This document shows positions 1 through 64,000 of a stretch of DNA of 64,000 nucleotides, piece after piece. The stretch covers positions 1,240,001-1,304,000 of the forward strand of contig NZ_CP022989.1 in assembly GCF_002278075.1 (NCBI RefSeq), read 5' to 3'. The notes under the pieces are model-generated. The model did not search any database and had not been told where the DNA came from. It saw only the letters and a list, made by a program, of their open reading frames with translations. The translations under genes were made by a program, and so were the position numbers. The DNA is from Paraburkholderia aromaticivorans. Lineage in GTDB: Bacteria > Pseudomonadota > Gammaproteobacteria > Burkholderiales > Burkholderiaceae. The stretch's first letter is position 1. Each line of letters starts with the position of its first letter.

Positions 1-329
1 AGAAAGCCGCCGAGGCGCAGAAACGCCGGGTCGAGAATCGTGCCGATGCGCAATCGTCCGCGCACTTCGTGGCGCAGCGATTGCGCCGCGCGCTGCACGT
101 CGCTCGCCGCGCCGAGCGCGCGTTCGGCATGAGGCAGCAGCGCCTGGCCGTCGCGGGTCAGCGAGAGCCCGTGCGAAGTCCGCGTGAATAGCGTCACGCC
201 GAGCGTCTCCTGCAAATGCTTGATTTGCAGGCTGACGGCGGGTTGGGTCAGGTGAAGCTGCACCGCGGCGCGCGTGAGGTTGCCCTCGCGCGCCACAGTG
301 ACGAAGGCCCGGAGCAGAGTCAGATCCAT
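1..329 (-). CDS. LysR-family transcriptional regulator, N-terminal part (cut by window edge)
   Basis: The minus strand opens with an ATG at 329-327 and stays open to the window edge, giving about 109 residues that begin MDLTLLRAFVTVAREGNLTR. This is the classic LysR-type winged helix-turn-helix: the recognition region contains AAVQLHLTQPAVSLQIKHL at about residues 21-39, followed by the usual LGVTLFTRT strand and the linker helix. The effector-binding domain lies outside the window. It is divergent from mmsA with a 143-bp shared intergenic region, so by the usual LysR arrangement it probably controls mmsA and the genes after it; that is inference. The ligand is unknown. No strong ribosome-binding site is visible before the start. 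Confidence 0.9.
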   Translation of the reverse strand, partial: MDLTLLRAFVTVAREGNLTRAAVQLHLTQPAVSLQIKHLQETLGVTLFTRTSHGLSLTRDGQALLPHAERALGAASDVQRAAQSLRHEVRGRLRIGTILDPAFLRLGGF

Positions 330-472
330 ATTCTGATATTAACGCGCCTTATAACGCAGTTGAGCATTACTCATTGGATTTGTCGACCCGAAGCGCCGTA
401 CGCTTCACCTTCAGCACGCCTTGATCAAGCCGCAGGCGCCGGGGCGGAAGACTTCACAGGAAAGAGGACGAC

Positions 473-2011
473 ATGAGCGAGACATATCAGGACGAAGCCG
501 TGCGCAGCGCGACGAGCGCGAATGCGCTTACGCATTTCATCAACGGCAAGACCGTCGAAGGTACGAGCGGGCGCTTCGGCGACGTCTTCAATCCTGCGCA
601 AGGCAGCGTGAGCGCCCGCGTGCCGCTCGCGAGCGTCGCCGAAGTGGATGCGGCCGTCGCCGCGGCCAAAGACGCCTTTCCCGCCTGGAGCGAAACCGCG
701 CCGCTCAAACGGGCGCGTGTCCTGTTCAAGTTCAAGGAACTGCTCGACCGTCACCACGACGAACTCGCCGAGCTGATCACGCGGGAGCACGGCAAGGTGT
801 TTTCGGATGCGAAAGGCGAAGTGATGCGCGGCATCGAAATCGTCGAGTTCGCATGCGGCATTCCGAATCTGTTGAAGACCGACTTCACGGATCAGATCGG
901 CGGCGGCATCGACAACTGGAATCTGCGTCAACCGCTCGGCGTGGTGGCCGGCATTACGCCGTTCAATTTCCCGATGATGGTGCCGTGCTGGATGTTCCCC
1001 GTCGCGATTGCGTGCGGCAACACGTTCGTGCTGAAGCCGTCGGAGCGTGATCCCTCCTGTTCGAACCGTCTCGCGGAATTGTTGAGAGAGGCAGGCTTGC
1101 CGAATGGCGTCTTCAACGTCGTGCACGGCGACAAGGTCGCGGTCGATGCGCTGCTCGTGCATCCGGACGTGAGCGCATTGTCGTTTGTGGGTTCGACGCC
1201 GATCGCCGAATACATTTACACGGAAGGCACGAAGCACGGCAAGCGTGTGCAGGCTTTGGGCGGGGCGAAGAATCATCTGGTGGTGATGCCGGACGCGGAT
1301 CTCGATCAGGCAGTCGACGCTCTGATCGGCGCGGCGTACGGTTCGGCGGGCGAGCGTTGCATGGCGATTTCGGTGGCCGTCGCCGTCGGGCATATCGCCG
1401 ATGAGCTGGTCGAACGGCTCACACCGCGCGTGAAGAGCCTGAAGATTCTTAACGGCATGGAGTCGGATGCCGAGATGGGGCCGTTGGTCACGGCGGTGCA
1501 TCGCGAGAAAGTGGTGGGCTATATCGACTCCGGCGTCGCGGCGGGCGCGAAGCTGGTCGTGGATGGCCGAGGCCATCAGGTGAGCGGTCACGAGAAGGGC
1601 TTCTTTCTCGGCGGCACCTTGTTCGACGATGTCTCGACCGACATGAAGATTTATCGCGAAGAGATTTTTGGACCCGTGCTCTGCGTAGTACGCGTGCCGG
1701 ATTTTGCGTCCGCGGTGGAGCTGATCAACGCCAACGAGTTTGCTAACGGCGTATCGCTGTTTACGTCGGATGGCGGTGTCGCTCGCGCATTCTCGCGCCA
1801 GATCCAGATCGGCATGGTAGGCATCAACGTTCCGATTCCGGTGCCGATGGCGTGGCATTCCTTTGGTGGCTGGAAGAAGTCTCTCTTCGGCGACCATCAC
1901 GCGTATGGTGAAGAAGGCGTGCGGTTTTACACCCGCTACAAGAGCATCATGCAACGTTGGCCCGACAGTATCGCCAAGGGTGCGGAGTTCACGATGCCGG
2001 TGGCCAAGTAA
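473..2011 (+). CDS. mmsA: Methylmalonate-semialdehyde dehydrogenase (CoA-acylating)
   Basis: This 512-residue aldehyde dehydrogenase matches the MmsA subfamily, which converts methylmalonate or malonate semialdehyde plus CoA and NAD+ to propionyl- or acetyl-CoA, CO2 and NADH (valine, inositol, beta-alanine and related pathways). Visible features are the cofactor region [14 protein letters not shown] near residue 157, the catalytic cysteine C296 in [10 protein letters not shown], and the C-terminal motif [19 protein letters not shown] that is typical of MmsA rather than other ALDHs. The start follows AGGAAAGAGG. The gene is divergent from the LysR gene. A GMC oxidoreductase and a Liv-type transporter follow on the same strand, which suggests use of an imported alcohol or acid; the substrate is not shown by the sequence. 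Confidence 0.93.
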
Positions 2012-2177
2012 GGTGAAGCAGGGGTCTTCGGCGGCGCTTCTGGTGGCGTGCCGAAGGCCGTAGCGGAATGGGCGCCGAACATGCAGAAAAAAAGGCGGAA
2101 AAACACAATAGAGCCCAACGCCGCGGTCGCCTGGTAACCATGCGGCCGGTCGGTAAAAAAGCTTAGGAGACTGAACA

Positions 2178-3893
2178 ATGAGCGCTACCCAGACCACGCC
2201 TGAAACCGCGCGGCGGCTCGAAGGCGAGTTCGACTACATCATCGTGGGCGCGGGAACGGCGGGCTGTGTACTGGCCAATCGCCTGAGCGAAGATCCGGAC
2301 GTGCAGGTGTTGCTGCTCGAAGCCGGCGGCAAGGACGATTACCACTGGATTCACGTGCCGGTCGGCTATCTCTATTGCATCGGCAATCCGCGCACGGACT
2401 GGCTTTACAAAACACAGTCCGAACCCGGGCTGAACGGCCGCGCGCTTTCATATCCACGCGGGCGCGTGCTGGGCGGCAGCTCGTCCATCAACGGCATGAT
2501 CTACATGCGTGGTCAGCGTGAAGACTACGATGAATGGGCGCGTGTTACCAACGACTCGTCCTGGTCCTGGAACGCGGTGCTGCCGGTTTTCAGGCGCAGC
2601 GAAGATCACTATGCCGGCGCGAGCGAGTCGCATGGCGCGGGCGGACCGTGGCGCGTCGAGAAGCAGCGGCTGAAATGGAAGATTCTCGAAGAGTTCTCAC
2701 GCGCCGCGCAAGAGACGGGCATTCCCGCCACTGACGACTTCAACCGCGGTGACAACACGGGCGTCGGCTACTTCGACGTCAATCAGAAACGCGGCATTCG
2801 GTGGAATGCGTCGAAGGCATTTTTGCGTCCCGCACTCAAGCGGCCGAATCTCACCGTTATCACCGGCGCGCACACGCAACGCGTCGTATTCGACGGACGC
2901 CGTTGCACAGGCGTCGAATATCGCGGCGACAACACGGACTATCTGGCCAAAGCCCGCTGCGAAGTGATCCTCAGTTCAGGTGCGGTCAACTCGCCGCAAT
3001 TGCTTGAACTGTCCGGGATCGGCAACGGCGCGCGTCTGCAGAACCTGGGCGTCGAGGTCGTCAACGATCTGCGTGGTGTCGGAGAAAATCTGCAGGACCA
3101 TTTGCAATTGCGGATGGCCTATCAAGTCGACGGCGTGCGCACGCTCAATACGGCGTCCGCGCATTGGTGGGGCAAGCTGATGATCGGCATGCAGTACGCG
3201 TTGTTTCAAAGCGGCCCCATGTCGATGTCGCCGTCGCAGCTCGGTGCGTTTGCCAAGTCCGATCCGAATGACCGCTCGCTGTCGCGACCCGACCTCGAAT
3301 ACCACGTCCAGCCGCTTTCGCTCGATCGCTTTGGCGAGCCGCTGCATCGGTTCAACGCGTTCACCGCGTCCGTGTGCCAGTTGAGGCCCACTTCGCGCGG
3401 CAGCGTCCACATCGAATCAGCCGATGCTTCAGCGCCGCCGTTGATCGCCCCGAACTATCTTTCCACCGATTACGACCGGCACGTGGCCGCCAATGCGCTG
3501 CGCCTCACGCGCCGCATTGCCGCAGCGCCCGCGCTCGCGCGCTACCGGCCGCGGGAGATTTTGCCGGGCATCCAGTATCAGACCGAGGAAGAGTTGCAGC
3601 AGGCCGCCGGCGCGGTGGGCACGACCATCTTCCATCCGGTCGGCACCTGCCGCATGGGGACGACCGACGACCCCGGCGCGGTTGTCGACAACCGGCTACG
3701 AGTTATCGGTGTTAACGGACTGCGGGTGGTGGACGCATCCGTCATGCCGACCATCACCTCGGGGAACACCAATTCGCCCACGCTGATGATCGCGGAGCGC
3801 GCCAGCGACATGATCCGCGAGGATCGCCGTGCGCGCGCGGCCGGCAACGCCGCGGCGCCGACGAATTCGACAGCGTCCGTGTACGCTGTGTGA
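2178..3893 (+). CDS. GMC-family FAD-dependent oxidoreductase (choline/alcohol dehydrogenase type)
   Basis: This 571-residue flavoprotein has the N-terminal ADP-binding motif VGAGTAGCVLANRLS (residues 23-37), the GMC signature GRVLGGSSSINGMIYMRG and the C-terminal active-site motif HPVGTCRMG (His about 486) with GNTNSPT further on. Family members oxidise primary or secondary alcohols (choline, long-chain alcohols, polyols, polyethylene glycol) and pass electrons to a quinone or to O2. No signal peptide is visible, so it is probably cytoplasmic or peripheral. The start follows TTAGGAGACTGAAC. Placed between mmsA and an ABC importer, it may oxidise the imported alcohol to an aldehyde for further oxidation; the exact substrate cannot be read from sequence. 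Confidence 0.88.
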   Translation: MSATQTTPETARRLEGEFDYIIVGAGTAGCVLANRLSEDPDVQVLLLEAGGKDDYHWIHVPVGYLYCIGNPRTDWLYKTQSEPGLNGRALSYPRGRVLGGSSSINGMIYMRGQREDYDEWARVTNDSSWSWNAVLPVFRRSEDHYAGASESHGAGGPWRVEKQRLKWKILEEFSRAAQETGIPATDDFNRGDNTGVGYFDVNQKRGIRWNASKAFLRPALKRPNLTVITGAHTQRVVFDGRRCTGVEYRGDNTDYLAKARCEVILSSGAVNSPQLLELSGIGNGARLQNLGVEVVNDLRGVGENLQDHLQLRMAYQVDGVRTLNTASAHWWGKLMIGMQYALFQSGPMSMSPSQLGAFAKSDPNDRSLSRPDLEYHVQPLSLDRFGEPLHRFNAFTASVCQLRPTSRGSVHIESADASAPPLIAPNYLSTDYDRHVAANALRLTRRIAAAPALARYRPREILPGIQYQTEEELQQAAGAVGTTIFHPVGTCRMGTTDDPGAVVDNRLRVIGVNGLRVVDASVMPTITSGNTNSPTLMIAERASDMIREDRRARAAGNAAAPTNSTASVYAV

Positions 3894-4180
3894 CAGGCGC
3901 AATCAGGATCGCATGAGATACTCGCCCGACCTGCGCGGTGGGGCAGTTCATGTGTCGGGCTGCGTGCGAGACCGGCATCATCCACTAAGTGCAAATCCCA
4001 ATGAATGCGCTGCATCATTGGCGCGACAATGGCAGCCATGCTGCGTGTGGCCCCATGGATTACCGTCCGGATTGGTGCAGCACGCCAACGAGCGGCACGG
4101 GGTGCCGCCGTCATAAAAAGTCGCGCAGCGGTTCGCGCGGAAGATCGTAATGCTTCGCCTTACTCCGTATGGAAGGGAAC

Positions 4181-4960
4181 ATGATTCTCGGCGATACGAT
4201 TCTCGAAACGCGCGGCCTCACCCGTGAGTTCAAAGGCTTTATCGCCGTGAACGGTGTGAACCTGCGCGTGCGCCGTGGCTCGATCCATGCGCTGATCGGC
4301 CCGAATGGGGCAGGCAAGACCACCTGCTTCAATCTGCTCACCAAATTTCTCGAACCCACCGCGGGTCAGATCGTTTTTAACGGCATCGACATCACGAGCG
4401 AACGTCCGGCGCAGATCGCCCGGCGCGGCATTATCCGTTCATTCCAGATTTCCGCGGTATTTCCCCATCTGACAGCATTGCAGAATGTGCGCATCGGCCT
4501 GCAACGCCAACTCGGCACGGCCTTTCATTTCTGGAAGAGCGAGCGCACGCTGCGCCAACTCGACGATCGCGCAATGGACTTGCTCACGCAGGTCGGATTG
4601 ACCGATTTCGCCGACGTGTTGACGGTCGAACTTTCCTACGGCCGCAAGCGCGCGCTGGAGATCGCCACGACGCTCGCCATGGAACCGGAACTCATGCTGC
4701 TCGACGAGCCCACGCAAGGCATGGGTCACGAAGACGTCGATCGCGTCACGGCGCTGATCAAAAAGGTATCGAGCGGGCGCACCATCCTGATGGTCGAGCA
4801 CAACATGAACGTGATCGCCGGCATCTCCGACACGATCACCGTGCTGCAACGTGGCGAAGTGCTCGCCGAAGGCAGCTACGGCGAAGTGTCGAAGAATCCG
4901 CTGGTGATGCAAGCCTATATGGGCAGCGCCGACGCGGCGCTCGCCGGAGCCCACGCATGA
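4181..4960 (+). CDS. livG: Liv/HAAT-type ABC transporter ATP-binding protein (LivG-like)
   Basis: This ATPase of about 259 residues belongs to a branched-chain-amino-acid-type importer. Visible motifs are Walker A GPNGAGKTT, the LivG-type signature LSYGRKRALEIA, Walker B LMLLDEPTQG and the switch His in MVEHNMNV. I chose the ATG at 4181, which GGAAGGGAAC precedes; an in-frame ATG at 4169 would add four residues but has no ribosome-binding site. The stop overlaps the next ATPase gene by four bases (ATGA), so the two are translationally coupled. The 274-bp gap before it holds no gene, only a GCGGCAC-GGG-GTGCCGC inverted repeat at about 4093-4109. Confidence 0.9.
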   Translation: MILGDTILETRGLTREFKGFIAVNGVNLRVRRGSIHALIGPNGAGKTTCFNLLTKFLEPTAGQIVFNGIDITSERPAQIARRGIIRSFQISAVFPHLTALQNVRIGLQRQLGTAFHFWKSERTLRQLDDRAMDLLTQVGLTDFADVLTVELSYGRKRALEIATTLAMEPELMLLDEPTQGMGHEDVDRVTALIKKVSSGRTILMVEHNMNVIAGISDTITVLQRGEVLAEGSYGEVSKNPLVMQAYMGSADAALAGAHA

Positions 4961-5715
4961 ATACGATTGCCGAGCGTGAAAGCCTCGAAGTGAGCGGCAC
5001 GGACGGCGCCGCTCCCGCGCTGGACATCAAGGGATTGCAGGCGTGGTACGGAGAGTCCCACATTCTGCATGGCGTCGATCTGACGGTGAACCGCGGCGAA
5101 GTCGTCACGCTGCTGGGCCGCAATGGCGCCGGGCGGACCACGACGCTGCGCGCCATCATGGGCCTGACTGGCCGGCGCACCGGTTCGATCCGCATTGGCG
5201 GACGCGAAACGGTCAATCTGCCCACGCATCGCATCGCGCATTGCGGCATTGGTTATTGCCCGGAAGAGCGCGGTATTTTTTCGAGCCTCTCATGTGAGGA
5301 AAATCTGCTGTTGCCGCCGCCTGTCGGGGACAAGGCGCACATGATGTCGCTCGAAGAAATCTATTCGATGTTTCCGAATCTGCACGAACGCCGCATGAGC
5401 CAGGGCACGCGTCTCTCTGGCGGCGAACAGCAGATGCTGGCGGTAGCGCGCATTCTGCGCACCGGCGCGAGCTTGCTATTGCTCGACGAAATCTCGGAAG
5501 GGCTTGCGCCTGTCATCGTTCAGGCGCTGGCGCGCATGATCATGACGCTCAAGGCGCGCGGCTACACCGTGGTGATGGTCGAGCAGAATTTCCGCTTTGC
5601 CGCGCCGCTTGCCGATCGCTTCTACGTGATGGAGCACGGCGCGATTGTCGAGCACTTCGGGGCAAGTGAACTCGAAACCAAGATGCCGATCCTGCACGAT
5701 CTTTTAGGCGTATAA
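4957..5715 (+). CDS. livF: Liv/HAAT-type ABC transporter ATP-binding protein (LivF-like) with Arg in Walker A
   Basis: This is the 252-residue second ATPase of the importer, with signature LSGGEQQMLAVARIL and switch His followed by Q/E in the usual LivF arrangement. The Walker A reads GRNGAGRTT: the invariant lysine is replaced by arginine (codon CGG). Walker B is followed by DEISEGLAP instead of the commoner DEPSLGLAP. The rest of the protein looks intact and not decayed, so this is either a subfamily trait or a change that weakens ATP hydrolysis at one of the two composite sites. It overlaps livG by four bases and precedes the binding-protein gene by 54 bp. Confidence 0.9.
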   Translation: MNTIAERESLEVSGTDGAAPALDIKGLQAWYGESHILHGVDLTVNRGEVVTLLGRNGAGRTTTLRAIMGLTGRRTGSIRIGGRETVNLPTHRIAHCGIGYCPEERGIFSSLSCEENLLLPPPVGDKAHMMSLEEIYSMFPNLHERRMSQGTRLSGGEQQMLAVARILRTGASLLLLDEISEGLAPVIVQALARMIMTLKARGYTVVMVEQNFRFAAPLADRFYVMEHGAIVEHFGASELETKMPILHDLLGV

Positions 5716-5769
5716 AAAAGCGCCTGATTTGCCTCTGATAACCACAAGCGAAGAAACCAGGAGACAGGA

Positions 5770-6984
5770 ATGAAAAAGAACCCACTCGCGCGGCTTGCCA
5801 CACTTTGTTTCGCGGTCGCCGCCGGCGCCGCCTTGACGACGGGCAGCGCGCAAGCGGCCGACGATGCGGTGAAGATCGGCTTCATCACCGACATGTCGGG
5901 TCTGTATGCGGACATCGACGGCCAGGGCGGCCTCGAAGCGATCCGCATGGCGGTGGCGGATTTCGGCGGCAAGGTCAACGGCAAGCCGATCACGGTGGTG
6001 TATGCCGACCACCAGAACAAGGCGGACATTGCGGCCTCGCGCGCACGGGAGTGGTTCGATCGCGACGGCGTCGACCTGCTGATCGGCGGCACGAACTCGG
6101 CAACGGGTTTGTCGATGAACACCGTGGCCGGTGAGAAGAAGAAGGTGTACATCAGCATCGGCGCAGGCGCCGACACGCTGACCAATGAGCAATGCACGCC
6201 GTACACGATCCACTATGCGTACGACACCACGGCGCTCGCCAAGGGCACGGGCTCGGCGGTGACGAAGCAGGGCGGCAAGACCTGGTACTTCCTCACGGCC
6301 GACTACGCGTTCGGCAAGGCGCTCGAGAAGAACACGTCCGACGTGGTGAAGGCGAACGGCGGCCAGGTGCTCGGCGCGGTACGTCATCCGCTGTCGGCAT
6401 CGGACTTCTCGTCGTTCCTGTTGCAGGCGCAGGCGTCGAAGGCGCAGATTCTGGGCCTCGCCAACGCGGGCGGCGACACGATCAACTCGATCAAGGCGGC
6501 CAAGGAATTCGGCATCAGCAAGACGATGAAACTCGCCGCGCTGCTGGTGTTCATCGACGATATCCACAGCCTGGGCCTCGAAACGACCCAAGGCCTCGTT
6601 CTAACGGACAGCTGGTACTGGAACAAGGACGCCACGACGCGCAAGTGGGCGGAGCGCTATTTCGACAAGATGAAGAAGATGCCGTCGAGCCTGCAGGCCG
6701 CCGACTACTCGGCCACCATGACCTACCTGAACGCGGTGAAGGCGGTGGGTTCGACCGACTCCGACAAGGTGATGGCGCAACTGAAGAAGACCAAGATCAA
6801 CGACTTCTACGCGAAGGGCTACATCCGTCAGGACGGCAGCATGATCCACGACATGTACCTGATGCAGGTCAAGACGCCGGCCGAATCCAAAGAGCCGTGG
6901 GACTACTACAAGATCACGGCGACGATCCCCGGCGAGCAGGCGTTCACCACCAAGACGGAAACGCGCTGCGCGTTGTGGAAATAA
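5770..6984 (+). CDS. Periplasmic substrate-binding protein of Liv/HAAT-type ABC transporter
   Basis: This 404-residue binding protein starts with a Sec signal peptide (MKKNPLARLATLCFAVAAG, cleavage probably after SAQA at about residue 29). The mature protein begins with the periplasmic-binding fold of the Leu/Ile/Val type (VKIGFITDMSGLYADIDG). The start follows AGGAGACAGGA. It should capture the transported solute for the LivGF-HM complex encoded around it. Its closest relatives bind amino acids, aromatic acids, urea or short-chain amides, and the ligand cannot be told from sequence. The preceding mmsA and GMC genes make an alcohol- or acid-type carbon source plausible. Confidence 0.9.
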   Translation: MKKNPLARLATLCFAVAAGAALTTGSAQAADDAVKIGFITDMSGLYADIDGQGGLEAIRMAVADFGGKVNGKPITVVYADHQNKADIAASRAREWFDRDGVDLLIGGTNSATGLSMNTVAGEKKKVYISIGAGADTLTNEQCTPYTIHYAYDTTALAKGTGSAVTKQGGKTWYFLTADYAFGKALEKNTSDVVKANGGQVLGAVRHPLSASDFSSFLLQAQASKAQILGLANAGGDTINSIKAAKEFGISKTMKLAALLVFIDDIHSLGLETTQGLVLTDSWYWNKDATTRKWAERYFDKMKKMPSSLQAADYSATMTYLNAVKAVGSTDSDKVMAQLKKTKINDFYAKGYIRQDGSMIHDMYLMQVKTPAESKEPWDYYKITATIPGEQAFTTKTETRCALWK

Positions 6985-7084
6985 GCGTCGATTCGTAACC
7001 AGATAGCCGTCTGTCTGCTTGTACTGGCGGGCAAAACACAGTGCCGCGTTGGTACACAGCTGGCGGCGAACCGTTTCACATGCC

Positions 7085-7119
7085 GCGCACGATCGGCCAC
7101 GCTGCCGCTGATCGTGCGC
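7085..7119. repeat. Inverted repeat between binding-protein and permease genes
   Basis: GCGCACGATC (7085-7094) pairs perfectly with GATCGTGCGC (7110-7119) around a 15-nt loop, and a third copy, GATCGTGCG, follows at 7126-7134. There is no U-run, so it is not a standard terminator. Such stems after a binding-protein gene often protect the upstream mRNA segment and allow more binding protein than permease. The 194-bp gap 6985-7178 contains no gene. Confidence 0.55.
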
Positions 7120-7178
7120 CGGCCGGATCGTGCGTGACCGATCTCACCTTGGCGATGGGTTAAGGGGTTAAGGCTTCA

Positions 7179-8063
7179 ATGGAAATCTTTGGCGTTCCGC
7201 TACCTGCGATGCTGAGCCAGCTGTTGCTGGGGCTCGTGAACGGCTCGTTCTACGCAATTCTGAGTCTTGGGCTGGCGGTGATCTTCGGCTTGCTCAATGT
7301 GATCAACTTTGCGCACGGCGCGTTGTTCATGCTCGGCGCGATGCTCGCGTGGATGGGCCTGTCGTATTTCGGTCTGCCGTACTGGGTGATGCTCGTGCTG
7401 GCACCGTTGATCGTCGGGCTGTTCGGCATGGCGATCGAGCGCTCGATGCTGCGCTGGCTCTACAAGCTCGACCATCTTTACGGGCTCTTGTTGACCTTCG
7501 GACTCACGCTGGTGGTGGAGGGCGTGTTCCGTTCCATCTACGGGTCGTCGGGCCAGCCGTACGATGTGCCGTCGGCTCTGTCCGGCGCAACCAATCTCGG
7601 CTTCATGTTCCTGCCGAACTATCGCGCGTGGGTCGTGGTGGCCTCGCTGCTGGTTTGCTTCGCGACATGGTTCGTGATCGAGAAGACACGCCTTGGCGCC
7701 TATCTGCGCGCCGGCACGGAAAACCCGAAACTGGTCGAAGCATTCGGCATCAACGTGCCGCTGATGATCACGCTCACCTACGGCTTCGGCGTCGCGCTGG
7801 CCGCGTTCGCCGGCGTGCTCGCCGCTCCGGTGATCCAGGTTTCGCCGCTGATGGGGCAGCCCATGATCATCACCGTGTTCGCGGTGGTCGTGATCGGCGG
7901 TATGGGTTCGATCATGGGCTCGATTCTCACCGGCTTGATGCTCGGCGTGATCGAAGGGCTCACGCGCGTGTATTACCCGGAAGCGTCGGCGACCGTCGTC
8001 TTCGTGATCATGGCGCTCGTGTTGCTGGTTCGCCCGGCGGGTCTCTTCGGCAAGGAAAAATGA
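7179..8063 (+). CDS. livH: Liv/HAAT-type ABC transporter permease (LivH-like)
   Basis: This 294-residue inner-membrane permease has about eight hydrophobic segments and the family motif FAHGALFMLGAML near residue 45. The cytoplasmic loop FGINVPLMI after GTENPKLVEA is the typical coupling-loop region that docks on the ATPases. It forms the transmembrane channel together with the next gene product. Its stop overlaps the start of livM (ATGA at 8060-8063). Upstream is a 194-bp gap with the inverted repeat at 7085-7119, so its mRNA may be reduced relative to that of the binding protein. Confidence 0.92.
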   Translation: MEIFGVPLPAMLSQLLLGLVNGSFYAILSLGLAVIFGLLNVINFAHGALFMLGAMLAWMGLSYFGLPYWVMLVLAPLIVGLFGMAIERSMLRWLYKLDHLYGLLLTFGLTLVVEGVFRSIYGSSGQPYDVPSALSGATNLGFMFLPNYRAWVVVASLLVCFATWFVIEKTRLGAYLRAGTENPKLVEAFGINVPLMITLTYGFGVALAAFAGVLAAPVIQVSPLMGQPMIITVFAVVVIGGMGSIMGSILTGLMLGVIEGLTRVYYPEASATVVFVIMALVLLVRPAGLFGKEK

Positions 8064-9034
8064 TGCAGAGAAAAGTGCTCTACGGTCTGCTGCTGATCGT
8101 GCTTCTCGCGGTGCCCGTGCTCGGCATCTATCCGCTCTTCGTGATGAAGGTGCTGTGTTTCGCGCTGTTCGCGGCGGCGTTCAATCTGCTGATCGGCTAC
8201 ACCGGACTGCTGTCGTTCGGCCACGCGATGTTTCTCGCCTCGGCCGGCTACGTCACGGGCTACGCGATGCAGACGCTCGGCTTCTCGCCGGAACTCGGCG
8301 TGCTCGCCGGCACCGCGGCGGCGACCTTGCTCGGATTGGTCGTGGGCATCTTCGCGATTCGCCGCCAGGGCATCTACTTCGCGATGGTGACGCTCGCGCT
8401 CGCGCAGATGGTCTACTTCGTGTTCCTGCAGGCGCCGTTCACGCATGGTGAGGACGGTCTGCAAGGTGTGCCGCGCGGCAAGCTGTTCGGTGTGCTGGAC
8501 CTCTCGTCCGATACGGCGTTGTACTTCGTCGTGCTCGCGGTGATGGTGCTGGCCTTCCTGCTGATCGTGCGGATCGTGCATTCGCCGTTTGGACAGGTGC
8601 TGGTGGCAATCAAGGAAAACGAGCCGCGCGCGGTGTCGCTCGGCTACGATACGGATCGCTTCAAGCTGCTCGCGTTCATTCTGTCGGCGGGGATTGCCGG
8701 TCTCGCGGGTTCGCTCAAGGTGCTGGTGCAAGGCTTCGAGACATTGAGCGACGCGTACTGGACCATGTCGGGCCTCGTAATTCTGATGACGCTCGTTGGC
8801 GGCATGGGCACCTTGTTCGGACCGTTGCTCGGCGCGGCGTTGATTGTCGCACTCGAAGACCGGCTCGGCGATTTCGGCGGGGCGCTTGCATCGTCGACGG
8901 GCGTGGAGTGGTTCCGCTCGCTAGGCGAATCGGTGACCATCGTGACCGGCGTGATTTTCATTGCCTGCGTGCTGGCGTTCCGGCGCGGCATTGTCGGCGA
9001 AATCATCGCGCGAGTGCGGCCACTGCGGGCCTGA
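8060..9034 (+). CDS. livM: Liv/HAAT-type ABC transporter permease (LivM-like)
   Basis: This permease of about 324 residues begins MMQRKVLYGLLLIV. It has multiple hydrophobic segments and the LivM-type motif YTGLLSFGHAMFLASAGYV near residue 45, plus a coupling-loop segment VAIKENEPRAVSLGYD. The first ATG overlaps the livH stop by four bases and the second ATG starts at 8063; either could be used. It completes the five-component importer that starts at 4181. No terminator follows immediately; the next strong one is at 9301-9340, about 270 bp downstream. Confidence 0.92.
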   Translation: MMQRKVLYGLLLIVLLAVPVLGIYPLFVMKVLCFALFAAAFNLLIGYTGLLSFGHAMFLASAGYVTGYAMQTLGFSPELGVLAGTAAATLLGLVVGIFAIRRQGIYFAMVTLALAQMVYFVFLQAPFTHGEDGLQGVPRGKLFGVLDLSSDTALYFVVLAVMVLAFLLIVRIVHSPFGQVLVAIKENEPRAVSLGYDTDRFKLLAFILSAGIAGLAGSLKVLVQGFETLSDAYWTMSGLVILMTLVGGMGTLFGPLLGAALIVALEDRLGDFGGALASSTGVEWFRSLGESVTIVTGVIFIACVLAFRRGIVGEIIARVRPLRA

Positions 9035-9300
9035 CGCGCGGTGGAATGCGCAATTGCTTCGGTATCCGATAGATTGTGACGGCGTGGACGGATGACGCCG
9101 TCGGCGCGACATTGACAACGCAACCGGCTGGCGGCGCCAGGCGCGCGCAAACGTGCCCCAATTCAGTGCCGCGGTGCACCACTAGGGTAATTGCTAGTTG
9201 TAGTAGACCGGGTGCTCATTTAATCTTCATGCAGTTCTGATGCACCACGAAATTTGCAGGTGGAGAACGAGGAGACAATGAGGCACTCAGTGCCCAGACG
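9035..9300 (+). other. Intergenic region; possible short leader ORF from 9278
   Basis: No conserved gene is visible between livM and the terminator at 9301. An ATG at 9278 sits seven bases after a good Shine-Dalgarno sequence (GAGGAGACA). The frame it opens runs straight through the terminator hairpin and on to 9469 (63 codons), and its product (MRHSVPRRKRCW...) resembles nothing I know. It may be the stranded start of a deleted binding-protein gene or a short translated leader. Confidence 0.25.
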
Positions 9301-9340
9301 AAAGCGCTGTTGGATTGATATCCAACAGCGCTTTTTATTT
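9301..9340 (+). terminator. Rho-independent terminator after the first liv operon
   Basis: A perfect 15-bp stem, AAAGCGCTGTTGGAT (9301-9315) with ATCCAACAGCGCTTT (9320-9334), closes on a TGAT tetraloop and continues into a T-rich tail (TTTTTATTT). It separates the mmsA-liv cluster from the second liv locus. Confidence 0.9.
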
Positions 9341-9496
9341 GTGCTTCTGGTATTTACCATTCGAATTGACTGGCTAATTGGGCGCCCCTTTTTTATTCGA
9401 GAAACGCGGCGCCACGTCGCACCGCATAACCCCGCAAAACGCTTGCAGCGCGTGGCTTGCGTCCGCTAAACTCCCCATTCACCGACCGCTGGGTCG

Positions 9497-9508
9497 GGAT
9501 TTAAATCC
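9497..9508. promoter_or_regulatory. Palindrome upstream of first binding-protein gene (operator candidate)
   Basis: GGATTTAAATCC is a perfect 12-bp palindrome, and a related GGATTTAGAT follows at 9511. It lies 46 bp before the start codon of the binding-protein gene at 9554, inside an otherwise gene-free stretch (9341-9553). The position fits a repressor operator or promoter element; no regulator is identified. Confidence 0.35.
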
Positions 9509-9553
9509 GCGGATTTAGATTCGAATGAATAACGGGGTAGACAGAGGAGCGGA

Positions 9554-10720
9554 ATGAAGTCGGCATTGCGTTGGATCAGCGCGGCATGGGTCGCCACCGG
9601 AATGACTGCGGCATGGAGCGGCCATGCATTCGCGGACGTGAAAATCGGCGTGACCGTGTCGGCAACGGGCCCTGCCGCGTCGCTCGGTATCCCGGAAAAG
9701 AACACGATTGCGCTGCTGCCTAAAGAAGTGGCGGGCCAGAAAATCGATTACATCGTGCTCGACGACGCCACCGATTCGACTCAGGCCGTCAAGAACGCGC
9801 GCAAGCTCACCAGCGAAGATCACGTGGATGCGCTGATCGGCTCGACCGTCGTGCCGAACTCGCTGGCCATGATCGACGTTGCCGCTGAAACCACCACGCC
9901 CATGATCTCCATGGCCGCCGCGGCGAGCATCGTCGAGCCGATGGACGCAAAGCGCGCGTGGGTCTACAAGACGCCGCAAAACGACATTCTGATGGCCACC
10001 GCGATCGCGCAGCACATGTCGAATCACGGCGTGAAGACCGTTGCGTTCATCGGGTTCGCCGACGCTTACGGCGAGAGCTGGTTCAAGGAATTCGGCAAAG
10101 CCGCGGATCTCGCGAAGATCAAGATCGTCGCAAACGAACGCTTCGCGCGTAACGACGCATCGGTGACCGGCCAGGTGCTGAAGGTCATGTCGCAGAATCC
10201 GGACGCGGTGCTGATCGCGGGCGCGGGCACGCCGGCCGCGCTGCCGCAGAAAACGCTCAAGGAGCGCGGCTACAAGGGCAAGTACTATCAGACGCATGGC
10301 GTCGCCAACAACGACTTCCTGCGCGTGTGCGGCAAGGACTGCGAAGGCACGTATCTGCCGGCCGGCCCGTTGCTGGTTGCCGATCAACTGCCCGATTCGA
10401 ATCCGGTGAAAAAGAGCGCGCTCGCATATAAGCGCGCCTACGAAACCGCTTACGGCGCCGGCTCGGTGTCGACCTTCGGCGGCCATGCATGGGACGCCGG
10501 CTTGCTGCTGCAACGCGCGATTCCGCTGGCGCTGAAGAAGGGCCAGCCGGGTACGCCTGCGTTCCGGGAGGCACTGCGCGCAGCGCTGGAAGGCACCAAA
10601 GACATGCCCGCGTCGCACGGCATCTTCAACATGAGCGCGAATGACCATTCTGGCCTCGACCAGCGGGCGCGCGTAATGGTGGAGATTGTCGGCGGCAAGT
10701 GGAAGTTGTCCGGCGACTGA
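9554..10720 (+). CDS. Liv-type periplasmic substrate-binding protein, paralog A
   Basis: This 388-residue binding protein has a signal peptide (MKSALRWISAAWVATGMTAA, cleavage near HAFA-D) and the mature start VKIGVTVSATGPAASLGIPE of the amino-acid/amide ligand-binding type. A Cys pair occurs in RVCGKDCEG. The start follows AGAGGAG. It is very similar along its length to the protein encoded at 11089-12249, so the two arose by tandem duplication. It has its own upstream palindromes and its own terminator (10751-10782), so it is a separate transcription unit from livH at 12455. It probably feeds the same permease with a different ligand range; that is inference. Confidence 0.92.
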   Translation: MKSALRWISAAWVATGMTAAWSGHAFADVKIGVTVSATGPAASLGIPEKNTIALLPKEVAGQKIDYIVLDDATDSTQAVKNARKLTSEDHVDALIGSTVVPNSLAMIDVAAETTTPMISMAAAASIVEPMDAKRAWVYKTPQNDILMATAIAQHMSNHGVKTVAFIGFADAYGESWFKEFGKAADLAKIKIVANERFARNDASVTGQVLKVMSQNPDAVLIAGAGTPAALPQKTLKERGYKGKYYQTHGVANNDFLRVCGKDCEGTYLPAGPLLVADQLPDSNPVKKSALAYKRAYETAYGAGSVSTFGGHAWDAGLLLQRAIPLALKKGQPGTPAFREALRAALEGTKDMPASHGIFNMSANDHSGLDQRARVMVEIVGGKWKLSGD

Positions 10721-10750
10721 GCGAAGGCGAAGCGATACGGAACCCTATTG

Positions 10751-10782
10751 AAAAAGACGCGTGCAGTTGACGCGTCTTTTTT
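10751..10782 (+). terminator. Rho-independent terminator after binding-protein paralog A
   Basis: AAAAAGACGCG (10751-10761) pairs with CGCGTCTTTTT (10771-10781) across a nine-base loop, ending in a run of T. It isolates the first binding-protein gene from the second. Confidence 0.88.
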
Positions 10783-10882
10783 ATTGTCCGCGTCGCGAGA
10801 AGAAGTGTGGTTCCGCCGCTTCAGGACAAACCCGCATTCGGGCGGCGGTCTATTGACCGTGAATCATGCAGAACGCAATACT

Positions 10883-10896
10883 ACTAACATGTTAGT
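10883..10896. promoter_or_regulatory. 14-bp palindrome upstream of second binding-protein gene
   Basis: ACTAACATGTTAGT is a perfect palindrome in the gene-free stretch 10783-11088. It resembles operators of GntR- or TetR-type repressors in size and symmetry. It lies about 190 bp before the start at 11089. No cognate regulator is encoded nearby in the window. Confidence 0.35.
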
Positions 10897-11088
10897 GTTT
10901 TGTTCACAGGATATCGCAGCAGTTTGCAGTCGTGGTACGCAGCAGAAAGTGGCACCCAAAGCGGCAAAGGTATTCGCGCTGAGCAGGGAAAACCATGCTT
11001 GGCACGCCTGAACCCCATAACTAGATTCAGACACCCGGCCCGTAAGCCGGACTATAGATACGCGCTTCAAAGCGTTCGGAGACTTGCA

Positions 11089-12249
11089 ATGAAAAAGACA
11101 AAGCAGTGGGTACGCACCGGCATCGCCATGGCGTTGATGTGCGGCGCGGGCGCGGCGTTCGCCCAGGTGAAAATCGGCGTCACGCTTTCCACGACGGGGC
11201 CGGCCGCATCGCTCGGGATTCCTGAAAAGAACACGATTGCCCTGTTGCCGAAAGAGATCGGCGGCAAGACCGTGCAGTACATCATTCTCGACGACGCCTC
11301 CGACACCGGCAAAGCCGTGCAAAACACGCGCAAGCTGATCGACGAAGACCATGTCGACGCGATCATCGGTTCGACCGTGACGCCGAATTCGCTGGCCATG
11401 CTCGACGCCGCTGCCGAAGGCAAGACGCCGGTGATCTCGCTGGCGGCATCGGCGGCGATCATTTCGCCGATGGACGCGAAGCGCGCATGGGCCTTCAAAC
11501 CGCCGCAAAACGACAGCCTGATGGCTGACGCCATTGCCGACTATATGGAGCATCACGGCGTGAAGACGGTGGGCTTCATCGGCTTCGCGGACGCCTATGG
11601 CGACGGCTGGAACAACGTCTTCACCGCCGCGGCCGCTGCGCACAACCTGAAGATCGTCTCCAACGAGCGCTTCAACCGCACCGATGCATCGGTGACGGGC
11701 CAGGTGCTGAAGACGATCGGCGCGAACCCGGACGCGGTGCTGATCGCAGGCGCGGGCACGCCGTCGGCGTTGCCGGCCAAGACGCTCAAGGAGCGTGGCT
11801 ACAAGGGCAAGGTGTACCAGACGCACGGCGTCGCCAATAACGACTTCCTGCGTGTGTGCGGCAAGGACTGCGAAGGCGAATTTCTGCCGGCCGGTCCGAT
11901 TCTCGTGGCCGATCAGTTGCCGACCTCGAATCCGGTGAAGAAGTCGTCGGAAGCGTACAAGGCGGCGTACGAGAAAGCGTATGGCGCAGGTTCGGTGGCG
12001 ACTTTCGGCGGCCACGCATGGGACGCCGGACAGATGCTGCAGGCAGCGATTCCCGTCGCGCTGAAGACCGCACAGCCGGGCACCGAAGCGTTCCGGGTGG
12101 CACTGCGCGGCGCGCTCGAGAACATCAAGGAACTGCCGGTCTCGCACGGCATCATGAACACCACCACGACCGACCACAACGGCCTCGACAAGCGCGCACG
12201 CGTGATCGTGCAGATCGTCGACGGCAAGTGGAAGCTGCAGAACGACTAA
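11089..12249 (+). CDS. Liv-type periplasmic substrate-binding protein, paralog B
   Basis: This 386-residue binding protein starts MKKTKQWVRTGIAMALMCG, with signal peptide cleavage near AAFA-Q, then VKIGVTLSTTGPAASLGIPE. I chose the ATG at 11089 because it gives a proper signal peptide; the frame is open further upstream without sense. It is closely related to the preceding paralog, including RVCGKDCEG and the HGVANNDFL segment, with changes concentrated in the N-terminal half and surface positions. A terminator follows at 12330-12367, so the permease genes at 12455 onward need either read-through or their own promoter. Confidence 0.92.
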   Translation: MKKTKQWVRTGIAMALMCGAGAAFAQVKIGVTLSTTGPAASLGIPEKNTIALLPKEIGGKTVQYIILDDASDTGKAVQNTRKLIDEDHVDAIIGSTVTPNSLAMLDAAAEGKTPVISLAASAAIISPMDAKRAWAFKPPQNDSLMADAIADYMEHHGVKTVGFIGFADAYGDGWNNVFTAAAAAHNLKIVSNERFNRTDASVTGQVLKTIGANPDAVLIAGAGTPSALPAKTLKERGYKGKVYQTHGVANNDFLRVCGKDCEGEFLPAGPILVADQLPTSNPVKKSSEAYKAAYEKAYGAGSVATFGGHAWDAGQMLQAAIPVALKTAQPGTEAFRVALRGALENIKELPVSHGIMNTTTTDHNGLDKRARVIVQIVDGKWKLQND

Positions 12250-12329
12250 AAACAAAAGCGGTACGCGCCTCTCGCGCAACGTGCGGCTTGTGACGCCGCG
12301 TTGCCATTCTGTTCGATGACAATGGCATC

Positions 12330-12367
12330 GACCGCCGCGCCGTGTTCCGGCGCGGCGGTCGCCTTTT
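12330..12367 (+). terminator. Rho-independent terminator after binding-protein paralog B
   Basis: GACCGCCGCGCC (12330-12341) pairs perfectly with GGCGCGGCGGTC (12349-12360) across a seven-base loop, followed by GCCTTTT. Very stable GC stem; the T tract is short. Confidence 0.75.
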
Positions 12368-12454
12368 CTGACATTGCGGGTCGATGGACGGCCGCGAGTT
12401 CTGCCGCCACGACGGTTTCCCAGTTTCGATTTCGACGCTTCAGGACGAGGAAGT

Positions 12455-13510
12455 ATGGATCTATCAATTGCGGCGATCCTCGCGCAGGACGGCATCACCA
12501 CCGGCGCGATCTACGCGCTGCTCGCACTCGCGCTGGTGTTGGTGTTCTCCGTGACGCGGGTGATTTTCATCCCGCAAGGGGAGTTTGTTTCGTACGGCGC
12601 GTTGACGCTCGCCGCACTGCAGACGCAAAAGTTTCCGGCCACCTGCTGGCTGCTGATGGCGATGGGCGCGGCCTGCTTCGTCGTCGAGATAGCAGGACTG
12701 GTGCGGCACCCGGAACGGCGCCGGCATGCGGCTCGCACGCTGGTCATGCTGGTCGGCAAATACTTGCTGTTTCCGATCGCGGTCTACGCGCTCACACAGG
12801 GCGTTTTCACGCATTCGCTGCCGATGATCGCGCAGATCGCGTTGACGCTGCTGATCGTGATTCCGATGGGGCCGTATGTGTACCGGCTCGCGTATGAGCC
12901 GATCGCGGAGGCGTCCACCTTGCTGCTGCTGATCGTGGCGGTGGCGGTGCACTTCGCGATGGTCGGCCTCGGTCTCGTGATGTTCGGTGCCGAGGGTTCG
13001 CGCACCACCGCGTTTTCCGACGCGACCTTCAACGTCCGCAGCCTTTCGATCTCCGGGCAGAGCTTGTGGGTCGTCGGCACGGCGGTGGTGCTGATCGGCG
13101 CGCTTTATCTGTACTTCGATCGCTCGATTTCGGGCAAGGCGTTGCGCGCGACCTCGGTGAACCGGCTCGGCGCGCGGCTCGTCGGCATCGGCACGACGCA
13201 AGCGGGGCGCCTCGCCTTCACGCTGGCGGCGGGCCTCGGCGCGCTGTGCGGGATCCTCGTCGCACCCTTGACCACCATTTACTACGACTCGGGCTTCCTG
13301 ATCGGTTTGAAGGGCTTCGTGGGGGCCATTATCGGCGGCCTCGTCAGCTACCCGCTGGCGGCTGCGGGTTCCATCCTGGTCGGTCTGCTGGAGTCGTATT
13401 CGTCGTTCTGGGCGAGCGCTTATAAGGAAGTGATCGTGTTCACGCTGATCATCCCGGTGTTGCTCTGGCGAAGTCTTGCCAGCCCGCACGCCGAAGAGGA
13501 AGAGGAGTGA
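12455..13510 (+). CDS. livH: Liv/HAAT-type ABC transporter permease (LivH-like, extended)
   Basis: This permease of 351 residues begins MDLSIAAILAQDGITTGAIY; the start follows GAGGAAGT. At 351 residues it is longer than the usual 290-300. The extra sequence falls between about residues 75 and 130 and includes a basic stretch (RHPERRRHAARTL) and a further hydrophobic segment. The conserved coupling region VNRLGARLVGI is present. It should pair with the fused LivM-LivG protein encoded next (4-bp gap) and LivF, served by the two binding proteins upstream. Confidence 0.9.
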   Translation: MDLSIAAILAQDGITTGAIYALLALALVLVFSVTRVIFIPQGEFVSYGALTLAALQTQKFPATCWLLMAMGAACFVVEIAGLVRHPERRRHAARTLVMLVGKYLLFPIAVYALTQGVFTHSLPMIAQIALTLLIVIPMGPYVYRLAYEPIAEASTLLLLIVAVAVHFAMVGLGLVMFGAEGSRTTAFSDATFNVRSLSISGQSLWVVGTAVVLIGALYLYFDRSISGKALRATSVNRLGARLVGIGTTQAGRLAFTLAAGLGALCGILVAPLTTIYYDSGFLIGLKGFVGAIIGGLVSYPLAAAGSILVGLLESYSSFWASAYKEVIVFTLIIPVLLWRSLASPHAEEEEE

Positions 13511-13514
13511 CGCG

Positions 13515-15299
13515 ATGAAACGGATCATGCAAAACAAGTTCTTCTGGTTGTTCCTCGTGGTGCTGTTCGCGCTGCCGGTGTTGCCGCAACCGATTCACGT
13601 GCCTGAGTACTGGGTGACGCTGCTCAACTACATCGGCCTGTATGCGATCGTGGCGATCGGGCTCGTGCTCCTGACCGGTATCGGCGGGATGACGAGCTTC
13701 GGCCAGGCCGCGTTTGTCGGCATCGGCGCTTATGCGACCGCGTATCTGACGACGCGCTACGGCGTCTCACCGTGGTTCGCGCTGATTGCGGGCGTGGTGG
13801 TGACGGCGCTGATCGCGCTGATGCTCGGCTTGGTGACGATGCGTCTGTCCGGGCACTTTCTGCCGCTCGGTACGATCGCGTGGGGGCTGGCGCTGTTTTA
13901 CCTGTTCGGCAATCTTGAAATGCTGGGCAAGTACGACGGCATCAACGGGATTCCGGTGCTGAATGTTTTCGGCATCAACCTGGAGTCCGGGCGCCATATC
14001 TATTACCTGATCTGGCTGGTCGTGCTCGGCGCGGTGATTTCTGTTCAGAATCTGCTTAATAGCCGGCCGGGCCGGGCGATCCGTGCGCTGCGCGGCGGCG
14101 GCATGATGGCCGAAGCGATGGGCGTGAACACCGGGTGGATGCGCGTGGTGATCTTCGTGTACGCAGCGGTGCTGGCCTCGGTCTCGGGCTTTCTCTACGC
14201 CCACTTGCAACGCGCGGTGAACCCGACGCCGTTCGGCCTGAATCACGGCATCGAGTTTCTGTTCATGGCCGTGGTGGGCGGCGTCTCGCACGTCTGGGGC
14301 GCGGTGCTGGGCGCGGCGATTCTGACCGTGCTGCAGGACTATCTGCAAACGTTGCTGCCCAAGTTGCTCGGCGAGAACGGCAACTTCGAAGTGATCGTGT
14401 TCGGCATCCTGATGGTGCTGTTGCTGCAGTACGCGCGCCAAGGCGTATGGCCATTCGTTGCGCGCTTCTTCCCGAAGGGCCCGCGCGCTCATCTGGCCGA
14501 TCACGCTGACCCATTGCCGCAGCGCAGCAAGCCGGCGGCCGGCGAAGACCTGTTGACGGTCAACAAGGCGCGCAAGCAATTCGGCGGTCTGGTCGCAGTG
14601 AACGATGTCAGTTTCGAGGTGAAGGCAGGGCAGATCATCGGCCTGATCGGACCGAACGGCGCCGGTAAGTCGACGACCTTCAATCTGGTCACCGGCGTGC
14701 TGCAAACGACCAGCGGCGAGATCACGTTCCGCGGCGAGCGAATCGATTCGTTGAGTTCACGTGAAATCGTCAAACGTGGGATTGGCCGCACCTTTCAGCA
14801 CGTCAAGCTGCTGCCGGGCATGACGGTGCTGGAGAACGTGGCGATCGGCGCGCATCTGCGCGGGCAGGCCGGCGTTTGGCGCAGCGTCGTGCGCCTGAAC
14901 AGCGCGGAAGAAGCGCGGCTGATGGCGGAAGCGGCTCGTCAAATTCGCCGCGTCGGCCTGGAGCAACACATGTACGACGAGGCGGGCAGTCTCGCCTTGG
15001 GACAGCAGCGAATTCTTGAGATCGCACGCGCGTTGTGCTGCGACCCGACGCTGTTGTTGCTGGACGAGCCGGCCGCCGGTCTGCGTTATCAAGAGAAGCT
15101 GCAGTTGGCCGATTTGCTGCGTCGTCTCAAGGCTGAAGGTATGAGCGTGCTGCTGGTGGAGCACGATATGGACTTTGTGATGAATCTCACCGATCGGCTG
15201 GTGGTCATGGAGTTCGGTACCCGGATCGCGGAAGGTTTGCCGCAGGACGTACAACAGGACCCGGCTGTGCTGGAAGCCTATCTCGGCGGGGTGGAGTGA
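13515..15299 (+). CDS. Fused Liv permease-ATPase (LivM-LivG)
   Basis: One 594-residue protein joins a LivM-type permease (residues about 1-315, hydrophobic segments, motif MTSFGQAAFVGIGAY) to a LivG-type ATPase (about 345-594; Walker A GPNGAGKST, signature LALGQQRILEIARAL, Walker B LLLLDEPAAG, switch His in LVEHDMDFVM). The linker is about 30 residues (PKGPRAHLADHADPLPQRSK). This tethering fixes the stoichiometry of one permease to one ATPase. I see no frameshift, and the reading frame is continuous. It lies 4 bp after livH, preceded by GAGGAG, and overlaps livF. Such fusions occur in other Burkholderiales. Confidence 0.93.
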   Translation: MKRIMQNKFFWLFLVVLFALPVLPQPIHVPEYWVTLLNYIGLYAIVAIGLVLLTGIGGMTSFGQAAFVGIGAYATAYLTTRYGVSPWFALIAGVVVTALIALMLGLVTMRLSGHFLPLGTIAWGLALFYLFGNLEMLGKYDGINGIPVLNVFGINLESGRHIYYLIWLVVLGAVISVQNLLNSRPGRAIRALRGGGMMAEAMGVNTGWMRVVIFVYAAVLASVSGFLYAHLQRAVNPTPFGLNHGIEFLFMAVVGGVSHVWGAVLGAAILTVLQDYLQTLLPKLLGENGNFEVIVFGILMVLLLQYARQGVWPFVARFFPKGPRAHLADHADPLPQRSKPAAGEDLLTVNKARKQFGGLVAVNDVSFEVKAGQIIGLIGPNGAGKSTTFNLVTGVLQTTSGEITFRGERIDSLSSREIVKRGIGRTFQHVKLLPGMTVLENVAIGAHLRGQAGVWRSVVRLNSAEEARLMAEAARQIRRVGLEQHMYDEAGSLALGQQRILEIARALCCDPTLLLLDEPAAGLRYQEKLQLADLLRRLKAEGMSVLLVEHDMDFVMNLTDRLVVMEFGTRIAEGLPQDVQQDPAVLEAYLGGVE

Positions 15300-16063
15300 T
15301 GGAGAACACGATGAATGCTGCGGGTCCGATTCTCGACGTGGACGGTTTGTCGGTCCGCTATGGCAAGGTCGAGGCGCTGCACGGCGCGGCGATCAAGGTG
15401 CGGGCTGGGCAGATCGTCTCGGTGATCGGCCCGAACGGCGCGGGCAAGTCCACGTTGCTGAATGCGATCATGGGTGCGTTGCCGACCACGGGTCATGCGA
15501 AGGGCGTCGTTTCGTATCGGGGCGAAGATGTCAGCGCCGTGCCGGTGGAAAAGCGTGTCGCACGTGGCATGTGCCTGGTGCCGGAAAAGCGCGAGCTGTT
15601 CGCCTCGATGACGGTCGAAGACAATCTCGTCCTCGGCGCCTATCGGCGTAAGCGGGCAGGGGAGCGCAACTTTCTCGACCAGCTGGAGCCCGTGTTTACG
15701 CTGTTTCCGCGGCTGAAGGAGCGCCGCAAGCAGGCTGCGGGCACCTTATCCGGTGGTGAGCGGCAGATGCTCGCGGTGGGCCGTGCCTTGATGGGCAAGC
15801 CCGACCTGCTGATGCTGGACGAGCCAAGTCTTGGCCTTGCGCCGTTGATCGTGAAAGAAATTTTTCACATCATTAGCGCGCTGCGGCAGACCGGCGTAGC
15901 TACGCTGCTGATCGAGCAGAATGCACGGGCAGCATTGCAGATCTCCGACTACGGTTATGTGCTGGAGACCGGCGAACTGGCGCTGGAAGGGCCGGCGGCG
16001 GACTTGGCGCAGAATCCGCGCGTGATCGAGACGTACCTCGGGTTGGCTAAAAAGGTGGCGTAG
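15299..16063 (+). CDS. livF: Liv/HAAT-type ABC transporter ATP-binding protein (LivF-like)
   Basis: This is the 254-residue second ATPase of the importer. It shows an intact Walker A GPNGAGKST, signature LSGGERQMLAVGRAL, Walker B LLMLDEPSLGLAP and switch residues LIEQNARAA. I start it at the ATG 15299, which shares its A with the stop codon of the fusion gene (TGATG); a GTG at 15296 would add one residue. Unlike the LivF at 4957 it keeps the Walker A lysine. It is the last gene of the second liv locus and is followed by the palindromic terminator at 16095. Confidence 0.92.
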   Translation: MENTMNAAGPILDVDGLSVRYGKVEALHGAAIKVRAGQIVSVIGPNGAGKSTLLNAIMGALPTTGHAKGVVSYRGEDVSAVPVEKRVARGMCLVPEKRELFASMTVEDNLVLGAYRRKRAGERNFLDQLEPVFTLFPRLKERRKQAAGTLSGGERQMLAVGRALMGKPDLLMLDEPSLGLAPLIVKEIFHIISALRQTGVATLLIEQNARAALQISDYGYVLETGELALEGPAADLAQNPRVIETYLGLAKKVA

Positions 16064-16094
16064 CACTCAGGTTCGACGCCGATTCCTGTTGTGC

Positions 16095-16132
16095 AAAGCG
16101 GTGTGTTTCACGTGAAACACACCGCTTTTTTT
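16095..16132 (+). terminator. Perfect 34-bp palindromic terminator after livF, containing parS
   Basis: The 17-base arm at 16095-16111 is followed directly by its exact reverse complement (16112-16128), then a run of T to 16132. Without a spacer the tip must open into a small loop, but the stem is otherwise perfect. The centre of the palindrome is a full parS site. The element therefore serves as the rho-independent terminator of the liv operon and as a ParB binding site. Confidence 0.85.
16104..16119. promoter_or_regulatory. parS: parS site 1 (ParB binding)
   Basis: TGTTTCACGTGAAACA matches the universal bacterial parS consensus at all 16 positions. ParB (encoded at 19774) binds and spreads from such sites, and ParA (18964) segregates the complex. 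The site lies 2.9 kb before parA, between livF and mnmG. Confidence 0.93.
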
Positions 16133-16177
16133 ATGGACAGGTCATCCGGACGAAATTCGGGCCTAAACCGAACCCGT

Positions 16178-16183
16178 TATAAT
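16178..16183 (+). promoter_or_regulatory. Probable -10 element of the mnmG promoter
   Basis: TATAAT lies 56 bp before the mnmG ATG and after the liv terminator. The hexamer 17 bp upstream (ATTCGG) is a poor -35, so the assignment rests mainly on the perfect -10 and the position. Confidence 0.5.
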
Positions 16184-16238
16184 TCGCCCATACATTTCCT
16201 TTGAAAGGCTCACGCGATGATCTGGCGTGAGATCCGCG

Positions 16239-18197
16239 ATGCTCTTTCCCACAGAATTTGACGTAATCGTCGTCGGCGGCGGTCATGCCGGCACGGAAGC
16301 CGCTCTGGCTTCGGCGCGCATGGGCAATACGACGCTCCTGCTGACTCACAACATCGAAACACTCGGCCAGATGAGCTGCAATCCGTCCATTGGCGGCATT
16401 GGCAAAGGCCATCTGGTCAAGGAAGTCGACGCACTCGGCGGTGCGATGGCGGCCGCAACGGATGAGGGCGGCATTCAGTTCCGCATCCTGAATTCGTCGA
16501 AGGGGCCGGCGGTTCGTGCGACGCGCGCACAGGCCGACCGTCTGCTGTACAAGCAGGCTATCCGCCATCGGCTGGAAAATCAGCCGAACCTGTGGCTATT
16601 CCAGCAGGCGGTTGACGATCTGATGGTGGAGGGCGACCGCGTCGTTGGCGCCGTGACGCAGGTGGGAATCCGTTTCCGTGCGCGGGCTGTGGTGCTGACT
16701 GCGGGGACGTTCCTCGATGGCAAGATTCACGTCGGTTTGAACAACTACACCGGCGGCCGTGCCGGCGATCCGGCGGCGGTGTCGCTGTCGGCGCGTCTGA
16801 AGGAATTAAAGCTGCCGCAAGGGCGGCTGAAGACGGGGACGCCGCCGCGCATCGACGGCCGCACGATCGATTTCTTGCAACTCGAAGAACAACCGGGCGA
16901 TCTGGATCCGGTGCCCGTGTTCTCGTTTCTCGGGCGCGTCGAGCAGCATCCGCAGCAGGTGCCGTGCTGGGTGACGCACACGAACGAGCGGACGCACGAC
17001 ATCATTCGCGGCGGACTTGACCGTTCGCCTATGTACACGGGCGTGATCGAAGGGGTGGGGCCGCGTTATTGCCCATCGATCGAGGACAAGATTCATCGGT
17101 TCGCGTCGAAGGAATCGCATCAGATCTTCCTCGAGCCGGAGGGGCTGACGACGAACGAGTTTTACCCGAACGGAATCTCCACGAGCCTGCCGTTTGATGT
17201 GCAGTTGGAGTTGGTGCGGTCCATGCGGGGCTTGGAGCATGCCCATATTCTTCGGCCCGGCTACGCGATCGAGTACGATTATTTCGATCCGCGTGGGCTG
17301 AAGGCGTCGCTGGAAACCAAGGTGATCAACGGATTGTTCTTCGCCGGCCAGATCAACGGTACGACTGGCTACGAAGAGGCCGCAGCGCAGGGTTTGCTGG
17401 CCGGGATCAACGCGGGTCTGTATGTGCAGGGCAAGGAGGCATGGTGCCCTCGCCGCGACCAAGCTTATCTCGGCGTGCTCGTCGACGATCTGGTGACGCG
17501 CGGCGTATCCGAGCCGTATCGCATGTTCACGAGTCGTGCCGAATATCGTCTGAGCCTGCGCGAAGACAACGCCGATATGCGTTTGACCGAGATTGGCCGC
17601 GAACTGGGTGTGGTCGACGATGTTCGATGGGACGCATTCAGTCGCAAACGCGACGCTGTTTCACGTGAAACAGAGCGCCTTCGTTCGACGTGGGTCAATC
17701 CTAAGACGTTACCGGCCGACGAAGCGACCGCTTTGCTCGGCAAGCCGATCGATCACGAATATAGCCTCGCGGATCTGCTGCGCCGCCCGGGTGTGTCGTA
17801 CGACGGCGTCTGCGGGTTGCGCGCAGGCACGTGTGCCGCGCCTGAGGCGTTGGCGGAAGACGCTGTCCTGCTCGCCCAGATCAAGGAGCAGATCGAGATC
17901 GGCATCAAGTACCAGGGCTATATCGACCGCCAAGCGGGCGAAATTGAACGGAACGAGGCGCACGAAAGCACGCGTCTGCCCGAAGGATTGGACTATGCGG
18001 AAGTTAGAGGCCTGTCGTTCGAAGCGCGCCAGAAACTGACGCAATTTCGTCCTGAAACCATCGGTCAGGCGTCGCGCATCTCCGGTATTACGCCGGCGGC
18101 CATTTCATTGCTCATGGTCCATTTGAAGCGTGGCCTGGGCCGTCGCTCGACGAAACCCGCCGAGCCGGGCGCCGACAGCAAGCCGGTGACGCAATGA
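16239..18197 (+). CDS. mnmG: tRNA uridine-5-carboxymethylaminomethyl modification enzyme MnmG (GidA)
   Basis: This 652-residue FAD protein works with MnmE to install the (carboxymethyl)aminomethyl group at U34 of certain tRNAs. It shows the Rossmann motif [15 protein letters not shown] at the N-terminus, the [12 protein letters not shown] segment, [12 protein letters not shown] near residue 205 and [16 protein letters not shown] near residue 375, all conserved in MnmG. I start at the ATG 16239 (MLFPTEFDV); a GTG four codons earlier is possible. It overlaps rsmG by four bases. A perfect parS site is embedded in the coding sequence at 17657-17672, read as the codons for AVSRET. Confidence 0.97.
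17657..17672. promoter_or_regulatory. parS: parS site 2, inside the mnmG coding sequence
   Basis: A second exact TGTTTCACGTGAAACA lies within mnmG, about 1.55 kb from site 1. It is translated as part of AVSRET in a tolerant region of MnmG (after [15 protein letters not shown]). Two close sites would give a stronger ParB nucleation centre. Confidence 0.93.
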
Positions 18198-18877
18198 CGG
18201 CAAGCCAGAAGGGAAGCGGTAGGGAGGCGTTGGCGCCACTGCTGGCGGAGGGTGCGCGCGAACTTGGCCTCGACTTGAGCGAGGCCCAACTCGGCAAGTT
18301 GCTCGACTACGTCGCGTTGTTGTCCAAGTGGAATGCCGTTTATAACCTCACGGCGATCCGCGAGCCGCGGCAAATGCTGATCCAGCACATTCTGGATTCG
18401 CTTTCGATCGTGCCGCATCTGGCGCCGCTCGGCCCGTCCTCGGTGCTCGACGTCGGCTCCGGCGGTGGCTTGCCGGGTATTGTGCTGGCGATCGTCCTAC
18501 CGGAATGGACTGTCACCGTGAACGATATCGTTCACAAGAAAACGGCTTTTCAGGCTCAGGCCAAGGCCGAGCTTGGCATTTCGAATCTCTCAGTGGTGAC
18601 CGGCCGTGTCGAGACTTTGCAGCCGGGCGCCGAAGTACCGGCAAAGTTCGACGTAATTGTCTCGCGTGCATTCGCAGAGCTCGCGGATTTCGTTACACTG
18701 GCCCGTCATCTGGTTGCGGAGAACGGCGCGATCTGGGCCATGAAAGGCGTCCGTCCGGACGGCGAGATCGAACGTTTGCCGGCCGGCGCCCACGTGGAAC
18801 AGGTTATCCGGCTGGATGTGCCGTCGCTCGACGCCGAGCGGCACCTGATCAAAGTTTCGGTGGATGCCGGCAGCTAA
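18194..18877 (+). CDS. rsmG: 16S rRNA (guanine527-N7)-methyltransferase RsmG (GidB)
   Basis: This 227-residue SAM-dependent methyltransferase modifies G527 of 16S rRNA; its loss gives low-level streptomycin resistance in other bacteria. It shows the family segment [15 protein letters not shown] near residue 50, the SAM-binding motif [17 protein letters not shown] near residue 85 and [12 protein letters not shown] near residue 155. It overlaps mnmG by four bases (ATGA), so the two are coupled. The mnmG-rsmG-parA-parB order is conserved in many bacteria near the origin. Confidence 0.96.
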
Positions 18878-18963
18878 TACCTGCTTAGGGTGGTCGACGC
18901 AGCTGCGCCCGGTATCACCCACGATTTTTACTTCATCCAAGCAGCAAAAGGGACACACCAACG

Positions 18964-19755
18964 ATGGCAAAAATCTTCTGCGTTGCGAACCAGAAGGGCG
19001 GCGTCGGCAAGACGACGACCGCAGTCAATCTGGCCGCGAGCTTGGCAGCGCAGGGACAGCGAGTCCTTCTCATCGATCTGGACCCGCAGGGCAACGCCAC
19101 GATGGGCAGCGGCATCGATAAGGCCGCGTGCGCCAACACCGTCTACGAAGTGCTGGTGGATGGCGTCGCGGTGGCCGATGCGCGAGTGCGGCCGGAAGCC
19201 GTCGGTTACGACATGCTGCCGGCGAACCGCGAACTCGCCGGCGCCGAGGTCGAGCTGGTCAGCGTGCAGAACCGTGAGCGTCAATTGAAGGTCGCGCTCG
19301 CCGCGGTCGAAAACGATTACGATTTTGTGCTGATCGACTGTCCGCCGGCTTTGTCGCTGCTGACGCTCAACGGCCTGTGCGCCGCACACGGCGTAGTGAT
19401 TCCGATGCAGTGCGAGTACTTCGCGCTTGAAGGCTTGTCCGATCTGGTCAACACGATCAAACAGGTGCATGCCAATCTGAACCGGGATTTGAAAGTGATC
19501 GGCCTGCTGCGCGTGATGTTCGATCCGCGTATCACATTGCAGCAGCAGGTTTCGGATCAGTTGAAAGAGCATTTTGGCGACAAGGTGTTCGACGCTGTGA
19601 TCCCGCGCAACGTGCGTCTTGCCGAGGCGCCCAGCTATGGTCTACCCGGCGTGGTATTCGACAGGGCATCGCGCGGCGCGCAGGCATACGTGCAGTTTGG
19701 CGCGGAAATGATTGAGCGGGTGCGCGCATTGAATGACGCGCCCCAGGCATCCTAA
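18964..19755 (+). CDS. parA: Chromosome-partitioning ATPase ParA (Soj)
   Basis: This 263-residue deviant-Walker ATPase begins MAKIFCVANQKGGVGKTTTA, with both the signature lysine (K11) and the P-loop lysine (K16), followed by LLIDLDPQGNATMGSG and the Walker B region FVLIDCPPALSLLTLN. It has no N-terminal HTH, so it is the chromosomal Soj type rather than a plasmid ParA that autoregulates. It drives segregation of ParB-parS complexes in the cytoplasm. The start follows AAGGGACAC. It lies 86 bp after rsmG and 18 bp before parB. Confidence 0.97.
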   Translation: MAKIFCVANQKGGVGKTTTAVNLAASLAAQGQRVLLIDLDPQGNATMGSGIDKAACANTVYEVLVDGVAVADARVRPEAVGYDMLPANRELAGAEVELVSVQNRERQLKVALAAVENDYDFVLIDCPPALSLLTLNGLCAAHGVVIPMQCEYFALEGLSDLVNTIKQVHANLNRDLKVIGLLRVMFDPRITLQQQVSDQLKEHFGDKVFDAVIPRNVRLAEAPSYGLPGVVFDRASRGAQAYVQFGAEMIERVRALNDAPQAS

Positions 19756-19773
19756 GCGGATCGAGGAAGCACA

Positions 19774-20661
19774 ATGAATGCAGTAGCGAGAAAGAAGGGG
19801 TTGGGGCGCGGTCTGGAAGCATTGCTCGGGGGCAGTGCGGATATCACCGAGGCGGTGGCGATCGAAGGCGCTCCCAACGTGCTGCCGCTCAGCAAGTTGC
19901 AGGCGGGCAAATATCAGCCGCGTACGCGCATGGACGAAGGCGCATTGCAGGAACTGGCGGCCAGCATTCGCGCGCAGGGCTTGATGCAGCCGATCCTCGT
20001 GCGTCCCGTGTCCGCCGACAAGTACGAGATCATTGCCGGTGAACGTCGCTTTCGCGCGGCGCGGCTCGCGGGCCTCGACGAAGTCCCGGTGTTGGTGAAG
20101 AACGTGCCGGACCAGGCCGCCGCGGCGATGGCGCTGATCGAGAACATTCAGCGTGAAGATCTGAATCCGCTGGAAGAGGCGCAGGGCATCCAGCGCTTGC
20201 TCGACGAATTCAATTTCACGCACGAACAGGCAGCGGAGTCGGTCGGCCGGTCGCGTAGTGCGGTATCGAATCTGCTGCGCCTGCTCAATCTGGCTTCGCC
20301 TGTGCAGACCATGCTGCTGGCCGGCGATCTGGACATGGGGCACGCCCGCGCGCTGTTGGCCGTCGACGCCGCGACGCAGATCACGCTGGCCAATCAGGTC
20401 GTCAACAAGCGCATGTCGGTGCGCGAAACCGAAAAACTGGTGACGACGACGACCAAAGCCGCGCCGGCGGTGAAAGCGCGTGCGAATCCGGACGGTGGCC
20501 GCGATACGCGACGGCTCGAAGAAGAGTTGTCCGATTTGCTGGCGGCGACGGTCAAGATCAAACTCGGCCGACGCGGGCGCGGGCAGGTGCTGGTGGACTT
20601 CGGCGATCTGGACGCACTGGAAGGCATCCTGGTACGGTTGCGCGGTAACGCCACCGCATGA
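19774..20661 (+). CDS. parB: Chromosome-partitioning protein ParB (Spo0J)
   Basis: This 295-residue parS-binding CTP switch begins MNAVARKKGLGRGLEALLGG, the ParA-stimulating N-terminus. The CTP-binding region contains GERRFRAARLAGLDEVPV near residue 90 and ENIQREDLNPLEEAQG near residue 127. The central HTH (EQAAESVGRSRSAVSNLLRL) is near residue 151 and the C-terminus carries the dimerisation domain. The start follows GAGGAAGC. Its targets are present in the window at 16104 and 17657. Confidence 0.97.
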   Translation: MNAVARKKGLGRGLEALLGGSADITEAVAIEGAPNVLPLSKLQAGKYQPRTRMDEGALQELAASIRAQGLMQPILVRPVSADKYEIIAGERRFRAARLAGLDEVPVLVKNVPDQAAAAMALIENIQREDLNPLEEAQGIQRLLDEFNFTHEQAAESVGRSRSAVSNLLRLLNLASPVQTMLLAGDLDMGHARALLAVDAATQITLANQVVNKRMSVRETEKLVTTTTKAAPAVKARANPDGGRDTRRLEEELSDLLAATVKIKLGRRGRGQVLVDFGDLDALEGILVRLRGNATA

Positions 20662-21368
20662 TCGCGCATTGAATAGAAGCGGCCCCAAAGCTTGCGACGA
20701 GGCTTAATGCCGATCGCAAGCTGTCTGGTGCGCAGCGCAGGTTCGGCGCCGTAGGCGCGGCACCTCGGTTTTCGTAGCGATTTGCAAGCGCGCATAGAGT
20801 TGTGTCAGGCCCTGCAAGCGACAAGCGGCCCTTATTTCATGGATTCCTAAGTAAATTCGACGATAAATAATCAGGATCGCTGATATATTGGTTCGCACTC
20901 GCGGTTGTCGCGGTGCGAGCACGTTGCCGTCGGGTTCGCGTCCGCTTCCCAAGGAGCACGGATCGTGGTCTCAGGATAAGTTGACGAAGGAGGGCACACC
21001 CTGACGCAAAAGGCGAAAGCGTAGGCCATTGCACGAAGTGCATCGGTCCGGGCGTGGACGGCGTACTTTGTGGTGGGTTCACTTATCGTCATTGCGCGCG
21101 AGATTACGAATAAGACCGTGCGAGGGGCTTCATAGCTGGCGCCAGCCCATATGTCCACTCACACAAGCAAAAATCGACGTTTGTTGCATTTTCGAGACGT
21201 CTGCTACGGCGTCAAATCGGGTTGCAGGCGAGCGCAAACTTGCCTGATTCAAATCGCATGTTTTGACATTCCCCGACAGCCTTACATTTGACGTGTTTCG
21301 CCCCGCAAGACCGCTGTTCCCGCATCGTGAGGAGGCTTTTCACGCTGGTTATTGAACGGCCTAAAGTC
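20662..21368. other. Gene-poor region between parB and the atp promoter
   Basis: About 700 bp without a convincing gene on either strand. It contains a stem TCGCACTCGCG/CGCGGTGCGA at 20893-20918 (one bulged T) and an AT-rich stretch around 20850-20890. A short plus-strand frame near 21051-21134 encodes a hydrophobic stretch (TAYFVVGSLIVIAREIT) that runs back into stops, which may be the remains of a decayed gene. Confidence 0.5.
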
Positions 21369-21397
21369 TTGAATTGCCTGCAACTATCGCTTACAAT
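21369..21397 (+). promoter_or_regulatory. Sigma-70 promoter of the atp operon
   Basis: TTGAAT (21369-21374) and TACAAT (21392-21397) are separated by exactly 17 bp, about 80 bp before the atpI ATG. This is the best promoter-like match in the 815-bp gap after parB and sits where the ATP synthase operon promoter should be. Confidence 0.7.
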
Positions 21398-21476
21398 CGC
21401 CCGGATTTAATTGCACGGCAACCCCGTAAGCGCAGCGAAAGCTCGCGGGCTGGAACAAGACTTTCGGAACACTGCG

Positions 21477-22022
21477 ATGGCGGTCAAAACGTCGAATCAA
21501 GCGCCGAAGAATGGGCACGACGGACACCCCGCTGAACGCGAAGTTTCCGTTGCGTCCACCGGCCAGCACGCAACAGCTGATGAAGCGTGGGATGTCGAGC
21601 AGCAAGATAACAATATCGTTCCGCTCACGCGGGCCGAAGCTGAAAAGCTGTTTGGTCCCAACGTGAGTCGTCCATCGCGCGTTACGCCTTTCAAGGTCGT
21701 GGCGGCGCAAATGGCTTTGTCCCTGGGTGCTACGCTGGTGTGGTGGCTGTTTTACACGCCACCGGGCGCTGCTGCGCTGTCCGCGTTTCTGGGAGGGGCG
21801 ATCTGCTGGGTGCCGGGCGCGTTGTTCGCGGCACGACTTAGAACGCTGAGCGGCGCTGAAACAGTCATGAGCTGGATGATCGGCGAAGCGCTCAAAATGG
21901 GGACAACGATCGCGATGTTCGTAGCCATCGCCTTCTGGTATCACGACGTACGCTGGGTTCCGCTGCTCGTGACTTACCTCATTGCGCTCAAGACGTACTG
22001 GATTGCCTTGGCTTGGCGCTAA
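21477..22022 (+). CDS. atpI: ATP synthase protein I
   Basis: This protein of about 181 residues has a long charged N-terminus and two to four hydrophobic segments in the C-terminal half (VVAAQMALSLGATLVWWLFY, then WVPGALFAA and VPLLVTYLIALKTYWIALAW). AtpI assists assembly of the c-ring and is the usual first gene of the operon. I start at ATG 21477; TTG or other starts upstream in the same frame back to 21411 cannot be excluded, and no strong ribosome-binding site is visible. The N-terminal extension of about 70 residues is longer than in enteric AtpI but common in Burkholderiales. Confidence 0.85.
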   Translation: MAVKTSNQAPKNGHDGHPAEREVSVASTGQHATADEAWDVEQQDNNIVPLTRAEAEKLFGPNVSRPSRVTPFKVVAAQMALSLGATLVWWLFYTPPGAAALSAFLGGAICWVPGALFAARLRTLSGAETVMSWMIGEALKMGTTIAMFVAIAFWYHDVRWVPLLVTYLIALKTYWIALAWR

Positions 22023-22025
22023 GGT

Positions 22026-22067
22026 AGCAGCAACAAAAGTAGTAGCAAAAAAGTAGCGGCAAAAAAT
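22026..22067 (+). repeat. Three imperfect A-rich 14-15 nt repeats between atpI and atpB
   Basis: GTAGCAGCAACAAAA, GTAGTAGCAAAAAA and GTAGCGGCAAAAAA follow one another directly after the atpI stop codon. The A-rich, unstructured stretch could act as a standby or enhancer for ribosome loading before atpB, or may simply reflect slippage. Confidence 0.5.
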
Positions 22068-22105
22068 TCAGGCTGGCGCGCAGCGCCGGCAACAGGAGTG
22101 CGGAT

Positions 22106-23051
<946 letters not shown>

Positions 23052-23109
23052 ACTGCGCCGTCGACAAAAGAATCATCGTTTTTTAAATCCCAGTTCCAAC
23101 CAGTTCTAA

Positions 23110-23403
<294 letters not shown>

Positions 23404-23541
23404 GGTTCCTCGGAAGTTTGCGCCTGAGCTATAACTGGTAAAGGTGCAGGGCGGAACGGGCACTCGGGCGCTGATCGAATACAGAATCGATGAGCGCCTT
23501 GCCGTTTCACTTTCCGAACTAGCAACGTTTAAGGAAACACC

Positions 23542-24012
23542 GTGAATCTCAACGCAACCCTGTTTGCGCAAATGGTCGTGTTCCTGATCCTCGCGTGGTT
23601 CACGATGAAGTTCGTGTGGCCGCCGCTGATCAACGCCCTCGACGAGCGCTCGAAGAAGATTGCTGACGGTTTGTCGGCTGCTGAAAAGGGCAAGGCAGAA
23701 CTCGAAGCCGCTCACAAGCGCGTCGACCAGGAACTCGCTCAGGCACGCAACAACGGTCAGCAACGTATTGCTGACGCAGAAAAGCGCGCTGTTGCAGTCG
23801 CTGACGAAATCAAGGCTCAAGCACAAGCTGAGGCCGCTCGCATCATCGCGCAAGCGAAGGCCGACGCGGAACAGCAAGTCGTGAAAGCGCGCGAAACGCT
23901 GCGCGGCGAAGTCGCTGCACTCGCTGTGAAAGGCGCTGAACAGATCCTGAAGCGCGAAGTCGACCAGGCAGCTCACGCTGACCTGCTGAATCAACTGAAA
24001 GCCGAGCTCTGA
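23542..24012 (+). CDS. atpF: ATP synthase Fo subunit b
   Basis: This 156-residue peripheral-stalk subunit begins with one membrane helix ([19 protein letters not shown]) and continues as a long, charged, Ala-rich helix (residues about 30-150) that dimerises and binds subunit delta. It uses a GTG start at 23542 after AAGGAAAC. The 138-bp gap after atpE is the longest in the front half of the operon, apart from the atpI-atpB gap. atpH follows after two bases. Confidence 0.96.
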
Positions 24013-24014
24013 TC

Positions 24015-24554
24015 ATGGCCGAACTTGCAACCATCGCCCGTCCGTACGCAGAAGCGCTGTTTGGCGTGGCCGAAGCTGGTGACATCGCCGCCTGGTCCAC
24101 GCTCGTGCAGGAGCTGGCACAGGTTGCGCGTCTGCCCGAAGTGCTGTCGATCGCCTCGAGCCCGAAAGTAAGCCGCGCCCAGGTCAGCGAACTGCTGCTC
24201 ACCGCGGTCAAGTCGCCGCTCAAGGACAACGCGCAAGCGAAGAATCTGGTGCAAATGCTGGTGGACAATCATCGTCTGCCGTTGCTGCCGGAAATCGCTG
24301 TGCAGTTCGAAGAGTTGAAGAACGCCCGCGAAGGGGCGGCCGATGTGCTGATCGTCAGCGCATTCCCGCTCGAAGGCGCGCAGTTGAATGACCTCGTCGC
24401 AAGTCTCGAACGCAAGTTCAAACGCAAGCTGAAGCCGACGGTTGAAGTCGACTCGTCGTTGATCGGCGGCGTGCGCGTAACGGTCGGCGACGAAGTGCTC
24501 GATACCTCGGTCCGCGCGCGGCTTGCCAGCATGCAGACGGCTCTGACGGCCTGA
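24015..24554 (+). CDS. atpH: ATP synthase F1 subunit delta
   Basis: This 179-residue subunit joins F1 to the peripheral stalk. The N-terminal helical domain begins [20 protein letters not shown], which binds the N-terminus of an alpha subunit. The C-terminal part contains [20 protein letters not shown], the conserved motif of the family. It starts two bases after the atpF stop, so translation is coupled. Confidence 0.96.
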
Positions 24555-24612
24555 AGCGCCTAAAGCGCTGAAGCGGCTGGCACGCAACAGAATTGACTAT
24601 CAGGAGCGAATA

Positions 24613-26154
24613 ATGCAACTCAATCCCTCTGAGATCAGCGAGCTGATCAAGAGCCGGATCCAGGGCCTTGAAGCGAGCGCAGACGTTCGCAACCAGGGCA
24701 CTGTGATCTCCGTGACCGACGGTATCGTGCGTATCCACGGCCTGTCGGAAGTGATGCAGGGCGAAATGCTCGAATTCCCGGGCAACACCTTCGGTCTCGC
24801 GCTGAACCTCGAGCGCGACTCGGTCGGCGCCGTGATTCTGGGTGAGTACGAACACATTTCGGAAGGCGACGTCGTCAAGACGACCGGCCGCATTCTGGAA
24901 GTGCCGGTGGGTCCGGAACTGCTCGGCCGCGTGGTCGATGCACTCGGCAACCCGATCGACGGCAAGGGCCCGATCAACGCGAAGAAGACCGACGCAATTG
25001 AAAAGATTGCTCCGGGCGTGATCTGGCGTAAGTCGGTTTCGGAGCCGGTCCAAACCGGCCTGAAGTCGATCGACGCGATGGTGCCGGTTGGCCGTGGCCA
25101 GCGTGAGCTGATCATTGGCGACCGCCAGTGCGGCAAGACCGCAGTCGCAGTCGACACGATCATCAACCAGAAGGGCAAGAACCTCTTCTGTATTTACGTC
25201 GCGATCGGCCAGAAGGCTTCGTCGATCATGAACGTGGTGCGCAAGCTGGAAGAAACCGGCGCGCTGGAATACACGATCGTCGTGGCCGCTTCGGCTTCGG
25301 AATCGGCTGCCATGCAGTACCTGGCGCCGTATGCAGGTTGCACGATGGGTGAATACTTCCGCGACCGCGGTCAAGACGCGCTGATCGTTTACGACGACTT
25401 GACCAAGCAGGCTTGGGCGTACCGTCAGATCTCGCTGCTGCTGCGCCGTCCGCCGGGCCGTGAAGCGTACCCGGGCGACGTGTTCTATCTGCACTCGCGT
25501 CTGTTGGAACGTGCGGCTCGCGTCTCGGAAGACTACGTCGAAAAATTCACCAACGGTGAAGTCAAGGGCAAGAGCGGTTCGCTGACGGCACTGCCGGTCA
25601 TTGAAACGCAAGCAGGCGACGTGACTGCATTCGTTCCGACGAACGTGATTTCGATTACCGACGGCCAGATCTTCCTGGAAACCGACCTCTTCAACGCAGG
25701 TATCCGCCCGGCAATTAACGCCGGCGTGTCGGTGTCGCGCGTCGGTGGCGCGGCTCAAACGAAGGTCGTGAAGAAGCTGTCGGGCGGTATCCGTACCGAC
25801 CTCGCGCAGTACCGTGAACTGGCTGCGTTCGCGCAGTTCGCCTCGGACCTCGACGAAGCAACCCGCAAGCAGCTGGAACGCGGCCGCCGCGTGACGGAAC
25901 TGCTGAAGCAGCCGCAATATCAGCCGCTGCAAGTGTGGGAACTGGCTGTCGCGCTGTTCGCAGCGAACAACGGTTACCTCGACGATCTGGAAGTTTCGCA
26001 AGTGCTGCCGTTCGAAAAGGGCCTGCGCGACTACCTGAAGTCGAAGCACGCTGACCTGATCAAGCGCGTCGAAGACACGAAGGAACTCTCGAAGGACGAC
26101 GAAGGCCTGCTGCATACGGCCCTCAAAGACTTCAAGAAGTCCGGCGCTTATTGA
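24613..26154 (+). CDS. atpA: ATP synthase F1 subunit alpha
   Basis: This 513-residue non-catalytic nucleotide-binding subunit has Walker [15 protein letters not shown] near residue 170, the [12 protein letters not shown] segment near 270 and the alpha/beta signature [11 protein letters not shown] near residue 365. Length and domain order are normal. The start follows CAGGAGCGAATA. It forms the hexameric head with AtpD. Confidence 0.98.
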
Positions 26155-26245
26155 TCCGCGAGTGACCTGCAAGGCATAAACGGACCTTGAAGCAGCGCGG
26201 CCCACAGGCAACTGAACCCGCGCTGCTTCGATCAAGGAGCAAGCA

Positions 26246-27130
26246 ATGGCTGGAATGAAGGAAATTCGCGGCAAGATCAAGAGCGTGCAAAACACGCGCA
26301 AGATCACGAAAGCGATGGAGATGGTGGCCGCATCGAAGATGCGCCGCGCTCAGGAGCGCATGCGCGCTGCTCGCCCGTATGCCGACAAGGTCCGCGATAT
26401 CGCTGCACACATGAGCCGTGCGAACCCGGAGTATCGTCACCCGTTCATGGTGTCGAATGAAGGCGCGAAGACGGCCGGCATCATCCTCGTCACGACCGAT
26501 AAAGGTCTGTGCGGCGGCATGAACACCAACGTGCTGCGCGCGTCGCTGCAGAAATTCAAGGAACTGGAAGGCCAGGGCAAGACGATCGAAGCAACCGCGA
26601 TCGGCAGCAAAGGTCTGGGTTTCCTGAACCGTCTGCGCGCCAAGGTGGTGTCGAATGTCGTGCATCTGGGCGATACGCCGCATCTGGAAAAGCTGATCGG
26701 CGCGGTGAAGGTGCAGCTCGACCTGTACTCGGAAGGCAAGGTTTCGGCGGTGTACCTGGCGTACACGCGCTTCGTCAATACGATGAAGCAGGAGCCGGTG
26801 ATCGAGCAACTGCTGCCGCTGTCGGCAGATCAGTTCGAGCGCAAGGAAGAAGACGGCACGACGCCGAGCACGCAGTGGGACTACATCTACGAGCCGGACG
26901 CGCAGGCAGTGGTGGACGAGCTGCTGGTGCGTTATGTCGAAGCGCTGGTCTATCAGGCCGTCGCGGAAAACATGGCATCGGAGCAGTCGGCACGGATGGT
27001 CGCGATGAAGGCCGCTTCGGACAACGCGAAGACGGTCATCAACGAACTGCAGCTCGTGTACAACAAGAGCCGTCAGGCCGCGATCACGAAAGAACTGTCG
27101 GAAATCGTCGGTGGCGCGGCGGCGGTCTGA
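26246..27130 (+). CDS. atpG: ATP synthase F1 subunit gamma
   Basis: This 294-residue central shaft begins [20 protein letters not shown], the N-terminal helix of the coiled coil. It contains [20 protein letters not shown] and ends with the C-terminal helix ([20 protein letters not shown]). The start follows CAAGGAGCAAGCA. The 101-bp gap before atpD contains a short stem GTGCGCC/GGCGCAC at 27158-27176. Confidence 0.97.
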
Positions 27131-27213
27131 CCTTAACGGTCAAGCATGCCGCTTCGTGTGCGCCTTCGTGGCGCACCCATCGACACTGCGCCTTTGCGCG
27201 AGTGAAGAATTGA

Positions 27214-28626
<1,413 letters not shown>

Positions 28627-28646
28627 AGGTCGGGTGTAACGAAGCG

Positions 28647-28705
28647 GGCGCCGGCGTCCGCGTGGAAGGAATACCATCAAGGTATGGAATCCCGAAGCCA
28701 GCGCC
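28647..28705 (+). repeat. Imperfect stem-loop after atpD
   Basis: GGCGCCGGC (28647-28655) can pair with GCCAGCGCC (28697-28705) with one mismatch, enclosing a smaller ATACC/GGTAT stem. There is no T tract. It precedes the twin hairpins and may stabilise the 3' end of the upstream atp mRNA. Confidence 0.4.
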
Positions 28706-28735
28706 TCTTAATACGCTCAACCCAGCCTTGCATGG

Positions 28736-28816
28736 GACGAGAGTCAGCGCTAAAGCGTGCGCTCTCGTCGAGCTTTGCAGGGGACCAGAGTAAGCGCTAA
28801 AGCGCCCACTCTGGTC
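28736..28816 (+). repeat. Twin 34-nt hairpins between atpD and atpC
   Basis: Two 34-nt elements, 28736-28769 and 28783-28816, share the same design: outer arms (GACGAGAG/CTCTCGTC and GACCAGAGT/ACTCTGGTC), an internal mismatch zone, and the same inner stem and loop, GCGCTAAAGCG. The outer arms differ between copies but each stays self-complementary, so the structure, not just the sequence, seems conserved. There is no T tract. The second ends 19 bp before the atpC start codon, just before its ribosome-binding site. Confidence 0.7.
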
Positions 28817-28835
28817 GCAACAGGAGTCGACACTT

Positions 28836-29261
28836 ATGGCAACAATCAAGGTAGACGTCGTTAGCGCGGAAGAGCAGATCTTCTCGGGCCAGGCGAAGTT
28901 CGTCGCGCTGCCGGGCGAAGCAGGTGAGCTCGGCATTCTGCCGGGCCACACGCCGCTCATCACGCGGATCCGTCCGGGTGCGGTGCGCATCGAAGCCGAA
29001 AATGGCGAAGAAGAGTTTGTCTTCGTCGCCGGCGGCATCCTCGAAATCCAGCCGGGCGCTGTGACGGTTCTCGCCGACACGGCAATCCGCGGCAAGGATC
29101 TCGACGAAGCCAAGGCTGAAGATGCACGCAAGCGCGCGGAAGAAGCGCTGCAGAACACGGGTTCGAACCTCGAATACGCAACCGCGCAAGCGGAACTGGC
29201 GTACGCGACGGCTCAGCTCGCTGCGATTCAGCGTCTGCGTAAGCTGCGCGGTCAGCACTAA
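28836..29261 (+). CDS. atpC: ATP synthase F1 subunit epsilon
   Basis: This 141-residue subunit has the N-terminal beta-sandwich ([20 protein letters not shown], then [19 protein letters not shown]) and a C-terminal two-helix domain ([18 protein letters not shown]) that inhibits ATP hydrolysis. The start follows CAGGAGTCGACACTT. It is the last gene of the operon and is followed by a terminator 20 bp later. The twin hairpins just upstream may tune its translation relative to atpD. Confidence 0.97.
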
Positions 29262-29280
29262 GCAATACGTATCAGAGAGA

Positions 29281-29308
29281 AAGCAGCCCGTGTGGCTGCT
29301 TTTTTTTG
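29281..29308 (+). terminator. Rho-independent terminator of the atp operon
   Basis: AAGCAGCC (29281-29288) pairs with GGCTGCTT (29294-29301) across CGTGT and continues into a long T run to about 29307. It lies 20 bp after the atpC stop. Confidence 0.92.
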
Positions 29309-29316
29309 ACCTTCAC

Positions 29317-29344
29317 TTGACGTTTACGGAAAGGTGAGCAGAAT
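29317..29344 (+). promoter_or_regulatory. Possible promoter of the acyl-CoA synthetase gene
   Basis: TTGACG (29317-29322) and CAGAAT (29339-29344) are 16 bp apart, just after the atp terminator and 150 bp before the next start codon. The -35 is good and the -10 mediocre. Confidence 0.35.
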
Positions 29345-29494
29345 CGTATCCATCGACTCGATGGCGCCGCGCCTCGATGTCTAGCGATGCGCTGCGGGTA
29401 AGACTTGATGCCTCGCGGACTCATGCAGGTGGCACAATCGGTTTCAAATTCATTTCAATAAGCGAGCTTCCGCTCAGTTCACGGAGACAACACC

Positions 29495-31225
29495 ATGGCA
29501 ACGCACGTGTCAGGCGAAGGTGCACTCATCGAGCCCAAGGACGGGCAGTCGTACGTCCGCGGTCCGACCGACATCCCGTTGAGCGAAGCGACTGTAGGTC
29601 AGTTCCTGCGCGACACGGCGGAGCGCTTTCCGGATCGTCCGGCTGTGGTGTTTCGCGAGCAGCGTATTCGCTGGACATGGAAGGAGTTCGCGGAAGAAGT
29701 CGATGTGTTGGCCGCCGGTCTGCTCACACTCGGTATAGTGAAAGGCGATCGCGTCGGGATTTGGGCACCGAATCGCGTGGAATGGCTGCTCACGCAGTTT
29801 GCGACCGCTCGCATCGGCGCCGTGCTGGTCAATATCAATCCGGCGTATCGGCTCGCGGAACTGGAGTACGCGCTGAACAAGGTCGGTTGCAAGGCGATCA
29901 TTGCCGCGGAACGTTTCAAAACGTCCATGTACCTCGAGATGTTGCAGGAGCTCGCGCCTGAACTGGCCACACAGGCGCCGGGCGAGTTGCATGCGTCGAA
30001 ATTACCCGATTTGCGCTATGTGATTCGCATGTGCGACACGGAAACGCCGGGTATGTTGACCTTTTCAGACGTAATCGAGCAAGGTCGCGCGTCGCTGGAC
30101 GTAGCGAGGCTCGATGCCATCGGTGCCACGCTCTCGTCCCACGAGCCGATCAACATCCAGTTCACCAGCGGCACGACAGGCAATCCAAAGGGCGCGACAC
30201 TGACCCACCGCAACGTGGTCAACAACGCGCGCTACATCGCGATGGCGATGCGGCTGACCGAGCAGGACGGCTTGTGCATTCCCGTGCCGTTGTATCACTG
30301 CTTCGGCATGGTGCTGTCGGTGCTGGCGTGCGTGTCGGTCGGCGCGAATATGGTGTTTCCCGGCGAAGGATTCGATCCGGCCGCCACGCTGGCCGCGGTC
30401 GCGGAAGAGCACTGCACCGCGCTGCACGGCGTGCCGACCATGTTCATCGCGGAACTCGATCATCCGGACTTTGCCACCTGCGACCTATCGCGCCTGCGCA
30501 CCGGCATCATGGCTGGCTCGCCTTGTCCGATCGAGACCATGAAAAAGGTCGTCTCGAGGATGCATCTGGGCGAAATCACCATCGCCTACGGCATGACGGA
30601 AACCAGCCCGGTCTCGTTCCAGAGCTCGACCACCGACCCGCTCGACAAGCGCACGACGACAGTCGGGCGTATCCAGCCGCATCTGGAGGTGAAAATCGTC
30701 GATCCCCTTGGAAACATCGTCCCGGTTGGCGAAACCGGCGAGCTTTGCACACGTGGTTATTCGGTGATGCTGGGCTATTGGGACGACGAGACGAAGACGC
30801 GCGAAAGCATTGTCGACGGCTGGATGCACACCGGCGATCTGGCGACGCTTGACGCCGAAGGCTACTGCAACATCGTCGGGCGTCTGAAGGACATGTTGAT
30901 TCGCGGTGGCGAGAATATCTATCCGCGAGAGATCGAGGAGTTTCTCTTCCGCCATCCGAAGATCCAGAGCGTGCAGGTGTTCGGTGTGCCCGACTCGAAG
31001 TACGGTGAAGAGGTGTGTGCGTGGGTTGTATTGCGCTCGGGCGAGCAGGCAACCGCTGAAGAGATCCAGCAATTCTGCCAAGGCCAGATCGCGCACTACA
31101 AGGTGCCGAAGTACATCCGTTTCGTTGATGAACTGCCCATGACGGTGACCGGCAAGGTACAGAAGTTCATCATGCGCGAGCGGATGATCAGCGAATTGAA
31201 GCTGCGGGAAGACAAGACGGCGTGA
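29495..31225 (+). CDS. AMP-binding acyl-CoA synthetase (fatty-acid-CoA ligase type)
   Basis: This 576-residue ANL-superfamily enzyme activates a carboxylic acid with ATP and CoA. It shows the P-loop-like motif [18 protein letters not shown] near residue 222, [15 protein letters not shown] near 362, [20 protein letters not shown] near 441 and the C-terminal lysine region [10 protein letters not shown] near 550. The overall sequence is closest to medium- or long-chain fatty-acyl-CoA synthetases of the FadD/LcfB kind. The start follows CGGAGACAACACC. It stands alone between two strong terminators, so its operon context does not show the substrate. Confidence 0.9.
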
Positions 31226-31231
31226 CGTTCG

Positions 31232-31279
31232 AAGGCGGGTCCGTCGCGCCACACATCTGGCGCGACGGACCCGCCTTTA
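31232..31279 (+). terminator. Very strong stem-loop terminator after the acyl-CoA synthetase gene
   Basis: A perfect 20-bp stem (31232-31251 with 31258-31277) around the loop CACATC starts seven bases after the stop codon. The T tract is short (TTT), but the stem is unusually long. Confidence 0.8.
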
Positions 31280-31377
31280 AAGAACAGAACAAACCGTTTG
31301 CTGAGCTGAAGTCGCCAAAAACCGCGAACATGCTCAAAACGGCGCGTTACTACGCCGCGCAAACGTTTGGCAGGACG

Positions 31378-31403
31378 AAAAAAAAGCGGGCCTGGAGCCC
31401 GCT
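31378..31403 (-). terminator. Minus-strand rho-independent terminator of a candidate small transcript
   Basis: Read on the minus strand, AGCGGGC-TCCAG-GCCCGCT is followed by a run of U (plus-strand A run 31378-31384). The nearest annotated minus-strand gene ends about 700 bp upstream (32099), so the terminator more likely ends a separate short transcript; see 31416-31538. Confidence 0.75.
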
Positions 31404-31415
31404 AAAAACCACACG

Positions 31416-31538
31416 CTACGGGGTTAGCGCGAGGAGACCAAAGAAGGAACCGACTGAGACGACGACCCTGCGCCGACTACGGCCCCAGCAGGGATGCCCC
31501 TTCACAGGGCTTCGGCATGCGCCGACCGGCAAGTGCAT
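31416..31538 (-). CDS. Small ORF (40 codons) in a candidate short transcript
   Basis: On the minus strand an ATG at 31538-31536 opens a 40-codon frame, MHLPVGACRSPVKGHPCWGR then SRRRVVVSVGSFFGLLALTP, ending TAG 12 bp before the terminator stem at 31403. A weak Shine-Dalgarno (GAGCGGA) lies seven bases before the ATG. The N-terminal half has two cysteines and is followed by basic residues; the C-terminus is hydrophobic. Upstream are direct GTTAC repeats and a -10-like element. It could be a genuine micro-protein, a leader peptide or an accidental frame inside a non-coding RNA. I do not recognise it. Confidence 0.35.
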   Translation of the reverse strand: MHLPVGACRSPVKGHPCWGRSRRRVVVSVGSFFGLLALTP

Positions 31539-31606
31539 CGTATCCGCTCACACCACGCACCCAGCCACATCCGTGTTGAAACCGTTGAGGGCATTGTGGG
31601 CGAATT

Positions 31607-31645
31607 AGCCTACGAGCGCGGTAACAAAGTGTTTCAGGTTGTAAC
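31607..31645 (-). promoter_or_regulatory. GTTAC direct repeats and -10-like element (minus strand)
   Basis: On the minus strand GTTAC occurs twice with starts exactly 20 bp apart (31645-31641 and 31625-31621), on the same face of the helix, and 8 bp further is TAGGCTAAT (-10-like, TAGGCT at 31612-31607). Direct repeats of this sort just upstream of a -10 are typical binding sites of OmpR-family response regulators. No -35 consensus is evident, which fits an activated promoter. Confidence 0.4.
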
Positions 31646-31649
31646 GCCC

Positions 31650-32098
31650 GCCGGATAAGGCGTTGCAGGACATATTGCCAAAAAAAGTCGTTTGAAACGT
31701 AATTTTTACCGATGACTGGCTCGCAATTTCATACGCGTGATTGATGCTATTCGTGACGCATATTGCGGCGTAATCCGTTCAGTCGATTCCGTATGAAATG
31801 GTTGCACAGTCATCTTTTTAGGTGTAGAACCGCTTGTGTTACGGGTTCTCGCGAATGGGCAGGGTATTCAACTGCGCAATTGAGCTGGTCGTTTTGCCTC
31901 GCAGCATTCGCTGAATGTGCAATTGCCTGTGAAAGGGTCAGTTCGTCGATGGCCGATGCACCTTCATCGTTCCGCTTTTGCTTAATTTCGGCCCGGCATC
32001 GTTACATGATTCCGGCGAGAGCGACATCCTTCAGCTCTTTTCGACCGCCTGGCCTCGCCCAGAAAATGGGAAAAATCGGCGGTCGAAAAGGGCGTCAT
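31650..32098. other. Gene-free region with a long inverted repeat
   Basis: No convincing gene is seen. The 3' end holds CTTTTCGACCGCC (32037-32049) and its exact complement GGCGGTCGAAAAG (32078-32090), a 13-bp stem with a 28-nt loop directly after the stop of the minus-strand gene at 32099. It may act as an mRNA 3' stabiliser or weak terminator for that gene, although no U run follows. Confidence 0.5.
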
Positions 32099-32896
32099 CT
32101 ACTTCAGCCATTTGTCCGAAATGGCCTGATACTCGCCGGTTGCCCGCGCAAGGTGCAGCCATTGGTCGACATACTCCTGGAAGGCCACGTCGCCGCGCGG
32201 CAGCAGCCAGGCTTTTTCTCCATACTGGAAAGGCTTGTCCGGATGCACCGAGCAAAGGCCTGGATTCAGCTTCTGCTGTAGCAGGGTTTCGGACGCGTCC
32301 GTCACCATAACGTCGGCTTTGCCGGCGAGGATCTGCTTGAAGATCGTCACGTTGTCGGGATAGACAGTCAGGTTGGCATGCGAAAAGTACTGCTTCGCGA
32401 ACCGCTCATTGGTGCCGCCCGGATTGACGATCACGCGTGTTGCCGGCTGGTCGATCTGCGCCACCGTCTGATATTTGTTGACGTCGTCGCATCGAACGAT
32501 CGGCGTCTTGCCGTCGATCATGTACGCCTGGGTGAAAAACGCGCGCTTCTGCCGTTCGAGTGTCGGCGACACGCCGCCCACGCCGACGTCGCACTTGGCG
32601 ACGAAGTCGTTCATCAGGTTCGACCACGATGTCTTGATGTACTCCGCCTTGACCCCGAGCGATTTGGCGAGCGACTCCGTCATGTCGATATCAATGCCCT
32701 CGAACTGGCCCTCCGCCTTGTAGAACGAGTACGGTTTGTAGTCGCCGGTGGTGCAGGCGCGCAGCGTGCCGCGTGCGATGATTTCGTCGAGTCTTGAGGA
32801 CGGCGCTGCGGTAGTGCTGCTTTGGGCCCAAGCCGCGCCTGCGTGCATGAAAACACAGGTTAGCGTGCCGAGCAGCGCGAGTGTCGCCTTGTTCAT
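32099..32896 (-). CDS. pheC: PheC-like periplasmic cyclohexadienyl (arogenate/prephenate) dehydratase
   Basis: This protein of 265 residues has a signal peptide (MNKATLALLGTLTCVFMHAG, cleavage near AWAQ) and a type-II solute-binding-protein fold. It resembles Pseudomonas PheC along its length: TTGDYKPYSFY, GIDIDMTESLAKSLG, IVNPGGTNERFA, YPDNVTIFKQILAGKADVMV and YVDQWLHLARATGE. E164 in NPGGTNE should correspond to the catalytic acid of PheC. The enzyme makes phenylpyruvate or phenylalanine from prephenate or arogenate in the periplasm. No transporter genes are adjacent, which supports an enzyme over an ABC binding protein. The start at 32896 follows AAGGAGACTCG. A plain amino-acid-binding protein is the alternative. 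Confidence 0.72.
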   Translation of the reverse strand: MNKATLALLGTLTCVFMHAGAAWAQSSTTAAPSSRLDEIIARGTLRACTTGDYKPYSFYKAEGQFEGIDIDMTESLAKSLGVKAEYIKTSWSNLMNDFVAKCDVGVGGVSPTLERQKRAFFTQAYMIDGKTPIVRCDDVNKYQTVAQIDQPATRVIVNPGGTNERFAKQYFSHANLTVYPDNVTIFKQILAGKADVMVTDASETLLQQKLNPGLCSVHPDKPFQYGEKAWLLPRGDVAFQEYVDQWLHLARATGEYQAISDKWLK

Positions 32897-33113
32897 CGAG
32901 TCTCCTTGGTTGTATGTAATTGTGTGGTAAGTCCGCCCGATCATAGCGCGGCTGTTCGGGCTTGAACATTGGCCTTTCAGCCAGGTACGGCGCCGCCGTC
33001 GCCCCATGGAAAACCCGCGGCGAGCGAAGCGCGCTACAGTTATTGCCCGCATCGAGCGCGATGCGGCGAGCGCGCTCCGGTAAAATGCCCCTTTGCCCTC
33101 AGTCGTACGCAAC

Positions 33114-34214
33114 GTGGCCCATAAACTCCTGAACGATACTTTCCTGCGCGCCCTGCTGCGCCAGCCGACCGACTACACGCCGATCTGGCTGATGCGGCAA
33201 GCGGGCCGCTACCTGCCGGAATACAACGCCACGCGTGGCCGCGCGGGCAGTTTCCTCGGCCTGGCGAAAAACCCGGCGTTCGCAACGGAGGTCACGCTGC
33301 AGCCGCTCGAGCGGTATCCGCTGGACGCCGCGATTCTCTTTTCCGACATCCTGACCGTGCCCGACGCCATGGGTCTCGGGCTCGAATTCGTGACCGGCGA
33401 GGGACCTCAATTCGCGCGCCCGGTGCGAACGGAAGACGATGTCGCGCGCCTCGCGGTGCCGGACATCGACACCACGCTGCGCTACGTGACCGACGCGGTG
33501 CGCGAAATTCGCACCGCGCTCACGGACGCGCAGGGCCGTCAGCGCGTGCCGCTGATCGGTTTTTCGGGTAGTCCGTGGACGCTCGCGTGCTATATGGTCG
33601 AAGGCGGCGGCTCGGCGGACTTCCGCACGGTCAAGTCGATGTTGTATGCGCGTCCGGACCTGATGCATCGCATTCTCGACGTCAACGCGCGCTCGGTCGC
33701 GGCTTACCTGAACGCACAGATCGCAGCCGGCGCGCAAGCCGTGATGATTTTCGACACGTGGGGCGGGGCACTGGCGGACGGCGCCTATCAACGCTTTTCA
33801 TTGCACTACATCCAGCAGGTGGTGAGCCAGTTGAAACGCGAGCACGACGGCGAAAAAGTGCCGGTGATCACCTTCACCAAGGGCGGTGGCCTGTGGCTCG
33901 ACGAGATCGCCGAGATCGGCGTGGATGCGGTCGGTCTCGACTGGACCGTGAACCTGGGCAAGGCGCGTGAACGCGTGGGGGAAAAGGTGGCGCTGCAAGG
34001 CAATATCGATCCTTCGGTTCTGTTTGCCCCGCCCGCTGCGATTCGCATGGAAGCGCGCGCCGTACTCGACAGTTTCGGCAATCATCCGGGCCACGTGTTC
34101 AATCTCGGCCACGGCATTTCGCAGTTCACGCCGCCGGAACACGTCGCCGAACTCGTGGACGAAGTGCATCGCCACAGCCGGGCTATTCGCAGTGGCGCTC
34201 ATGCACCGACATGA
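33114..34214 (+). CDS. hemE: Uroporphyrinogen decarboxylase
   Basis: This protein of about 366 residues converts uroporphyrinogen III to coproporphyrinogen III in haem synthesis. It carries the signature [15 protein letters not shown] near residue 22, the second signature region [19 protein letters not shown] near residue 150, and [13 protein letters not shown] near the C-terminus. I use the GTG at 33114 ([10 protein letters not shown] read as [10 protein letters not shown]); a TTG seven codons earlier is possible. No clear Shine-Dalgarno is seen for either. It is divergent from pheC. Confidence 0.95.
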
Positions 34215-34678
34215 GGCCGTAATCGTTACCATTTTTGTTGCAACGCAGCGAACTGGGCTCTCGGTCTAAGGGGAAATTTGCAGTCAGCAGGCCGTCGGAT
34301 GGCGGTCCTGAGAAAGTCAAGACTTGACTTATGCACATTCATCACGCTGCGGCGCGGTAGAAGCTTTAGTCGCATTCCGACCCTTGCACATTGCAGGCGC
34401 ATTTGATCTAAGCCTTGTCTGGCAAGGCTTTGACGGGGGCGGTGCGGAATGTACGGAATCCCACAAAAGGCCGCTGCGCGGTGGTTTCGGGCCCTTCCGG
34501 GCAAAGTTCTCAACAAAGTTATCCACAGGCACGCGGGCCGATTGCAATTGTTCAGCGGAATCCAAAACTTAGCGCGGAAATTGAAGTTTTACTTTAACTT
34601 CGGGATGAGCGCCGACCATGCGCCGGGCACCACGATGCGGCGTCCTGTCGCACCCGCTATTCTGATTGCCGGCCACGC
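34215..34678. other. Intergenic region hemE-priA with palindromes and a single DnaA box
   Basis: No gene is visible. The region holds a 17-bp palindrome AAGTCAAG-A-CTTGACTT (34314-34330), a hairpin AAGCCTTG/CAAGGCTT (34410-34430), and one perfect DnaA box TTATCCACA (34519-34527), 152 bp before priA. A single box is not an origin but could allow DnaA to influence priA expression. Confidence 0.5.
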
Positions 34679-36925
34679 GTGAGTGACGTGTTCGTCCGCG
34701 TCGCGCTGGATCATCCGCTGCCGACCTTGTTCGACTACCGGTACGACCAGGCTGCGCCGGTCGCGCCGGGCATGCTGGTCAGCGTGCCGTTTGGTAAGCG
34801 CGACGTAGTGGGGCTTGTATGCGAAGTGACCGCTCACAGTGAGGTGCCGCCCGACCGCCTTCGCCCGGTCAATAGCGTGTGCACCGCGTGTCCGCCCCTG
34901 TCGCCGGAGTGGTTGAGGCTGGCCTCCTTCGCCGCGGATTACTATCAGCGCGGTCTCGGCGAAGTGGCGTTGCCGGGTTTGCCGCAGGCGCTACGCGATG
35001 CCTCGCGCTGGTCGCGCCTTCTCGCACCGCAAGAGCGCTACAGCCTCACGCCGACGGGCCGCGCGGCACTGCCCGACGCACTGCCGGTCCGGGCCAGCGC
35101 GCTGCGCAAGCTCGCGCAGACGTTGGCCGAGACCGAATTCCTGCTGGCCGCCGAGGCTCGCGCGCTGCACCCCAAAGCGATCGCATCGCTCGATGCATGG
35201 CGGGCGGAAGGCTGGGTCGCGCTCGACATCATCGAGGCGGCCGCCGCACTCGCTATTCCTGCATCGTCCGATGCACCCGCGCCCACGCTGCCCACGCTTA
35301 CTGACGAGCAGGCCGCCGCCGTCGAAGCGATTCGCGACGCCGACGGTTTCGCACCGTTCCTGCTGCACGGCGTGACGGGCAGCGGCAAGACCGAGGTCTA
35401 CCTGCGCGCCTTGGCCGAAATCCTCGCCGCGAAGCCCGACGCCCAGGCGCTCGTCCTCGTGCCGGAGATCAATCTGACACCGCAGTTCGAGGCGGCCTTC
35501 CGGGCCCGCTTCGCCGCGCTCGAGGGCACTTCGATCGTCACGCTGCACAGCGGTCTCGCGGAAGGCGAGCGCGCCCGCAGCTGGTTCGCCGCTCACACGG
35601 GCCGCGCCCGCATTGTCCTCGGCACGCGGCTGGCGGTGCTCGCGTCGCTGCCGAAGCTCGCGATCATCGTCGTCGACGAGGAGCACGACCCGGCTTACAA
35701 GCAGCAGGAAGGCTTGCGCTATTCGGCGCGCGATCTGGCGGTCTATCGCGCGAAGCAACTCGGATTGCCGGTGGTGCTCGGTTCGGCCACGCCGTCGCTG
35801 GAAAGCTGGTGGCAGGCCGACCAGGGTCGCTACAAGCGGCTCACCTTGTCGCGTCGAGCGGTCGCTGACGCCGTGCTGCCCACCGTCAAACTGATCGATC
35901 TGGAAGAAGAGCGGCGGCGCGGCCGGGCATCCGTGGAAGGCTTGTCGGGGCCATTGATCGCCGCGCTGAAGGCACGGCTCGAACGCGGCGAGCAAAGCCT
36001 CGTGTTCCTGAACCGACGCGGTTACGCGCCGCAGCTGGCCTGCGACGCCTGCGGCTGGGTCGCCGGTTGTCCGCGTTGCACCGCTTATGTCGTGCTGCAT
36101 AAGCCCGAGCGGGCGCTACGCTGCCATCACTGCGGCTGGGAAGCGCGCATTCCGCGTTCGTGCCCTGAGTGCGGCAACGTCGACATCGCGCCGATGGGCC
36201 GCGGCACGCAACGCGTCGAAGAAACACTGGCGAGCGCGGTGCCCGGCGCCCGCGTCCTGCGTATCGATGCCGACAGCACGCGCCGTAAGGGCAGCGCACA
36301 GGCGCTGTTCTCCGACGTTCACGCGGGCGAGGTCGATATCCTCGTCGGCACGCAGATGATTGCCAAGGGCCATGACTTCCAGCGCGTGTCGCTGGTCGGC
36401 GTGCTGAACGCCGACACCGCGCTCTTTTCCCACGACTTCCGCGCAAGCGAGCGGCTGTTCGCTCAACTGATGCAGGTGAGCGGCCGGGCAGGCCGCGCGG
36501 GATTGCCCGGCGAAGTGCTGGTGCAAACGCGCTATCCGCGTCACGCCCTTTACCATGCGCTCGGCCGCCACGACTATGTCGGCTTCGCCAACTCCACACT
36601 CGCGGAGCGGCGCGACGCGCACTTGCCGCCATTCGTCTACCAGGCCTTGTTGCGAGCCGAAGGCCGCACGCTCGAGGCCGCGCTCGCCTTTCTGCAGCAG
36701 GCGGCGGCCGGCCTGGCCGGCATTCCCGCCGCCGAACGCGTGACCGTCTACGACGCGGTGCCGCTCACCATCGTCAAGGTGATGCATGTGCATCGCGCGC
36801 AACTGCTGATCGAAAGTGCATCGCGTGGCGCGTTGCATGCGACCTTGCGTGCCTGGCAGCCGCTGCTGCGCGGTATGAAGGGCGTGCTGCGCTGGAATCT
36901 CGAAGTCGATCCGCTCGACATTTGA
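34679..36925 (+). CDS. priA: Primosomal replication-restart helicase PriA
   Basis: This 748-residue 3'-5' helicase reloads the replisome at collapsed forks. After the N-terminal DNA-binding domain (VALDHPLPTLFDYRYD) come Walker A LLHGVTGSGKTEVYL near residue 230, the DEEHD box near residue 335, and a zinc cluster with paired cysteines: CDACGWVAGCPRC, CHHCGWEA and CPECGNVD, near residues 455-500. The C-terminal helicase motifs include GTQMIAKGHDF and QVSGRAGRAG. The start is a GTG at 34679 with no good ribosome-binding site; a frame overlapping it ends at 34682. Confidence 0.95.
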   Translation: MSDVFVRVALDHPLPTLFDYRYDQAAPVAPGMLVSVPFGKRDVVGLVCEVTAHSEVPPDRLRPVNSVCTACPPLSPEWLRLASFAADYYQRGLGEVALPGLPQALRDASRWSRLLAPQERYSLTPTGRAALPDALPVRASALRKLAQTLAETEFLLAAEARALHPKAIASLDAWRAEGWVALDIIEAAAALAIPASSDAPAPTLPTLTDEQAAAVEAIRDADGFAPFLLHGVTGSGKTEVYLRALAEILAAKPDAQALVLVPEINLTPQFEAAFRARFAALEGTSIVTLHSGLAEGERARSWFAAHTGRARIVLGTRLAVLASLPKLAIIVVDEEHDPAYKQQEGLRYSARDLAVYRAKQLGLPVVLGSATPSLESWWQADQGRYKRLTLSRRAVADAVLPTVKLIDLEEERRRGRASVEGLSGPLIAALKARLERGEQSLVFLNRRGYAPQLACDACGWVAGCPRCTAYVVLHKPERALRCHHCGWEARIPRSCPECGNVDIAPMGRGTQRVEETLASAVPGARVLRIDADSTRRKGSAQALFSDVHAGEVDILVGTQMIAKGHDFQRVSLVGVLNADTALFSHDFRASERLFAQLMQVSGRAGRAGLPGEVLVQTRYPRHALYHALGRHDYVGFANSTLAERRDAHLPPFVYQALLRAEGRTLEAALAFLQQAAAGLAGIPAAERVTVYDAVPLTIVKVMHVHRAQLLIESASRGALHATLRAWQPLLRGMKGVLRWNLEVDPLDI

Positions 36926-37091
36926 CGAGCGTCCGCCAGGCCGGCCACGCCGTTACTCCTTTCGGTCATATTCATAGAGCGAATGGTCGTTTCGTTTTGC
37001 GACGCCGCTCGCCTATATTTCGCCGAATCGGCGCATATTCCAGCAAAACTCCAACAATCCGGCGCCGACGCACCTCAACTCTCTCGGGGGC

Positions 37092-38519
37092 ATGGCGATG
37101 AGCGATACCAATCAAACGCTACCAACCGGCGCGGCGCCGGCGAACCGGCAAAGCACGCACGGTGGCGGACTTTTTTCGACGGAAGACTGGTGGGCGGTCT
37201 GGGTCGGCCTGCTGGTGGTGGTGATTGCCTGGGCCCTGTTCGCGTCGGGCAGCAGCATCAAGTGGCTTGCGGTTGCGCCAGCCAAATGGTCGAGCTTGGG
37301 GCAGACCGCGCAGGACATGGGCAAGCATTTGCCGAACTATGCTGCGCTCTTTGTCGTGTTCGCATCGCTGTTCGGCGTGAGCCTCGCAGCGCTCAAGCAA
37401 CGGGTCGGCGCTTTCCTCGGGTCGTTCCTGATCCTGTTCATCGCGTCGGCGCTGATCTTCACACTGGGCGCGTGGGTCAACGCGTCGAAGTACAACCTCG
37501 AGCCGCCGCTCGTCGCACTGGCGCTCGGCCTGCTGACCTCGAATATGTTCACGCTGCCCGAATGGTTTTCCGCGGGCTTGCGCGTCGAGTTCTATATCAA
37601 GGTCGGTATCGTGCTGCTCGGCGCGACGTTGCCGTTCACGCTGCTGGTGTGGGCCGGACCGGTGGCGGTCGGGCAGGCGAGCATCGTCTCGCTCGTCACG
37701 TTCTTCGTGATCTTTTTTGCTGCGAAGGCGTTCGGGCTCGACCGGCGCTTTGCCGCCGTGCTCGGGGTCGGAGGCGCGGTATGCGGCGTCTCGGCGGCGA
37801 TCGCGATTGCCGGCGCGGTGCGCGCCAAGCGCGAACAGGCTTCGGTGGCGATCACGCTGGTGGTGCTATGGGCGATCGTCATGATCTTCGTGCTGCCGTT
37901 CGCGTCGCGCTCGCTCGGACTGTCGACCGCGGTCGCCGGCGCATGGATCGGCACCTCCGAATTCGCCGACGCCGCCGGGATCGCGGCAGCGCAAGCTTAT
38001 GGCGACTTCGCCAGACACGCGGGTGGGGCGATTGCGGGCGCGCCCGAGGCGTCGCTACAGGCGTTCACGCTGATGAAAGTGGTCGGCCGCGATATCTGGA
38101 TCGGCATCTGGGCGTTCGTGCTGGCGATCGTCGCCACGACTCGCTGGGAAACGCAGGACAGCGGCGTCAAAGCCAAGCCGCGCGCGGGCGAGATCTGGGC
38201 GCGCTTTCCGAAGTTCGTCGTCGGCTTCGTGATCGCTTCCGCGCTGGTGACGTGGGTTGCCAGCCACTATTCGCTGGCCGATTACCGCAAGGTCGTGACA
38301 CCCGAATTCGTCGCGCCGATCACCGCGATGCGCACCTGGGCGTTCACCTTCTGCTTCCTGAGCATCGGGCTGACCACGCGCTTGCGCGCGCTGAGCGCCA
38401 CCGGCTTGAGGCCGTTCCTCGCCTTTACGGTGGGCGTGGTGGTCAATATCGCCATCGGCTACGCGCTGTCCGCGCACGTGTTCGCACCGTACTGGAATAG
38501 CGTGGGGCAGGGCTCATGA
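37092..38519 (+). CDS. YeiH/UPF0324-family integral membrane protein (putative sulfate-export type)
   Basis: This 475-residue protein has around eleven hydrophobic segments. Conserved family segments include VGIVLLGATLPFTLLVWAGP, VLGVGGAVCGVSAAIAIAG and WIGTSEFADAAGIAAAQAYG. Related proteins are annotated as putative sulfate exporters, but the transported substrate is not firmly established. The start is ATG 37092 or 37098 after TCGGGGGC. A possible promoter is TTCGTT-17 bp-TATATT, about 75 bp upstream. Its stop overlaps a small Cys-rich ORF by four bases. It has no regulator gene next to it. Confidence 0.85.
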   Translation: MAMSDTNQTLPTGAAPANRQSTHGGGLFSTEDWWAVWVGLLVVVIAWALFASGSSIKWLAVAPAKWSSLGQTAQDMGKHLPNYAALFVVFASLFGVSLAALKQRVGAFLGSFLILFIASALIFTLGAWVNASKYNLEPPLVALALGLLTSNMFTLPEWFSAGLRVEFYIKVGIVLLGATLPFTLLVWAGPVAVGQASIVSLVTFFVIFFAAKAFGLDRRFAAVLGVGGAVCGVSAAIAIAGAVRAKREQASVAITLVVLWAIVMIFVLPFASRSLGLSTAVAGAWIGTSEFADAAGIAAAQAYGDFARHAGGAIAGAPEASLQAFTLMKVVGRDIWIGIWAFVLAIVATTRWETQDSGVKAKPRAGEIWARFPKFVVGFVIASALVTWVASHYSLADYRKVVTPEFVAPITAMRTWAFTFCFLSIGLTTRLRALSATGLRPFLAFTVGVVVNIAIGYALSAHVFAPYWNSVGQGS

Positions 38520-38764
38520 CGAGCGGCGCGCTACGCTGCGCCAGCACGGCTGACGCACGCGACGAAGCGTGCGCGCCGTGCTGCGCCGGCTGCCGGTATC
38601 GCGCTGAGAGTCGGGACGCGTTGGAGCAGAGCATTCCTGGCCTCGCGGTGTTCGGTTCCGCATTTGGCGCGAGCGTCGCGGACAGCCGGCTTTGCCGCCT
38701 GCACGACCAGCTCGTTTCGCCCGGCGACGCCTGTCCGCGGTTCGAGCCGGTTCTGCGGAAGTGA
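38516..38764 (+). CDS. Small Cys-rich protein coupled to the YeiH-family gene
   Basis: This 82-codon gene starts with the ATGA overlap at the end of the YeiH-family gene, the standard sign of translational coupling. The product has a C-terminal half that looks conserved (GLAVFGSAFGASVADSRLCR, then HDQLVSPGDACPRFEP) and cysteines in two pairs: C22/C23 and C26 (CAPCCAGC), then C60 and C73. This four-cysteine pattern suggests a bound metal or Fe-S centre. I do not know a function. It could be a cytoplasmic partner of the membrane protein. Confidence 0.6.
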   Translation: MTSGALRCASTADARDEACAPCCAGCRYRAESRDALEQSIPGLAVFGSAFGASVADSRLCRLHDQLVSPGDACPRFEPVLRK

Positions 38765-38876
38765 CACGCGGGCTGCGCGTCGCCGTGGCGGCAAACCGGG
38801 CGTCGCGCCCGTCTTCTGCTGGCTCAGCCGGACAGCGGCCTGGCTAACTTCGCCACGCCACGCCGGACATCACCGC

Positions 38877-39047
38877 TCAATCATTCAACGCGGTCCGCGG
38901 ATCCCGCGCGGATGCACGCGAAGCCGCGGGCGTGCGCTCGTCGGCCGCCTCGCGCCTGCCTGGGCCGCTTGTCGCGCCACGGATGAACAGCACCGCGCAA
39001 GTCGCGCACATTGCCCAGATGCCTACTACCACCAGCCATTTTTCCAT
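38877..39047 (-). CDS. Small single-helix membrane protein, divergent from putA
   Basis: On the minus strand an ATG at 39047 follows AGAGGACAGGCGAA and encodes 56 residues starting MEKWLVVVGIWAMCATCAVL, then FIRG. That is one membrane helix followed by a basic, Ala/Arg-rich cytoplasmic tail (RREAADERTPAASRASARDP) ending at 38877. The start site, helix and positive-inside tail look like a real one-pass protein rather than a chance frame. It shares a roughly 315-bp regulatory region with putA. Function unknown. Confidence 0.6.
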   Translation of the reverse strand: MEKWLVVVGIWAMCATCAVLFIRGATSGPGRREAADERTPAASRASARDPRTALND

Positions 39048-39251
39048 TTCGCCTGTCCTCTAAAACCCCGTACCGTTTTTTTGTGCGTGCCAGAAAGGCC
39101 GCGCGCCGCTATGTTCCGTATAACGGCGCGCCGACCCGTTCTGATAAGGGTAAATGCAAAAAGAATCACGCCAGGGAAAGTACTGATCGCAACCGGCGTC
39201 CTCCCGCGCGGCGCCATGGCGCGAAAACCCCCGTCCCATAAGGCTCCCCGC

Positions 39252-39290
39252 AAGGTGCAACCATGCACCCGGCATGGTTGCACCTTTTTA
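39252..39290 (+). promoter_or_regulatory. Inverted repeat upstream of putA: terminator-like stem with PutA-type operator motifs
   Basis: AAGGTGCAACCATGC (39252-39266) and GCATGGTTGCACCTT (39272-39286) form a perfect 15-bp stem with a five-base loop, followed by TTTA. Each arm contains GTTGCA (one per strand), the motif reported for PutA operator binding in Escherichia coli. The stem is 76 bp before the putA start. It could be an operator for PutA autorepression, an attenuator, or the end of a leader RNA. Confidence 0.6.
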
Positions 39291-39362
39291 TTGGGAGGCG
39301 TACGATTCGCTCAACTTTTAGTCTTTTGCCAGCACGTTCGTCTGGTATCCGAAGAAGGAAAC

Positions 39363-42300
39363 ATGGCTAGCACCACCCTTGGCGTCAAGGTCGACGACCT
39401 CCTGCGTTCCCGGCTGAAAGATGCCGCTACCCGTCTCGAACGCACTCCGCACTGGCTCATCAAGCAGGCCATTTTTGCTTACCTCGAAAAGATCGAGCAC
39501 GGCCAGTTGCCGCCCGAGCTGTCGGGCGTGGCGGGCTCGGCCGATCTGACCGACGGCAGCGCCGTCGAGCACGAGGAAGACGGTGCCTCGCATCCGTTCC
39601 TGGAATTCGCGCAGAACGTGCAACCGCAATCGGTGCTGCGCGCCGCGATCACGGCGGCATATCGTCGTCCCGAGCCGGAATGCGTGCCGTTCCTGCTGGG
39701 CCAGGCGCGCTTGCCCGCCAACCTCGCGGGCGACGTGCAGGCCATGGCCGGCAAGCTCGTCGAAACGCTACGCACCAAGAGCAAGGGTGGTGGCGTCGAA
39801 GGTCTGATCCACGAGTTCTCGCTGTCGAGCCAGGAAGGCGTGGCGCTGATGTGTCTCGCTGAAGCCTTGCTGCGCATTCCCGACCGCGCCACGCGTGACG
39901 CGCTGATCCGCGACAAGATCAGCAAGGGCGACTGGAAATCGCACGTCGGCCAGGCGCCGTCGCTGTTCGTCAACGCCGCGACCTGGGGCTTGATGATCAC
40001 CGGTAAGCTGGTGACGACCAATAGCGAAACGAGCCTTTCGTCGGCGCTCACGCGTCTGATCGGCAAGGGCGGCGAGCCGCTGATCCGCAAGGGCGTGGAC
40101 ATGGCGATGCGCCTGATGGGCGAGCAGTTCGTCACGGGTGAGAACATCTCCGAGGCGCTCGCCAACAGCCGCAAATACGAAGCCCGCGGCTTCCGCTACT
40201 CGTACGACATGCTCGGCGAAGCGGCCACCACCGAAGCCGACGCACAGCGCTACTACGCGTCGTACGAACAGGCGATCCACGCAATCGGCAAGGCCGCCGG
40301 CGGCCGCGGCATCTACGAAGGCCCGGGCATCTCGATCAAGCTCTCCGCGCTGCACGCACGCTACTCGCGTTCGCAGCAGGAGCGCACGATGAGCGAACTG
40401 CTGCCGCGCGTGCGCTCGCTCGCGATCCTGGCGCGCCGCTACGACATCGGCCTGAACATCGACGCCGAAGAAGCCGATCGCCTCGAAATCTCGCTCGATC
40501 TGCTCGAAGCGCTGTGCTTCGATCCGGAGCTGGCCGGCTGGAACGGTATCGGCTTCGTGGTGCAGGCGTATCAGAAGCGCTGCCCGTTCGTGATCGAATA
40601 CCTGATCGATCTGGCGCGCCGCAGCCGTCACCGCATCATGGTGCGCCTCGTGAAGGGCGCGTACTGGGACACCGAAATCAAGCGCGCGCAAGTGGACGGC
40701 CTGGAAGGCTATCCGGTGTACACACGCAAGATCTATACGGACGTGTCGTACCTCGCCTGCGCGAAGAAGCTGCTTAGTGCGCCGGATGCGGTCTATCCGC
40801 AATTCGCCACGCACAACGCGCACACGTTGTCGGCGATCTATCACCTCGCGGGCAACAACTACTACCCCGGCCAGTACGAGTTCCAGTGTCTGCACGGCAT
40901 GGGCGAACCGCTGTACGAAGAAGTCACCGGCCGTGACAAGCTGAACCGTCCGTGCCGTGTGTACGCGCCGGTCGGCACGCATGAAACGCTGCTCGCGTAC
41001 CTCGTGCGCCGTCTGCTGGAAAACGGTGCCAACACGTCGTTCGTGAATCGTATTGCCGATGAAACCGTCGCGATCAAGGACCTGATCGCCGACCCGGTCG
41101 ACGAAGCCTCGAAGATCGTCCCGCTCGGCGCGCCGCACGCGAAGATTCCGCTGCCGCGCAATCTGTACGGTTCGGAGCGCCTCAATTCGATGGGTCTCGA
41201 TCTGTCGAACGAGCATCGTCTGGCGTCGCTGTCGTCGGCATTGCTGGCGAGCGCGCACCATCCGTGGCGCGCCGCGCCGATGCTCGAAGACAACGAAATC
41301 GCGGTGGGCCTCGCGCGCGACGTGCGCAATCCGGCCGATCATCGCGACCTCGTCGGCACGGTCGTCGAAGCGACGCCGGAGCACGTGAGCGCCGCTTTGG
41401 CACACGCGGTGGCCGCCGCGCCGATCTGGCAAGCCACGCCGGTCGATGCGCGCGCCGATTGCCTCGCGCGTGCCGCCGATCTGCTCGAAGCGCAGATGCA
41501 TACGCTGATGGGCCTCGTGGTGCGTGAAGCCGGCAAGTCGCTGGCGAACGCTGTCGCGGAAATCCGCGAAGCGATCGACTTCCTGCGTTACTACTCCACG
41601 CAGATTCGCGACGAGTTTTCCAACGACACGCATCGTCCGCTCGGTCCGGTGGTGTGTATCAGCCCGTGGAATTTCCCGCTGGCGATTTTCATGGGCCAGG
41701 TAGCCGCGGCGCTCGCCGCCGGCAACACCGTGCTCGCGAAGCCGGCCGAACAGACGCCGCTGATCGCCGCGCAAGCCGTGCGCATTCTGCGCGAAGCCGG
41801 CGTGCCGGCGGGCGCGGTGCAACTGCTGCCGGGCAACGGTGAAACGGTCGGCGCTGCGCTGGTCGCCGACCCGCGCACCCGCGCGGTGATGTTTACCGGC
41901 TCGACCGAAGTCGCGCGCCTGATCAACAAGACGCTGTCGAGCCGGCTCGACCCGGACGGCAAGCCGATTCCGCTGATCGCCGAAACCGGTGGTCAGAATG
42001 CGATGATCGTCGACTCGTCGGCGCTCGCCGAACAGGTGGTGGCGGACGTGCTGCAATCGTCGTTCGACTCCGCCGGTCAACGGTGTTCCGCGCTGCGCGT
42101 TCTTTGTCTGCAGGACGACGTTGCGGACCGCACGTTGGAGATGCTGACCGGCGCGATGCGCGAACTGGCCGTGGGCAATCCGGACCGCCTGTCGATCGAC
42201 GTCGGTCCGGTGATCGATCTCGACGCGAAGCGCGGTATCGACGCGCACATCGCGGCGATGCGCGAGAAGGGCCGCAAGGTCGAACAACTGCCAATGCCGG

Positions 42301-43292
42301 ACGGTTGCGCGCAAGGCACCTTCGTTGCGCCGACGCTGATCGAGCTCGACAGCATCGACGAACTGAAGCGTGAAGTGTTCGGTCCGGTGCTGCACGTGGT
42401 GCGTTACCGCCGCAGCCAGCTGGACAAGCTGCTCGAGCAGATCCGCGCGACCGGCTACGGCCTGACGCTCGGCATCCATACGCGGATCGACGAAACGATC
42501 GCCCATGTGATCAGCCGCGCGCACGTGGGCAACATCTACGTGAACCGTAACGTGATCGGCGCGGTGGTGGGTGTTCAGCCGTTCGGCGGGGAAGGTTTGT
42601 CGGGCACGGGTCCGAAAGCGGGCGGCGCGCTGTATCTGCAGCGGCTCCTCGCCACGCGTCCGGCAGGTTTGCCGAAGTCGCTCGCGCAGGCGTTGATCGC
42701 GGATGCACCGCGCGCTGCCGAAAACGGCGACAATCCGACCGCCGCGTTGACGGCTTACCGCGACTGGCTGATCACCGAACGCGAGCCGCAACTGGCCGCG
42801 CGCTGCGACGGCTATCTGTCGCATGTGCCGGCAGGCGCCACGGCGGTATTGTCGGGACCGACCGGCGAGCGCAACACATATACGCTGGGCGCGCGCGGCA
42901 CGGTGCTGTGTATGGCGTCGACGGCGAGCGGTGCGCGCGTGCAGTTTGCCGCGGCGCTGGCTACGGGAAATCGCGCGTTGTTCGAAGGCGCGGCCGGTGA
43001 ACAATTGGTGTCGCAATTGCCCGCCTCGCTGAAGTCGCACGCAAGCGTGAAGAAGAACGCCGATACGCCGTTCGACGCCGTGCTGTTCGAAGGCGATAGC
43101 GACGAATTGCTGGCGCTGGTGAAGGAAGTCGCGAAGCGTGCGGGCCCGATCGTGTCGGTGCAGGGCGTCGCGGCGCGCGCGCTGGAAAGCGGCGATGAGG
43201 ACTACGCGCTGGAGCGTCTGTTGACGGAACGCTCGGTCAGCGTGAATACGGCAGCAGCGGGCGGTAATGCGAATTTGATGACGATCGGTTGA
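39363..43292 (+). CDS. putA: Trifunctional PutA: transcriptional repressor, proline dehydrogenase, P5C dehydrogenase
   Basis: This protein of 1309 residues oxidises proline to glutamate. Residues 1-47 form a ribbon-helix-helix DNA-binding domain (STTLGVKVDDLLRSRLKD and RTPHWLIKQAIFAYLEKIE), so it should also repress its own gene. The FAD proline dehydrogenase barrel follows (about 180-500; e.g. YDIGLNIDAEEADRLEISL and RIMVRLVKGAYWDTEIK). The NAD-dependent P5C dehydrogenase (about 580-1060) has ISPWNFPLAIFMGQVAAAL and the catalytic Cys in SAGQRCSALRV. The C-terminal 200 residues match the extra domain of long PutAs. Start after GAAGAAGGAAAC. The frame is open for 230 codons upstream, which makes the N-terminal domain the best start marker. 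Confidence 0.97.
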   Translation: MASTTLGVKVDDLLRSRLKDAATRLERTPHWLIKQAIFAYLEKIEHGQLPPELSGVAGSADLTDGSAVEHEEDGASHPFLEFAQNVQPQSVLRAAITAAYRRPEPECVPFLLGQARLPANLAGDVQAMAGKLVETLRTKSKGGGVEGLIHEFSLSSQEGVALMCLAEALLRIPDRATRDALIRDKISKGDWKSHVGQAPSLFVNAATWGLMITGKLVTTNSETSLSSALTRLIGKGGEPLIRKGVDMAMRLMGEQFVTGENISEALANSRKYEARGFRYSYDMLGEAATTEADAQRYYASYEQAIHAIGKAAGGRGIYEGPGISIKLSALHARYSRSQQERTMSELLPRVRSLAILARRYDIGLNIDAEEADRLEISLDLLEALCFDPELAGWNGIGFVVQAYQKRCPFVIEYLIDLARRSRHRIMVRLVKGAYWDTEIKRAQVDGLEGYPVYTRKIYTDVSYLACAKKLLSAPDAVYPQFATHNAHTLSAIYHLAGNNYYPGQYEFQCLHGMGEPLYEEVTGRDKLNRPCRVYAPVGTHETLLAYLVRRLLENGANTSFVNRIADETVAIKDLIADPVDEASKIVPLGAPHAKIPLPRNLYGSERLNSMGLDLSNEHRLASLSSALLASAHHPWRAAPMLEDNEIAVGLARDVRNPADHRDLVGTVVEATPEHVSAALAHAVAAAPIWQATPVDARADCLARAADLLEAQMHTLMGLVVREAGKSLANAVAEIREAIDFLRYYSTQIRDEFSNDTHRPLGPVVCISPWNFPLAIFMGQVAAALAAGNTVLAKPAEQTPLIAAQAVRILREAGVPAGAVQLLPGNGETVGAALVADPRTRAVMFTGSTEVARLINKTLSSRLDPDGKPIPLIAETGGQNAMIVDSSALAEQVVADVLQSSFDSAGQRCSALRVLCLQDDVADRTLEMLTGAMRELAVGNPDRLSIDVGPVIDLDAKRGIDAHIAAMREKGRKVEQLPMPDGCAQGTFVAPTLIELDSIDELKREVFGPVLHVVRYRRSQLDKLLEQIRATGYGLTLGIHTRIDETIAHVISRAHVGNIYVNRNVIGAVVGVQPFGGEGLSGTGPKAGGALYLQRLLATRPAGLPKSLAQALIADAPRAAENGDNPTAALTAYRDWLITEREPQLAARCDGYLSHVPAGATAVLSGPTGERNTYTLGARGTVLCMASTASGARVQFAAALATGNRALFEGAAGEQLVSQLPASLKSHASVKKNADTPFDAVLFEGDSDELLALVKEVAKRAGPIVSVQGVAARALESGDEDYALERLLTERSVSVNTAAAGGNANLMTIG

Positions 43293-43378
43293 GCGAACCT
43301 CGGCGATTTCTCAATAAAACGGAAGCGGTACGGCGACCCCGAAACCGCTCCATCCACACCTGGTACCAAGGAGAAGCT

Positions 43379-44527
43379 ATGCAACACAAGATGAAACAGC
43401 TGGCAGGCGCCGCACTGGTTGCGGCGATGTCGCTGGCGGGGACGGCCAACGCTCAATCGACGGAAGATGTGAAGGTCGGCTTTGCCGGCCCGATGACTGG
43501 CGCGCAGGCGCACTACGGCAAGGACTTCCAGAACGGCATCACGCTGGCAGTGGAAGACATGAACGCGACCAAGCCGGTGATCGGCGGCAAGCAGGTTCGC
43601 TTCGTGCTGGATTCGGCCGACGACCAGGCCGACCCGCGCACCGGCACGACCGTTGCGCAAAAGCTGGTGGATGACGGCATCAAGGGCATGCTCGGCCACT
43701 TCAACTCGGGCACCACGATTCCGGCTTCGCGCATTTACGCGAACGCTGGCATCCCCGAAATCGCCATGGCGACGGCGCCGGAATACACGCAACAAGGCTT
43801 CAAGACCACCTTCCGCATGATGACGTCAGACACGCAGCAAGGTTCGGTTGCCGGCACGTTCGCGGTGAAGACCCTGGGCATGAAGAAGATCGTGATCGTC
43901 GACGACCGCACGGCTTACGGCCAGGGTCTGGCCGATCAGTTCGAAAAGGCGGCGAAGGCGGCGGGCGGCCAGATCGTCGACCGTGAATACACGAACGACA
44001 AGGCCGTCGACTTCAAGTCGATCCTGACCAAGCTGAAGGCGGTTCAGCCGGACCTGATCTATTACGGCGGCGCGGATTCGCAAGCGGCACCGATGGTCAA
44101 GCAAATGAAGGCACTGGGCATCAAGGCGCCGCTGATGGGCGGCGAAATGGTCCACACGCCGACGTTCATCCAGATCGCGGGTGACGCGGCGAACGGCACG
44201 GTGGCCTCGCTCGCCGGTCTGCCGCTGGAAGAAATGCCGGGCGGCAAGGACTACGTCGCGAAGTACAAGAAGCGTTTCAACGAAGACGTGCAAACGTACT
44301 CGCCGTACGCTTATGACGGCGCAATGGCCATGTTCGACGCCATGAAGAAGGCGAACTCGACCGATCCGGCCAAGTACCTGCCGATGCTGGCGAAGACGTC
44401 GATGCCGGCAGTGACGTCGTCGAACCTCGCATACGACAGCAAGGGCGACCTGAAGAACGGCGGCATCACGCTGTACAAGGTTGTCGACGGCAAGTGGACG
44501 ACGCTGCAAAGCGTGGGCGGCAAGTAA
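43379..44527 (+). CDS. Liv-type periplasmic branched-chain amino-acid-binding protein
   Basis: This 382-residue protein has a signal peptide (MQHKMKQLAGAALVAAMSLA, cleavage near ANAQ). The mature sequence has the LivJ/LivK-type features KVGFAGPMTGAQAHYGKDF and GHFNSGTTIPASRIYANAG and is closer to classical Leu/Ile/Val binding proteins than the three in the first 13 kb. The start follows AAGGAGAAGCT. It has no permease or ATPase beside it, so it must use components encoded elsewhere. Its position 86 bp after putA, on the same strand, suggests possible co-expression with proline catabolism. A terminator follows. Confidence 0.93.
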   Translation: MQHKMKQLAGAALVAAMSLAGTANAQSTEDVKVGFAGPMTGAQAHYGKDFQNGITLAVEDMNATKPVIGGKQVRFVLDSADDQADPRTGTTVAQKLVDDGIKGMLGHFNSGTTIPASRIYANAGIPEIAMATAPEYTQQGFKTTFRMMTSDTQQGSVAGTFAVKTLGMKKIVIVDDRTAYGQGLADQFEKAAKAAGGQIVDREYTNDKAVDFKSILTKLKAVQPDLIYYGGADSQAAPMVKQMKALGIKAPLMGGEMVHTPTFIQIAGDAANGTVASLAGLPLEEMPGGKDYVAKYKKRFNEDVQTYSPYAYDGAMAMFDAMKKANSTDPAKYLPMLAKTSMPAVTSSNLAYDSKGDLKNGGITLYKVVDGKWTTLQSVGGK

Positions 44528-44587
44528 GCAGCCGAGCTGCCTTGGCATCCGGCTGCGGCGTGATGGTATGACGCAGCGCCGGACTCA

Positions 44588-44625
44588 AAAAAGCCCTGTG
44601 GTTTTCCTAACCACAGGGCTTTTTG
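44588..44625. terminator. Bidirectional rho-independent terminator
   Basis: AAGCCCTGTGGTT (44591-44603) pairs perfectly with AACCACAGGGCTT (44609-44621) around TTCCT. T runs exist on both strands (TTTTTG on plus, TTTTTT on minus), so it serves both the binding-protein gene and the convergent ThDP-enzyme gene. Confidence 0.9.
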
Positions 44626-44676
44626 TTTACCGCTTCGCTATATGTGCCGATAGGCGGCGACCGCGCGGCAACTCAG

Positions 44677-46401
44677 TCACTCCCCTCGCAGCTTCCTCCC
44701 CTGCTCGCGAATCTGCTCCAGCGTCGCTCCTGGCGTGCTCGCTTCCTGCGGCATGCGGATCTCGATCACCGCCGCGCGCTTCGCGTCCATCGAGCGCTTT
44801 AGCGCAGGCAGGAAATCCTCGGTCCGCTCCACCGTCTCGCCATGCGCGCCGAACGAACGCGCGAACGCCGCGAAATCGGGATTCGTGAGTCCGGTGCCGT
44901 GCACGCGATTCGGATAATGCCGCTCCTGATGCATCCTGATCGTGCCGAAGTGGCTGTTATTCACCACGATGAAGAGCACGTGCAGGTCGTACTGCATCGC
45001 CGTCGCGAGTTCTTGCGCGGCCATCATGAAGCAGCCGTCCCCGGCCAGCGCGACGACAGCGCGTTGCGGATACATCGACTTCGCCGCGATCGCCGCCGGC
45101 ACGCCGTAACCCATCGCCCCGCTCGTCGGCGCGAGCTGCGAACGGTAATGGCGATACGAAAAGTGCCGATGCAACCAGGTCGCGTAATTGCCCGCACCGT
45201 TGGTGAGAATCGCGTCGTCCGGCAGATGCGCGCGCAGCTGCTGGATTACTTCGCCCATCTGCACGTCGCCCGGAATCTGACGTGGTTTGCGCCACTCGAG
45301 ATACGCGCGATGCGCCTCTTCTGCCGCGCCCGACCACGCGAGCCTGTCGGACGGAGGCGCCAACGCCGCCAGCAGCGAGGCGAGCTCCGGCATGCCGGAG
45401 ACGATCGGCAGATCCGCCGCATACACGCGGCCCAATTCCTCCGCGCCTTGATGCACGTGCACGAGGGTTTGTTTGGTCTTCGGAATGTCGAGCAACGTGT
45501 AGCCATTGGTCGTCGCTTCGCCTAAACGCGGTCCGATGGCGAGCAACACGTCGGCGTCGCGGATACGCTGCGCCAGCGCCGGATTGATACCGAGGCCGAC
45601 GTCGCCGGCATAGTTCGGATGCTCGTTGTCGAGCGTGTCCTGAAAGCGGAACGCGAGGCCGACCGGCAGTTGCCAGTTTTCGACGAAGCGTTGAAAGTCC
45701 GCGCACGCAGCAGGCGTCCAGCCGCTGCCGCCGGCGATCACCATGGGCCGCTTGGCGCTTTCGAGCAACACGCGCAACTTCTCGATCTGCGCCGCCGACG
45801 GCGACGCCGCGACGCGCTGATACGCCGGCGCGCCGGCCACGACCTCGCATGCGTCGCTCAGCACGTCTTCCGGCAACGACAACACGACGGGTCCAGGCCG
45901 ACCGGATGTCGCCGTGTGAAACGCGTGGCTGAGATATTCGGGAATGCGTTTGGGATCGTCGATTTGCGCGACCCATTTCGCCATCTGGCCGAACATGCGC
46001 CGGTAGTCGATCTCCTGAAACGCCTCGCGGTCGAGATGCTCGCGTGCGCATTGGCCGATCAGCAGGATCATCGGTGTGGAATCCTGAAACGCGGTGTGCA
46101 CACCGATCGACGCGTGCGTGGCGCCCGGCCCGCGTGTCACGAGTGCGACGCCAGGCCGGCCGGTCAATTTGCCGACGGCCTCCGCCATATTCGCCGCGGC
46201 CGCTTCGTGACGGCAAACAATGGTCTGGATGCGTTCGGTTTCATCGTGCAGTGAATCCAGCACGGCGAGAAAACTTTCGCCAGGCACGCAGAAAACACGT
46301 TCGACACCGTGCGTCAGCAAAGCGTCGACCACGAGCCGCGCGCCGGTGGTTTGGGCGGCGGCGGAACCGGAAACGGAAACGGGAGCATTCGGCAGCGACA
46401 T
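44677..46401 (-). CDS. Thiamine-diphosphate-dependent enzyme (acetolactate-synthase-like)
   Basis: This 574-residue ThDP enzyme of the IlvB/oxalyl-CoA-decarboxylase superfamily has the N-terminal catalytic Glu in CRHEAAAANMAEA (near residue 65) and the ThDP-binding motif starting GDGCFMMAAQELATAMQYD and ending VNNS near residue 455. The central domain contains HVHQGAEELGRVY. Family members decarboxylate 2-oxo acids and add the fragment to an acceptor. It has no small regulatory subunit gene beside it, so it is probably not the biosynthetic acetolactate synthase. The start follows GGAGGCTTCATCGCA. Substrate unknown. Confidence 0.85.
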   Translation of the reverse strand: MSLPNAPVSVSGSAAAQTTGARLVVDALLTHGVERVFCVPGESFLAVLDSLHDETERIQTIVCRHEAAAANMAEAVGKLTGRPGVALVTRGPGATHASIGVHTAFQDSTPMILLIGQCAREHLDREAFQEIDYRRMFGQMAKWVAQIDDPKRIPEYLSHAFHTATSGRPGPVVLSLPEDVLSDACEVVAGAPAYQRVAASPSAAQIEKLRVLLESAKRPMVIAGGSGWTPAACADFQRFVENWQLPVGLAFRFQDTLDNEHPNYAGDVGLGINPALAQRIRDADVLLAIGPRLGEATTNGYTLLDIPKTKQTLVHVHQGAEELGRVYAADLPIVSGMPELASLLAALAPPSDRLAWSGAAEEAHRAYLEWRKPRQIPGDVQMGEVIQQLRAHLPDDAILTNGAGNYATWLHRHFSYRHYRSQLAPTSGAMGYGVPAAIAAKSMYPQRAVVALAGDGCFMMAAQELATAMQYDLHVLFIVVNNSHFGTIRMHQERHYPNRVHGTGLTNPDFAAFARSFGAHGETVERTEDFLPALKRSMDAKRAAVIEIRMPQEASTPGATLEQIREQGRKLRGE

Positions 46402-46554
46402 TGCGATGAAGCCTCCAGGCAGTGCGTGAGTGCGATCTGATGAAGCCGCTTCGACCGGACGCTGGCCGACGTGGCGCTTCGACAGCTTACGCCGGCAGCG
46501 CGTGCGCTGTCACGGCGCAGCGCAACCGGAGCGCTCGCGCATAACGCGCCGCGC

Positions 46555-46584
46555 AAATGAAAACGCGGGCCCGATAGCCCGCGT
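46555..46584 (-). terminator. Rho-independent terminator after sdaA (minus strand)
   Basis: On the minus strand ACGCGGGC-TATCGG-GCCCGCGT is followed by TTTCATTT. It lies about 30 bp after the sdaA stop and isolates it from the ThDP-enzyme gene. Confidence 0.8.
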
Positions 46585-46615
46585 CCTTGCAGTCATGCGC
46601 CGTGAAGCGCGGGAC

Positions 46616-48004
46616 TCAGCACTCGACGATATTCACCGCCAGGCCGCCGCGCGACGTTTCCTTGTACTTGGTCTTCATATCCGCGCCGGTCTCGCGCATG
46701 GTCTTGATCACCGAGTCGAGCGACACATAATGGCTGCCATCGCCGCGCAAGGCCATGCGCGCCGCATTGACGGCCTTGACCGATGCCATCGCATTGCGCT
46801 CGATGCACGGAATCTGCACCATGCCGCCGACCGGGTCGCACGTCAGGCCGAGGTTGTGTTCCATGCCGATTTCCGCGGCGTTCTCGACCTGCCGCGGCGT
46901 GCCGCCCATGACCGCGGCGAGCGCGCCCGCCGCCATCGAACAGGCGACGCCCACTTCGCCCTGGCAGCCCACTTCGGCGCCGGAAATCGACGCGTTCAGC
47001 TTGTAGAGTATGCCGATCGCCGCAGCGGTCATCAGGAAGTCGATCACGCCTTGCTGATTCGAGCCCGGCATGAAGCGCGTGTAGTAATGCAGCACCGCCG
47101 GGATGATGCCGGCCGCGCCGTTGGTCGGCGCCGTGACCACGCGGCCGCCGGCGGCGTTTTCTTCGTTGACGGCAATCGCATAGAGATTGATCCAGTCGAT
47201 CATCGAAAGCGGATCGCGCAGCGCCAGCTCAGGATTGCCCGACAGCGCGCGATACAGCTGCGGCGCACGACGCTTCACCTGGAACGGGCCGGGCAAGTTG
47301 CCGTCGGCGTCCGGATTGTTGATCCCGCAGCCGCGTGCGACACACGATTGCATCACGTCCCAGATCTTCAGCAGCCCGGAACGCGTCTCTTCTTCCGTAT
47401 GCCAGACGCGCTCGTTTTCCCACATCAACTGGGCGATGCTCTTGCCGGTCGATTCGCACAGTGCGAGCAACTCGTTGCCGCTGCGAAACGCGTGCGGCAA
47501 TTGATCGACGGCGCTCAGCACCTTCGTGTTCGGCGCGCCCGCCGTCACCACGAAACCGCCGCCCACGGAGAGATAGGTCGACTCGCGCAACGTCTCGCCC
47601 TGCGCGTCGTAGGCGCGCAGCTTGAGACCGTTCGGATGCTCGGGCAGCGCCTGACGATAAAACGCAATGTGATCTTTCTGCACGAACGGCACCTCGTGCG
47701 TGCCGAGCAGCGCCAGCTTGCGGGACACACGCACGGCGTCGAGGCGCTCGGCGATCGTGTCAGGATTCACGGTGTCGGGCGCATCGCCCATCAGGCCAAG
47801 CATCACGCCGCGATCGGTGCCGTGACCTTTGCCCGTCGCGCCGAGTGAGCCGTACAACTCCGCCTTCACCGATGCGCTCGCAGCGAGCAGCCCGTCGCGT
47901 TCGAGCCCTTGAGCGAACATCAGCGCCGCGCGCATCGGCCCGACCGTATGCGAACTGGACGGACCGATGCCGATTTTGAAGAGATCGAAAACGCTAACTG
48001 CCAT
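46616..48004 (-). CDS. sdaA: L-serine ammonia-lyase (Fe-S type)
   Basis: This 462-residue enzyme converts serine to pyruvate and ammonia with a [4Fe-4S] cluster. The N-terminal beta domain begins [20 protein letters not shown], which is the SdaA hallmark. The catalytic alpha domain contains [17 protein letters not shown] and the cysteines in [14 protein letters not shown] near residue 345. Length is that of the single-chain SdaA form. The start follows AGGGAGCAGTAA. It sits between the glycine-cleavage genes and the ThDP enzyme. Serine made from glycine by GlyA could be funnelled to pyruvate here; that link is inferred from proximity. Confidence 0.95.
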
Positions 48005-48033
48005 TTACTGCTCCCTGCTGATAGATGGTGGGT

Positions 48034-49164
48034 TCATCGCGCCGGCAGCGGCAGACACACGGCGAGCCAGGCAGGCGGTGTGGGTGCGAGTTGTAGCGCG
48101 ATCGGCGTATAGCGGCCGTCGAGGCGCGCCGCCAGGTGAAACAGTTCGGTCGCGTTCTTCGGGTCCCACTGACCTGAATAGCCGGGCAAGCCGGCCTCGC
48201 GACGTTTTGCATCGAACGGAACGCTCGAATGCACGAATTCTTCGTGGGTCTTGTTGCCGGCCGCGTACGGCGCCAGCCAGTTCAGCGCCGCTTCCAGCGA
48301 GGCGCCGTCCGCGCCCTTCTCCGGCAGCCAGTTGCGGTTATGGCGGCGCGCTGCCAGCGCGGCTGTCACGAGCGGCTGTAAATCGTAGGTGACGTAATGC
48401 AGCGCGTCGCGTTCAGTGAAATCGATAGTCGAACCATCGGGCTCGATGTTGTCGCCGATATGCTCGACGAACAGACGCTGGGCCGCGTTGATCATCTTGC
48501 GGTTATCGAGCGTGAATGCGGCCATGGCGATCAGCTTGACCCGATGGCTCTGCCAGTTGTTTCTGAACGTGCCTTTGAGCGGCCGCGGCTGCGCGTCGAC
48601 TTGCCCGATGTAACCATTGGCGAGTTTCGTGAGGAACGCCATCGACGCATTGCGCGTCTTCACGGGCAACGCGCTCGCCGTCATGTCGTACGCGAGAATC
48701 AACCCTTCGAAACGCGTTTCGTCGATGGGATTGAAGCTCGGTTGATACGTCGTGACCCAGGCGAACAGCAAACGGTCGACAAGCTTGAGATACCGGTCGT
48801 CGCTAGTGGCGCGCCAGGCGAGCGCGGCGTCGCGCAACAGATCGAGATCTTTCTCCGCTTCCACGCTCTGGTCGTAAATGCCTTCGTGCGGCAGCGTGCC
48901 TTCGGTATGCAGTTTCGCCAGCGCATGCGGCTGGTCGTTCAGATGGGCCTGCACGTTGCTCACCAGTGCTTTCACGCCGGGATCGGCGTTCGTGCGTTCG
49001 CTGGTTTGCAGTGCGGGCGCCGCACAAAAATTCATCGCGGCCTGCGCTTGCCGCAGCGGCAGCAGCACGGCCGCGCCAGCCAACAGCAATGTGCAGGCTT
49101 GCCGCCATCTCGGGGCTCGCCCTGGTTCGGTCCGGCTTTGCATCGATCGCACCTTTCGCGCCAT
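48034..49164 (-). CDS. Alginate-lyase-family periplasmic protein
   Basis: This 376-residue protein starts with a basic N-terminus and a hydrophobic segment (ACTLLLAGAAVLLPLRQAQA), a signal peptide with cleavage probably after AQA-A. The rest matches the (alpha/alpha) toroid alginate-lyase family: TRFEGLILAYDMTASALPV, GTFRNNWQSHRVKLIAMAAF near residue 200 (Asn and His of the active-site segment) and FTERDALHYVTYDLQPL. The substrate could be alginate or another uronate polymer. No other polysaccharide genes are next to it. The start at 49164 follows AGGAGTTTCGC. It is 29 bp before sdaA, so the two may be cotranscribed. Confidence 0.82.
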   Translation of the reverse strand: MARKVRSMQSRTEPGRAPRWRQACTLLLAGAAVLLPLRQAQAAMNFCAAPALQTSERTNADPGVKALVSNVQAHLNDQPHALAKLHTEGTLPHEGIYDQSVEAEKDLDLLRDAALAWRATSDDRYLKLVDRLLFAWVTTYQPSFNPIDETRFEGLILAYDMTASALPVKTRNASMAFLTKLANGYIGQVDAQPRPLKGTFRNNWQSHRVKLIAMAAFTLDNRKMINAAQRLFVEHIGDNIEPDGSTIDFTERDALHYVTYDLQPLVTAALAARRHNRNWLPEKGADGASLEAALNWLAPYAAGNKTHEEFVHSSVPFDAKRREAGLPGYSGQWDPKNATELFHLAARLDGRYTPIALQLAPTPPAWLAVCLPLPAR

Positions 49165-49304
49165 GCGAAACTCCTCGTTGGGCTGATTCGGTGTGTGATG
49201 TTAGCCGTTTGCGGCCAGGAGCGACAGATAACTGAGGACAGAACCACGCACCGCCCTGCCGCCTCTTTTCGAGACAACGGGGCGATGCGCGGCGGCGATC
49301 CCGC

Positions 49305-52241
49305 TTATTCGTAGTCGGCGATCGGCACGCAGGAGCAGAACAGATTGCGGTCGCCGTACACGTTGTCCGCGCGGCCGACCGGCGGCCAGTACTTCTTCGC
49401 GATCAGTGTGGGCAGCGGATATGCCGCGGTTTCACGCGCATACGCATGCTTCCAGTCGTTTGCGATGACCACCGCCGCGGTGTGCGGCGCATGCTTCAGC
49501 GGATTGTCCTCACGGTCCGAGCGGCCTTCTTCGACTGCGCGGATTTCCTCGCGGATCGCGATCATCGCTTCAATGAAACGGTCGAGTTCTTCCTTCGATT
49601 CCGATTCGGTCGGCTCGACCATCAGCGTGCCCGGCACCGGGAAGCTCATGGTCGGGGCATGAAAGCCGTAATCGGCGAGACGCTTGGCGACGTCGTCCAC
49701 GGTGATGCCGCTGGTTTCCTTGATCGGGCGCAGATCGAGAATGCACTCGTGCGCGACCAGTCCGCCCGGGCCCGAATACAGCACCGGATAGTGCGGCGCG
49801 AGCTTCTTCGCGACATAGTTCGCGTTGAGGATCGCGGTTTCCGTGGCGGCGGTGAGGTTCTTCGCGCCCATCATCGCGATATACATCCACGAGATCGGCA
49901 GGATCGACGCCGAGCCGTACGGTGCGCCGGACACTGCGCCGATGCCGTTCGGCGCGCGTTCATAGCCCGACGAGATCTGATTCGGCAGGAATTGCGCGAG
50001 GTGCGCGCCGACCGCGACCGGACCGACGCCCGGTCCGCCGCCGCCGTGCGGAATGCAGAAGGTCTTATGCAGATTCAGGTGCGACACGTCGCCGCCGAAC
50101 TGGCCAGGCGCGGTCAGGCCGACCATGGCGTTCATGTTCGCGCCGTCCACATACACCTGGCCGCCGTGCGCATGGACGATCTCGCAGATTTCGCGCACGT
50201 TCTGTTCGAACACGCCGTGGGTGGACGGATACGTGATCATGATCGCCGCGAGTTTGTCGGCGTGCTGATCGGCTTTCTTCTTCAGGTCTTCGATATCGAC
50301 GTTGCCTTGCGCGTCGCACGCCACCACGACCACCTGCATGCCGGCCATCTGTGCCGACGCCGGATTCGTGCCGTGCGCGGAAGCGGGAATCAGGCAGACG
50401 TTGCGATGCGCTTCGCCGCGCGAGGCGTGATACGCGTGAATGATCAACAGACCCGCGTACTCGCCTTGCGAGCCGGCGTTCGGTTGCAGCGACACGGCCG
50501 CGTAGCCGGTGGCCGCGACAAGCATCTGTTCAAGCTGATCGATCATTTCGCGGTAGCCGACGGTTTGCTCAGCCGGCGCGAACGGATGGATCTGGCCGAA
50601 TTCAGGCCACGTGACCGGGAGCATCTCCGAGGTCGCGTTCAGCTTCATCGTGCACGAGCCGAGCGGAATCATGGAGCGGTCGAGCGCGAGGTCCTTATCC
50701 GACAGACTGCGCAGATAGCGCAGCATTTCCGTTTCCGAATGATGACGGTTGAACACATGGTGCGTGAGATACGCGCTGGTGCGTTCGAGCGCGGCCGGCA
50801 CGGATGCGGTGTTCGACGCGGCGAGCTTTTCGTCGAGCGTATCGACTTGCGGCACGTCTTTCGTGCCGGCGGCTTGCGCGAACACGTCGAGCAGATCGGC
50901 CAGATCGCGGCGCGTGGTGGTTTCGTCGATCGACAGGCCGACTTGCGTATCGCTTACGCGGCGCAGGTTGATGCGCTTCGCTTGCGCCGCGTCGTGCAGC
51001 GCTTGTGTGCGCGCGCCGGATTCGAACGTGAGCGTGTCGAAGAAGGTTTCGTTGGCGAGCGTGTAGCCGAGTTGCTTCGCGCCTTCCGCGAGCAACGCGG
51101 CGATGCGGTTCACGCGCAGTGCGATGGTCTTCAGGCCGTGCGGGCCGTGATAGACGGCGTACATGCTGGCCATGATCGCGAGCAGCGCTTGCGCGGTACA
51201 CACATTCGAGGTGGCCTTCTCGCGGCGGATATGTTGTTCGCGCGTTTGCAGCGCGAGACGCAGCGCGGGATTGCCTTGCGCGTCGACGGTCACGCCGACG
51301 AGGCGGCCCGGCATCTGGCGTTTGAATTCGTCGCGCACGGCCAGATATGCCGCATGCGGGCCGCCGAAGCCGACCGGCACGCCGAAGCGCTGCGTATTGC
51401 CGACGGCCACGTCCGCGCCCCATTCGCCCGGCGGCGTGAGCACGGTCAGCGCGAGCAGGTCGGCGGCGACCACCACGTGGCCGCCCGCGGCGTGGATCGC
51501 TTCGGTGAGCGCGCGGTAGTCGCGCACGTCGCCGTTCGCGCCCGGGTATTGCAACAGTACACCGAACGCATTTGCGTTCGCCGCTTCCACAGCCGGCCCC
51601 ACTTTCACTTCGATGCCGACCGGCGTGGCGCGCGTTTTCACCACTTCGATGGTTTGCGGCAGCACGTCGTCGGCCACGAAGAACACGTTCGACTTCGGCT
51701 TGCCGATGCGTTGCAGCAGCGTCATCGCCTCGGCCGCGGCCGTGGCTTCGTCGAGCAGCGACGCATTCGAGATCGCGAGACCGGTCAGGTCGACGATCAT
51801 CTGCTGGAAGTTCAGCAGCGCTTCCAGACGGCCTTGCGAAATTTCTGGCTGGTACGGCGTGTACGCGGTGTACCACGCCGGATTTTCCAGCACGTTACGC
51901 AGGATCACCGTCGGCGTGTGGGCGTTGTAATAGCCCTGGCCGATGTACGAGCGGAACACCTGGTTCCTGTCCGCGAGTTCGCGCAGCGCGGCAAGCGCTT
52001 CGGCTTCGCTCTTCGGTTGCGCGAAGGGGCCGAGCGGCAGCGTTTCGGTGCGGCGGATCGTCTTCGGAATAACGGCGTCGATCAGCGCGGCGCGCGACGC
52101 GAAGCCGAGGGCTTCGAGCATCGCTTGCTGGTCGGCCGAATCCGGGCCGATGTGCCGTTCGGCGAAGGCGTCGTGCACTTCGAGCGCGGCGAGCGAGAGA
52201 GGAGTGCGGTTCATCAGACGATCCGGGTGTTCGAGCTTCAT
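49305..52241 (-). CDS. gcvP: Glycine dehydrogenase (decarboxylating), P-protein of glycine cleavage
   Basis: This 978-residue single-chain P-protein decarboxylates glycine and transfers the aminomethyl group to GcvH lipoate. N- and C-terminal halves each resemble an aminotransferase fold. The PLP lysine lies in [19 protein letters not shown] near residue 725. The N-terminus contains [20 protein letters not shown], typical of the family. The start follows AGGAACACCC; a second Met nine codons in is possible. It is the last gene of the gcvT-gcvH-gcvP operon, behind the glycine riboswitch. Confidence 0.97.
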
Positions 52242-52316
52242 GGGTGTTCCTGGCGGTGCGGCGCGCCATGCCTGACGGCCGCCGCACCTGACGGTTTGAC
52301 TTTAATGAATGGTGAC

Positions 52317-52697
52317 TCAGGCGCCGATCGACTTGCTGTACGCGTCGGCGTCGATCAGACGGTCCAGCGCGGCGTCCGCGGCCGGCTTGATCTTGAAGAG
52401 CCAGCTTTCGTACGGCGTGCTGTTGACCGAATCAGGCGTGTCGGCCACGGCGGTGTTCGCTTCGATGATCTCGCCCGAGACCGGCGCATAGATATCGGAA
52501 GCGGCCTTGACCGATTCGATCACGGCGACGGTGTCGCCCGCGCTCACGGTCTTGCCCAGTTCCTGGACTTCGAAGAAGACGATATCGCCGAGCGCTTCCT
52601 GCGCGTGGTCGGTGATGCCGACCGTCAGCGTGCCGTCCGCTTCGGTACGGACCCATTCGTGCGATTCGGTGTATTTCAGATCGGCCGGGATGCTCAT
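52317..52697 (-). CDS. gcvH: Glycine cleavage system H protein
   Basis: This 126-residue lipoyl carrier shuttles the aminomethyl group between GcvP, GcvT and dihydrolipoamide dehydrogenase. The lipoylated lysine is in [14 protein letters not shown] near residue 65. The start follows ATAGGAGCATCCG. Length is normal, and it lies between gcvT and gcvP on the same strand. Confidence 0.97.
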
Positions 52698-52762
52698 CGG
52701 ATGCTCCTATGCGGTGTGATTCGGGGATAACTTAAAAGTGGACTACGCACGCGCCGGTGTGC

Positions 52763-53881
52763 TTAAACCGCGAGTACCTTGCCATTGCGCACGAACGGCA
52801 GTTTTACCACGCTTGCGGGAACGTTTTTGTCACGAATCTGAACGTGAACGGTGTCGCCCGGCTGCACGCCTTTCGGCACGCGCGCAAAGGCGATCGATTC
52901 CTGCATGGTCGGGGAAAAAGTGCCGCTGGTGATTTCGCCTTCGCCTTGCGGTGTGACGACTTTCTGATGAGCACGCAGCACGCCTGCCGCCTTGCCGTTT
53001 TCCTTCAGCAGGATCAGGCCGACAAACGCGGCTTGCGAACCGCCCGCCTCCAGCTTGCTCTTGCCGACGAAGTCGCGCGGCGAGGTGAGGTCGACCGTCC
53101 AGGCGAGGCCGGCGTCGAGCGGCGAGACGTTGTCGTCCATGTCCTGGCCGTACAGGTTCATGCCGGCTTCGAGGCGCAGCGTGTCGCGCGCGCCGAGGCC
53201 GGCCGGGCGCACGCCTTGCGCGAGCAGCGCGTTCCACAGCGCTTCCACGTGATCTGCCGGCACGATGATTTCAAAGCCGTCTTCGCCGGTGTAGCCGGTG
53301 CGGGCAACGGTCAATTCACCGAACGGCGTGTCTGCGATACGGGCGGCGTTGAACGGCTTCAACGCCTCGGTGGCGGCGCGCGTAGCCGGCACGGTTTGCC
53401 AGACTTTTTCGCGAGCGTTCGGGCCTTGCACGGCGACGATCGCGTAGTCGCGGCGCGGCGTGATGGTCAGGCCGAAGCCGCCTTCGGCGTTGAGCTGGCC
53501 GAACCAGGCGATGTCCTTGTCGGCGGTGCCGGCGTTGACGACCACCCGGAAGTGATCTTCGCCGAAATAATAGACGATCAGGTCGTCGATCACGCCGCCG
53601 TTCGGGTTCAGCAGGCAGGAGTACAGTGCGCGGCCGGGCGTTTGCAGCTTGGCGACGTTATTGGCCAGCGCATATTCGAAGAAGGCGCGCACGCGCTCGC
53701 CGGTGAAATCGACCACGCACATGTGCGAGACGTCGAACATGCCGGCGTCGGTGCGCACGGCGCGATGTTCGTCGATCTGCGAGCCGTAGTTGACGGGCAT
53801 GTCCCAGCCGCCGAAATCGACCATGCGGGCATTGAGCGCACGGTGGGTGGCGTTGAGCGGGGTGTGTTTGAGTTCGGTCAT
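52763..53881 (-). CDS. gcvT: Aminomethyltransferase, T-protein of glycine cleavage
   Basis: This protein of 372 residues transfers the methylene group to tetrahydrofolate and releases ammonia. It begins [20 protein letters not shown] and contains [34 protein letters not shown] and [18 protein letters not shown] near residues 225-245, all GcvT features. I start at 53881; the frame is open upstream through the riboswitch expression platform, where a Met codon at 53917 lies inside the terminator stem region and is unlikely to be used. First gene of the operon. Confidence 0.96.
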
Positions 53882-53905
53882 GGGGCCTCGGGCATCTCGC
53901 GAAAC

Positions 53906-53938
53906 AAAAAAGGCCATGCGGCGCTACGCCTCGCGGCC
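53906..53938 (-). terminator. Intrinsic terminator forming the riboswitch expression platform
   Basis: On the minus strand GGCC-GCGAGGCG-TAG-CGCCGCAT-GGCC forms a stem followed by six T, ending about 25 bp before the gcvT start. Its place between the second glycine aptamer and the gene fits termination when glycine is low and read-through when glycine is bound. Confidence 0.75.
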
Positions 53939-53966
53939 TGACGGCTGCGAGCGATGCGTTGCATGG

Positions 53967-54240
53967 CCCCTCTGTCCTCGATACCTGAGAGATTGCGTCG
54001 CCGTGAGAACGTGAATCCGTCACGGTGAAACGCGCGCCCCTTCGGTGGGCAGCCTGCCAATCCGCTCGATTGAACGATGCAGACGGCTACTGCCGCTCTC
54101 CAGAGTGCGAAAAACCGGTGCCTTGATGTTGCCTCAACGCGGGTTTTTCGACGCGGTCGGTCCTTTTGCCTGAGAGTTTGCGGGTGTGCCCCTTCGGCGG
54201 CGCGGCCTGCGGTTTTCTGCGGCCAGCACGCTCTCCCGAC
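53967..54240 (-). promoter_or_regulatory. Tandem glycine riboswitch upstream of gcvT
   Basis: Two glycine-aptamer modules lie head to tail on the minus strand. Aptamer 1 (54240 to about 54155) starts GGGAGAGCGTGCTGGCCGC and ends AACTCTCAGGCAAAAGGACC. Aptamer 2 (54104 to about 53967) starts CTGGAGAGCGGCAG, contains CACCGAAGGGGC and ends ATCTCTCAGGTATCGAGGAC. The GAGAGC...CACCGAAGGGGC...CTCTCAGG pattern is the conserved glycine-aptamer core, and the association with gcvT is standard. Regulation should be activation by glycine. Confidence 0.95.
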
Positions 54241-54250
54241 GCGTGCGGCG

Positions 54251-54279
54251 AATGTACGCGAGGGCCGGGGGCTTGTCAA
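54251..54279 (-). promoter_or_regulatory. Sigma-70 promoter of the glycine-cleavage operon
   Basis: On the minus strand a perfect -35 TTGACA (54279-54274) and -10 TACATT (54256-54251) are 17 bp apart, placing the start of transcription just before aptamer 1. Confidence 0.85.
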
Positions 54280-54390
54280 ATAAAGGCCCGCGAGCGGCAT
54301 GGCACCTGACGCGGCGCTTTGGCGTTCGTCAAAAAAGCGCGGGTTATGATGCCAGCTCTCTTGGTGCTCCGTAGCCCGAACGCGCGGCGA

Positions 54391-54741
54391 TTATTCGCCG
54401 ATGGCGTGTGCCGCATTGTCCAGTTCCTGATTCAGCACGCGCTGTTCTTCGCTGGACAGGCCGCCGCCGTGTTGCGCGGCCATGTCGTGCGCTTCCTGAC
54501 GGATCACGTCGAGGCGATGATGCAGCGCGCCGCCTTGCGGGGGCGGGTAATAACCCTGATTCACGCGGTTATCGATACGGCGGCCGAGATTATCGATGCG
54601 GCCGTCGACCTGGCGCAGGCGCTGATCCGCGATCTGTTGCGGGCTGGGACGAGGTGCCGGCGCGGGTTGAGGCGCCACCACGCAGGCGGCGACGGAACTG
54701 AGCAGGGCGCACGCGGCAAGCGCGCGGATGGAACGGGGCAT
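54391..54741 (-). CDS. Small hypothetical lipoprotein
   Basis: This 116-residue protein has a lipoprotein signal (MPRSIRALAACALLSSVAAC) with the lipobox SVAAC at residues 16-20, then a Pro-rich linker (VVAPQPAPAPRPSP) and a charged helical region (QQIADQRLRQVDGRIDNLGR and RLDVIRQEAHDMAAQH) likely to form coiled coil. The start follows CGGAGAGTTC. Probably an outer-membrane-attached periplasmic protein. Function unknown; no clear partner next to it. Confidence 0.75.
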   Translation of the reverse strand: MPRSIRALAACALLSSVAACVVAPQPAPAPRPSPQQIADQRLRQVDGRIDNLGRRIDNRVNQGYYPPPQGGALHHRLDVIRQEAHDMAAQHGGGLSSEEQRVLNQELDNAAHAIGE

Positions 54742-54937
54742 GAACTCTCCGGAAGTCGTTGTCGTTTTGTGTAGCTACTCGGAAAGCAACGGCTGACTGC
54801 CGGACCACGCTGACCGGGAGCGCGGCCTTATTTGTAACGTTATGTTCCTTTCGGGCTTGTTAGATTGCGGCCTGCGCGGCGCGGGCGGCGAGTGCGGTTT
54901 TAGGTACACAAGCCGTACCGGCGCGCAGGCAAACGGG

Positions 54938-55987
54938 TTAGCGAACCCGTTCAAACGGCAGCCGGACGCCTTCTTCCGAACTGCGGGCGGCGAGCTCGAT
55001 AATTGTCATTACGTCGACGGCATCCTGCGCGCTGACCGGGAACTTCACGCCGTTCTGGATGGCGTCGGCCACGGCGATATAGAAGCCCACGTAATCTCCG
55101 TTACGCGTCGGCAACTCGCGCTCCACTTCCTGATTGCCTTCCAGCACGCGCAGCACACCCGCCGCATTGCCTGCGCCGAAGCCTTCGTCGCCCGGTCGCA
55201 GGCCGGCCTTCAACTGATCTTCCTGCGTGTCGAGTCCGTATTTCATGTAGCTGCCGCGCGTGCCGTGAATCGTGAACCGCGGCGCGACCAGGGCGGTCAG
55301 CGCGCTGGCGTGCAACACCACTTCGAACTCGCCGTAGCCGAGCTGGATATGCACGTAGTCCGGCGCGCTGGCCTCGTCGCGATGTGTGCGCACCGTGGCC
55401 AGCACGCTCTGCGGCGCGCCGAACAGCGCCAACGCCTGGTCGGCCAGATGCGGCCCGAGGTCCAGCAGCAAGCCGCCGCCGCGCGACGCTTCCTCGCGCC
55501 AGCGCTGCCGCACCTCCGGCCGGAAACGGTCGAAATGTGATTCGTATTGCGTGATCCGTCCCAATTCGCCGCTCGCGAGCAGATCGCGCACGGTCAGAAA
55601 ATCGCCGTCCCAGCGACGGTTGTGAAACGGCATGAAGAGCTTGCCGCGGGCGAGCGCGATGTTGGCGAGCGTGCGCGCGTCGGCGGCATTCAGCGTGACC
55701 GGTTTGTCGACCACCACGTGCTTGCCCGCTTCCAGCGTGCGGCGCGCCAGTTCGAAGTGCGTGTCATTCGGCGTGGCGATCACGATGCAGTCGATTTCTT
55801 CGAGCGCCAGCAATGCGTCGAGGTCGGCCACCACCTTGGTATGCGGATAGTCGGCGAGCGCGCGCCCGGGCTGGCTCGTGGCGATGGCCGCGACGCTCGC
55901 GCGGCCGCAGTGCGCGATTACCGGCGCGTGAAAGGTCGCGCCGGCGAAACCGTAACCCATCAATCCAATCTTCAGCGATGCGGACAT
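54938..55987 (-). CDS. Gfo/Idh/MocA-family NAD(P)-dependent oxidoreductase
   Basis: This protein of 349 residues begins MSASLKIGLMGYGFAGATFH, the N-terminal NAD(P)-binding strand with GxGxxG-like GYGFAG. It contains the family signature EAGKHVVVDKPVTLNAADAR with the conserved EKP-type lysine (here DKP) near residue 97 and DLGPHLADQALALFG near residue 175. Members act on sugars, inositols or biliverdin. The sequence matches the YvaA/YdgJ-like group that reduces scyllo-inosose. I chose the ATG at 55987, preceded by AGGAAGACAAGC. It stands alone; substrate not determined. Confidence 0.87.
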   Translation of the reverse strand: MSASLKIGLMGYGFAGATFHAPVIAHCGRASVAAIATSQPGRALADYPHTKVVADLDALLALEEIDCIVIATPNDTHFELARRTLEAGKHVVVDKPVTLNAADARTLANIALARGKLFMPFHNRRWDGDFLTVRDLLASGELGRITQYESHFDRFRPEVRQRWREEASRGGGLLLDLGPHLADQALALFGAPQSVLATVRTHRDEASAPDYVHIQLGYGEFEVVLHASALTALVAPRFTIHGTRGSYMKYGLDTQEDQLKAGLRPGDEGFGAGNAAGVLRVLEGNQEVERELPTRNGDYVGFYIAVADAIQNGVKFPVSAQDAVDVMTIIELAARSSEEGVRLPFERVR

Positions 55988-56312
55988 GCTTGTCTTCCTG
56001 CAAAAAACGGCGCGCCGCTTTGCCACCGTGGCGGCGGCGCGCAACACTGCAATTGTGGCATGCCCGTGAGGTGGACCGGCAGCGTCGTCGGGGTCCGGGT
56101 GAGCATCATGGGACGTGGGCAACGGTGGCGTGCATCCGTGTTAACATCGCTCCTCTCGCGCGATTGCAAAGCGGGCCGGAACGCCCTCCGTGCCGCACGG
56201 GGTGCCTGTTCCGGCAGCCGGCTCCGCGCGGCATGCCCACGGGCCTTCGGCCGGCGTTTCGCGCCGCCCCGCCCTCAACCGCCGCTTTAACCGCATCACC
56301 CATCCACAGACG

Positions 56313-58403
56313 ATGTCCGCAGGCCTGAACCCCGCTCAAAATGAAGCGGTCCGTTATCTCGACGGTCCGTGTCTCGTGCTCGCCGGCGCAGGCAGCGGCA
56401 AGACGCGCGTGATCACGCAGAAAATCGCGCATCTGATCGAGGCCAAGGGCTTCGAGCCGCGCCACATCGCCGCCGTCACGTTCACGAACAAGGCCGCGCT
56501 GGAAATGCGCGAGCGCGTGGGCAAGCTGCTGGAAGGCAAGACGCTCACCACGCCCGGCAAGGAAGGCCGCAAAGTGCCCGTCAACCAGTTGACGGTGTGC
56601 ACCTTCCACTCGCTCGGCGTGCAGATTCTGCGGCAGGAGGCGGAACACGTCGGCCTGAAGCCGCAGTTCTCGATCATGGATTCGGACGACTGCTTCGGCA
56701 TGATCCAGGAGCAGGTCGGCTCGACGGACAAGGGTTTCATCCGCAAGATCCAGTCGATCATCTCGCTGTGGAAGAACGGCATGATCATGCCCGAGCAGGC
56801 GATTGCGATTGCGGCGAACGAGGACGAGCATCAGGCCGCGATCGTCTACCGCAATTACGTGGCCACGCTGCACGCATACCAGGCGGTGGATTTCGACGAT
56901 CTGATCCGTCTGCCCGCCGAACTCTTCGAGAAGAACGAGCAGGTGCGCGACCGCTGGCAGAACAAGCTGCGCTATCTGCTGATCGACGAGTATCAGGACA
57001 CCAATGCCTGCCAGTACGAACTGGTGAAACTGCTGGCCGGCAAGCGCGCGGCGTTCACCGCGGTCGGCGACGACGATCAGGCCATCTACGGCTGGCGCGG
57101 CGCGACGCTTGAGAACCTCGGGCAGCTCAGCAAGGATTTCCCGAAGCTGCATCTGATCAAGCTGGAGCAGAACTACCGCTCGACGGTGCGCATTCTGACC
57201 GCCGCGAACAACGTGATCGCGAACAATCCGAAGCTGTTCGAAAAGAAGCTGTGGTCCGAGCACGGCATGGGCGACACGATCACCGTCACGCCATGCAACG
57301 ACGAAGAGCACGAGGCCGAATCCGTGGTGTTCCGTCTGTCGGCGCACAAGTTCGAGCGGCGCGCGAATTTCCGCGACTACGCGATCCTGTATCGCGGCAA
57401 CTTCCAGGCGCGCATCTTCGAACAGGTGCTGCGGCGTGAGCGGATTCCGTACGTGTTGTCCGGCGGCCAGTCGTTCTTCGACAAAGCCGAGATCAAGGAC
57501 ATCTGCGCCTATCTGCGTCTGATCGCCAACGCGAACGACGACCCCGCGTTCATCCGCGCGATCACCACGCCGCGCCGCGGCGTCGGCAATACGACGCTCG
57601 AGGCGCTTGGCTCGTTCGCGGGTCAGGCCAAGGTGTCGCTGTTCGAAGCGGTGTACATGGGCGGCATCGAGGCGCGTCTGTCGCCGCGGCAGATCGAACC
57701 CATGCGCGTGTTCTGCGACTTCATGCAGCGCCTCACCGATCGCGCCGAGAAGGACGCGGCCGGCCCGCTGCTCGACGAATTGATGGACGCGATTCACTAC
57801 GAAGCGTATCTGTACGACGCGTTCGACGAACGTCAGGCGCAGTCCAAGTGGCAGAACGTGCTGGAGTTCATGGAATGGCTGAAGCGCAAAGGCACCAAGG
57901 CTGAGCCTGCGGGCGCCGCGGCCGACGAAGCAACCGGCTACGACACCGCCGACGGTCTCGGCGACACCGGCAAGAATCTGCTCGGTCTGATCCAGACCGT
58001 CGCGCTGATGTCGATGCTCGAAGGCCGCGAGGAAGACCCCGACGCCGTGCGGCTCTCGACGGTGCATGCGTCGAAGGGGCTCGAGTATCCGCACGTGTTT
58101 CTGGTGGGTGTCGAAGAAGGCATCATGCCGCATCGCGGCGGTCCCGACGACGAGCCGATCGACGACGCGCGCATCGAAGAAGAGCGCCGGCTGATGTATG
58201 TCGCGATCACGCGCGCGCAGCGCAGCTTGCATCTGAACTGGTGCAAGAAGCGCAAGCGCGCGCGCGAAACGGTGGTGTGCGAGCCGTCGCGCTTCATTCC
58301 CGAAATGCTGCTCGACGACGCCCCGCCGCCGACGCCCGAAGAAGCGCCGATGTCGCCGAAAGACCGGCTTGCGAGTTTGAAGGCGCTGTTGCAGAAGCCT
58401 TGA
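56313..58403 (+). CDS. rep: UvrD/Rep-family ATP-dependent DNA helicase
   Basis: This 696-residue SF1A 3'-5' helicase starts MSAGLNPAQNEAVRYLDGPC and shows Walker A LAGAGSGKTRVITQ at residues 23-36, motif II LLIDEYQDTNACQYELV, motif III VGDDDQAIYGWRGA, motif V VRLSTVHASKGLEYPHVFLV and motif VI RLMYVAITRAQRS. The overall length and the lack of a long C-terminal extension match Rep more than UvrD. Rep removes proteins ahead of the fork and helps restart. Start ATG 56313 has no strong ribosome-binding site; upstream codons are open but out of character. Confidence in the family is high, in Rep versus UvrD moderate. Confidence 0.88.
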   Translation: MSAGLNPAQNEAVRYLDGPCLVLAGAGSGKTRVITQKIAHLIEAKGFEPRHIAAVTFTNKAALEMRERVGKLLEGKTLTTPGKEGRKVPVNQLTVCTFHSLGVQILRQEAEHVGLKPQFSIMDSDDCFGMIQEQVGSTDKGFIRKIQSIISLWKNGMIMPEQAIAIAANEDEHQAAIVYRNYVATLHAYQAVDFDDLIRLPAELFEKNEQVRDRWQNKLRYLLIDEYQDTNACQYELVKLLAGKRAAFTAVGDDDQAIYGWRGATLENLGQLSKDFPKLHLIKLEQNYRSTVRILTAANNVIANNPKLFEKKLWSEHGMGDTITVTPCNDEEHEAESVVFRLSAHKFERRANFRDYAILYRGNFQARIFEQVLRRERIPYVLSGGQSFFDKAEIKDICAYLRLIANANDDPAFIRAITTPRRGVGNTTLEALGSFAGQAKVSLFEAVYMGGIEARLSPRQIEPMRVFCDFMQRLTDRAEKDAAGPLLDELMDAIHYEAYLYDAFDERQAQSKWQNVLEFMEWLKRKGTKAEPAGAAADEATGYDTADGLGDTGKNLLGLIQTVALMSMLEGREEDPDAVRLSTVHASKGLEYPHVFLVGVEEGIMPHRGGPDDEPIDDARIEEERRLMYVAITRAQRSLHLNWCKKRKRARETVVCEPSRFIPEMLLDDAPPPTPEEAPMSPKDRLASLKALLQKP

Positions 58404-58503
58404 GCGAGTGCTGTGAACGCTGGGATCTGGCGAAGCACGCGTGTTCGGCGGCGTGAGCGGCAAAGTCGGCGATCCGGCTACCGCGTTCACTGCGGCCGAT
58501 ACG

Positions 58504-58544
58504 AAAAATCCCTGCGCCGCGTTGCCGTGGGCAGGGATTTTTTT
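58504..58544. terminator. Bidirectional rho-independent terminator
   Basis: AAAAATCCCTGC (58504-58515) pairs with GCAGGGATTTTT (58531-58542) across a 15-nt loop, with T runs on both strands. It serves the convergent rep and cytochrome c genes. Confidence 0.88.
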
Positions 58545-58571
58545 GCGACGTCGCTGACGTGGCAGTGGCTC

Positions 58572-59468
58572 TTACTTCACCGCGCTGACCATGTAGTCGA
58601 CGGCGGCTTTCACGTCCGCGTCGGAGGCATTCGAGCCGCCCTTTGGGGGCATCGCGCCCTTGCCGTGCAGCGCGTAGTTATACACCGTGTCCATCGGCTC
58701 TTTCAGACGTGGCGCCCAGGCGTCCTTGTCGCCGAACTTCGGTGCGTTCAGCACGCCGGCCGCGTGACAGGCCTGGCAGACTTGCTGGTAAAGCGCCTTG
58801 CCGGCTTGCGAAGCATCCGCGCTTTGCGTGCCGCCGGCTGCCGGCGCCGCCGCTTGCGGCACGCTGGCCATCGCGGCCATGGCCGCGGCCGCCTGGGCCG
58901 CACCCGCGTCAGAAGCGCCGACCGGTGCGGCTGCGGCCGCATCGGATGCCGCCCCGGCGCCCGCCGCAGGCTGCGCCGGTTCAGGGAAGCTCGCGCCGGA
59001 ATTGTTCGCCATGTAGGTGACCGCGCGGGCGATTTCGAAGTCACTGTAGTCGTCCGGGCTGGTGCCGCCGCGCGGCGGCATGGCGCCCTTGCCCGCGAGC
59101 GCGGTGTGCAGCAGCGTGTCGAAGCCCTGCGCGATGCGTGGCGCCCAGTCGGCGGTATTGGTGAATTTCGGCGCGCCTGCCGCACCCGATGCGTGGCACG
59201 CGGAGCACACGGCCTTGTAGACTTCTTCGCCGGACTTGTAGACGCGCGGCGCATTGGCGTCGCGAATGTCGACCTGGGCGAACGGCTTGATGCGGGCGGT
59301 GACCTCGGCTTCGGAGAGAGAGTCTGTGCCGGCGCCGGTGCGCGTCGAGTTATCGACGTAGACCGCCAGCAGAACGATGATGACAATCGGGACAGCAAAC
59401 CCGGCGATGACCGCGGCGATGAGCTGTGCTGGGGTTTTGATCGGGGCTCCGTGTGGTGCTTCGCTCAT
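58572..59468 (-). CDS. Membrane-anchored dihaem cytochrome c (c5-like)
   Basis: This 298-residue protein has one N-terminal membrane helix (IAAVIAGFAVPIVIIVLLAV) that anchors it in the inner membrane. Two homologous c-type haem domains follow, with CSACH near residue 90 and CQACH near residue 230 and axial methionines in GKGAMPPRGG and GKGAMPPKGG. Between them lies an Ala/Pro-rich linker (about 60 residues). It should carry electrons in the periplasm, for example between a bc1 complex and an oxidase. The start follows GGAGACGAGACAAGC. It is convergent with rep. Confidence 0.93.
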   Translation of the reverse strand: MSEAPHGAPIKTPAQLIAAVIAGFAVPIVIIVLLAVYVDNSTRTGAGTDSLSEAEVTARIKPFAQVDIRDANAPRVYKSGEEVYKAVCSACHASGAAGAPKFTNTADWAPRIAQGFDTLLHTALAGKGAMPPRGGTSPDDYSDFEIARAVTYMANNSGASFPEPAQPAAGAGAASDAAAAAPVGASDAGAAQAAAAMAAMASVPQAAAPAAGGTQSADASQAGKALYQQVCQACHAAGVLNAPKFGDKDAWAPRLKEPMDTVYNYALHGKGAMPPKGGSNASDADVKAAVDYMVSAVK

Positions 59469-59543
59469 GCTTGTCTCGTCTCCGTGGGTATGTGAGCGGT
59501 ACAGCGTGACGGCAACTTCTTGTTCTTAAATCAGCCACGGACG

Positions 59544-59549
59544 ATTATA
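59544..59549 (-). promoter_or_regulatory. Probable -10 element of the cytochrome c promoter
   Basis: TATAAT on the minus strand lies 75 bp before the cytochrome c start codon. The -35 region at 17 bp is GC-rich and not a consensus match. Confidence 0.5.
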
Positions 59550-59743
59550 GACGCAAGATTTCGACGGCGGCGAGGGGCGCGGCGGGGTGTTCAGCAGGCG
59601 TTTACCCGCATCGCACGGACCGGCCGGAAGGCGCCCGGTGCCGTCATTCAGGCCGTCCGGTGGACGGTATGGCCGAAACCGGGTATCCTTTCGGTCTCGC
59701 TTTGGCGTCGCATCCATCCTGGTTGCCGCGCTTTCGTGTTGAA

Positions 59744-59819
59744 GCGCCCGTAGCTCAATGGATAGAGTACTGCCCTCCGAAGGCAGGGGTTGCTGGTTCG
59801 ATCCCAGCCGGGCGCGCCA
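59744..59819 (+). tRNA. tRNA-Arg (anticodon CCG)
   Basis: This 76-base cloverleaf is complete with an encoded CCA end. The acceptor stem GCGCCCG pairs with CGGGCGC, the D arm is TAGCTCAATGGATAGAGTA, and the anticodon stem CTGCC/GGCAG holds the loop CTCCGAA with anticodon CCG at 59777-59779. The T arm is GCTGG-TTCGATC-CCAGC. It reads the codon CGG. Confidence 0.97.
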
Positions 59820-59838
59820 AGAAGAATCGCTTTCGATC

Positions 59839-59875
59839 AAGGGCTTGTGCTTTGTGCGCCAAGCCCTTTTGTTTT
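59839..59875 (+). terminator. Terminator after tRNA-Arg
   Basis: AAGGGCTTG (59839-59847) pairs with CAAGCCCTT (59860-59868) across a 12-nt loop, followed by TTGTTTTTC. Confidence 0.75.
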
Positions 59876-60199
59876 TCACGGCCTTGCGTGCCCCTCCAGC
59901 CCGCTTTTTCCACATAAGCCACGGACACGCGCGTTGACGGTCCGTCTACGATCTGGTCTGTGCTGACGGAATTATCCCGAAGCATCCTTGATCTTCCGAT
60001 CATCGATTAAGAATCAGACGTAAAAACCCCGTCTTCTGAAATTTCCAATTGCCGCATCCTATCCGCTTAATTAGCATGCGTTGACCATGCAAATCGCATA
60101 ACGCGTGGACATTTCCGGAGCGGCATTTCAACAATCGCTTCCCTAATTAATAAAAGGCGCCGCGAAGCATTCGCACGCCAGCTGCTTATTTTGCAGATC
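59876..60199. other. AT-rich intergenic region before the outer-membrane protein gene
   Basis: No gene seen. The stretch from about 59960 is clearly more AT-rich than the surrounding DNA (for example CTAATTAATAAAAGG near 60142). No convincing paired promoter hexamers were found by eye. Confidence 0.5.
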
Positions 60200-60721
60200 A
60201 TGTCCAGAATAACCCGATTTATTTTAAGCGCATCCATTGTGATGCTATCCAGCCTCGTGCACGCGCAATCGGTCGTGCCTGTCACTGCTGCGAGCCGATT
60301 CGCCGGTCCCTATCTGGGCTTCAAGGTAGGCGTGAATAACTCCGACGCATCCGGCGTCATCAATAAAGCGTCGCATACCACGGTTTTCCCGGGTTTCACG
60401 GCAGGCTATAACTTCGACATCGACCGGTTCGTTGTGGGCGCCGAGGCCTTTTCCGATTTACATCACGGCTCGACAACATATAAGGACGGCGGAATTGACG
60501 CGAAATTCGGCATGCCGTTCAATCAGGTTTTGCCTTATCTCCGCCTTGGATTCACGGGAGACGATCCCGACACGCGCTTTCATTGGGGTTTGGGCGTCGA
60601 ATATAAATTTGCCAGGCACGTCAGCGCGGTAGGCGAATGGACTACCGACACCAGCCATTGCGACGGCACCAAAAGGACAAACAACAGTTTCATCATCGGT
60701 CTCCAGTATCACTTCAATTGA
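60200..60721 (+). CDS. Small outer-membrane beta-barrel protein (opacity/OmpW-like)
   Basis: This protein of 173 residues starts MSRITRFILSASIVMLSSLV, a signal peptide cleaved near HAQ-S. The mature part shows alternating amphipathic strands: FAGPYLGFKVGVNNSDASG, TVFPGFTAGYNFDIDRFVVG, YLRLGFTGDDPDTRFHWGLG and the C-terminal IIGLQYHFN, close to the aromatic-terminated signal of outer-membrane barrels. It resembles small eight-stranded porin-like proteins of the OmpW/opacity kind. A TTG three codons upstream is an alternative start. Codon use is less GC-rich than neighbours, which may mean relatively recent acquisition. It lies shortly downstream of tRNA-Arg. Confidence 0.8.
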   Translation: MSRITRFILSASIVMLSSLVHAQSVVPVTAASRFAGPYLGFKVGVNNSDASGVINKASHTTVFPGFTAGYNFDIDRFVVGAEAFSDLHHGSTTYKDGGIDAKFGMPFNQVLPYLRLGFTGDDPDTRFHWGLGVEYKFARHVSAVGEWTTDTSHCDGTKRTNNSFIIGLQYHFN

Positions 60722-60793
60722 CCGGTGCGAGCCGCGGCCGCGTGACGAACCCGTGGAACGTCGCATTGCCGATCCGCTTTCACCGCAACAAGG

Positions 60794-60822
60794 TTGTTGA
60801 AAGCATCCCCAACCGTTAGAAT
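60794..60822 (+). promoter_or_regulatory. Promoter of the riboswitch-exchanger transcript
   Basis: TTGTTG (60794-60799) and TAGAAT (60817-60822) are exactly 17 bp apart. The predicted start of transcription near 60829 falls just before the riboswitch core. Confidence 0.7.
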
Positions 60823-60828
60823 CGCCCG

Positions 60829-60998
60829 GTCACTGGGGAGTAGCCTTCCTTCATCCCATGAAGGAGAGCGCGTCAACATACTTGGCCGATAGGTCATGGC
60901 GCGTTCGACCGTGTCGGTTTGGCGAGACCATTGGCGCACTGCCTCGTTCTGGTCGGACGGGTGGCGGTGCGTCATTGGTTTGTCATCTACGTCCGACC
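60829..60998 (+). promoter_or_regulatory. yybP-ykoY-type (manganese) riboswitch
   Basis: The leader contains GGGGAGTAGCC (60835-60845), a short hairpin CCTTC-ATCCCAT-GAAGG (60848-60864 region), and then CGTCAACATACTTGGCC (60871-60887). These match the two conserved loops of the yybP-ykoY family, which bring together to bind Mn2+. Further on TTTGGCGAGACC resembles the 3' segment seen in mntP- and alx-type leaders. Then comes a 9-bp stem GGTCGGACG/CGTCCGACC (60951-60959 with 60990-60998) that could be part of the expression platform, about 100 bp before the exchanger start. The exact boundaries need a covariance model. Confidence 0.85.
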
Positions 60999-61094
60999 GC
61001 GGAGTTGTCCCGTGACACATCGTTGTGCCCCGCCAGTCTCCCCTTTGGGCCGTCCATCGCGCCGGCGTTTCTGCGTGCTTGCGGGGAGCCGCGC

Positions 61095-62105
61095 ATGACC
61101 AGTCTATTGCTCGAACTCGCTGTCATGCTGGTCGTCATTCTGGTGGCCGCCGAACTCTTCACCAACGCGCTCGAGCATCTGGGCGAACGCCTCAAGATTT
61201 CCGAGGGCGTGACAGGTTCGCTATTCGCCGCCGTCGGCACCGCTTTGCCCGAGACCCTCGTGCCGCTGCTGGCGATCGCCGGCGGTACGGCCGATAGCGC
61301 GGTCAATCAGGAGATCGGCGTCGGCGCGATTCTGGGCGCGCCGCTGATGCTCTCCACTCTCTCCACGTTTCTCATGACGCTCGCGATCCTCGGCTCGCGC
61401 GGCGCGAGCGGCTGGGTCGCGCCGGAGCGGACCGGCTTCACGCGCGACCTCAACTACTTCCTGTGCGCGTTCGTGCTGGCCGCCGCGGCGATGTACGTGC
61501 CGCACGAGCAGATGATCGTGCGCGCGCTTTTCAGCGTGGCGCTGGTCGGCGTGTACATCACCTATGTGGTGATGACCTTCCGCGCATCGAATGAGTTGGT
61601 CGATGCCGGTCACGGCACCGAAGCGCCAGGCAAGATGCTGATCTCGCGCCTCGGCGTGCCGACCAACATGGCGACGATCGTGGTCCAGCTGGCGCTCGCC
61701 GTCGCGTTGCTGGTGTGGGGCGCGGAAGGCTTCATCCACGGTGTGCGCGGCGTGTCGCAGGCGCTCGGCGTGTCGCCGCTGTTGCTCTCGTTGCTGATCA
61801 TTCCGATCGCCACCGAGCTGCCGGAAAAGGTCAACAGCATTCTGTGGATTCGCCGCGGCAAAGACACGCTGGCGTTCGGCAACATTACCGGTGCGATGGT
61901 GTTCCAGGGCACCTTGCTGCCCGCGATCGGCATCTTGCTGACGCCATGGACCCCGCGTATCGAAGTCGTGACCGGCATCGTGATCACACTCGCCGCCGCG
62001 GCCTGGCTGCGGATCAATGTACGCGCGCGCGGCGTGCCGGTGTGGGCGTTGCTGGTTTGCGGCGTGCTGTATGTCACGTATCTGGCGATTACGCTGACCC
62101 GCTAG
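61095..62105 (+). CDS. Ca2+/cation-antiporter-family exchanger, probably an Mn2+ exporter
   Basis: This protein of 336 residues has about ten hydrophobic segments and two alpha-repeats of the CaCA family: VTGSLFAAVGTALPETLVPL near residue 40 and LSLLIIPIATELPEKVNS near residue 230, the second followed by GNITGAMVFQGTLLP. Acidic residues in GTALPE and ATELPE are the expected cation ligands. I start at ATG 61095, preceded by GGGGAGCCGCGC; the frame stays open upstream through the riboswitch. Because the leader is a manganese riboswitch, Mn2+ efflux is the most likely role; that is inference, as most family members move Ca2+. Confidence 0.85.
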   Translation: MTSLLLELAVMLVVILVAAELFTNALEHLGERLKISEGVTGSLFAAVGTALPETLVPLLAIAGGTADSAVNQEIGVGAILGAPLMLSTLSTFLMTLAILGSRGASGWVAPERTGFTRDLNYFLCAFVLAAAAMYVPHEQMIVRALFSVALVGVYITYVVMTFRASNELVDAGHGTEAPGKMLISRLGVPTNMATIVVQLALAVALLVWGAEGFIHGVRGVSQALGVSPLLLSLLIIPIATELPEKVNSILWIRRGKDTLAFGNITGAMVFQGTLLPAIGILLTPWTPRIEVVTGIVITLAAAAWLRINVRARGVPVWALLVCGVLYVTYLAITLTR

Positions 62106-62195
62106 CCGCGCCGCTCAACGCCTCATCCGGCGCCAGGCGACACAGTCACGGAAGGCCGTGCCTCGGCCGCCTTCCGCGTTTGCGCCCGTTTCCGC

Positions 62196-63263
62196 TCACC
62201 TGGCCGGTGCGCCGGCCGCGGCTGACGTCGCCGCGTTGGCCGGCTTGAACACCGTCTTCCAGTCATCCTTCATGTCGACGACGAGCCAGCCCTTCGCGCC
62301 GGCCTCGTCCAGACCTTTGCCGAGCTTGCCGCTCTTCGACGCGCGGTCATACTGGTATTCGCGTTGCGCATCCGTGTGATGCACGAGCGCCGCGAGGCGC
62401 GGACCGTCGCCTGCCGAGGTCCATTCGAGCATCGGCGTGTCGCCATCCGCGTTGCCGAACGCGATCACCGGCCGTCTGCCGATCACGCGATCGATGGCGA
62501 GCGGTTTAGCCGCGCCATCCGCTAGCATATCGACCTGCGCGAGGCGCGTGAGCGAGATCGCGCCATTGGTCTGGCTGTACCGGTATTTGACAGTGCTACC
62601 GATCACCTGCTCGGGTGGAATGCCAACCATGCGCTGAGCCGCCTCGCGGACGAACTCGACATCGCCACCCGTCGCGAGATAGGTTTTGAAGCCATTCGCG
62701 CGCAGGTAGGCGAGCAATTCGAGCATGGGCTGATACGCGAGATCGGTATATGGACGGTTAAAGCGCGGGTCGTTCGCGGAGTCGAACCATTCGTGCACGA
62801 GCGCGGCGAACTGCTCGCCCGTCATGCCCGCGTGCGCCGCGGCCAATATGCGCATGGAGCCGGCGTCGCCGCTTGCCGCCACAGTCCCCGGATTGCCTTT
62901 GAGGATCGAGCGGAACGGTTCCTGACGCTTCCATTCCGGATGCCTTGCGGCCACGGTCTTCACCCGTTGCAGCGCGAACACCAGTTGAAACGGGGCGGGC
63001 TGCTCCGGCCACAGTGTGCCGTCGTTATCGAAGACGGCAATGCGGTCGGCGCGTGGGATGAAGTCCTTGGACTCGGGCGTCGTGACGAGCGTGACGAAAT
63101 CGACGATCGAGCGTTTGGCCTTCGTGTCGTTCCATGATGCCAACGTCGCGGTCGTCGATGCGCCTGCCTGCGATTCACCCCCGTCCTGGCGCGGCGTAAC
63201 GGAGCAAGCGGAAAGTGCGACGACGGTGAAGGCAATGCAGTAACGGTGCAGCGTGCGAATCAT
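62196..63263 (-). CDS. HAD-superfamily phosphatase-like lipoprotein
   Basis: This 355-residue protein has a lipoprotein signal with lipobox LSAC (Cys 20) and a haloacid-dehalogenase fold. Motif I is FDNDGTLWPEQ near residue 78 (nucleophile Asp in DNDGT), motif II LATGGDVEF near residue 200 and motif III/IV FGNADGDTPMLEWTSAG near residue 268. Enzymes of this fold hydrolyse phosphate esters; anchored in the periplasm it may act on imported phosphoesters. The start follows GATGAGGCCTTC. Substrate unknown. It is convergent with the exchanger gene, and no terminator is visible between them. Confidence 0.85.
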   Translation of the reverse strand: MIRTLHRYCIAFTVVALSACSVTPRQDGGESQAGASTTATLASWNDTKAKRSIVDFVTLVTTPESKDFIPRADRIAVFDNDGTLWPEQPAPFQLVFALQRVKTVAARHPEWKRQEPFRSILKGNPGTVAASGDAGSMRILAAAHAGMTGEQFAALVHEWFDSANDPRFNRPYTDLAYQPMLELLAYLRANGFKTYLATGGDVEFVREAAQRMVGIPPEQVIGSTVKYRYSQTNGAISLTRLAQVDMLADGAAKPLAIDRVIGRRPVIAFGNADGDTPMLEWTSAGDGPRLAALVHHTDAQREYQYDRASKSGKLGKGLDEAGAKGWLVVDMKDDWKTVFKPANAATSAAAGAPAR

Positions 63264-64000
63264 GAAGGCCTCATCGAAAACGGTGGGTCGAAGCGGGAGC
63301 GAGCGTCAGTCTAATGGGCCGACGCGCTCATCGCAGCCTTGGCAGGATGTTTCAGGCAGGGCGGTGGAGTCCGTTCCGGCACGATGAATACCCATCAAAT
63401 AATTCGAAGGCGGGGCGGCGCCTCGTTTGGGCCGGCGCTTCAGCCGCGTTACAAATTTATCTCTGTCCTTGCCGGAAACGTTGCTAGTATTCCCAACGAT
63501 GCCAGCGTGGTGAATCATCCACTTTCCGCATGCTTCGTTTGATGCGGCGTTTCTCGTTTTGAAGGAGCGCTCATGCAAGCCCCCGTAGCCCGCCACGCCG
63601 CCTTTCCCGCCTGTCCAGATGACATGCCGCGCTTCATTCCCGCGGCCCCGCATTCGCCAGTGTCTGGCTGCCCTGCCGCATGAACGCGCGCGCAAAATGA
63701 AATCGATTCGAATCGGACACGCGAACGCCATCATTGCGTTGGGACGATTTCGCGTCAGGCAAAAACAGGCGCTCGCCGCTAGGAATACCCATGGACGAGG
63801 CCCGATCACCGACTAATAAATGGCGAGAACGACATCGAATACCTTTGTCAATCGCTCGAGCGGGACAAAGTGTTTTTATTCGGATACCGACGCATCCGGG
63901 GGGAGGGTTGACGGCAGTGGGCGCTACACTGTGAGCTTCCCTGGAGATCGGCTGCTGGGCGTCGAAGGCATCCGGTCTCTTGCGATATACAACTGGCATC
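63264..64000. other. Right-end region without an assignable gene
   Basis: No frame here looks like a known protein, on either strand. A tiny frame from 63573 has a good ribosome-binding site. The G+C is lower than in the rest of the window from about 63800 onward. A gene may begin just outside the window. Confidence 0.4.
63573..63683 (+). CDS. Possible small ORF (36 codons)
   Basis: ATG 63573 follows GAAGGAGCGCTC, a strong Shine-Dalgarno. The frame encodes MQAPVARHAAFPACPDDMPR and sixteen more residues with two cysteines, then stops at 63681-63683. Neither the sequence nor the context shows a function, and it may be chance. Confidence 0.25.
   Translation: MQAPVARHAAFPACPDDMPRFIPAAPHSPVSGCPAA

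Follow-up and report, generated by a model that had tools for sequence, protein, structure and literature searches.

The window analysed here, a stretch of 64,000 nucleotides (64 kb) of the Paraburkholderia aromaticivorans genome, contains a single manganese riboswitch (RF00080, yybP-ykoY) according to an Rfam 15 scan of its whole length. This riboswitch occupies positions 60823-61003 of the + strand and is matched by the covariance model from end to end, with a score of 106.5 bits for a cut-off of 45 and an E-value of 4.2e-27, which rules out a chance match. It is located directly 5' of a CaCA-family gene (61095-62105, + strand), a predicted Mn2+ exporter assigned below to a subfamily termed A. 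The original prediction had recognised the leader from its two conserved yybP-ykoY loops and proposed the covariance model as a check. Both loops are present, the first (GGGGAGTAGCC) at 60835-60845 and the second (GTCAACATACTTGG) at 60872-60885, and the score given above bears the assignment out. A putative promoter immediately precedes the riboswitch (60794-60822, + strand) and consists of TTGTTG (60794-60799), a spacer of 17 nt and TAGAAT (60817-60822). Its earlier description as a clean promoter stands in part: the hexamers exist and a TTGNNG...TANANT-like pattern can be recognised by eye 5' of the riboswitch in many relatives, but a consensus promoter scan returned 0 promoters at its thresholds. 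A scan for intrinsic terminators yielded one weak site against 0.4 expected, and an intrinsic terminator was rejected on this ground as the output stage of the riboswitch.

The same genome carries a second strong Mn riboswitch (57.9 bits), followed by a UPF0016 gene (L067:3053-3650; G000:C1, about 2093000-2093850) whose protein displays the motifs EIGDKT and EMGDKT. A third RF00080 match, on contig C4, is most likely spurious, scoring 25.7 bits, below the cut-off, with no fitting downstream ORF among those listed. Other RNAs identified in the window by the Rfam scan are two adjacent glycine riboswitch aptamers (53962-54248, - strand) and the Burkholderia sRNA families Bp1_781 and ncS01, at 31378-31603 (-) and 9233-9337 (+) respectively.

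The product of the gene, 336 aa in length, had been described as a CaCA-type exchanger with two alpha repeats, and PF01699 indeed matches two stretches of it (101.4 bits, gathering score 24.9, E 6e-29). Two further models fall far short of their cut-offs, TIGR00367 (Ca/Na antiporter, YrbG type) with 75.4 for 179.65 bits and PRK10734 with 49.4 for 432 bits. The closest solved structure by profile is NCX_Mj (E 9.7e-15). An AlphaFold model, computed from an alignment of 48 sequences made up of the window protein and 47 proteins of the subfamily termed B below, displays ten long helices with a pLDDT of 90.1 and a pTM of 0.88. Two copies of the exporter gene in other genomes (G239:C2:83614-84616 and G178:C16:70677-71027) look decayed, one being split over two frames and the other a fragment.

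A CaCA gene controlled by this class of riboswitch has been described in Bordetella pertussis. BP3410, of the calcium:cation antiporter family, is induced by Mn via a yybP-ykoY riboswitch, its expression is unaffected by Ca (given as data not shown), and a working BP3410 results in lower cellular Mn (Capek et al. 2021, PMC8546581). Comparison of the window protein with 150 Burkholderiales genomes returned close relatives (50-72% identity, subfamily A), distant relatives (32-34%, subfamily B) and, in addition, weak matches resembling YrbG. The two subfamilies are about 28-36% identical to each other. Among the matches listed, B is found in Achromobacter, Bordetella, Acinetobacter, Pseudomonas, Dyella, Ralstonia, Paraburkholderia, Caulobacteraceae and others. 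In the Achromobacter family, which also includes Bordetella, B-like genes were identified in 21 of 81 genomes and A-like genes in none. As all four Bordetella loci found are of type B and A is absent from the 81 genomes, BP3410 most likely belongs to this subfamily as well.

A maximum-likelihood tree of 109 rows was computed with all 65 A sequences, 28 of the 84 B sequences and 16 of the 30 YrbG-type sequences, five A genes of the window's family, Burkholderiaceae, that lack a riboswitch being left out. Subfamilies A and B are united against the YrbG types (split 100/100) and form sister clades, with supports of 92/82 for A and 88/93 for B. The window protein is situated outside the B clade that holds the Bordetella loci, in its sister A.

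A and B are identical at positions 50, 53, 83, 86, 241, 244 and 271 of the alpha repeats. The positions equivalent to Ser51, Ser210, Asn81 and Asp240 of NCX_Mj (numbered as counted on the printed chain) are Ala50, Glu241, Leu86 and Gln271 in 65/65 A rows and in 84/84 B rows, two of the latter being the same locus. In YrbG-type rows, these positions are Ser, Ser, Asn and Asn (30/30). Glu53 and Glu244 are present in all rows of the three groups, and Pro83 is also invariant in A and B. S51, N81, S210 and D240 of NCX_Mj are ion ligands, the Ser and Asn residues serving the Na+ sites; the NCX-type Ser/Asn/Asp set is thus missing from both repeats of the window protein (A50, L86, E241, Q271). Subfamily A very likely moves Mn2+ as well, since its site is common to A and B and Mn export has been shown for a gene that is most likely a B member; the identification of Mn as the transported ion therefore draws on the exporter published for Bordetella and on the site that both subfamilies have in common. 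The counter-ion is probably H+ rather than Na+, a guess suggested by the replacement of the Ser and Asn residues that act as Na+ ligands in NCX_Mj.

An exchanger under Mn control that mainly transports Ca2+ (or Na+/Ca2+), with Mn as a secondary substrate or a mere signal, would agree with the PF01699 and TIGR00367-type annotation and with the Na+/Ca2+ and Ca2+ exchangers found among the nearest solved structures. Such a substrate is nevertheless very improbable: the NCX_Mj ligand positions are replaced in every A and B row examined, the scores lie far under the Ca/Na antiporter cut-offs, and BP3410 lowers cell Mn and is devoid of Ca induction (PMC8546581). The locus could also be read with Mn as inducer only. 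The product would then export another divalent metal (Co, Ni, Fe or Zn) or deliver metal in the manner of TerC, which is itself a partner of the yybP-ykoY riboswitch class. TerC proteins bring Mn to exported enzymes (PMC12096827), and the many A genes without a riboswitch may serve other duties; the membership of the protein in the CaCA transporter family and the Mn efflux published for BP3410 (PMC8546581) make this reading hardly probable either. With Mn2+ as the favoured ion, the five fixed alpha-repeat positions provide a sequence test that would separate probable Mn exporters from Ca exchangers, and the signature could serve to re-annotate many genes of a family named after calcium, whether they bear a riboswitch or not.

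The distribution of the riboswitch was established by counting RF00080 matches on the same strand and at most 400 nt upstream of each gene. Conservation of the leader-gene pair in other Burkholderiales, put forward with the original prediction as a further check, was observed within Burkholderiaceae, where 32 of 37 A genes are preceded by RF00080 (28 above the cut-off), but hardly outside of it, with 1 of 27 A genes in the other families of the order. The five Burkholderiaceae A genes devoid of a riboswitch comprise four from genomes of 1.1-1.2 Mb and one fragment. For subfamily B, the corresponding figures are 7/7 in Burkholderiaceae (6 above the cut-off) and 4/4 in the other families. A permissive RF00080 rescan of the 26 riboswitch-less A genes of those other families (L011-L036) gave no match. 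Control of these 26 genes by another known RNA was rejected too, as the search upstream of them returned nothing fitting apart from three weak matches at chance level and the SRP RNAs of two neighbours. A TATAAT-like box is often seen by eye close to the start of those examined.

Sampling of 299 genomes of the phylum provided eight more A loci, of which three have the riboswitch and five lack it. The former (L213-L215) adjoin a tmRNA and originate from another order of the same class; their riboswitches score 85.4, 47.0 and 22.7 bits, the last being below the cut-off. These three loci also display, among others, an ORF of 16-17 codons overlapping the gene start. Subfamily B was surveyed by scanning named genomes with a B-led alignment, 80 loci being kept of at least 547. 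Among these 80, the riboswitch is present at 44 of the 50 loci tested (41 above the cut-off), including all four Bordetella loci tested, one of them below the cut-off. Two CaCA lineages are consequently linked to the Mn riboswitch. On the tree, the riboswitch-bearing A genes occupy a single clade nested within A (35 rows, support 99/91), which includes one row without a riboswitch; 34 A rows of the tree are labelled riboswitch-bearing and four of these (L177, L178, L181 and L214) score below the cut-off. The simplest reading of this topology is that the riboswitch association of A arose separately from that of B, by two recruitments. Alternatively, the riboswitch may have been lost from an old state common to A and B.

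Between the riboswitch and the exporter lies a leader ORF (61012-61098, + strand) that was absent from the original prediction. It is preceded by the Shine-Dalgarno sequence CGGAG (61000-61004, + strand) and, 7 nt further, begins with the GTG at 61012; it extends over 28 codons and terminates with a TGA (61096-61098) that shares nucleotides with the exporter ATG (61095-61097) in an ATGA arrangement. The leaders of 30 Burkholderiaceae A genes were compared, the riboswitch-bearing genes G154 and G239 being left out. In 29 of them, the ORF that begins at the first ATG or GTG past a conserved helix (helix b, described below), 11-19 nt further on, terminates in overlap with the exporter start, and GGAG or GGAA occurs as Shine-Dalgarno sequence in 27 of these 29. 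The same arrangement occurs in shuffled segments at an average of 18% per leader (range 1-25%), a comparison in which the related leaders are not independent. The single exception, L169, has helix b and the Shine-Dalgarno sequence directly 5' of the exporter's own GTG, which takes the place of the leader-ORF start.

Leader-ORF lengths range from 18 to 55 codons with 13 different values. On the tree, the length must have changed at least 17 times and the frame is kept every time, for which the naive chance is 3^-17. Both other segments of the leader vary in all three phases, unlike the leader ORF: in 24 leaders, phases 0/1/2 are represented 12/4/8 times between the aptamer loop and helix b, and 15/8/1 times inside helix b. 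The other two frames of the leader-ORF segment are open in 26/29 and 17/29 leaders, and shuffled segments are open in 58% of cases on average. An open frame by itself is accordingly weak evidence, and it is the kept frame that argues for a function. As far as can be judged by eye, the peptide sequence is unlike between genera, so that the translation of the leader ORF, and not its product, seems to matter.

The leader ORF might be a by-product, with control exerted at the exporter's own Shine-Dalgarno sequence (GGGGAG, 61083-61088) or by termination inside the leader. The existence of this site, the lack of peptide conservation and the frequently open other frames are all compatible with this explanation, as is a short BP3410 transcript of about 200 nt that suggests termination in the leader (PMC8546581). 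We consider it unlikely, though of some weight, given that at least 17 length changes all preserve the frame to the overlapping stop, that the arrangement is found in 29/30 leaders against 18% per leader in shuffles (kinship among leaders applying here as well), that the neighbouring segments drift through all phases, and that in L169 the exporter start has moved to the place of the leader-ORF start. Among 11 other Mn-riboswitch loci of Burkholderiaceae, the gene was recognised in seven, namely UPF0016 in L222, L224, L225, L226 and L067 and MntP in L229 and L230, and starts at most 24 nt past the riboswitch end, too near for such an ORF to precede it. L169, which lacks the leader ORF, and these UPF0016 and MntP riboswitches from the same family constitute built-in controls. 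Under a loose criterion, overlapping ORFs were observed in 15 of 44 subfamily-B leaders, and in none of the four Bordetella loci. In six Paraburkholderia B loci (L124, L127, L129, L131, L133 and L135), the riboswitch and the gene are separated by an ORF with a stop overlapping the gene ATG, possibly a second leader-ORF output stage.

Two conserved helices are situated upstream of the leader ORF. Helix c (60933-60940 paired with 60966-60973, + strand) starts 3 nt past the aptamer helix P1 and comprises 8 pairs, 6 of which are changed on both sides, with 99.5% of cells paired. Helix b (60951-60959 paired with 60990-60998, + strand), whose end is 1 nt short of the Shine-Dalgarno sequence of the leader ORF, crosses helix c; its 9 pairs are formed in 100% of cells and 8 of them are invariant. 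These figures were obtained from an alignment of 24 of the 30 leaders, L169, L175, L177, L178, L181 and L182 being excluded as divergent, devoid of an exact loop near the gene or devoid of the ORF. Taken together, 99.8% of the 408 cells are standard pairs. Seven pairs are changed on both sides (six in c, as b hardly varies), a number matched by 0/500 shuffles, and further pair types amount to 14, matched by 33/500 shuffles; the test is biased in favour of the helices, as they were found by reading the same leaders. Sliding the helix partners destroys the pairing signal. By their geometry, b and c can form a pseudoknot or replace one another. When the window leader was folded by energy, no clean Mn switch was reproduced: the free fold favours c (0.98) with almost no b, c is lost too when P1 is forced, and the exporter Shine-Dalgarno sequence is paired in all three folds.

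The following mechanism can be proposed. In the Mn-free state, helix b, ending at the leader-ORF Shine-Dalgarno sequence, would prevent ribosomes from binding. Being adjacent to P1 and crossing b, helix c would compete with the latter, and binding of Mn2+ to the aptamer would permit translation of the leader ORF. Ribosomes ending at the leader TGA would then restart on the overlapping ATG and produce the CaCA-fold exporter, by which Mn2+ would be expelled from the cell. The ON direction is suggested by the Bordetella data and by the logic of an efflux gene, folding energies giving no clean switch, and the coupling is presumed to operate by termination-reinitiation. That the locus is a Mn-efflux unit, in which a Mn ON-switch acts on a leader ORF and translational coupling extends this control to a CaCA Mn exporter, is in our opinion highly probable. 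The manganese-efflux role initially predicted for this gene is supported by the RF00080 match, by the pair kept in Burkholderiaceae and, by analogy, by the published BP3410 case. The more detailed reading is somewhat favoured. In Burkholderiaceae, the Mn riboswitch would gate a leader ORF of 18-55 codons whose peptide is immaterial, and not the exporter, the coupling proceeding via exclusive or pseudoknotted helices; A would have come under the riboswitch independently of the Bordetella type; and the replacements at the ion site common to A and B (Ser to Ala, Ser to Glu, Asn to Leu, Asp/Asn to Gln) would mark Mn-exporting CaCA proteins, including many without a riboswitch.

The central idea of the original prediction is right, but the pairing is already known as a kind and does not represent a new class of partner, as BP3410 has been listed among the Mn exporters as a YRBG-type Ca2+:cation exchanger in a 2023 review (PMC9936198). 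Two aspects look new within the open-licence literature, namely the presence of Mn riboswitches in front of another, second CaCA subfamily that has the same ion-site signature, and the leader-ORF output stage that this locus offers for a Mn riboswitch. No report of a coupled leader ORF behind a Mn riboswitch and no experimental work on subfamily A were found in this literature, and two reviews treat uORFs and yybP-ykoY only separately in their accessible parts. Nor was any mention of this Burkholderiaceae exporter gene found there, including the accessible part of PMC4603805. A regulon survey covers Burkholderia (PMC3766115), and one yybP-ykoY site is predicted in a Burkholderia genome by PMC3521395, in the accessible part of which the gene is not named.

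The window protein resembles NCX_Mj and the YrbG types (PF01699, TIGR00367) in family, in its two alpha repeats and in Glu53 and Glu244, and departs from NCX_Mj by the presence of Ala, Glu, Leu and Gln in place of Ser51, Ser210, Asn81 and Asp240. UPF0016 (MneA/GDT1) and MntP share the riboswitch family and also occur in Burkholderiaceae, but they are unrelated proteins whose genes, in the seven loci recognised, begin shortly after the riboswitch with no leader ORF in between. BP3410 displays the same RNA family 5' of a two-repeat CaCA gene with the same predicted role, and the ion-site signature is common to the window protein and the clade of the four Bordetella loci; the window protein differs by its placement in the other subfamily (about 28-36% identity, sister clade), in which only a nested clade carries the riboswitch. 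For the leader ORF, the nearest proven precedent found is the ppe2 gene of Mycobacterium tuberculosis, in which a B12 riboswitch precedes a translated uORF with an AUGA overlap and the downstream gene is expressed mainly by termination-reinitiation (PMC11260477). The riboswitch-controlled leader ORF overlapping the start of the downstream gene is common to both systems, whereas ppe2 differs in its ligand (B12), in being an OFF switch, and in phylum and gene.
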